Source: a virus. Taken from it: 27,206 nt of DNA. Position numbers and translations under genes: made by a program. Every line of letters begins with the position of its first letter. The first letter of the stretch is position 1. A model generated the notes under the pieces. The model had not been told where the DNA came from. It ran no database searches and worked only from the letters and a program-made list of their open reading frames with translations. The stretch covers positions 1-27,206 of IMG/VR virus record IMGVR_UViG_3300042392_002058; one strand, written 5' to 3'. Shown here one piece after another: positions 1 to 27,206 of the stretch.

Positions 1-1
1 T

Positions 2-724
2 TTATTGTTCGTACCATTTGTCATGTTTTTCTCTGTATTCTTTGATTAAAAATTTAATATTACTCAACGCGTTGCCAAGATCTTCTTCATCAAACATTGC
101 AGACGTGAGTTTAGCTTCCCTTTCAATATTATCTATAAGCTTTTGTTCGGGTGTAGGATAGTTTTTGCGATTCTTTTTAAACTGCTCTTGCATTTCTTTG
201 CGTTGAGCAGCAACCTTTGCTTTACTTTCTGCAAGCTCTTCATCGGTTAATTTTTGTGGTTCATCATGTTTAACTAACTCTATATCACCAATTAACTTAC
301 CATCTTTAAAGAGTGCAGAATATTCTATCCACCCACGGACGAATCTCATCCATTCATCGCTATTTCCAGCATGATCATCAAGTTCGTGATATTCAGGATG
401 ACTGTAACTTTCATAGAAGCAAATGTTTCCACTAAAACATTCTTTCTCATACCACTCTGCATCGACTACAAAGCGACCCATTGCAGCTATCTTTTCACTA
501 AACGACGCGTCTTCAGCAACCTCTTCACCTTTTTCCCAGCGACCTTCAACCTTCTTAAACCATAATTGACCGTTACCGTCAATCCTATAGGTTGACATTG
601 CTTGGTTTGGTGTGTCTTTCGTTTGAAAGGCAATATCACTTACTTTATTTCCCCAATGAGAGATAATCGCATCTGGCAACTCTGGTAGAGTTGTTCCTAC
701 TATTACATAATCGAACATTCCCAT
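2..724 (-). CDS. Hypothetical phage protein of the MGMFDYV type
   Basis: This 240-aa protein is complete, ending two bases from the left edge. The N-terminal MGMFDYVIVGTTLPE, the FQTKDTPNQAM region and the QLWFKKVEGRWEKGE block match a set of uncharacterised phage proteins with the same opening. The C-terminal 90 residues are helical and charged (LTDEELAESKAKVAAQRKEM, QEQFKKNRKNYPTPEQK). No catalytic motif is evident. The start is in an ATAATATTATG context without Shine-Dalgarno. It is the last visible gene of the left operon. Confidence 0.75.
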   Translation of the reverse strand: MGMFDYVIVGTTLPELPDAIISHWGNKVSDIAFQTKDTPNQAMSTYRIDGNGQLWFKKVEGRWEKGEEVAEDASFSEKIAAMGRFVVDAEWYEKECFSGNICFYESYSHPEYHELDDHAGNSDEWMRFVRGWIEYSALFKDGKLIGDIELVKHDEPQKLTDEELAESKAKVAAQRKEMQEQFKKNRKNYPTPEQKLIDNIEREAKLTSAMFDEEDLGNALSNIKFLIKEYREKHDKWYEQ

Positions 725-739
725 AATATTATATATACT

Positions 740-898
740 CTATTTTAGTGATTGTGCGACAATAAGCCCAAGGTTAGACACTGCATATCCTCCCCATACA
801 ACTGCCCATGCATAATTTTGTTTGTAGATGTGAACTGCGCACACGCATGCGTAGAGCACGAATGCCAAAAATACTATAACATTTTCAAAGTTAATCAT
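740..898 (-). CDS. 52-aa two-span membrane micro-protein
   Basis: The frame reads MINFENVIVFLAFVLYACVC, AVHIYKQNYAWAVVWGGYAV and SNLGLIVAQSLK, then TAG. Two hydrophobic segments (about 7-24 and 30-48) flank a short polar loop, predicting a helical hairpin in the membrane. The ATG lies within the end of the 98-aa gene, an eight-base overlap, and the stop lies 15 bases before the next gene. It fills a gap of about 160 bases that has no other gene. Confidence 0.6.
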   Translation of the reverse strand: MINFENVIVFLAFVLYACVCAVHIYKQNYAWAVVWGGYAVSNLGLIVAQSLK

Positions 899-1187
899 AT
901 ATGAGTTTTTTCCATCCATCTTTTAAACACAAAAAACATTCATCATCTACCACAACAACATCTCCAGCACAAAGTGAGCGCTTTACACGTGAATAATATT
1001 GTCGTCTTAAGTTTGTTAGTCTTTCATTTAGAAGCAGATCAGGAGCATTCGTAAGTATATATGCTTCTTCTGCTGCCTCATCTGCTTCCATTGAACTCTG
1101 ATACTCGAGTACGCTTATTCTGTATCCTTCTGGATTTTCCGTAAATGCAGTATGCCCAAGATTTAGGAAAATCTCAACGTTGCTCAT
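891..1187 (-). CDS. 98-aa hypothetical protein
   Basis: The protein starts MSNVEIFLNLGHTAFTENPE, has a helical acidic middle (SSMEADEAAEEAYILTNAPD) and a C-terminal beta-like SLCAGDVVVVDDECFLCLKD segment followed by GWKKLIYD. The C-terminal 'GDVV-V...C...GW' pattern recalls small phage proteins of unknown function. It starts three bases after the previous stop and overlaps the next gene's ATG by a few bases. Confidence 0.65.
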   Translation of the reverse strand: MSNVEIFLNLGHTAFTENPEGYRISVLEYQSSMEADEAAEEAYILTNAPDLLLNERLTNLRRQYYSRVKRSLCAGDVVVVDDECFLCLKDGWKKLIYD

Positions 1188-1190
1188 ATG

Positions 1191-1484
1191 TTATGCTTGT
1201 TTGGTACGAGGCGTCTTTTTAGTTGGCGCCTTTTTAGTGGTTGCCTTCTTTTTGACTGGAGTCTTTTTAGCTTGCAAAGCAACTGGCTTTGCCTTTGGCT
1301 TTTTTGCCTTTGGAGCAGGCTGTGCAACTGGAATGCTGCAATGACCGATGCCACCCAATTTTTGCGGGCAGTTATCCAATTTACATTCGTCGTTTTTGCG
1401 AATGTATGAAGCATAGACTCTAGCCAAGACAAAAAGTGTCGAGAAGACTGCTGCTGTTAGTGCGATATAACCAAGTGTTGACAT
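1191..1484 (-). CDS. Membrane-anchored protein with Lys/Ala/Pro-rich tail
   Basis: From the ATG at 1484 (GAATATTATG context; an alternative ATG lies at 1493) the 97-aa product begins MSTLGYIALTAAVFSTLFVL, one N-terminal membrane span or uncleaved signal anchor. A short region with three Cys (NDECKLDNCPQKLGGIGHC) follows, then a highly basic repetitive tail with KKTPVKKKATTKKAPTKKTP, like histone H1 or AlgP tails. Such a tail could bind nucleic acid or polyanions near the membrane, which is inference. Stop TAA lies three bases before the next ATG. Confidence 0.65.
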   Translation of the reverse strand: MSTLGYIALTAAVFSTLFVLARVYASYIRKNDECKLDNCPQKLGGIGHCSIPVAQPAPKAKKPKAKPVALQAKKTPVKKKATTKKAPTKKTPRTKQA

Positions 1485-1498
1485 AATATTCATATTTT

Positions 1499-1600
1499 TT
1501 ATTTTTGTGTTATGTAGTTTGTGTATATTGCACCGCATAGCCATAACAACGCTAACCATACGAGCAACGGGTTTAAATCTGCAACTGTACTTATAATCAT
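1499..1600 (-). CDS. 33-aa single-span membrane micro-protein
   Basis: The ATG overlaps the previous stop (ATGA) and the frame reads MIISTVADLNPLLVWLALLW, then LCGAIYTNYITQK and TAA. Residues about 11-25 form one hydrophobic span. It exactly fills the gap between the 75-aa gene and the next gene. Overlap, composition and placement support a real micro-gene, though no homology can be checked here. Confidence 0.5.
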   Translation of the reverse strand: MIISTVADLNPLLVWLALLWLCGAIYTNYITQK

Positions 1601-1824
1601 CCGGGTCTAGAACCAAAAATTATTTTCGAAGAATATTCATTGCCGTTAAATTCAAAGGTCATGACGTCTCCATCAAAGCCCTCTTCAATATTGAGAAACT
1701 CAGTGTCTTTGACATTGACCCAACGATATTGGTTGTCGACATAGACCCAAGAATCTTGTGCTTCACTCTCTTCGAGCTGTTCAAGAAAGTCATGCTTATT
1801 TGCAAAATCTACAGACCAGTTCAT
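1597..1824 (-). CDS. 75-aa acidic hypothetical protein
   Basis: The protein (MNWSVDFANKHDFLEQLEES, WVYVDNQYRWVNVKDTEFLN, GDVMTFEFNGNEYSSKIIFG) looks soluble and mostly beta in its second half. The start is in a TAATATG context directly after the previous stop. Its TGA overlaps the next, very short gene (ATGA). No family is recognised. Confidence 0.65.
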   Translation of the reverse strand: MNWSVDFANKHDFLEQLEESEAQDSWVYVDNQYRWVNVKDTEFLNIEEGFDGDVMTFEFNGNEYSSKIIFGSRPG

Positions 1825-1825
1825 A

Positions 1826-1999
1826 TTAGTGTTGTATTGGTTTGATTGAGACTAGATAGTTTCCGATTAGCAGCATTTGAGTAGTCGTTTCAACGAGTGA
1901 GTCAAGCTCAAGACCTTCACATATTTCTTGCATCCATGGAAGCCATATTGCTTGACGCTCTTTAACGTCGCGCAAAGTTTCAGTTTTGATTTTGTACAT
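1826..1999 (-). CDS. 57-aa small hypothetical protein
   Basis: The ATG at 1999 (MYKIKTETLRDVKERQAIWL) is chosen because it lies two bases after the previous stop; a longer frame from 2023 overlaps that gene. The rest reads PWMQEICEGLELDSLVETTT and ends in a mildly hydrophobic stretch (QMLLIGNYLVSIKPIQH). Its TAA is one base from the next ATG. No family is recognised. Confidence 0.5.
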   Translation of the reverse strand: MYKIKTETLRDVKERQAIWLPWMQEICEGLELDSLVETTTQMLLIGNYLVSIKPIQH

Positions 2000-2001
2000 A
2001 C

Positions 2002-2148
2002 TCAATGAGATTTTGTTCTGCATGCAAGTTTTGAGCCTGCCTTTTTTCGATCTGTAAAAAATTTCGTAGGAGGAGCAATCTTGTGACGTGTCAATGCGCG
2101 CAGGGCAATTGGAGAATAGTCAAAAGTTTTTGCTTTAGTCTTTTTCAT
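2002..2148 (-). CDS. 48-aa basic small protein
   Basis: This short gene starts MKKTKAKTFDYSPIALRALT and continues RHKIAPPTKFFTDRKKAGS, then KLACRTKSH. It is strongly basic with no hydrophobic segment. Support comes from position: its ATG overlaps the previous stop (TAATG) and its TGA is two bases before the next ATG, so it fills an otherwise empty gap in a tightly packed operon. Function unknown. Confidence 0.55.
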   Translation of the reverse strand: MKKTKAKTFDYSPIALRALTRHKIAPPTKFFTDRKKAGSKLACRTKSH

Positions 2149-2351
2149 TAGAGTGAGATAGGATTGAAAGTAGAGGCTTTGCGAACACGATCAAATTCGT
2201 CTTGAACGAGATTGGCATAGTCACTTGAAACCTTGGTGTTGTCTTCAACTTCAAAGGACTTCAGCAACGCTTTTTCAGCAGCATGACGCTGAGCGATTTT
2301 GGCGATGAGGGACTTACGGACTTCGAGTTGCATTTTAGTTTGTGGTGTCAT
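2148..2351 (-). CDS. Small hypothetical protein, first gene of the left operon
   Basis: This 67-aa protein runs from the ATG at 2351 (MTPQTKMQLEVRKSLIAKIA); a longer frame from 2411 would include the promoter and is rejected. It is charged and probably helical (AAEKALLKSFEVEDNTKVSSD, then QDEFDRVRKA). No family is recognised. Its TAA overlaps the ATG of the next gene (TAATG). Confidence 0.6.
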   Translation of the reverse strand: MTPQTKMQLEVRKSLIAKIAQRHAAEKALLKSFEVEDNTKVSSDYANLVQDEFDRVRKASTFNPISL

Positions 2352-2369
2352 ATTGTTGCTTACATGGTT

Positions 2370-2398
2370 ATTATACCACAAAACCCACAGAAAGTACA
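2370..2398 (-). promoter_or_regulatory. Sigma-70 promoter of the left-end small-gene operon
   Basis: On the minus strand TGTACT (2398-2393), 17 bp, TATAAT (2375-2370). The predicted start is about 2363, 12 bases before the ATG at 2351. It lies just after the terminator and should drive the whole string of small genes to the left edge. Confidence 0.65.
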
Positions 2399-2418
2399 CA
2401 ACTTTTTTCATAAAAGTG

Positions 2419-2446
2419 AAAAAAGTCCCCGGACGTAGCCCGGGCT
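2419..2446 (-). terminator. Second tandem terminator with T6 tail
   Basis: On the minus strand AAGCCCGG pairs with CCGGG-(GA)-CTT around GCTACGT, with a two-base bulge, and is followed by a run of six T. It ends the primase-gene transcript directly before the next promoter. Confidence 0.7.
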
Positions 2447-2461
2447 TAGAAAAACCACTGC

Positions 2462-2498
2462 CCCGGGGGCTAAATTTTGGTCATTTACAGCCCCCGGG
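2462..2498 (-). terminator. GC-rich hairpin spanning the primase-gene stop codon
   Basis: AGCCCCCGGG (2489-2498) and CCCGGGGGCT (2462-2471) pair perfectly around a 17-base loop that includes the TAA stop. Five T follow eight bases later. It is the first of two tandem hairpins. Confidence 0.65.
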
Positions 2499-3426
2499 AG
2501 GCAAATTCTATAGCTCGGGAAGCCTCAACCTCCATTGGTCGACTCTTGTACCAGCCTCCAGTCTCAAAATCAATTTCCCGACAAAGAGTCGAAATTTCTT
2601 GTGGAGTGATTGGATATCCACGCTTCATCGCGTTAGATGCGATGCTCACCATAATCTGATACATCTTAGAATACCATCCACCATTTTGGATATTCTTATA
2701 GTCGACGACCATAGTCTTGTTTACGAATGGACAGTCATGATAGCTTTTCCAACTATATGAAAAATTGTTCAATCGATCTTTTTTATGACGCTCGATCTTT
2801 TCACGAATCTCATCTGGTAGTTTTGCTAAGAGACTATTGTCCTTGTATGGATTGACATACTCATGACGAGCCATAAGCTCATGAGGGTTTAAGAAAGGTG
2901 CGTCACGATGTGAAAAGATAAAGTGATTTGACTGTGGATATTTTGCAGGCACATAATACATTCGAGACAAGTCTTTTGTTTGTGGGTCGCCGAGTGAGTT
3001 GTATTCTTTGTTTAGTGCATACCAAAAATGACGAATGTGATCTGTTGACACTTCATGTGTGAGTGGAAAGATCATTCTAAATTTTGGTTTTTCGACTGTG
3101 CTGCTCGCTGATGAATAGCAAACATATCTCACATCTTTAAAGGTGTTTATTGCATCATCAAAAGATCCACTATAGTCATCAACATCAAGTGCAGCCCATC
3201 CTCCCCATGCTAATACATTTGCATTTTTACGAGTCTCACCTTCTTTGAATATTGCTGGACTTATGAGTGGTGAGCCTTCACGAAATTCACCTTTTTTAGG
3301 CTTATATCCAGGCTGCGCACTCAAATTATAGAGTAATTTTTCAAAGCCATCAAAGGTGTCAAAACTCATGCGACGATGAGTTTTATTATCAAAGATGCTT
3401 TTAAAGATTGTGAGACTGTATGTCAT
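2485..3426 (-). CDS. Primase-like (AEP-type) replication protein
   Basis: The 313-aa protein resembles the archaeo-eukaryotic-primase-like N-terminal domains of plasmid and phage replication proteins. After a lead-in (EGSPLISPAIFKEGETRKNAN, VLAWGGWAALDVDDYSG) the acidic pair D81-x-D83 matches the catalytic hDhD motif; YVCYSSASSTVEKPKFRMIF near 101-120 is the following Ser/Lys/Arg region; DLSRMYYVPAKYP near 152-164 is the third typical element. The C-terminal part has a helical PriCT-like layout (ISTLCREIDFETGGWYK). T4 itself uses a DnaG-type primase (gp61), so this is not the usual core gene. The stop lies within a strong hairpin. The assignment is by pattern only. Confidence 0.6.
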   Translation of the reverse strand: MTYSLTIFKSIFDNKTHRRMSFDTFDGFEKLLYNLSAQPGYKPKKGEFREGSPLISPAIFKEGETRKNANVLAWGGWAALDVDDYSGSFDDAINTFKDVRYVCYSSASSTVEKPKFRMIFPLTHEVSTDHIRHFWYALNKEYNSLGDPQTKDLSRMYYVPAKYPQSNHFIFSHRDAPFLNPHELMARHEYVNPYKDNSLLAKLPDEIREKIERHKKDRLNNFSYSWKSYHDCPFVNKTMVVDYKNIQNGGWYSKMYQIMVSIASNAMKRGYPITPQEISTLCREIDFETGGWYKSRPMEVEASRAIEFASRGL

Positions 3427-3434
3427 GTGTGTTA

Positions 3435-3463
3435 ATTATACACAGTCTTTAGTCTTTTGTAAA
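3435..3463 (-). promoter_or_regulatory. Early sigma-70 promoter for the primase-like gene
   Basis: On the minus strand TTTACA (3463-3458), exactly 17 bp, TATAAT (3440-3435), then TAACACAC and the ATG. The -35 box lies in the last codons of the MazG-like gene. The predicted start is two bases before the start codon. Confidence 0.75.
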
Positions 3464-3937
3464 TAGATTTTTTAGGGCGCCATGATTGTTAGCATGTGAT
3501 GGAGCCGTCCATCCTTTTGGTTTACACAAATCCGGAAGTCCGAAAGGATTTTCTCGACCTTCTTTTATTCCTACCTCTTTGTTCATGTTTGCTCTCCATA
3601 CTTCGTACCATGCACGGTTAAAGTCAACGCCAAACAGGTCGAGAGTTCCTACAGCAACGACGACGAGATCAATTAGGCTGTCTACAACCTCTTCGGCGTT
3701 GCCTTGTTCGATAGCACGCTGCCCTTCGTCGAGTTCTTCTTGCAAAAATCTAAATCTAAACTTAAGAAACTCGAGCAGCTTTGGCTTGTCTAGCGCTTGT
3801 AACGCATCATAGACTTCATAGTATGAATGCATTGTTTCCATGTCGAGCGCTACATCCGAGTCTAGCATTAGAGTAGAGTGATTTTCGAGTGCACTCTTCA
3901 TTCTTTTGTATCTGTCAATTGCTTTATCTTTGTTCAT
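3449..3937 (-). CDS. MazG-like nucleotide pyrophosphohydrolase
   Basis: This 162-aa protein belongs to the all-alpha PRA-PH/MazG-like superfamily. The signature is FRFRFLQEELDEGQRAIEQG, then NAEEVVDSLIDLVVVAVGTLD, giving the paired ExxE and ExxD metal-binding helices, followed by WYEVWRANMNKE and GWTAPSHANNHGAL, as in phage members. Likely activity: hydrolysis of NTPs or dNTPs to monophosphates during infection; ppGpp has been proposed for other phage MazG proteins. The ATG at 3937 (TAATATTATG context) is chosen because longer frames run into gp43. It follows gp43 by 16 bases. Confidence 0.8.
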   Translation of the reverse strand: MNKDKAIDRYKRMKSALENHSTLMLDSDVALDMETMHSYYEVYDALQALDKPKLLEFLKFRFRFLQEELDEGQRAIEQGNAEEVVDSLIDLVVVAVGTLDLFGVDFNRAWYEVWRANMNKEVGIKEGRENPFGLPDLCKPKGWTAPSHANNHGALKNLFTKD

Positions 3938-3953
3938 AATATTAGTTATACGT

Positions 3954-6515
3954 TTAACTGAAGAAGTCTTCAAGACTTGAGCCAGGTTCTGCTTTCCATT
4001 GCACTGCATCAAGTACGAGTTGAAGAGGGTCTAAGAATGTTTTTTCAAAAAGTAGATCACGATCAACCCAACGATGCAAATCAAACTCTTGCGGAAGATG
4101 ATCAATAAACCCAATTACGTTTTCACCAGTAGGATTACCTTTCTTGAGATAGATGTATTTGATTTTATCACCTCCTTTGATGAGATGATATTGTTGTGTG
4201 AGTCCAAGCTTTTTCAACATATGATTATACATAATTGACGCGCGACTGTTGATAGGAGTTCCACTCTTATATGGAACTGTATTTTCATTTTTGCTTGTGC
4301 GTTGTGTCCACTTTACAATGTCAGACACGCCACGAGGAAACGCCATCTTTTCAACGTCATACACATCAAACTCTGCTCTAAACTTTGCAACTTCAGCTTG
4401 AATGTCTTTTTCGGTTTGCGTCACGAGAATTTTAAAGATGCGTTTAAACTCTTCACGACAAATCTTTGGAGTGCTGCTTTTAATAGCTTCGATACCTTTC
4501 ATTACAATCTTAGGTTCTGCATACTGCACGCCTTCACTCGAAAGAACATTTAGGATATAACGTTTTTTAGCGGTAAAGATTGCCACGCTGCTAATCTTTT
4601 CAACCTTCATAACCATCGTATTTTTATAGACGTTAGTCTTGCGAGCAAGATTGTTATACGCATTTTTAATTACTGGCTCAAGCGCGTCTTTACCAAACTT
4701 GATTAGGAATGCATGAGGGTCTTTAGGCTTACACTTTTCAATTACGTCAGCGAGATTGATATAGATCGAATCTGTGTCTGACGCGACAATACGGTCTTTA
4801 GGCTTCTCATCACCGAGTGCTTTTACGAGATATTCATTTACTGCATTTTCAGCAGTGTGAATTGCAAGTTGACCTGATAGTGTGATGCCCTCAGCTATAT
4901 CAAGATTGAAATAGCGGAAATATTGGTTTGCAGCAGCGCCATACAGACTGTTAAGCAAAATCTTAAGACACATCTGACGATTACTCGCGCGGTCAATTTC
5001 AATTTGAAGGTCAGCATAACGACGTGATGTTTTATCAACTGTCTCTGCTTCTGCTTCATAGTCAAGCATCTTGCGTTTTACTTCGACACGCTGATTATAG
5101 AGTTCTTCAATAATTTCAGGCAGGATGCCTTGCTTGTCACGACGAAAGCATGCGCCGTTTGCTGCAACTGCAAGATTGTCTTCAGGCGCCCACATCTGTT
5201 CAGAGTTTAAGATCTTGTCTTCACCACCGTTTTGAAGTGCAGCAACTTTCATATGAGGCACAATCGTTTCTGGACTCATATTATATTGTACAATAAGATT
5301 TGGGTACAAGCTATTAAGGTCAAAGCTCATAACCCATTCATGACGACCGATCTGTGGCTCTTTAACAAATCCACCAGCATAGTCGCTCTTAAACGAGCGA
5401 GTGTTTGGCGGAATTGCAATATGGCGAGTCGCAAGTTTGCGGAAAATAATACTGTCCCAAATTGCGACAGTGCCTAGTGTGTCAGCATAGTTTACACCAC
5501 CAAAATATGAAAGGGTAAAGACGAGATTGATTAATCCAAGCTTTGCTTCAAGTCGTTCGATAAGTTCAATGTCAACGACGTTATAGTCAATAAACTTTTG
5601 ATAGTCACGCTCATAGAGTTCAGTGAGTGTGCCATACTGACTGTAGTCAATTTTATTTTGACCGAGTACAACTTCAGCAATAAAGTCTAGACGATACGAC
5701 TCTTGCGCGCCATATGTGTTTGCTGCAAACTTTTTAAAGAGATCGAGATAGTCGAGTTGTTGAATGCCATACAAGTTGTACAAGAAGTTTTCCTTACCTT
5801 TAATCATGACTGCCTTTTGTTCGACATAGTTCCATGGCGACATCTTCTTAGCTGCGTCCTGACCAAGCACACGAGCAATGCGATTTACAAGATATGGAAT
5901 ATCGAACAGCCGAATGTTCCAACCGGTCACTACATCAGGAGTGTTTAATGTATCAAACCACCACTCGATAAAGTCTTCTAGCAATTCATATTCACTGTCA
6001 AATTGACGAAACTGCTTTTTAAGATGAGGCACACTTGACTGCGAAGCGTCATATGACTTTAATCCCCAAATGATATAGTGATCGAGACGGCTGCTTTTAA
6101 GTCCAATCGCAGTTATTTCCTGATCAGCCACCGATGGCTCTGGGAAACCGTTGTCAGAACGACATTCAATATCGAGAGAGACAACATCAATACGTTTAGA
6201 ATCATACTTAATTTCATTTGGAAATTCTGCCTGAATAAAAGCAGGTATATGACGATCATTTCCATAAATTTTAAAGTTGTCTATGCCTTCATAATTTTTA
6301 ATAAACGCTCGACAATCAGACATGCTGTCGAATCGCATGGGCTCAAGTGGAAGTCCATCAAGTGAACGCCACTTTGCATTCTTGTCTTTACTCTCGAGAT
6401 ACATCACGGGTCGAAACTTGAATGTATCATAAACCTTTTGTCCATCTAAATCATACCCGCGATAGAGCAGGGTATTCATCTTACGCTCAATACAAGTATA
6501 GAAACCATTAATCAT
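3954..6515 (-). CDS. 43: DNA polymerase gp43 (family B)
   Basis: This is the replicative DNA polymerase of T4 type, 853 aa (T4: 898). The 3'-5' exonuclease motifs are LDIECRS around residue 115, GWNIRLFDIPYL from 199 and YNVVDIELI at 311-319. The polymerase motifs are FDLNSLYPN at 398-406, KILLNSLYGA at 518-527 and SDTDSIY at 579-585. The C-terminus ends PGSSLEDFFS, a likely clamp-binding tail (LEDFF). It acts with gp45/44/62 encoded upstream. The start at 6515 is supported by the family-like N-terminus and a promoter eight bases upstream. I see no intein or intron. Confidence 0.96.
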   Translation of the reverse strand: MINGFYTCIERKMNTLLYRGYDLDGQKVYDTFKFRPVMYLESKDKNAKWRSLDGLPLEPMRFDSMSDCRAFIKNYEGIDNFKIYGNDRHIPAFIQAEFPNEIKYDSKRIDVVSLDIECRSDNGFPEPSVADQEITAIGLKSSRLDHYIIWGLKSYDASQSSVPHLKKQFRQFDSEYELLEDFIEWWFDTLNTPDVVTGWNIRLFDIPYLVNRIARVLGQDAAKKMSPWNYVEQKAVMIKGKENFLYNLYGIQQLDYLDLFKKFAANTYGAQESYRLDFIAEVVLGQNKIDYSQYGTLTELYERDYQKFIDYNVVDIELIERLEAKLGLINLVFTLSYFGGVNYADTLGTVAIWDSIIFRKLATRHIAIPPNTRSFKSDYAGGFVKEPQIGRHEWVMSFDLNSLYPNLIVQYNMSPETIVPHMKVAALQNGGEDKILNSEQMWAPEDNLAVAANGACFRRDKQGILPEIIEELYNQRVEVKRKMLDYEAEAETVDKTSRRYADLQIEIDRASNRQMCLKILLNSLYGAAANQYFRYFNLDIAEGITLSGQLAIHTAENAVNEYLVKALGDEKPKDRIVASDTDSIYINLADVIEKCKPKDPHAFLIKFGKDALEPVIKNAYNNLARKTNVYKNTMVMKVEKISSVAIFTAKKRYILNVLSSEGVQYAEPKIVMKGIEAIKSSTPKICREEFKRIFKILVTQTEKDIQAEVAKFRAEFDVYDVEKMAFPRGVSDIVKWTQRTSKNENTVPYKSGTPINSRASIMYNHMLKKLGLTQQYHLIKGGDKIKYIYLKKGNPTGENVIGFIDHLPQEFDLHRWVDRDLLFEKTFLDPLQLVLDAVQWKAEPGSSLEDFFS

Positions 6516-6523
6516 GTGAGAGT

Positions 6524-6552
6524 ATTATACCACAAACCGGCAAAGATGTAAA
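6524..6552 (-). promoter_or_regulatory. Early sigma-70 promoter for gp43
   Basis: On the minus strand TTTACA (6552-6547), exactly 17 bp, TATAAT (6529-6524), then ACTCTCAC and ATG. The predicted start is about two bases before the gp43 start codon. The spacer is almost entirely one arm of the upstream hairpin, so transcription through from hsp20 and initiation here use the same DNA. Confidence 0.75.
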
Positions 6553-6571
6553 TAATAATCTTTGCCGGTTT
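6534..6571. terminator. 14-bp perfect hairpin after hsp20, overlapping the gp43 promoter
   Basis: AAACCGGCAAAGAT (6534-6547) and its reverse complement (6558-6571) pair around a 10-base loop. It lies between hsp20 and gp43. On the plus strand it is followed by GATATTTTT; on the minus strand no T-run follows, so it would be a weak intrinsic terminator for hsp20. Its 3' arm is the spacer of the gp43 promoter. Confidence 0.6.
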
Positions 6572-6594
6572 GATATTTTTATGCTATTCTGTTA

Positions 6595-6999
6595 TTATTT
6601 AATTTTAATATTGCGTGGCTTTTTCTCTTCAGGAATTTGCCTCTCAAGTGAGATGCTGAGAATTCCGTGCTCTAGAGAGGCACCGCTTACATGCACATGC
6701 TCGGCGAGTGAAAAACGTCGAGTAAACTTTCTTGTGCTGATGCCTTTATGGGAATATTCCCGTTCATCCTTACCACTCTTTTCGCCAGTGACCACCAGCG
6801 AATTTTCCAACGTTTCGATGTCGAGTTCTTTTGTGTCAAAACCTGCAACAGCAAGTTCGATGACAAAATTATCCTCATCGAGTTTTACCACATTGTGTGG
6901 TGGATATACGTTGGTATTTTCCTTGTTAATTAGATCAAACTCTCTAAAGAGCTGATCAAACCCAATGCCAAACGGCCTGTATGTCGTACTTATTTTCAT
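6595..6999 (-). CDS. hsp20: Small heat-shock protein Hsp20
   Basis: The 134-aa protein is a small heat-shock chaperone of the alpha-crystallin family, common in marine T4-like phages. After a short N-terminal arm (GIGFDQLFREFDLINKEN), the alpha-crystallin domain spans about residues 38-120: NFVIELAVAGFDTKELDIET, NSLVVTGEKSG, REYSHKGISTRKFTRRFSL and HGILSISLERQIPEEKK. The C-terminal NIKIK gives the I-x-I motif used for oligomer assembly. It may protect virion proteins during assembly. It has a strong Shine-Dalgarno and a long leader, unlike its neighbours. A 14-bp hairpin follows. Confidence 0.94.
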   Translation of the reverse strand: MKISTTYRPFGIGFDQLFREFDLINKENTNVYPPHNVVKLDEDNFVIELAVAGFDTKELDIETLENSLVVTGEKSGKDEREYSHKGISTRKFTRRFSLAEHVHVSGASLEHGILSISLERQIPEEKKPRNIKIK

Positions 7000-7007
7000 T
7001 TTCGTTT

Positions 7008-7013
7008 CTCCTT
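7008..7013 (-). promoter_or_regulatory. Strong Shine-Dalgarno AAGGAG of hsp20
   Basis: AAGGAG lies eight bases before the hsp20 ATG. It is the only strong Shine-Dalgarno I find in front of a gene in this window and fixes the hsp20 start. Confidence 0.85.
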
Positions 7014-7088
7014 TTTAAGCGAGTTTTATATGTATTCAACAGACCCAATATTGGCATCTGCTGGCACTGCCACCGTGACAGTACAAAT

Positions 7089-8003
7089 TTATTTATATTC
7101 TGGAAGTGTGAATTCTTTGAAAGAAAGCAATTTTCTACTAGAAATTATTTCAAAGAATGTCTTCGCCTCTTCAGAGTTTAACTTTTTATAGTCAAACTCT
7201 ACGGCAGAATATATTGGACGATAATGAAGTGTGCGTTCTTTAGCAACAAGGAGGAGTTGACCAGTCGTGACCATCTCAGCTTTCTTGATGTCTCCAGTTC
7301 GTATTGGATTCATAAACTTATCATCATTTGGTTTTTGAGACATAGCCTCAAGAAACTCATATGGGTCATTGATTGTATTATCACGAAGATAGTTGTTTAC
7401 TATTTCCCAACGAGTCTCAGAACTCTTACGAGCTGCTTGAAGATGAGGGTCAGTTGCCTTTGCACTATAACCAAGCATCTTTAAGTCGATGCCATGATTT
7501 GTACGGACACAATGATCTTCCTCCTGAGTTATCTCTTTAAGGTTGTAGATATACTTACGAGGATTTTCCGCTGTCGCTTCATCCTTTTTAACTGTAAATC
7601 CACCTTCAAGAAGATAGCACTTTTCAGGATTAAAGATGAATGTTGCGCCGGCAAGTTCTTTTTCAATTAGGAATTTTGCTGCTTCTTTAGGATCTTGCAA
7701 ACGAAGAGCATTACGAATCGCAAGGCCATCAGGAGAGACGATTGGAGTTTTCTTTTTATTTTTTGAAAGAACCTTTTCTCCTTCTTTCTCGTCGCTCTTT
7801 ACACTAAAAGATGCAGATATAATTGACAGACCATATTCATTTACACCTTCAGTCCATCGTGTAGTTTGATCATCAATAAAGAGGCGTTGAATGCCACCAC
7901 GGTTAGAATTAACAACTTTAATTGATGTTGGGTAATTGCGGTCTCTGTTTTTAGCGCCGACCCAACCATATTTCTTGATGTACTTGACTGCGACTACACA
8001 CAT
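7089..8003 (-). CDS. Ntn-hydrolase-like enzyme (N-terminal Cys)
   Basis: This 304-aa protein starts MCVVAVKY and then GWVGAKNRDRNYP. A Cys directly after the initiator Met followed by an NRD-type motif is typical of Ntn-hydrolases that use Cys as autocatalytically exposed nucleophile (acyltransferase/C45 peptidase, choloylglycine hydrolase and TANGO2/NRDE relatives). Other family-like segments are WTEGVNEYGLSIISASF, DPKEAAKFLIEKELAGATFIF, and HCVRTNHGI. These enzymes cleave linear amide bonds (peptides, N-acyl amino compounds, N-acyl lactones); the substrate here cannot be told. It is preceded by a late promoter, and its own 3' end contains the late box for hsp20. Confidence 0.75.
   Translation of the reverse strand: MCVVAVKYIKKYGWVGAKNRDRNYPTSIKVVNSNRGGIQRLFIDDQTTRWTEGVNEYGLSIISASFSVKSDEKEGEKVLSKNKKKTPIVSPDGLAIRNALRLQDPKEAAKFLIEKELAGATFIFNPEKCYLLEGGFTVKKDEATAENPRKYIYNLKEITQEEDHCVRTNHGIDLKMLGYSAKATDPHLQAARKSSETRWEIVNNYLRDNTINDPYEFLEAMSQKPNDDKFMNPIRTGDIKKAEMVTTGQLLLVAKERTLHYRPIYSAVEFDYKKLNSEEAKTFFEIISSRKLLSFKEFTLPEYK
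7090..7097 (-). promoter_or_regulatory. Late promoter box TATAAATA for hsp20
   Basis: A TATAAATA box on the minus strand overlaps the last codons of the Ntn-hydrolase gene. The predicted start at about 7084 gives an 85-base leader before the hsp20 ATG at 6999, much longer than the other late leaders. Confidence 0.55.
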
Positions 8004-8021
8004 ATATTTTTTATCTTATAC

Positions 8022-8029
8022 TATTTATA
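8022..8029 (-). promoter_or_regulatory. Late promoter box TATAAATA before the Ntn-hydrolase gene
   Basis: A perfect TATAAATA box on the minus strand, 12 bases after the preceding stop. The predicted start is about 8016, giving a 13-base, A/T-only-like leader before the ATG at 8003, nearly the same spacing as at the homing endonuclease. Confidence 0.7.
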
Positions 8030-8041
8030 AAAAATCATGCT

Positions 8042-8725
8042 TCACCGCGTAAGTTTTCGCAGACCGTTTATGAGTGCCACAACAAACTTGACGTGTGTTG
8101 GGCCAGGCCAAGGAAAGCTTAAACCTATAATTCCTGTTGCAAATAACATAAGCATGTGTGTGCCATCAGTGCCTCCAAACAGTGCGCCAAGCGAATATGA
8201 ACCTCCTATAGCACGAAGTATGTCAGAAAAATCAAAGTCATAGTCTGCATTTCCTGTAAAGGACATATTCAACCATATGTAGATTAACAGACCAGCTACA
8301 GCAAATCCACTTATGCGACGAAGTTTAGGATGATTTTGCAAAAAGGCATCCAGCTCATGGAGTGCTTCAGTCGTCCACTTTACAATCTTAGTCTGCGCAA
8401 TATATTCAGCAATCGCTTTTTGTAGGTCAGTATAGGCAGCGAATCCTGCTTTTATATACTTCCAAAGAGTGTTTAGATTAAATCTAATTGCATTAAAAAA
8501 TCTAAAGACTCGTGAATCTTTAAAGAGAGACACAATATCTTCAAGCTTTATTGATGCATAGTCAGCAAGTGACTTTATAAAGTCAAGTTTAGCCTTTACT
8601 CCAGAAGACAGTGTATCTAAGATGCCTTCGGTTAAATGACGTCCTGATTCAATTATATGCAGGGCAACATAATAGTCATGCTGCTCTTGAAGACACTCTT
8701 CACTATATTCTAGATAGCTTTTCAT
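8042..8725 (-). CDS. Putative integral membrane protein, unknown function
   Basis: This 227-aa protein has an amphipathic, helical N-terminal 150 residues (LDTLSSGVKAKLDFIKSLAD, WKYIKAGFAAYTDLQKAIAE) and a hydrophobic C-terminal third with about two to three membrane segments (FAVAGLLIYIWLNMSF near 160-175; GTHMLMLFATGIIGLSFPWP near 191-210). It begins with MKSYLEYSEECLQEQHDYY, before any hydrophobic segment, so there is no signal peptide. The start follows the regA stop with a two-base gap and has a modest AAGGG Shine-Dalgarno. I do not recognise a family. Confidence 0.75.
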   Translation of the reverse strand: MKSYLEYSEECLQEQHDYYVALHIIESGRHLTEGILDTLSSGVKAKLDFIKSLADYASIKLEDIVSLFKDSRVFRFFNAIRFNLNTLWKYIKAGFAAYTDLQKAIAEYIAQTKIVKWTTEALHELDAFLQNHPKLRRISGFAVAGLLIYIWLNMSFTGNADYDFDFSDILRAIGGSYSLGALFGGTDGTHMLMLFATGIIGLSFPWPGPTHVKFVVALINGLRKLTR

Positions 8726-8727
8726 GC

Positions 8728-9165
8728 TTAGCCCTTTTTCTTCACGTTGCCTATACTATATTTAGAACGTAAATCCCAATCGGCTTTATCTCGATGAGAG
8801 ATGATTTTAATCTGCTTTAGTGAAGTAGTACCATTGATAGAGGCACGATCGACGATAGAGAGCAGATTCCAATCTGAAAGCAAGAGCGCTATGGTATTAC
8901 GACGACATTGATCTTCATACATAAAAGTAGAAGGTTTGCCGTCGAGCATAAAGAGTTCTTTAAAGTGAACTATAAAATAGCGACCTTGTTTGTGAAGAAT
9001 ATGACAACTTTGAAAGAGAACGTTAGTCTCACGCTTTGATGAGACACCAATACGAGAAAGAGTTTCTTTAATCTTTAAAAAATCATCAGGGTCATGCAAA
9101 TACACCTCAAGCATTTGAGATGGTGACCATTCAACAATATCTGTGGGGAGGTAAGATTTATTCAT
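8728..9165 (-). CDS. regA: RegA translational repressor
   Basis: RegA binds the start regions of many early T4 mRNAs, including the clamp-loader messages, and represses translation. The body aligns by eye with T4 RegA: LHDPDDFLKIKETLSRIGVSS, LFQSCHILHKQGRYFIVHFKE, DQCRRNTIALLLSDWNLLSIV and the C-terminal WDLRSKYSIGNV. The ATG at 9165 gives 145 aa, about 17 more N-terminal residues than T4; a second ATG at 9114 (MLEVYLHDP) matches the T4 start exactly. I keep the first because the late promoter lies 16 bases upstream of it. Its stop lies two bases before the next gene. Confidence 0.92.
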   Translation of the reverse strand: MNKSYLPTDIVEWSPSQMLEVYLHDPDDFLKIKETLSRIGVSSKRETNVLFQSCHILHKQGRYFIVHFKELFMLDGKPSTFMYEDQCRRNTIALLLSDWNLLSIVDRASINGTTSLKQIKIISHRDKADWDLRSKYSIGNVKKKG

Positions 9166-9180
9166 AATAACGATATACTA

Positions 9181-9188
9181 TATTTATA
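9181..9188 (-). promoter_or_regulatory. Late promoter box TATAAATA before regA
   Basis: A perfect TATAAATA box on the minus strand in the short gap after the 75-aa gene. The predicted start is about 9175, leaving a 10-base leader without Shine-Dalgarno before the ATG at 9165. Confidence 0.6.
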
Positions 9189-9207
9189 ATATATCGAGTT
9201 TTATGAA

Positions 9208-9435
9208 TTATCGACCTTTTCTACTTTGTCGTGCTGCTTTGTTTTTTGCTCGGCGCTTTTCAACTCGCTTAGGAGACAGGTTCTTTTTGCCAGTACGAGT
9301 TCTCCATCCGCCTTGCATCATGCGACGCAAAAATTTAGTTGGGTCAATTGACAACTTTTGACCTTCATCAAGTGTGACCTCTTCTAAGATCTCTGCTTCA
9401 ACGATTTTTTGATTTTCCTGTTCCTCCGACATCAT
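9208..9435 (-). CDS. Small basic hypothetical protein
   Basis: This 75-aa protein lies between gp62 and regA, where T4 has no gene. The N-terminal third is acidic (EEQENQKIVEAEILEEV), and the C-terminal half is strongly basic (RRMMQGGWRTRTGKKNLSPKR, then KRRAKNKAARQSRKGR), suggesting nucleic acid binding. Two ATGs in tandem (9435 and 9432) are possible starts. It overlaps gp62 by 38 bases in another frame, which supports coupled expression. Its function is not recognised. Confidence 0.7.
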   Translation of the reverse strand: MMSEEQENQKIVEAEILEEVTLDEGQKLSIDPTKFLRRMMQGGWRTRTGKKNLSPKRVEKRRAKNKAARQSRKGR

Positions 9436-9856
9436 GTTTTTGTTTTAGTTTTTCTAGTTGTGTTTGTGTGAATAGCGGTAGCAATTGACGAGCTTTTTCA
9501 GCGCTGCATTCATATTCAGACATAATGTTTTTAATGTCTGCGCCATCGTCTGCTTTTTTAGACCATTTGCTAAAGCGCTTGCGTGGACGAATCGCGCCTC
9601 GTAAAAAATCATATTGCATCTTTGCTGGCAAACTTGCATGCATATTCATCTCATTTGCAAACAAGACAGTATCATTAAAATACGACAGTCCACGATTGAC
9701 CATAAATGGCACATACTGACGATCAGCACGTGATGGATCAGGCAACGAGTCACTGACATCAGCAGTGCAACCTTGCATCAGATTTTTACCGCTTTGACCT
9801 TCGTTGATCGAATTGATAAAGTCAAAAGGTGACAGCTTTTTTAGTTCTTGTTCCAT
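9398..9856 (-). CDS. 62: Clamp loader small subunit gp62
   Basis: gp62 is the non-ATPase subunit of the T4 clamp loader. The 152-aa protein is shorter than T4 gp62 (187 aa) but has the family signature YVPFMVNRGLSYFNDTVLFA, NEMNMHASLPAKMQYDFL and RGAIRPRKRFSKWSK. The ATG lies inside the last codons of gp44 (16-base overlap), a sign of translational coupling that in T4 sets the gp44:gp62 ratio. The C-terminal tail is basic. It overlaps the next gene by 38 bases. Confidence 0.9.
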   Translation of the reverse strand: MEQELKKLSPFDFINSINEGQSGKNLMQGCTADVSDSLPDPSRADRQYVPFMVNRGLSYFNDTVLFANEMNMHASLPAKMQYDFLRGAIRPRKRFSKWSKKADDGADIKNIMSEYECSAEKARQLLPLFTQTQLEKLKQKHDVGGTGKSKNR

Positions 9857-10794
9857 TCAACGCTGCTCATAAGTTCAGTTAAACATGCAACCATATTGAT
9901 TTCTTTGTCAGCAACAAACGCTGCTTTATAGCTATAGTCTGCAAGTATAAGCACTGCTGCAGGAATACTCGATGGACTTGCATAGTCATAGAGATTGTCA
10001 TAGATTTTTCTAAAGACTACGCTGCTGTCTAAGCTGCTATTATTGACAACCCAGTTTCTCATCGATTTAAAGTCTTTTGACTTTAGATGAGTTGCAAGTT
10101 CAGCGATGTTCTGATCACTCATGCCAACCAAGATAGCAGTAGGAATTTCTCCGCTCGTACTGTATCGTTGACACTCGTTGATTACTCGTCTCCAGTCAGG
10201 AGCATAACGAATAATCAATTCTGCAATTGTCTTGTCAGTATACTTGATGCCTTCAGTCTTGAGAATAAAGGTCAAGCGTTTCATAAAATCTCCAGCGAGT
10301 GCAGCAAGAGATTTTTTAGTGGTGTTAAATTCGATTACTGAACAACGTGAATGCAGCGGTTCAATGATTCGATTTTTAAAATTACAAGTCAGGATAAATC
10401 TACAATTAGCACTAAACTCTTCGATAAACCCGCGAAGTGCAGGCATCGTTGATTGTGGGTTTAGATAGTCAGCCTCATCGAGAATGACTACTTTATAACC
10501 ACCCGAGAGTGAAACTGTAGACGCAAACTGCTTGATCTTATTTCTTAATACATCAATACCGCTTTCTTCAGAACCGTTAATGAGTATATAGTCAAGGCTC
10601 AACATGTTGCAAAGAGCTTTTGCAACCGTAGTTTTACCAAGTCCGGCCGTTCCAGCAAGAAGCAAGTTTGGTAGTTGACCTCCTTGTACGAGGTCATTAA
10701 ACGTACGCTTTAGTTCCGCTGGAAGAATACACTCATCAATCGTCTGAGGACGATACTTTTCACACCATATCGGTTCAAGTTCACTATTATTCAT
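9841..10794 (-). CDS. 44: Clamp loader large subunit gp44
   Basis: gp44 is the AAA+ ATPase of the T4 clamp loader, working with gp62 to load gp45. The 317-aa length matches T4 (319 aa). The sequence shows MNNSELEPIWCEKYRPQTID at the start (the RFC-type W.EKYRP motif), Walker A GTAGLGKT at 48-55, Walker B VVILDEADYL, and the SRC motif HSRCSVIEF. The start ATG overlaps the endonuclease stop, so translation is probably coupled to it, and its own promoter appears to lie beyond the inserted endonuclease. Its 3' end overlaps the gp62 start. Confidence 0.95.
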   Translation of the reverse strand: MNNSELEPIWCEKYRPQTIDECILPAELKRTFNDLVQGGQLPNLLLAGTAGLGKTTVAKALCNMLSLDYILINGSEESGIDVLRNKIKQFASTVSLSGGYKVVILDEADYLNPQSTMPALRGFIEEFSANCRFILTCNFKNRIIEPLHSRCSVIEFNTTKKSLAALAGDFMKRLTFILKTEGIKYTDKTIAELIIRYAPDWRRVINECQRYSTSGEIPTAILVGMSDQNIAELATHLKSKDFKSMRNWVVNNSSLDSSVVFRKIYDNLYDYASPSSIPAAVLILADYSYKAAFVADKEINMVACLTELMSSVEWNKN

Positions 10795-11432
10795 AATATT
10801 TTTCCATGTTTTTTAAGAAATTTTGAAGAATGTCCAGTATCATTAACTGCTTCAGATAAACTATTGTAAATTTTACCATTAAATTCAATTGATATAGCAT
10901 TTTTTGGTAATTTACCAAACATGCCATTATTTTCTCCTTTAATTAAAGATGAACGTATTATTCGTTCTTCATTGGTTAAAGATTCCCAATATTCAAGTCT
11001 TTTTTCAGATTGCTTTGCTTTAGTTTCTTCTGAATGATTTTTATCTTTCATGCCATATGATGCATACACATAAGATGGTCGATTTTTATGTACTAAATTT
11101 ATAGCATTTTGCCATGATTCGTATTTACTCATATCACCACCAGTTTCCCCTAAAGTAGAATTATAACCGCTATTACATGTATCATATTCTTTAATATATT
11201 TTATTTCTAATAATTTAGCAGTCTCAATGTCACCAATATTAGTTTCTAATATATCAAATTGAAATTTATCAACACCATATTTATACATTGATTGATAAAG
11301 GCGTTTACATGATCCCGTTCCACGCTTTCCATAAAAACAATGGTTTTTAAATCTAGTAAAAGGATCTTTAGTATATCCTATGTATTGTTTACCATTTACA
11401 GTATTAGTTATAATGTATATCGAATAATTCAT
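10791..11432 (-). CDS. GIY-YIG homing endonuclease
   Basis: This 213-aa protein is a free-standing GIY-YIG endonuclease. The catalytic domain has SIYIITN at 4-10 and KQYIGYT at 15-21, Arg27 in the PFTRFKNH segment, Glu76 in AKLLEIKYIKEYDT and Asn in GYNSTLGE. The C-terminal part contains NUMOD-type DNA-binding modules (HSEETKAKQSEKR, ENNGMFGK, and IEFNGKIYNSLSEAVNDTGHS). The gene is much more AT-rich than its neighbours, a sign of recent transfer. It lies between dsbA and gp44, its TGA overlapping the gp44 start (ATGA). A hairpin and late promoter cover its start, reminiscent of T4 I-TevI control. Confidence 0.93.
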   Translation of the reverse strand: MNYSIYIITNTVNGKQYIGYTKDPFTRFKNHCFYGKRGTGSCKRLYQSMYKYGVDKFQFDILETNIGDIETAKLLEIKYIKEYDTCNSGYNSTLGETGGDMSKYESWQNAINLVHKNRPSYVYASYGMKDKNHSEETKAKQSEKRLEYWESLTNEERIIRSSLIKGENNGMFGKLPKNAISIEFNGKIYNSLSEAVNDTGHSSKFLKKHGKIL

Positions 11433-11473
11433 TTATATCGTTCTATAACGATATTTATATAAATGAATTATTC
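11422..11473. repeat. Large hairpin over the homing endonuclease start, with late promoter
   Basis: The arms 11422-11442 and 11447-11473 are inverted copies around a four-base loop; the second arm has six extra bases that bulge. On the minus strand the 5' arm contains a TATAAATA box (11459-11452) and the 3' arm contains the endonuclease ATG (11432). With T4 late-promoter geometry, the late transcript starts at about 11446, the first loop base, and so lacks the 5' arm. Confidence 0.8.
11452..11459 (-). promoter_or_regulatory. Late promoter box TATAAATA for the homing endonuclease
   Basis: A perfect TATAAATA box sits within the 5' arm of the hairpin. The predicted start at about 11446 gives a 14-base leader (starting AUAGAACG) before the ATG at 11432. 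Transcripts from upstream would include the full hairpin; late transcripts would not. Confidence 0.65.
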
Positions 11474-11483
11474 ATGAGTCTAT

Positions 11484-11510
11484 ATTATACCAAAGTGATT
11501 TGTTTGTAAA
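11484..11510 (-). promoter_or_regulatory. Sigma-70-like promoter in the dsbA 3' end
   Basis: On the minus strand TTTACA (11510-11505), a short 15-bp spacer, and TATAAT (11489-11484), which includes the dsbA stop codon. Eight bases later comes an ATG (11475) opening a six-codon reading frame MNNSFI. The -10 to ATG distance equals that of the gp43 and primase-gene promoters, and MNNS is also the N-terminus of gp44. Probably the former gp44 promoter. Confidence 0.5.
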
Positions 11511-11739
11511 CATTTTTAATCTCCGCAGTTTCATTTTCAAATTGTGCTGCGTTCTTTTTATGGTATAATTTTGCGACTTTTCGGATGAGTGGTTTTGGCA
11601 TATCAAATGCATCGGCGGCTGCGTCAATAATATTCTTAATTTGATCTCGGCAATCATCCATCTTACCAAGTTCGTGGCTAATTTCTTGAACTGCGTCGAG
11701 CAATTCTTTTTTAGTTTTAGGGTCAGTCAAGTCAATCAT
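11485..11739 (-). CDS. dsbA: DsbA-like double-stranded DNA-binding protein
   Basis: The 84-aa protein matches the T4 DsbA family (89 aa), a small dsDNA-binding protein implicated in late-promoter regulation. Diagnostic segments are LDAVQEISHELGKMDDCRDQ, IKNIIDAAADAFDMPKPLIRK and VAKLYHKKNAAQFENE. The start lies in a TATATTATG context 10 bases after the preceding stop. Its stop codon TAA is part of a TATAAT hexamer, so a promoter for the downstream gene is embedded in its 3' end. Confidence 0.8.
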   Translation of the reverse strand: MIDLTDPKTKKELLDAVQEISHELGKMDDCRDQIKNIIDAAADAFDMPKPLIRKVAKLYHKKNAAQFENETAEIKNVYKQITLV

Positions 11740-11748
11740 AATATAGTT

Positions 11749-11982
11749 TTATTTTTCACCAAAATAATGGGCATAAGCAATAAATCCTGCGAGTGCCCAA
11801 AATGCTGTAGAATAAAGAAAGGTCATGATGGGACTGTTAGCACGTCGCTTTGATGCGGCGACACCCGCCATACCACCTTTTGGATTCATATATTGAAGCC
11901 ACAATAAAATACGACCAGGAAATGCATATATTTCATATAATGCACTGCTGCTAACAGTCCCATCAAGCCTATCTTTAGCCAT
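11749..11982 (-). CDS. Small putative membrane protein with internal inverted repeat
   Basis: This is a 77-aa protein from the ATG at 11982, chosen because it follows the preceding stop without overlap; longer versions would overlap the previous gene. A C-terminal hydrophobic segment (about residues 50-73, PIMTFLYSTAFWALAGFIAYAH) predicts one membrane span, preceded by a basic patch (ASKRRAN) consistent with the positive-inside rule. Its DNA contains a perfect 17-base inverted repeat. The function is unknown; a small membrane protein might act in superinfection exclusion or lysis timing, which is speculation. Confidence 0.65.
   Translation of the reverse strand: MAKDRLDGTVSSSALYEIYAFPGRILLWLQYMNPKGGMAGVAASKRRANSPIMTFLYSTAFWALAGFIAYAHYFGEK
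11826..11965. repeat. 17-bp perfect inverted repeat inside a coding region
   Basis: TGATGGGACTGTTAGCA at 11826-11842 is the exact reverse complement of 11949-11965, with 106 bases between the arms. Both arms lie in the coding sequence of the 77-aa membrane protein, encoding its N-terminal LDGTVSSS region and its ANSPIM region. Confidence 0.85.
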
Positions 11983-11986
11983 ACAA

Positions 11987-12256
11987 TTATTCAGCAGATT
12001 CTTCGTCTTGGACAAATTCAAACTGTGTTTGTCCATCATTAGCTACTTCTTCTGAAGTGTTTGCAGTTTCTGCACCTTGTTCTTCAGACTTAGGAAGAAA
12101 TGCTACAATCTTCTCATACAGTTCGCCAACGATTTTCAAATCACTTGCTTCAAATGCGCCACGACGGGAAACAATGTTAATAATATTACCCATCAAAGCG
12201 ATGTCTGCTAGTGTCAATTGCGGCTCAGTTACTTCTTGTTGTTGTTCGTTTTCCAT
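11987..12256 (-). CDS. Conserved-type acidic hypothetical protein
   Basis: This 89-aa protein has an ordered centre (LTLADIALMGNIINIVSRRGA, FEASDLKIVGELYEKIVAFL) between a Glu/Gln-rich N-terminus and an acidic C-terminal tail (EFVQDEESAE). Small acidic proteins with this central pattern occur in other marine T4-like phages, but no function is known to me. It starts in a CATTATG context, follows a late promoter, and ends five bases before the next gene starts. Confidence 0.75.
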   Translation of the reverse strand: MENEQQQEVTEPQLTLADIALMGNIINIVSRRGAFEASDLKIVGELYEKIVAFLPKSEEQGAETANTSEEVANDGQTQFEFVQDEESAE

Positions 12257-12301
12257 AATGTATATACTTTATTTTAACGAATGTCACCTGACATTCAGTT
12301 T

Positions 12302-12309
12302 TATTTATA
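12302..12309 (-). promoter_or_regulatory. Late promoter box TATAAATA before the 89-aa gene
   Basis: A perfect T4-type TATAAATA box on the minus strand lies directly after the gp45 stop codon. The predicted start is about 12296, 40 bases before the ATG at 12256. It would allow the genes downstream of gp45 to be transcribed late. Confidence 0.65.
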
Positions 12310-12313
12310 TTGA

Positions 12314-12988
12314 TTAGTTGTTAAATGTGGATGTATTTTCAAGTGCGATATAATATTGCACATCTTGACCAGTGTGTTTCCAATGACTGATTAGTTTTGA
12401 AGAGATGTTTACTGCATAGTCTCCTTGAAGAAGCTTAAGATTTGCAATTAAAAACTGCAAATCAAAAGATCCCTTTTGAGCATTGTCTTCGTCTAATGTC
12501 ACTGAAAATGTATTTGCTGCACTATTTTTAGGATCAACAACTGAAAGTGTGACGACACCATCATTTCCACGAATAGACATAATTGTGTGTCCAAGTACTC
12601 CAGCAGCTTTGCGAACTTGTGCCAAGATGTCAGAAGAGATGCTCACAGACAAGTCTGCATTTGGCATATTGATTTTATTCTTAGGACTTGTGAGAATACT
12701 CTCATCAGCAAATCTATAGGTAGCCTTTGTCTTTCCAGACTTAAAGACAACGCTGTCAGTTGAAAATTCAAGTTCAGGATCTTGCATCAATGAAAGCATA
12801 CTAATAAATTCATTGAGATCGTAAATTCCAAATCCAGCTTGGAAAGATTCTGAAATGCCAGCAATTGCCATAATATTTTTTGCTGCAGAAATTGTCGAAA
12901 GAGGTTCTCCGGCCTTTACGACAAGGTTGGAGTTGATACCTGAAAAATTCTTTAAGATGTCAATTGTTTGTGTTGATAATTTAGTCAT
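12314..12988 (-). CDS. 45: DNA polymerase sliding clamp gp45
   Basis: gp45 is the trimeric sliding clamp that tethers gp43 to DNA and, in T4, also activates late transcription through gp55/gp33. The 224-aa length matches T4 (228 aa). The N-terminal MTKLSTQTIDILKNFSGINS and the segments FGIYDLNEFISMLSL and FADESIL are family hallmarks, and the N-terminus fixes the start at 12988. It is the first of the replisome genes in transcription order (45, 44, 62, regA, 43), as in T4, but small genes and an endonuclease separate it from gp44. Confidence 0.94.
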   Translation of the reverse strand: MTKLSTQTIDILKNFSGINSNLVVKAGEPLSTISAAKNIMAIAGISESFQAGFGIYDLNEFISMLSLMQDPELEFSTDSVVFKSGKTKATYRFADESILTSPKNKINMPNADLSVSISSDILAQVRKAAGVLGHTIMSIRGNDGVVTLSVVDPKNSAANTFSVTLDEDNAQKGSFDLQFLIANLKLLQGDYAVNISSKLISHWKHTGQDVQYYIALENTSTFNN

Positions 12989-12994
12989 ATTGAA

Positions 12995-13022
12995 ATTATA
13001 TATTGAAAAATGTCTTTGTAAA
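12995..13022 (-). promoter_or_regulatory. Early sigma-70 promoter for gp45
   Basis: On the minus strand TTTACA (13022-13017), 16-bp spacer, TATAAT (13000-12995), then TTCAAT and the gp45 ATG. The predicted transcription start falls on the start codon, so the message should be leaderless. Confidence 0.75.
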
Positions 13023-13027
13023 TAAAA

Positions 13028-13324
13028 TTATTTCACGAAATCAAGTTCATAATAAAACATCATGCAACATACTGCATGCGCAGCGTGTGGCAATCCGCTT
13101 TCTTGATCGTGGGTCTCTCCTCGTTGAAGTGCCCACATATGTCGTTGGGCTGCAGCAAAATAACGATTTTTGCCGTCTTCTAACGCTCTCCAATTTTCTC
13201 GTGAATATTTGCATGCACCGTATGTAAGTGCCTTTACAACTTCATCAAGAGCATATGGAGGCAACAGACTATAGTCTGGTTTTTCTGAATCGTATTTGAT
13301 TCCTATTGTTTTTTCTTTTGGCAT
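13028..13324 (-). CDS. Putative dATP/dGTP diphosphohydrolase (N-terminal-domain family)
   Basis: The 98-aa protein matches the small all-alpha family annotated as dATP/dGTP diphosphohydrolase N-terminal domain (formerly a DUF): KYDSEKPDYSLLPPYALDEV, VKALTYGACKYSRENWRAL, YFAAAQRHMWALQRGETHD and SGLPHAAHAVCCMMFYYEL. Such proteins are MazG-like in fold and are expected to hydrolyse nucleoside triphosphates to monophosphates, changing the nucleotide pool during infection. The ATG at 13324 is chosen because the longer frame starts with TTG within the upstream hairpin. There is no clear Shine-Dalgarno. A second MazG-like enzyme is encoded at 3449-3937. Confidence 0.75.
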   Translation of the reverse strand: MPKEKTIGIKYDSEKPDYSLLPPYALDEVVKALTYGACKYSRENWRALEDGKNRYFAAAQRHMWALQRGETHDQESGLPHAAHAVCCMMFYYELDFVK

Positions 13325-13335
13325 CTTATGAGAAG

Positions 13336-13373
13336 TTTGCGGTGGAGAAGAACAGCGCCCTCTCCACCGCAAA
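13336..13373 (-). other. 13-bp perfect GC-rich hairpin between genes
   Basis: TTTGCGGTGGAGA (13336-13348) and TCTCCACCGCAAA (13361-13373) form a perfect 13-bp stem with a 12-base loop. On the minus strand it starts 13 bases after the HTH gene and ends 11 bases before the ATG of the next gene. No T-run follows, so it is more likely an RNA processing, stability or translation-control element than an intrinsic terminator. Confidence 0.7.
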
Positions 13374-13386
13374 TAACTATTTTAGA

Positions 13387-13644
13387 TTAGCCGTTCTTAC
13401 GTGGGGTGCCAAGGCGATAGCGGCGAACGCTCTCACCAGTGCGGGTCTTACGTGGGTTGAGGTAGATCGGAAGACCATGGTCATTGCGAAGAGCGCTAAT
13501 GACGCGGCTTGGGTCAGCGATACCTGCATTACGGGCTTCAGCAGCGCTAAACTCATGACCTTGTTCGAGGAAAGCATAGAGAGCTTCCTTTTGGGTCATG
13601 TTCTTTACGAGGCGTTGCAGTTTGGTTGTTTCAGTTTTAGTCAT
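13387..13644 (-). CDS. Small winged-helix/HTH-type protein
   Basis: This 85-aa basic protein begins MTKTETTKLQRLV if the ATG at 13644 is used; the longer frame starts with TTG and adds only six residues. The body reads like a helix-turn-helix module: KEALYAFLEQGHEFSAAEARN, then GIADPSRVISALRNDHGLPIYLN, a pattern of phage HTH proteins in which the recognition helix is followed by a beta hairpin. The DNA is clearly richer in G and C than its neighbours. It may regulate transcription, but no target is evident. A 13-bp hairpin separates it from the next gene. Confidence 0.75.
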   Translation of the reverse strand: MTKTETTKLQRLVKNMTQKEALYAFLEQGHEFSAAEARNAGIADPSRVISALRNDHGLPIYLNPRKTRTGESVRRYRLGTPRKNG

Positions 13645-13679
13645 ACTATTGTGTTGTTTCAATTATGTTTTTCTTTTCG

Positions 13680-13719
13680 TGGTCTATATTTCCATGTTTA
13701 GCGTAGACCAACCGCTAAA
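13680..13719 (-). other. Two mutually exclusive hairpins after cobS
   Basis: TTTAGCG (13697-13703) pairs with CGCTAAA (13713-13719) around nine bases. Within that loop TAGACCA (13704-13710) can instead pair with TGGTCTA (13680-13686). The two foldings compete in the RNA. The first begins three bases after the cobS stop codon; no T-run follows, so a simple terminator is unlikely. An mRNA-end or attenuator role is inference. Confidence 0.4.
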
Positions 13720-13721
13720 GT

Positions 13722-14906
13722 TTAGAAAGGGTCTTCTTCTGTTGCAGTGATTGTAGGTGGAGCGGGAGTCGTATTCATTTCAAGCCCCTGAATTTGGTTG
13801 CTGTCAATCTTTGTGTAGAGATCTAGGAATGCTTCACGCGTTTCCTTTTCAAATCGCGCAATACACATACTGATTGCAGTAAGTCGATCATGGAAGATGC
13901 TGTATGCCTTGACGATATGGCATAGACGACGAGTAGAGATAAGCTCATCGATGCCTTCAGCGTCATAGGTCTTGCGAATAACGCTGCTCCACGATACGAG
14001 CTTGTCAGCAAACTCACTGTCATCGATGTTAAAGAATTCGATATATTTTGAGATGATATTTCGCTCAACCTTAAAGTTTGGATATGGCTGATCAATCGTA
14101 GCGACAAATCGTTCAATGAATGCCTCGTCGATAATATTTGCAGCACTGTATCGACCATCGTCTGAACCCCGGCCCTTGGTGTTTGCGGTTGCAATCACAT
14201 TGAACCCTTGGGCCGGGGTGATGACTTGACCAATCTTTTTGATAAGGATTGGTTTTCCTTCGAGTACCCCCTGAAGACACATAATCTTATTGCTGCCGCG
14301 ATCAAGCTCATCGATAAGCAAGATACAACCACGTTCCATTGCTTTGATCACTGGACCTTTTTGGAATACAGTCTCACCGTTAACGAGTCGAAACCCGCCA
14401 ATAAGGTCATCTTCATCAGTTTCAGGGGAAATTTGTACGCGAACATACTCACGCTTGAGTTTAGCACACGCTTGCTCTACCATCATGGTCTTGCCGTTGC
14501 CAGACATACCAGAGATATAGACAGGGAAAAACATTCGAGACTCAATGATTCGTTGAATGTTTGCATACTCACCCCAACGAACAAAGTTATGATCAACATC
14601 TGGAATATAGACGTCATCATTAGAGACACTACTCACGGTACACGCGAGATTTAAACGAGTTGGCTGAACTGGCTCAGGAATTGATGTCATGCTTTGAGTG
14701 TGAGTAGAGTCAAAAGAAAGTGAAGACAAGTCAAACTTACCACGACCCTTCTTTAGGTGCCGTTTGATAAAGAAGGAATCAATGTCCTTAAACTTCATGC
14801 CATGCTTACGAGCAGTGTCATAAATTGTTTTTGTCGGAAGCGACTTGATGTCAAAGTTAGACTTCAATTCATCAAGGATTGCTTGAGCTATGGTATGGTC
14901 AGTCAT
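13722..14906 (-). CDS. cobS: CobS-like MoxR-family AAA+ ATPase
   Basis: This 394-aa protein is the CobS-like AAA+ ATPase widely found in T4-like marine phages. An N-terminal domain (about 1-95) with a helical TKTIYDTARKHGMKFKDID segment is followed by the AAA+ core: Walker A GMSGNGKT at 133-140, Walker B CILLIDE at 194-200, sensor-1 region IATANTKG at 238-245 and EAFIERF at 261-267 with the likely arginine finger. In bacteria CobS drives cobalt insertion with CobN and CobT, and in phages it is often listed as a cobalamin gene. Here the partner upstream is the zincin/VWA protein and no other cobalamin gene is visible, so a MoxR/VWA-type remodelling role is equally possible. Confidence 0.88.
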   Translation of the reverse strand: MTDHTIAQAILDELKSNFDIKSLPTKTIYDTARKHGMKFKDIDSFFIKRHLKKGRGKFDLSSLSFDSTHTQSMTSIPEPVQPTRLNLACTVSSVSNDDVYIPDVDHNFVRWGEYANIQRIIESRMFFPVYISGMSGNGKTMMVEQACAKLKREYVRVQISPETDEDDLIGGFRLVNGETVFQKGPVIKAMERGCILLIDELDRGSNKIMCLQGVLEGKPILIKKIGQVITPAQGFNVIATANTKGRGSDDGRYSAANIIDEAFIERFVATIDQPYPNFKVERNIISKYIEFFNIDDSEFADKLVSWSSVIRKTYDAEGIDELISTRRLCHIVKAYSIFHDRLTAISMCIARFEKETREAFLDLYTKIDSNQIQGLEMNTTPAPPTITATEEDPF

Positions 14907-14941
14907 GTTGTTTAGTTTCGGTTGGTTTGGCTTACAGAGTC

Positions 14942-14970
14942 ATTATACACAGAAAATCTGAATTTGTACA
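14942..14970 (-). promoter_or_regulatory. Early sigma-70 promoter for the CobS-like gene
   Basis: On the minus strand TGTACA (14970-14965), 17-bp spacer, TATAAT (14947-14942), with TGTG directly before the -10. The predicted start is about 14935, giving a 29-base leader without Shine-Dalgarno before the ATG at 14906. Confidence 0.65.
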
Positions 14971-14986
14971 TAAGAAAATGATAAAA

Positions 14987-15004
14987 AAATCACTTTTTTT
15001 CACT
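14987..15004 (-). terminator. Weak AT-only terminator-like hairpin after the CobT-like gene
   Basis: On the minus strand seven A, loop GTGA and seven T form a simple A/T hairpin just after the stop codon, within a run of similar A- and T-tracts. Without GC pairs it is a weak candidate. Confidence 0.3.
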
Positions 15005-15006
15005 TT

Positions 15007-17328
15007 TTATGCAATAAACTCAACAAATTTGTTCAAAAATACCCTGGAAGTCTTCTTTTCACCATGGAATTTGGTAAATTCACGAGCAATCTTGTTTTGA
15101 GAAGTATTGCTACTCACATCAAACTTTTTATCGCTGAGAATATCGCCACAATCGAATTCTTCGCCGTCATCATTAATGTCCAGATTTTTTACAGAATCAA
15201 AGGTGAAATAGACATCATAGTTGAAACCGTTTTCGATCGCGAGACATTTTTCTTTGCGAGCACTCTTGCTCTTGGCATTAAAGATGCCGACTGCTTCGTC
15301 CCAAGACAGTGTCTTGCCGTTTCTAGAATAACGAAGAGCACCAATCGAGTTGTTCTTAAACTCCGATCTGTAGTTTGCAAGAAAGAAACCAATCACGGTG
15401 GTGTCACACGTAGTCTTAAGGTTATGAATCAGTTTGGCATAGATGTTGCGATCTTGTCCAGCAAAGGTCATCTTATTGCCATTTATGTCGACAGTCACCG
15501 ACACGCCCCAACGTTTTGATGAAGTTTCAAACTCTTCATGACTGTTGTTTTTATTAAAGCGCACACTGTTGCCATCACCGTCAGTAAGAAAGATGGTATT
15601 GATTTTTTGAACCTTGTGTGTCTCCCTGAAACGTTTTACAACAGCGTGTGCAACAATAATCGTTTCATAGAGAGGAGTGCCATTCATAGTCTCGTATTTT
15701 GAGCTATAGATGTATGGATCCTGAACTTTACCCGTATTGTCACGAACGAATGCATTCGCACGAAGTTCACGACATGCTAATTCAAACGTATGCTTTGGCA
15801 TAGTAGAATTAACCAACTCACAAAGGTGTGTGTGAGACAAATCAAGGTTATAGCCTGGCAATTCATTAGGGACACTCTCACCATCTTCATAGTTAAAACC
15901 AGGAGTGTAATAAGGAGGTGTCGTAAAGCCATAGACCTCGAATGGAATGCCAACAGCCTTGCAAAAATAGACAAGCTGTAGAGTTTGACTAATGACTCGG
16001 CCGAGTGTGTTATTCATCGAGCCAGAATAGTCAATAAAGAAAATCATACCATGGTTTTTTGCGTCAGCAAGTCGAGTCACACTTTTAAAGATTTGATCTT
16101 CAAACTTGAAACTGTGCAGGCGATTCACATCGAGTGTTCCAGTACGGGAAGAGGTTGCCCGGCTATATTGGTATGCGGCCTTGCGACGTTCAAATTCTTT
16201 CACAAGAATTGCAATGTGCTTTTTCGTAGCATTTTTGAATGAAGTCCAGTCTTCAACGACTGCAGGGTGATTCATCGTGTAGTCATAACGCTCAGACACT
16301 CTCTTGCGTTCAGCCATGACTTTGTCGATTGACACAATTTTTGATAGCAGCTGCTTCGTTGTCGGTGAATTGCCGACCACATTGTTGACATCATTGCTTT
16401 GAAGATTTTTTACATTCTCGTTGAGTGAATTAAGAGTCTGTGACTTTAGCTCTTCCTCAAGAGAACGTTTGTCTTCTTGTCGTGACTGTGCTTTCTTACC
16501 GGTTGATTGACTGTCATTGAGTGTAGTGTTATTCTCACTCTCTGATGGTGAAGATGCACCTTGAAATTTTCTAGGTGATTCATCCTTTGCGCCATCATCA
16601 TTTGAAGATTGCGATGAGTTTTGCGACTCAGAATCTTTTTGTGAGTCGTTATTTGATTCGCTGCTCGAAGATGAACTTTGTGAATTTGTAGGCACACTAG
16701 GAGTCATGTCATCATCATCGTTTTGTCCTTGAGATTGATCACTGTCTTCTTGTGGCTTCTGAGCTTTAATCTTAGCAAGCTTGATGACGTCCTTACAAAT
16801 ATCAAGCACCTCATCATAAGTTTCAGCAGCAAGGCAACGTTGATAGATTGTCTCTTCTTTCTTAGAGAGTGGAATGTCTACGAGGTTGCCAATCTTTCCT
16901 CTCAAATTAAGACGATCAATAAAGTTTAATTTATTGACGTCAATATCTTTAATTTTGAAAAAGTCTTTTTCAATAAAGTGACGATAGCCCTCTTTGAAGC
17001 AAAAGACAAGACCTGGATAGTTGTCACGAATCAAACGTTCGATGCGAATGTCTTCAACAATATTAGCGACATCAAATGGAATGTTTGGATATCTCTCTTG
17101 GAAAAGAGAGATTGCATCGGTAGGAGTATGAAGAGCATGACCAACTTCGTGGCCAATAAGAAGGTCAGAAACATTCTTGCTGTCAGTGTTCCAAGTTGGA
17201 AGACCAAGAAGTCGTTGCTTTACATCAAAGAAAGCAGTGTGGTAATTACCAATGTGAACTTGAATGTTTTCCTTAGCAAGGAGTTTGGCTAGTCTGCTTT
17301 GCGATTCGGTATTTGCTTTTGCAACCAT
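15007..17328 (-). CDS. cobT: CobT-like protein: zincin motif plus VWA domain
   Basis: This 773-aa protein has three parts. Residues about 1-190 contain HEVGHALH at 60-67, a zinc-peptidase HExxH motif, followed by NIVEDIRIERLI at 89-100, where a third zinc ligand would be expected. Residues about 192-290 are a low-complexity Ser/Asp/Asn/Gln/Glu linker. The C-terminal half is a von Willebrand A domain with MIDAS motif DYSGS at 433-437 and a later FLTDGDG. The layout matches CobT-type proteins, which in cobaltochelatase pair with the AAA+ protein CobS. A CobS-like gene follows directly. Whether it is a chelatase subunit or a metallopeptidase run by an AAA+ motor cannot be decided from sequence. 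Start: ATG 17328, no Shine-Dalgarno. Confidence 0.85.
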   Translation of the reverse strand: MVAKANTESQSRLAKLLAKENIQVHIGNYHTAFFDVKQRLLGLPTWNTDSKNVSDLLIGHEVGHALHTPTDAISLFQERYPNIPFDVANIVEDIRIERLIRDNYPGLVFCFKEGYRHFIEKDFFKIKDIDVNKLNFIDRLNLRGKIGNLVDIPLSKKEETIYQRCLAAETYDEVLDICKDVIKLAKIKAQKPQEDSDQSQGQNDDDDMTPSVPTNSQSSSSSSESNNDSQKDSESQNSSQSSNDDGAKDESPRKFQGASSPSESENNTTLNDSQSTGKKAQSRQEDKRSLEEELKSQTLNSLNENVKNLQSNDVNNVVGNSPTTKQLLSKIVSIDKVMAERKRVSERYDYTMNHPAVVEDWTSFKNATKKHIAILVKEFERRKAAYQYSRATSSRTGTLDVNRLHSFKFEDQIFKSVTRLADAKNHGMIFFIDYSGSMNNTLGRVISQTLQLVYFCKAVGIPFEVYGFTTPPYYTPGFNYEDGESVPNELPGYNLDLSHTHLCELVNSTMPKHTFELACRELRANAFVRDNTGKVQDPYIYSSKYETMNGTPLYETIIVAHAVVKRFRETHKVQKINTIFLTDGDGNSVRFNKNNSHEEFETSSKRWGVSVTVDINGNKMTFAGQDRNIYAKLIHNLKTTCDTTVIGFFLANYRSEFKNNSIGALRYSRNGKTLSWDEAVGIFNAKSKSARKEKCLAIENGFNYDVYFTFDSVKNLDINDDGEEFDCGDILSDKKFDVSSNTSQNKIAREFTKFHGEKKTSRVFLNKFVEFIA

Positions 17329-17339
17329 CGTGAGACTAT

Positions 17340-17365
17340 CTTATACAGTCCTGGTCAAAAGTAAA
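17340..17365 (-). promoter_or_regulatory. Weak candidate promoter for the CobT-like gene
   Basis: TATAAG (17345-17340) lies 11 bp before the ATG of the next gene. The nearest -35-like hexamer is TTTACT (17365-17360) with a short 14-bp spacer, so the match is poorer than at the other early promoters. The arrangement, close to the start codon and after a terminator, supports it. Confidence 0.4.
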
Positions 17366-17386
17366 TAAAAAAGTGACAAAAATGTG

Positions 17387-17421
17387 AAAAAAGTCATAAA
17401 ACATTGAAAACCAATGACTTT
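17387..17421 (-). terminator. Probable terminator after gp46
   Basis: On the minus strand AAAGTCAT (17421-17414) can pair with ATGACTTT (17397-17390) around a 16-base loop that contains its own small CATTG/CAATG stem; a run of six T follows. The stem is AT-rich, so efficiency is uncertain. The tail GACTTTTTTCAC also occurs in the terminator at 2419-2446. Confidence 0.5.
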
Positions 17422-17442
17422 GGAGCCATCCGAGGGCTAAAA

Positions 17443-19164
17443 TTAGGACTTTTCTTTGATCGCTGTGAAGTTTTTCTGCTTCTCAAACTCAATTTTCTGA
17501 TCAAACTTACCTTCAAGTACGTCTTGCTTATGACTAATAATAAAGATGCGGGTATCAGAATCAAGTGTAGCCATAATCTTGAGTAGGTTATCAACACCAT
17601 CAGAATCTAAGCTGCTGTCGAAAACTTCATCGAGTATGAGTAGATTTGTGTTGCTGCTGTTTTTCATCTTAGCGATCTGTCTCCATGAAAAGAGCAGACT
17701 AAGATCGATTCGACTCTTCTCGCCTTCACTAAATGAACTATAGGAAAAGTCGTCGCGATGACGTGAACGAATAGTCTCGTTGAAATTTTCATCAAGGTTG
17801 AAGCTCACGAAAAAGTCAAGAATCTGTAGATATTGATTGATGAGCTTGTTCATGATTGGCAAATATTGACGAATGACTTTTGTTTTTATTCCGGTGTCTT
17901 TGAGCAATTCGCTTATAACTTCGTTGTAGGTACGTTCGTCAAGTTGTGTCGCTTTCAATTCGTTGAGTGAGTCTTTATCACGATGCAGCGATTCAAGTAT
18001 AGAGTGTGCTCCTTCTAAGTCGACACTCTCTTTGCTCTTGTTCATGAGTGTCTGCAAGTCACTTATGCGCTTTTCATAGTTATGAATGCAACTCTGATTT
18101 GTAGAAATTTTATTGTTGAGCTGTTGCAGTCGTTGCAGTTCAACCAGCGTAGACGACAACTCATCGCTTGCTTCTTGAAGAGTAGTCTTTAGTTGACTAT
18201 AACCAGAGTCAAGAGTTTTTGCTTGCTCTTTACAGTCATGTAATTTTTTAGAGCGAATGTCTTCGTCAATCATTTGATTGCATGTAGGACAACTTGTATT
18301 CTCTTCATAAAACTTTGAGTCTCCTACTACTCGCTTAATATTATCTTTTATCTGACGCTCATAGGACAACAAAGTAGTCTTTGTCTTTTCTTGACGTTGT
18401 ACCTTTGATTGTGTCTTACCAAAAGATTCATTATACTCACGACTATATTCTGTGTTCTCTGCAAGCATCTGATCGATTTGTGCGCGCAAGTCCGAGATTT
18501 CTTCTTCATACTTGACAACATTCTTTTCACTAATCGCATGCAGACTGTCAATATGTTTGTCTTGTAGCTCAATCTTTTCTTTGATTGAGTTTAGTTGATA
18601 GTCAGTGTCCTTTAACGCATCACGCAATTTAGAAGAAGATTCTTTTAGCACACCATTCATCTTGCTAAAGATTCCAATATCAAGTAAGTCTTCAATAACC
18701 TCACGACGTGCATGCGCGGGCAACTGCATAAATGGAATAAAGTTACTACTGCCTAACACTACAACTTGGTGAAAGCTTTTATGATTAAGCTTTAAGATAT
18801 TAGTCTCTAGTAATTTTTGATAGTCACGAGAATGAGACTCTTGATTGATGAGTATATTATTTTGCCATATTTCAAATATATTTGGCTTAAGGCCGCGAAT
18901 AATCTTATACTCGACTGGACCAATCTTAAACTCAACAGTAACCAAACAATTTTTCCCGTTGATGCTATTTACGAGTTGTGGCTTGTTGATATTACGATGA
19001 GGCTTGCCAAAGAGTGCAAAGCTTAGCGCATCAAGCATAAGTGATTTGCCAGCTCCATTGTGACCGACGACGAGTGTCGAACGAGTCGAATTTAAATCGA
19101 TAGAAATTTCAGAGTTGCCAACACTCAAAAAATTAGCGTATGTCAATCGTGTAAAGGTAATCAT
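17443..19164 (-). CDS. 46: Recombination nuclease ATPase subunit gp46 (SbcC/Rad50-like)
   Basis: gp46 is the SMC-like ATPase partner of gp47. In 573 aa (T4: 560) it shows Walker A GHNGAGKS at 34-41, a long coiled coil on each side of a zinc hook CPTC at 292-295, the ABC signature FSEGEKSRIDLSLLFSW and Walker B LLILDEVFD. The start at 19164 overlaps the gp47 stop. A terminator-like hairpin follows the stop codon, closing the gp55/gp47/gp46 transcription unit. Confidence 0.94.
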   Translation of the reverse strand: MITFTRLTYANFLSVGNSEISIDLNSTRSTLVVGHNGAGKSLMLDALSFALFGKPHRNINKPQLVNSINGKNCLVTVEFKIGPVEYKIIRGLKPNIFEIWQNNILINQESHSRDYQKLLETNILKLNHKSFHQVVVLGSSNFIPFMQLPAHARREVIEDLLDIGIFSKMNGVLKESSSKLRDALKDTDYQLNSIKEKIELQDKHIDSLHAISEKNVVKYEEEISDLRAQIDQMLAENTEYSREYNESFGKTQSKVQRQEKTKTTLLSYERQIKDNIKRVVGDSKFYEENTSCPTCNQMIDEDIRSKKLHDCKEQAKTLDSGYSQLKTTLQEASDELSSTLVELQRLQQLNNKISTNQSCIHNYEKRISDLQTLMNKSKESVDLEGAHSILESLHRDKDSLNELKATQLDERTYNEVISELLKDTGIKTKVIRQYLPIMNKLINQYLQILDFFVSFNLDENFNETIRSRHRDDFSYSSFSEGEKSRIDLSLLFSWRQIAKMKNSSNTNLLILDEVFDSSLDSDGVDNLLKIMATLDSDTRIFIISHKQDVLEGKFDQKIEFEKQKNFTAIKEKS

Positions 19165-20225
19165 ATTCCGTCAAGTAGTTGAGCTTCAGTATAGAGCTCA
19201 TGTAATTTTGATTTGATTCTATTTTTGTCTAGATCTGTTTCAATAGCGTCAACGTAGGTATTTAACAGTGACGGTGTGTCTGACACTTCAATCGCTTCGT
19301 CGTCGATAGCGTCTGCTGCATATTCGGTAAAGCTCTCAACAATTTTTAAGTCAAAGGGTTCAATAGCGTTGATCGCGTCAATATATTTGTCAAAGACATA
19401 AGGATCCTTTTTATTCGCGACTACAATGCGGACATATGTGTTGCGAAGATGTGAGACATCAGGTGTTGAATAGTCATGCACGCTGTCATCATAGACTATG
19501 CGATTAAAGAGAGTAAGTGGGTTACGTATCGCACTAAGCTCACGAGTTGATGTGTCAAGCACGTGAAAATATTTTGGGTCTGCATAGTCTGCCCATGTAA
19601 TTTCATATGGCACACCAAGATAATGTATATTATCGCGACTGCTCTTTGTATGATAGTGACCAGACAGCACCATCTCATAGCGAGAAAATAATTCTGCTGA
19701 CATGCCGTGACTGACAGCAGGCGCACCCTTCATCATTTCAAAACCTTGCAATTCAAGATGCGCTCCGACGATTGATGCTTGTGCGTTACGAATAAACTCT
19801 ACACTCTCGCTATAGTTATCAGACGCAATCCATGGCAGCAACGCGATTGAGCAGCCATCATAGTCTTTTACTGTAGGCTGCATATAGACGTTCACACACT
19901 GCTTATGATAGACAAGCAGCTCAGTTAGGCTGCACAAGTCGTTTGTGTTTCTAAAGTATGTGTCATGGTTGCCTGGAATAATGTCCATCGTCATGCCATA
20001 CTCAACAAGCTTTTCAAGAAACATCTCGCGATTGCGACGCAGCACTTTATAGTTTAGATATTTACGATGATCAAAATAATCACCTAGATGTAGTATCTGC
20101 TTTATGCCATGTTCGAGGCAATAAGGAAAGAATATTTCAGAATAAAACTTTTCAGTATAGTCTAAAAATATATCGCTGCCATTTTTAACACCAGTATGGG
20201 TGTCAGTTAGAATTGCTATACGCAT
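19161..20225 (-). CDS. 47: Recombination nuclease subunit gp47 (SbcD/Mre11-like)
   Basis: gp47 is the nuclease subunit of the T4 gp46/47 complex, which resects DNA ends for recombination and degrades host DNA. The 354-aa protein carries all calcineurin-like phosphoesterase motifs: DTH at residues 8-10, GDYFD at 48-52, GNHDTY at 85-90 and SGHYHTKS further on. The C-terminal part ends in a helical region (LHELYTEAQLLDGI). It starts in a CATTATG context 10 bases after the gp55 stop, and its stop overlaps the start of gp46, so the two subunits are likely coupled. Confidence 0.94.
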   Translation of the reverse strand: MRIAILTDTHTGVKNGSDIFLDYTEKFYSEIFFPYCLEHGIKQILHLGDYFDHRKYLNYKVLRRNREMFLEKLVEYGMTMDIIPGNHDTYFRNTNDLCSLTELLVYHKQCVNVYMQPTVKDYDGCSIALLPWIASDNYSESVEFIRNAQASIVGAHLELQGFEMMKGAPAVSHGMSAELFSRYEMVLSGHYHTKSSRDNIHYLGVPYEITWADYADPKYFHVLDTSTRELSAIRNPLTLFNRIVYDDSVHDYSTPDVSHLRNTYVRIVVANKKDPYVFDKYIDAINAIEPFDLKIVESFTEYAADAIDDEAIEVSDTPSLLNTYVDAIETDLDKNRIKSKLHELYTEAQLLDGI

Positions 20226-20235
20226 AATGTATGGT

Positions 20236-20844
20236 TTAGTCTAAAAAATCAGAAAGAGGACCACACTCTTCAAAGTCTGGTGCTTTTTTCTCAGCACGTG
20301 GTTTTTTAGCCTCTTTTTTGGGAGCGTCATCTGCATCAGTCTCATTATAAAAGCTGTCATTCTTTTGACGAACCTTTTCGACGAGTGATTCACCAGTCAT
20401 ATCATCGTCATCAAATTCAGCAAAATTACCAATGCCACCTTTTTCTATTAAGAGCTGCTTAATATCAGCCTGCTTCTTTTCCTTTGCGATACGACGTAAA
20501 AACGCATACCACGAAATTTGAGTAAAATATGAAAATGCATTTGGATTGCCAGTACGAGTAGGTTTGGTAATATCATAGTTTGTAATTGCTTTTACACAAT
20601 TTTCTACAGCATCCATAACCATGTCTTCTCTATAGCTGTAGTTCATAAAGTTTGGGCTACGAGACAAGCCATTGGCAATCTTCATAAAGCATTCACCAAT
20701 ATAGTTAGGAATTTGTCGAGCTTCTTTGCCATTTGATCGGTCATCCATTACTTCTTGGACATACTCGACAACAGCCGCAGAAAATTCTTTATTATTCACA
20801 TAGTCATCGCCACGTGATTTTCTTTTAGTTTTTTCAGTTTTCAT
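20236..20844 (-). CDS. 55: Late-transcription sigma factor gp55
   Basis: gp55 is the T4 sigma-like factor that directs host RNA polymerase to late promoters of the TATAAATA type. The 202-aa product is close to T4 gp55 (185 aa) and contains the diagnostic core NYSYREDMVMDAVENCVKA, NPNAFSYFTQISWYAFLRRI and AKEKKQADIKQLLIEKG, equivalent to a sigma region 2. The acidic/lysine-rich C-terminus ends in FEECGPLSDFLD, a likely sliding-clamp-binding tail as in T4 gp55. The start has no Shine-Dalgarno; the early promoter lies 6 bp upstream of the ATG, implying a leaderless message. Late boxes at several other genes in the window are its expected targets. Confidence 0.92.
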   Translation of the reverse strand: MKTEKTKRKSRGDDYVNNKEFSAAVVEYVQEVMDDRSNGKEARQIPNYIGECFMKIANGLSRSPNFMNYSYREDMVMDAVENCVKAITNYDITKPTRTGNPNAFSYFTQISWYAFLRRIAKEKKQADIKQLLIEKGGIGNFAEFDDDDMTGESLVEKVRQKNDSFYNETDADDAPKKEAKKPRAEKKAPDFEECGPLSDFLD

Positions 20845-20850
20845 GGTCTC

Positions 20851-20878
20851 ATTATATACTAAATTTCAAAAATGTAAA
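20851..20878 (-). promoter_or_regulatory. Early sigma-70 promoter for gp55
   Basis: On the minus strand, TTTACA (20878-20873), a 16-bp spacer and TATAAT (20856-20851). The -10 hexamer is followed by GAGACC and then the gp55 ATG, so the predicted transcription start coincides with the start codon. It is divergent from the plus-strand promoter, with about 30 bp between the two -35 boxes. Confidence 0.75.
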
Positions 20879-20908
20879 TATATTTTTTATGTGTCGTGCA
20901 TTTTCTTA

Positions 20909-20937
20909 TTTACATCCTATCTAAAGGATGGTATAAT
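20909..20937 (+). promoter_or_regulatory. Consensus sigma-70 promoter pointing against the genes
   Basis: On the plus strand, TTTACA (20909-20914), a 17-bp spacer and TATAAT (20932-20937) form a near-perfect sigma-70 promoter. The predicted start is about 20944 and transcription would run antisense into the 3' end of the small gene at 20963-21421 and on into uvsW. The spacer holds the inverted repeat CATCC/GGATG. No plus-strand gene follows. Confidence 0.6.
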
Positions 20938-20962
20938 AAATTGTATTTAACAAAAACAAACA

Positions 20963-21421
20963 TCATTGTTTCCATCGCTCTAAGAAGATATTCAATAGTT
21001 CCTCTTGTGATAACGGTTGCTTCTGTTTATCAAGTTCAGGAAAAGATTTTTCTAGGTTTTCTTTAGCATACTCTGCTTTCAAATCTTCCTCTAAAGATCG
21101 CTCATCCATCATTTGAGCTAATCTATTATATATTAGAGCTTCTGCATACTTACGTTTAACGTCATTAGAAGCAAAGCTTTCTGTCTCTATAGCTCTGTCA
21201 TAAATCAAGCATGGTTCACCGTCATTGCCAGATACTAGTGGCATCATTACTTCGCTGTAAACACCAGACTTTACGAGTAGTCTTTTAATTTCAAGAGCGC
21301 AGTGTAGCTCAACGCCATCTTCATACGCTTCTTTGCATTCTCCTATAAGAGTTTTGCCACTGGTTAAAGTATAGACACGAATGTCTAAATCATTTATTGT
21401 GTCTAATAACTTTTCAATCAT
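20963..21421 (-). CDS. Hypothetical protein, possibly Sm-like fold
   Basis: This 152-aa protein sits between uvsW and gp55, a position where several marine T4-like phages carry a small conserved protein. Residues about 14-70 alternate short beta-like segments (IRVYTLTSGKTLIGECKEA, VELHCALEIKRLL, YSEVMMPLVSG), resembling the Sm1/Sm2 layout of phage Hfq/LSm-like proteins. A charged helical C-terminal half follows, ending in LSQEELLNIFLERWKQ. The Sm-like reading is inference from pattern only. The start overlaps the uvsW stop (ATGA), so it is probably translated by coupling. A plus-strand promoter just past its 3' end would generate antisense RNA across it. Confidence 0.7.
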   Translation of the reverse strand: MIEKLLDTINDLDIRVYTLTSGKTLIGECKEAYEDGVELHCALEIKRLLVKSGVYSEVMMPLVSGNDGEPCLIYDRAIETESFASNDVKRKYAEALIYNRLAQMMDERSLEEDLKAEYAKENLEKSFPELDKQKQPLSQEELLNIFLERWKQ

Positions 21422-22917
21422 GGCAATTTTATTTCATATAGTTTATAGTCAAACTGCTCTTTAGCATAGATTTTTACTCTCTCAATTGCGTGTTGCAGTG
21501 TGTAGTTCTTTTTCTTTTTCCACGAGAAGTCGTCTGATATATCATAGACTGTCGTTCGACTTCCATTGTCAGACTTTCGTAGTCCTCTACCAATGCTTTG
21601 TAATACGCGGATTTGGCTTTTCGTTGGCGAAGCAAATATAATTTGGTGCAGGTTTTTGATGTTAATGCCTGTACTAAATGTACCAACGCTCGCCACGATA
21701 ATTGCATCACTTTCTTTTTCAGTTATTTCTCTTATCTCTTCACGGTCAGATGCATTCACTTCACCACTTACATAGAATATTTTTCTATCACCTGAACTAA
21801 AACTATTTATAAGTGCATACAGCGGCTTGCCATGCTTCTCAACTAGGTTAAAGAGTACAAGTGTATTTCCAGTCTGGTCTAGTGCAAGTTTAGCGATAAA
21901 GTTATTTCGTGATGACAGGCCAGCAATCACATCAATCTCGCTTTTATAGTCCATCTTAGACACACTCTTCTTAAGCTCATCGTTATGTTGCAGCACGATA
22001 CACTTTACCTTTAGGTCCGCGAGTGTGTTGTTATCGATAAGTTCCTTTGTGCTTATAACCTTATGAACCGGACCAAAATTTCCAACCAACATACGTTCGT
22101 TACACAGACTGCCATCAAGTGTGCCAGTCGTGCCTATGCGGTAGCTTGCATTGACGCATGCTGCCATAATGGTATTCAAACTTTTTGCTTTAAAGAGGTG
22201 AGCTTCATCACCGATAACCATGCCATAGCGTCTAAACCAAGACTTTTCACAAGTGACTGCACTCTGCCAAGTAGTAATTACTATACGCGAATTGAAATCA
22301 TGTTTTTCTTTGCCACTATAGATTTTATGTATCTCGCTCTCAGCATCAAAGCCTTCATCCTCTGACGAATAGTCTACAAAGTCTTTTGTCATCTGTTCTA
22401 CTAGACTTGTAGTAGGGACAACAATAAGGACGCTGTCATCATAGTGTTCTAAAAACCAACGGGTAGTCAGATAGATAATTAAACTTTTACCAGAACCTGT
22501 AGGCGATATAATCAAACTGCGACCTTCACTGCATGCATGTGAATAGGCATGCAACTGATAATCACGAGGTGTGATCTCTTTGTCTCCATCCATAATCTTT
22601 AATCCTGCAGCAAAGGCATTCAACTCTTCAACTGTAGGAGGCACTCGAGTCATAAGTGCTTCATCCAACGCAACGCTGTATTGTCTAGAGTTTGCAAATT
22701 TTAATATTTCGAAAAGCAGACCATATGGTAGTTTGCCAGTACGTGAGTCATAGAGTCGCACCTTGCCGTCCCACATCTTATTCTTATATAAGGGCATGAA
22801 TTTATAACCCTCAGCATAGAAGGTAAAATGTTCAGACAGTTCCATAAGAATGCCGCTATCATCAGAAACAACTCTTAATGATGATTCGTCAATCTTATGT
22901 ATACGTAGCTGTGACAT
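21418..22917 (-). CDS. uvsW: UvsW superfamily 2 helicase
   Basis: UvsW is the T4 SF2 DNA helicase that unwinds R-loops and branched recombination intermediates and helps switch from origin to recombination-dependent replication. At 499 aa it matches T4 UvsW in length. An N-terminal domain (about 1-100) precedes the helicase core: Q-type region TPRDYQLHA near 116-124, Walker A SPTGSGKS at 138-145, Walker B GDEAHLF, SAT-equivalent GTTGTLDG, motif V FSTGINIKNL and motif VI QSIGRGLRKS. It overlaps the uvsY stop at one end (TAATG) and the next gene at the other (ATGA), forming a coupled string. Confidence 0.93.
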   Translation of the reverse strand: MSQLRIHKIDESSLRVVSDDSGILMELSEHFTFYAEGYKFMPLYKNKMWDGKVRLYDSRTGKLPYGLLFEILKFANSRQYSVALDEALMTRVPPTVEELNAFAAGLKIMDGDKEITPRDYQLHAYSHACSEGRSLIISPTGSGKSLIIYLTTRWFLEHYDDSVLIVVPTTSLVEQMTKDFVDYSSEDEGFDAESEIHKIYSGKEKHDFNSRIVITTWQSAVTCEKSWFRRYGMVIGDEAHLFKAKSLNTIMAACVNASYRIGTTGTLDGSLCNERMLVGNFGPVHKVISTKELIDNNTLADLKVKCIVLQHNDELKKSVSKMDYKSEIDVIAGLSSRNNFIAKLALDQTGNTLVLFNLVEKHGKPLYALINSFSSGDRKIFYVSGEVNASDREEIREITEKESDAIIVASVGTFSTGINIKNLHQIIFASPTKSQIRVLQSIGRGLRKSDNGSRTTVYDISDDFSWKKKKNYTLQHAIERVKIYAKEQFDYKLYEIKLP

Positions 22918-23369
22918 TATATTCCACTTGTAAAACGTTTCCAGTCGATGATGTTCTTAATCGTGGTATGTCTCCACTTTATATTGTCCATAATATCTTT
23001 TAGCGCTTCGACGATAGTGCCTTGATATTCAATCTGACCTTGTAGTTTAATAATATCAGGATCTGTAGTATAAAACATATCCATATCACTCTTAAGCGGC
23101 TTTGACATGCCATTAAATGGATCGTATGACCAACCGCGTTCATCCATCTCTTCCTTTGTCATTTTGGCATTATAGTAGAGCCATTTATCTTTACGCAAAT
23201 TTGCCATAGACAACTCTTTCTTTTTAAGTGCTAGTTTAGCAAGGCTATATAGTTCAAGATATTTAGAGTGTAGCGCAGCACTTTTTACGCTGGTTTCATC
23301 TAAATTTACTTCATCTATCTTGCTATCAACTTCCCATAATTTTAATATTTCATCAAGTTGCATCATCAT
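22917..23369 (-). CDS. uvsY: UvsY recombination mediator
   Basis: UvsY loads the UvsX recombinase onto gp32-coated single-stranded DNA in T4-type recombination-dependent replication. The 150-aa protein is close to the T4 length (137 aa), is highly charged and helical, and has the marine-phage UvsY features: KYLELYSLAKLALKKKE, DKWLYYNAKMTKEEMDERGW, a conserved acidic middle (TDPDIIKLQGQIEYQ) and C-terminal IKNIIDWKRF. Three consecutive ATGs (23369, 23366, 23363) are possible starts and none has a Shine-Dalgarno. Its TAA overlaps the ATG of uvsW (TAATG), so the two are probably translationally coupled. Confidence 0.85.
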   Translation of the reverse strand: MMMQLDEILKLWEVDSKIDEVNLDETSVKSAALHSKYLELYSLAKLALKKKELSMANLRKDKWLYYNAKMTKEEMDERGWSYDPFNGMSKPLKSDMDMFYTTDPDIIKLQGQIEYQGTIVEALKDIMDNIKWRHTTIKNIIDWKRFTSGI

Positions 23370-23379
23370 ATAATATATA

Positions 23380-23832
23380 TCAATCTATAAATTCAAACCA
23401 ATCATATCTAAAACTAACATCTACTGCTGCATACTCGACATCAGTTTGTTGTACATTAAATTCTATGCCTCCTAAATTTGTAGGAAATGCATTTGCAAAA
23501 CGCACTTTACGACCAATATTATTATGATTTGTAAGAAAACATAATGTTATGTCATACGTTTTTATACTATTATTTTGTGTATTATATGTCAGCCAATTAA
23601 ATATTTCATTATATGACTCTAAATTTTCGTCAACCGCAACACGAATGGTCAATGGATCATATGTTAATTTATCACCAGATACAAATCCTGCTCTATTCCT
23701 AAATCCAGTCGTAACTTCAGGTAATGACACACTTGGAAAGCTCGCAGATACTGCAAAATAATGAGTATATTTAAACTCTTCAGAATGAATTTGAAGTTTA
23801 AATCCAGTTAACGATAGCAGATTAGAATTCAT
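23380..23832 (-). CDS. Tail-tube-like structural protein at the gp3 position
   Basis: This 150-aa protein has the pattern of T4-type tail-tube-fold proteins: LTGFKLQIHSEEFKYTHYF near the start, SFPSVSLPEVTTGFRN, a GDKLTYDPLTIRVAVDENL block, YNEIFNWLTYN, and an aromatic C-terminal end (FRYDWFEFI). In related marine phages the gene between gp23 and uvsY is annotated as gp3, the tail completion/sheath stabiliser; a gp19/gp54-like tube paralogue is the alternative. I take the ATG at 23832 because the longer frame starts with TTG inside the terminator hairpin. It has its own late promoter, as expected for a virion protein, and is followed closely by uvsY. Confidence 0.65.
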   Translation of the reverse strand: MNSNLLSLTGFKLQIHSEEFKYTHYFAVSASFPSVSLPEVTTGFRNRAGFVSGDKLTYDPLTIRVAVDENLESYNEIFNWLTYNTQNNSIKTYDITLCFLTNHNNIGRKVRFANAFPTNLGGIEFNVQQTDVEYAAVDVSFRYDWFEFID

Positions 23833-23837
23833 ATATC

Positions 23838-23845
23838 TATTTATC
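23838..23845 (-). promoter_or_regulatory. Late promoter box GATAAATA
   Basis: GATAAATA fits the NATAAATA late-promoter box reported for cyanophages and the T4 TATAAATA box. It begins at the base after the T-rich tail of the gp23 terminator. With T4 geometry (box at -13 to -6), transcription would start at about 23832, exactly on the ATG of the next gene. Confidence 0.6.
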
Positions 23846-23849
23846 AAAG

Positions 23850-23879
23850 AAAAGGGGATTGCCCTTTCGAGCAATCCCC
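23850..23879 (-). terminator. Rho-independent terminator after gp23
   Basis: On the minus strand the stem GGGGATTGC / GCAATCCCC (9 bp, extendable by one G) closes an 8-base loop and is followed by TTTTCTTT. It lies 37 bases after the gp23 stop codon and directly before a late-promoter box. It is the strongest terminator in the window and should separate the head-gene transcript from the tail/recombination genes. Confidence 0.9.
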
Positions 23880-23915
23880 CTGGGTAGTCCTAAGGTAATA
23901 AGACTAAATTATTGA

Positions 23916-25157
23916 TCAATATACAGTGCCGTTAACTCCAGCAACAGTGAATGTGCGGAAGTATGGGTTTTGGCCGTCTGTGCCAGTTTCGGAAGAAGCT
24001 GCACCGCCAGCAAATGGGTTAGCTACGAGACCATAACGTGTCTTGAAGCCAATCTTTGGTTGGAATGTGTTTTGATCAACTGCACGTACCATTGTGAGTG
24101 GAACGTATGGGCAGTAGAACATACCAGCGTCATAAGCGTTTGTGCCACGATAACCAACGGTTACATAGTCAGCAGCTGCAAATGGGTCGATGAACACCTT
24201 GAGGCGGCCATTGATCATACCAGCAAATACATTGCCTGTGTCATCTACATTAAGGTTAGTTGCGAGAGCTGGAGCATAGTCAAGAACACCAGCTGCAGCA
24301 AGAGCGGAAGCAACGTTGCTTGAGCAAACAACGAAGTTACCCTTGCCACGACGTGTTGCCTTAGCAACTGCATTAGCTTCAACTTCAATTTGGAAAAGAA
24401 GTGACTTGAACTTTTCAACAGCCCAACGACCATCAGCGTCTTGGTCAAGGTCATAAGCACCTGTTCCGTTAACACCTGCAATAGCTTTGTCATTGATTGT
24501 GTCGATAACTTCGCGGTTGATTTCAGCAAGGATTTCAACTGAGAGGATGTTAGCGAGTTCTGCTTCAGCGTCAAGACCGTGAACAGCCTTGAGGTCTTGA
24601 GCAAGTTCCATTGTATATTCTGCTTTAAGAGCGCGTGTCTTAGCAGTAACAGTGGTCTTGTCAACAGTGAAGCCCATGTTACCAAAGCCACCACCAGCAA
24701 CAGTGCGACCATCAGTTGCATTTTGTGAATTACCGCTAAGGGCTTCACCTTGTGCAGTTGTAACTGGACCAGCGAATGCTGTGTTAGGAGCATTGAAAAG
24801 AGCTTCTGAATTTACACCGTCTTTGTCTTGATATGTGCTCTTCATTGCAAAGATCAAGCCAGTTGGCATGGTCATTGGCTGAACACCTGCAATATCATAA
24901 GCAACGATATTTGGCATTGCACGACGAACGAGTGAGATAAGAACTGGGTCCCAGGTCTTTACTGCACCATTGCCAGCACCGATAGCAGTTCCTTCAGCGA
25001 TGAAAGAAGCTTGAGCGCGCTCTTCTGAGAGTGCTTTTTCTTGGTTTTCAAGAAGAACTGCAGTAATTGACTTACGATAGTTGTCCTTGAACTTAGGGGC
25101 GTCTTGAGCTTCCAATACTGGAGCCCACTTTTTTTCTAGTGTTTCTGAATTAAACAT
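23916..25157 (-). CDS. 23: Major capsid protein gp23
   Basis: This is the major head shell protein of T4-like phages, processed by the gp21 protease. The N-terminal region (MFNSETLEKKWAPVLEAQDAP, then KFKDNYRKSITAVLLENQE) and the segments VYPMTMPTGLIFAMKS-like (here QPMTMPTGLIFAMKS), NREVIDTINDKA and FKTRYGLVANPFA are hallmark gp23 stretches. I choose the ATG at 25157, giving 413 aa, because the longer frame begins at a TTG and adds a low-complexity extension overlapping gp22. The chosen start sits in an ACTATTATG context without Shine-Dalgarno. Codon use favours GC-ending codons more than neighbouring genes do, as expected for the most highly expressed protein. A strong terminator follows the stop codon. 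Confidence 0.95.
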   Translation of the reverse strand: MFNSETLEKKWAPVLEAQDAPKFKDNYRKSITAVLLENQEKALSEERAQASFIAEGTAIGAGNGAVKTWDPVLISLVRRAMPNIVAYDIAGVQPMTMPTGLIFAMKSTYQDKDGVNSEALFNAPNTAFAGPVTTAQGEALSGNSQNATDGRTVAGGGFGNMGFTVDKTTVTAKTRALKAEYTMELAQDLKAVHGLDAEAELANILSVEILAEINREVIDTINDKAIAGVNGTGAYDLDQDADGRWAVEKFKSLLFQIEVEANAVAKATRRGKGNFVVCSSNVASALAAAGVLDYAPALATNLNVDDTGNVFAGMINGRLKVFIDPFAAADYVTVGYRGTNAYDAGMFYCPYVPLTMVRAVDQNTFQPKIGFKTRYGLVANPFAGGAASSETGTDGQNPYFRTFTVAGVNGTVY

Positions 25158-25206
25158 AATAGTATTTTTTTCTAGTTTGTTGTTGTTTTGTTTGGGGTTG
25201 GAACCT

Positions 25207-26556
25207 TTATCCAACTACTGGAATATTAGCTGTAGTAGCTTTATTCAAGCGGGATAATGCGGTCAAATATTTTTCCATTGAAGGTGAAACTTGAACTTCA
25301 GTTTCATTTTCTACAATAGTTTCGGTTGTGACATAAGAAGAAGTATCAGATGATTCTGTTTCTTCGGTTAATGTTGACTTTTCTTCGAGTGCAGCGCCAT
25401 TAAGGTAAAATTCCTTGATAGTGGCTACCTTCTTACGAAATGATGTTTCTGATGTGCACTCAATGTCTTCAAGCAATGACTTAAGCTTTTCAGCTTGGGT
25501 GTCAGCAAGGTCAGAAGTTGACTCAGAGATTACCTTTTCACGAGTAAGGCTGTTAACCTTTTCATTAAGGGCAAGCACTGTGTTTTCTAACTCTGCAGAC
25601 TCATTTTGAAGTTGAGAGATTGATGATTCCATCTCAGCAACTAAATCCTGTTTGGACTCAGGCACTTCGATATAGTTTTCAACAAATACTGTCTTGAGCG
25701 ATTGAATAAAGTTTTCAGCAATTTGTGTACGAAGTCCGCCTTCGATTGCAACCTTGTTGTCTTCTACCCAGCTTTCAACTGCGTAGGTAAGATAGTTGTC
25801 AATCTTTTCAACGAGCTCAGACTTGATTGTTTCTACTTCTTCAATAAGAGCAACTGCATAGCTTTCTTTAAGAGTTTCTTCAGTTTCTTTGATCTTGCTC
25901 TTAACAGCAGTTTCAAAAATGATAGACGCTTTTTCTTTAAACTCTTCAGTCAATCCTTCTTCACTTTCAACTAGACGAGTAATGTCAGACGTATCAATTG
26001 AGATTGTGTTTTCTTCGATAACTTCTTCAGTTTCTTCTTTCATCTCAACTTCTTTTTCTTTGCTGTCTTCCATCTCTTCTTCGCCAAGTCCGCTTGTAAT
26101 CATGCCAACAGCAGCACCATAATCGCCGTCAGCCTTTTTAAGGATGCCTTCGATTGCTGCCATTGCTTTGGCTTCATCATACTTGTCTCCATGAGCTGCC
26201 TTAAGAATACCTTTAGCATATTCGGTAAACTCTTCGTCAGAGCTTACTTCAGCTTCTTGCATCTTTTTAGCTTCATTCATTTCGTCTTCACACTCTTCTT
26301 CGTCCTCTTTTTCGTCTTCATCAGACTCTTCACCTTCCATGTCTTCTCCCTCTTTTTTGCATTTGCCTTCAGTAATTTCAGTTGAAGACTTATCTTCAGT
26401 TTCAGAATTACATCCGCAATTACTATTTTTACACTTGCCTTCTGCAATCTCAGTTTGTTCCTGATCAAGCTCTAAGGTTTCGTCAAGAGAAAGTAATGTT
26501 TCTTCGTTGATGTCTTCAATGACATCAGTTGTGTTTTCAATTTGCGTATTTTCCAT
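25207..26556 (-). CDS. 22: Prohead scaffold (core) protein gp22, enlarged
   Basis: The position between the gp21 protease and gp23, the extreme Glu content, and the predicted helical/coiled-coil C-terminal two thirds identify this as the T4 gp22-type assembly scaffold, which is degraded by gp21 during head maturation. At 449 aa it is much longer than T4 gp22 (about 270 aa). The N-terminal ~110 residues are a Glu/Asp-rich tract with a Cys cluster (GKCKNSNCGCNSE, then GKCKKEG). A short module follows at about residues 113-155 (EYAKGILKAAHGDKYDE and GILKKADGDYGAAVGMITSG), of a kind I associate with marine T4-like scaffolds. The start has no Shine-Dalgarno (AATATATG context). The gene ends 49 bases before the chosen gp23 start. 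Confidence 0.85.
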   Translation of the reverse strand: MENTQIENTTDVIEDINEETLLSLDETLELDQEQTEIAEGKCKNSNCGCNSETEDKSSTEITEGKCKKEGEDMEGEESDEDEKEDEEECEDEMNEAKKMQEAEVSSDEEFTEYAKGILKAAHGDKYDEAKAMAAIEGILKKADGDYGAAVGMITSGLGEEEMEDSKEKEVEMKEETEEVIEENTISIDTSDITRLVESEEGLTEEFKEKASIIFETAVKSKIKETEETLKESYAVALIEEVETIKSELVEKIDNYLTYAVESWVEDNKVAIEGGLRTQIAENFIQSLKTVFVENYIEVPESKQDLVAEMESSISQLQNESAELENTVLALNEKVNSLTREKVISESTSDLADTQAEKLKSLLEDIECTSETSFRKKVATIKEFYLNGAALEEKSTLTEETESSDTSSYVTTETIVENETEVQVSPSMEKYLTALSRLNKATTANIPVVG

Positions 26557-26576
26557 ATATTACTTTTTTCTATTGT

Positions 26577-27206
26577 TTAGAGTTTGGAGAGGAAATCAGT
26601 CCAGATTTTTGTTTGTGCTTCGGCAAGTTTTGCAGAAGAGGCCTTTTTGATTTCTGTCTCATACATTTCAAGCTGTTGCGCCTTTAACAAGCCATTGTCC
26701 CAGATCCATTCAACACCTTCCATGATTCCATTTACAAAAGCAGATGGAGCACTTGGGTCTTGAACAATATCAACTGTTGACAACACAAAGTCGTCATTGA
26801 CAAATGTTTGGCCGTTTTTACTCGCAACGGTTCCCATACCACGACTAGAGACGCCTAGTTGACAACCACCTTCTAAAAGTCCTTTCACAATTTTACCCAT
26901 TGGTGTGTCAAGTATAAGCGCCTTTCCAACAACATCATTGCCGTTCCATTGCAGTTCGGTAATGCGATGTGAAACTTTATCAAGGTTAATAGTAGGACCT
27001 TCTGGGTGATTAAGTTCACCTACAGCACGTCCTTTATTAACATATTCCGCGACATATTTACGCACGGCTTTTTCTAAAACTGTTTTTGGATATATGCGGC
27101 GATTACGATTCACCTGCTCAGCTTGCATAAAAATGCCGTCAATGATGAATTTCTTTTCACCATTGTCGGCAGCTTCTGAGATATATCTTAAATCTTCTGA
27201 ATGTTC
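26577..27206 (-). CDS. 21: Prohead core protease gp21, 5' end beyond window
   Basis: This is the T4 gp21-type maturation protease, which cleaves scaffold and capsid proteins inside the prohead. The open frame continues to the right edge without a start codon; the codons before the internal ATG at 27128 read EHSEDLRYISEAADNG and then a stretch ending FMQAEQVNRNRRIYPK, the usual N-terminal region of the family. The herpesvirus-type serine protease core is visible: the His region GELNHPEGPTINLDKVSH and the Ser region LGVSSRGMG. A second acidic/aliphatic segment (DDFVLSTVDIVQDPSAP) is also typical. It precedes gp22 and gp23, the standard head-gene order. Only the extreme N-terminus is missing; the identification is firm. 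Confidence 0.93.
   Translation of the reverse strand, partial: EHSEDLRYISEAADNGEKKFIIDGIFMQAEQVNRNRRIYPKTVLEKAVRKYVAEYVNKGRAVGELNHPEGPTINLDKVSHRITELQWNGNDVVGKALILDTPMGKIVKGLLEGGCQLGVSSRGMGTVASKNGQTFVNDDFVLSTVDIVQDPSAPSAFVNGIMEGVEWIWDNGLLKAQQLEMYETEIKKASSAKLAEAQTKIWTDFLSKL

Follow-up and report, generated by a model that had tools for sequence, protein, structure and literature searches.

A late promoter box within a predicted start-blocking hairpin suggests a temporal translation gate for a free-standing homing endonuclease in a T4-like phage

In a 27,206-nucleotide stretch of viral DNA (the window), a free-standing gene for a GIY-YIG homing endonuclease has its start codon enclosed in a long RNA hairpin whose 5′ arm carries a T4-type late promoter box. 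These elements probably form a gate that times the translation of a selfish endonuclease, with the start buried on early and middle RNA and free on late RNA. The hairpin, the box, their geometry, the difference in folding energy, the behavior of the box across the clade and the insertion site were all computed.

Gene content places the window within a T4-like phage. Profile searches assigned gp45, a DsbA-like regulator, gp44, gp62, regA and gp55, all on the minus strand (Table 1), and an 853-aa ORF at 3954-6515 is probably gp43, judging from its position and sequence only. T4-type late promoters require gp55, and gp45 is the activator of T4 late transcription; according to the profile search, the window phage encodes both of these components of the late transcription machinery. 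The endonuclease gene, whose putative function is assigned by family, is situated between the DsbA-like gene and gp44 and ends on a stop codon that overlaps the start of gp44 (ATGA).

Table 1 Features of the window discussed in the text.
Feature	Position	Strand	Basis
Putative GIY-YIG homing endonuclease, free-standing, 213 aa	10791..11432	-	Pfam PF01541, 39.3 bits (cut-off 22.6); PHROG 314, E=1.2e-31
Hairpin 3′ arm (RNA), contains endonuclease ATG 11432-11430	11422..11442	-	Sequence; fold
Hairpin loop, 4 nt; 11446 is the predicted late +1	11443..11446	-	Sequence and T4 late geometry
Hairpin 5′ arm (RNA) with 6-nt bulge; predicted missing from late transcripts	11447..11473	-	Sequence; fold
T4-type late promoter box TATAAATA	11452..11459	-	Exact match
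Original gp44 start codon, now displaced	11473..11475	-	Identity with L098 empty site GACTCATGAA
Sigma-70-like promoter TTTACA-15-TGGTATAAT, overlaps end of upstream gene	11484..11510	-	TTTACA..TATAA(T/G) kept in empty-site relatives L098-L106
DsbA-like transcriptional regulator, upstream of endonuclease	11485..11739	-	Pfam PF11126; PHROG 639
gp44 clamp loader, altered N-terminus	9841..10794	-	PHROG 168; empty-site comparison
gp62	9398..9856	-	Profile search
Late-box hairpin in regA leader; TATAAATA at 9181-9188; regA start 9165	9171..9196	-	Sequence; covariation in relatives
regA translational repressor	8728..9165	-	Pfam PF01818, 138 bits
gp45 sliding clamp	12314..12988	-	PHROG 223, E=6e-69
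gp55 late sigma factor	20236..20844	-	PHROG 234, E=3.6e-51

The stem comprises 22 bp in all: 17 perfect bp, the bulge in the 5′ arm, and then 5 bp. The box, a perfect match to TATAAATA, falls in the 5′ arm and bulge. By T4 geometry the predicted +1 lies 13 nt past the first T of the box, on the first base of the loop, which would exclude the 5′ arm from late RNA. A sequence-only reading of this DNA had described the arms, the loop and the enclosed ATG, and its coordinates proved correct; the geometry likewise agrees with its claim of a perfect late box in the 5′ arm with initiation at the first loop base. No clear Shine-Dalgarno sequence was found in the predicted late leader (AUAGAACGAUAUAAAUG).

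The hairpin is confirmed as exceeding chance. No perfect stem in the window is longer than its 17 bp; the maximum was 11 bp in 12 dinucleotide shuffles of the whole window and 13 bp when the local 120 nt were shuffled 2000 times. Folding of 116 nt yielded -20.3 kcal/mol vs -11.4 kcal/mol for shuffled sequence (z = -3.3), and none of 200 shuffles was as stable. Other hairpins in the window include a 15-bp perfect, GC-containing one between the hsp20 and gp43 genes (6533-6572), possibly a terminator or RNA operator, and GC-rich ones at 13336-13373 and 2462-2498 (13 and 10 perfect bp, respectively).

Two long transcripts, one started upstream and one from the sigma-70-like promoter, were folded alongside the predicted late RNA from 11446. 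Opening the endonuclease start site (-12 to +13) costs 17.9-18.0 kcal/mol on the long transcripts and 1.9 kcal/mol on the late RNA, and this difference of ~18 vs ~2 is in the direction that the sequence-only reading expected. The computed probability that the AUG is unpaired is 0.00 on long RNA vs 0.76-0.88 on late RNA, and on upstream-initiated RNA the AUG is paired with a probability >0.99. As a control for burial, only sequence upstream of the box was shuffled (60 nt), whereupon the opening energy of the long RNA fell to 8.8 ± 1.6 kcal/mol and 0 of 200 shuffles reached the real value (z 5.4). The control motif ATAAATAT, which overlaps the real box, was dropped.

Across 198 kb of sequence, comprising the window and parts of four relatives, the coding strand has 49 copies of TATAAATA and the opposite strand none. 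Of these copies 36 lie outside ORFs, 36 lie no more than 100 nt upstream of an ORF start, and the box stands immediately upstream of 38 of the 282 ORFs. All seven copies in the window are on the coding strand (1.1 expected), a strong strand bias recurs in eight relatives searched whole, and related 8-mers behave more weakly. This bias and placement, together with the presence of gp55 and gp45, support a T4-type late box, and in this clade TATAAATA behaves as a late promoter would. Among 36 late-box genes that start with ATG (window, L107-L116), 20 have their predicted late +1 only 0-4 nt ahead of it; many late mRNAs of the clade may be leaderless or nearly so.

Relatives in which the DsbA-like gene is followed directly by gp44, with no endonuclease between them (L098, L099 and L100-L103; also L022 and L104-L106), reveal how the element was inserted. 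The empty site in L098 reads GGTATAATATAGACTCATGAAAGATGAATATTTGTGG; the window is identical to it through GACTCATGAA, after which the insert begins, placing the endonuclease directly behind the original gp44 start codon. The displaced ATG now opens a 6-codon ORF, ATGAATAATTCATTTATATAA (11475-11455), and the foot of the hairpin 5′ arm falls within this codon, a feature absent from the sequence-only reading. gp44 itself restarts on the ATG that overlaps the endonuclease stop, with the N-terminus MNNSELEPIWCEKY vs MKDEYLWCEKY in L098; the new N-terminus presumably came with the insert.

This comparison, with the endonuclease behind the old gp44 start, implies that the sigma-70-like promoter (TTTACA-15-TATAAT with an extended -10, TGG; 11510-11484) is probably the ancestral gp44 promoter, although its conservation in L098-L106 is confounded by coding sequence. 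The earlier suggestion that transcripts from this promoter carry the hairpin holds with a correction: the RNA would begin at the base of the hairpin, with just ~1-2 nt ahead of the old gp44 AUG, so early RNA from the old promoter would have the hairpin at its very 5′ end. A TATAAT or TATAAG -10-like element stands 5-11 nt before the gp44 ATG in L098, L100-L106, L022, L028 and L029. No Shine-Dalgarno sequence was found at gp44 in these endonuclease-free relatives, where the gp44 mRNA may be leaderless.

We infer three further steps: initiation at 11446, exclusion of ribosomes by the hairpin and late synthesis of the endonuclease. Early and middle RNA, whether reading through from the gp45 side or started at the old gp44 promoter, would contain both arms; with both present, the endonuclease start codon would be paired and the endonuclease silent, while gp44 behind it would be translated from its own start. 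Once RNA polymerase carrying gp55 takes over, initiation at TATAAATA would occur in the hairpin loop, yielding late RNA that lacks the 5′ arm, has a free start codon and allows late synthesis of the endonuclease.

The main mechanistic doubt concerns the old gp44 AUG, since ribosomes that initiate there, at the base of the 5′ arm, could disturb the hairpin. In the strongest version, early RNA would recruit ribosomes through this 5′-terminal AUG; they would read six codons and melt the 5′ arm, so that some endonuclease would be made early and the gate would be leaky or reversed on that transcript. The old AUG and its 6-codon frame are retained in the window, and in the L098 empty site 8 nt separate a -10 box from the gp44 ATG, with similar spacing elsewhere and no Shine-Dalgarno sequence. 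The promoter, however, was recognized by consensus only, within coding sequence, and the effect would depend on how well 5′-terminal AUG starts work in the host; we consider such coupling very improbable.

A further counterpoint to the gate is that some other cause could preserve a long palindrome in AT-rich DNA. In another reading, the palindrome is a DNA operator, to which the endonuclease would bind so as to repress its late promoter, in the manner of I-TevI. The inverted repeat does overlap the late box, and the operators of I-TevI, and probably of I-TevII and I-TevIII, overlap promoters (PMC2988022). Those operators nevertheless resemble the homing site, and when the leader was compared with the empty site, as a stand-in for the true homing site, 196 of 500 shuffles matched as well; no I-TevI-like operator was recognized in this comparison, and we give this explanation very little credence.

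Comparative evidence for the gate comes from other genes. The sole other copy of the window endonuclease is on a near-identical contig (99.98% over 4789 bases), so the endonuclease hairpin itself gains no comparative support from covariation, and the box is absent from the distant relatives L005, L008-L010 and L012-L015. A motif search of the 198 kb of T4-like DNA found GIY-YIG genes in the window, L108, L110, L111 and L115, all five with the box immediately upstream; profile search backs four as homing endonucleases, and L115, with no PHROG match, is assigned by motif. A sixth such gene with a box, in L004, lies between ORFs that on inspection are gp55-like and gp47-like, and overlaps the start of the next gene. 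Burial of the start by the upstream arm is well past chance in the window (z 5.4), L004 (z 5.5) and L115 (z 9.8), and not above chance in the other three of these six T4-like genes, L108, L110 and L111.

Both box and hairpin are kept in the homologues of the L004 gene (L274-L276), in which one pair is changed on both sides and a few pairs are broken in one sequence, and in those of the L115 gene (L271-L273), where the stems are weaker. Another leader with the box inside a hairpin was found in L277. These cases suggest that other uncultured T4-like phages carry the device at endonucleases unrelated in sequence. An HNH gene (L107:926) was rejected as a gated candidate, since shuffling upstream of the box is uninformative for a 5′ arm located within the box or beyond it.

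The regA leaders, one of which stands 2.3 kb downstream of the endonuclease hairpin in the window, offer better comparative evidence for the box-in-hairpin gate in this clade than the endonuclease can give. In a survey of late-box genes, 14 of 103 bury their start more than any of 60 shuffles (1.7 expected), although the phages are related and the sites are not independent. Nine of the 14 are regA leaders, and the others include the endonucleases of the window and L004 and an hsp20-like gene of L058. The box was present in 29 of 125 distinct regA leaders. In the regA leaders of L032, L031, L037, L028 and L210, four pairs of a 16-bp stem differ on both sides (7 such cells, a count reached in 0 of 500 shuffles). 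Slid controls of this stem showed no such pair. Because the stem was derived from the same sequences, the pairing percentage is overestimated, but the double changes are unaffected. In the regA group of the window itself, two pairs are changed on both sides (19 of 500 shuffles).

TATAAATA lies in a hairpin adjoining the regA start in the window, L031, L032, L037, L028, L105, L106 and L107. The L058 hsp20-like gene (~7405-7468) carries a late box, and its Shine-Dalgarno sequence is covered by a long hairpin (CTCCTATGATAGCG / CGCTAATCATAGGAG).

These observations bear on a third alternative, in which the late promoter is real and the gene late, with the hairpin barely affecting translation and arising incidentally from the insertion junction or the near-palindromic ATGAATAATTCAT. 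The ATGAATAATTCAT core of the hairpin is itself palindromic, only a single insertion (plus the near-identical contig) is available, and half of the six endonuclease late boxes lack a better-than-chance hairpin. A 22-bp stem is nonetheless far beyond the shuffles, and other endonuclease families and regA independently pair the box with a hairpin, with covariation, making a by-product unlikely. The gate proposed by the sequence-only reading draws support from the geometry, the folding energies, the behavior of the box, the presence of gp55, gp45 and the DsbA-like regulator, the other endonucleases and regA, with the timing of expression resting on inference.

We propose more tentatively, at somewhat short of even odds, that across a wide group of uncultured T4-like phages the placing of a late promoter inside a hairpin that blocks the start has evolved repeatedly as a general means of timing expression. 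It would serve both homing endonucleases and regA, with RegA held back on early polycistronic RNA and freed by late transcription. A literature search of partial coverage found no report of hairpin-gated regA. The regA hairpins suggest that these phages time the shutdown of early protein synthesis through the same gate, and the pattern across regA and several endonuclease families is what most merits further study.

The gate as such has precedents. For I-TevI of the T4 td intron, the hairpin forms only on early and middle RNA, with a late promoter positioned to leave the 5′ arm out of late RNA; similar arrangements are reviewed for I-TevII, I-TevIII, free-standing T4 segB and Aeh1 mobE (PMC2988022). 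The gate has been demonstrated for Aeh1 mobE and implicated for T4 segB (reviews PMC2988022, PMC3014915). The sequence-only reading had set this free-standing enzyme apart from I-TevI as an independent or preserved case; its claim to novelty fails because the same gate was already described for segB, mobE and I-TevI/II/III (PMC2988022, PMC3014915). The window endonuclease resembles I-TevI in having a predicted hairpin on upstream-started RNA and a predicted late promoter that skips the 5′ arm. I-TevI, however, is intron-encoded, with a consensus Shine-Dalgarno sequence and an autorepressor operator, whereas the window gene is free-standing, with no clear Shine-Dalgarno sequence and no recognizable operator. 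segB and mobE are closer, being free-standing endonucleases with a hairpin and late promoter, but they occupy the T4 tRNA region and the Aeh1 ribonucleotide reductase gene, respectively, rather than the gp44 start, and mobE belongs to the HNH family rather than GIY-YIG. The T4 genes e, soc and 49, whose start sites are hidden in long early RNA but accessible in late RNA (review PMC3014915), are phage genes rather than mobile elements and are comparable to the regA case here. What is new here is the empty site, which places the endonuclease behind the gp44 start and shows how an insertion captured the start of a host gene, together with the likely old gp44 promoter and the occurrences at regA and in several endonuclease families. 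The timing gate of I-TevI, segB and mobE would thereby extend outside the T4 and Aeh1 lineages, onto endonucleases unrelated in sequence.
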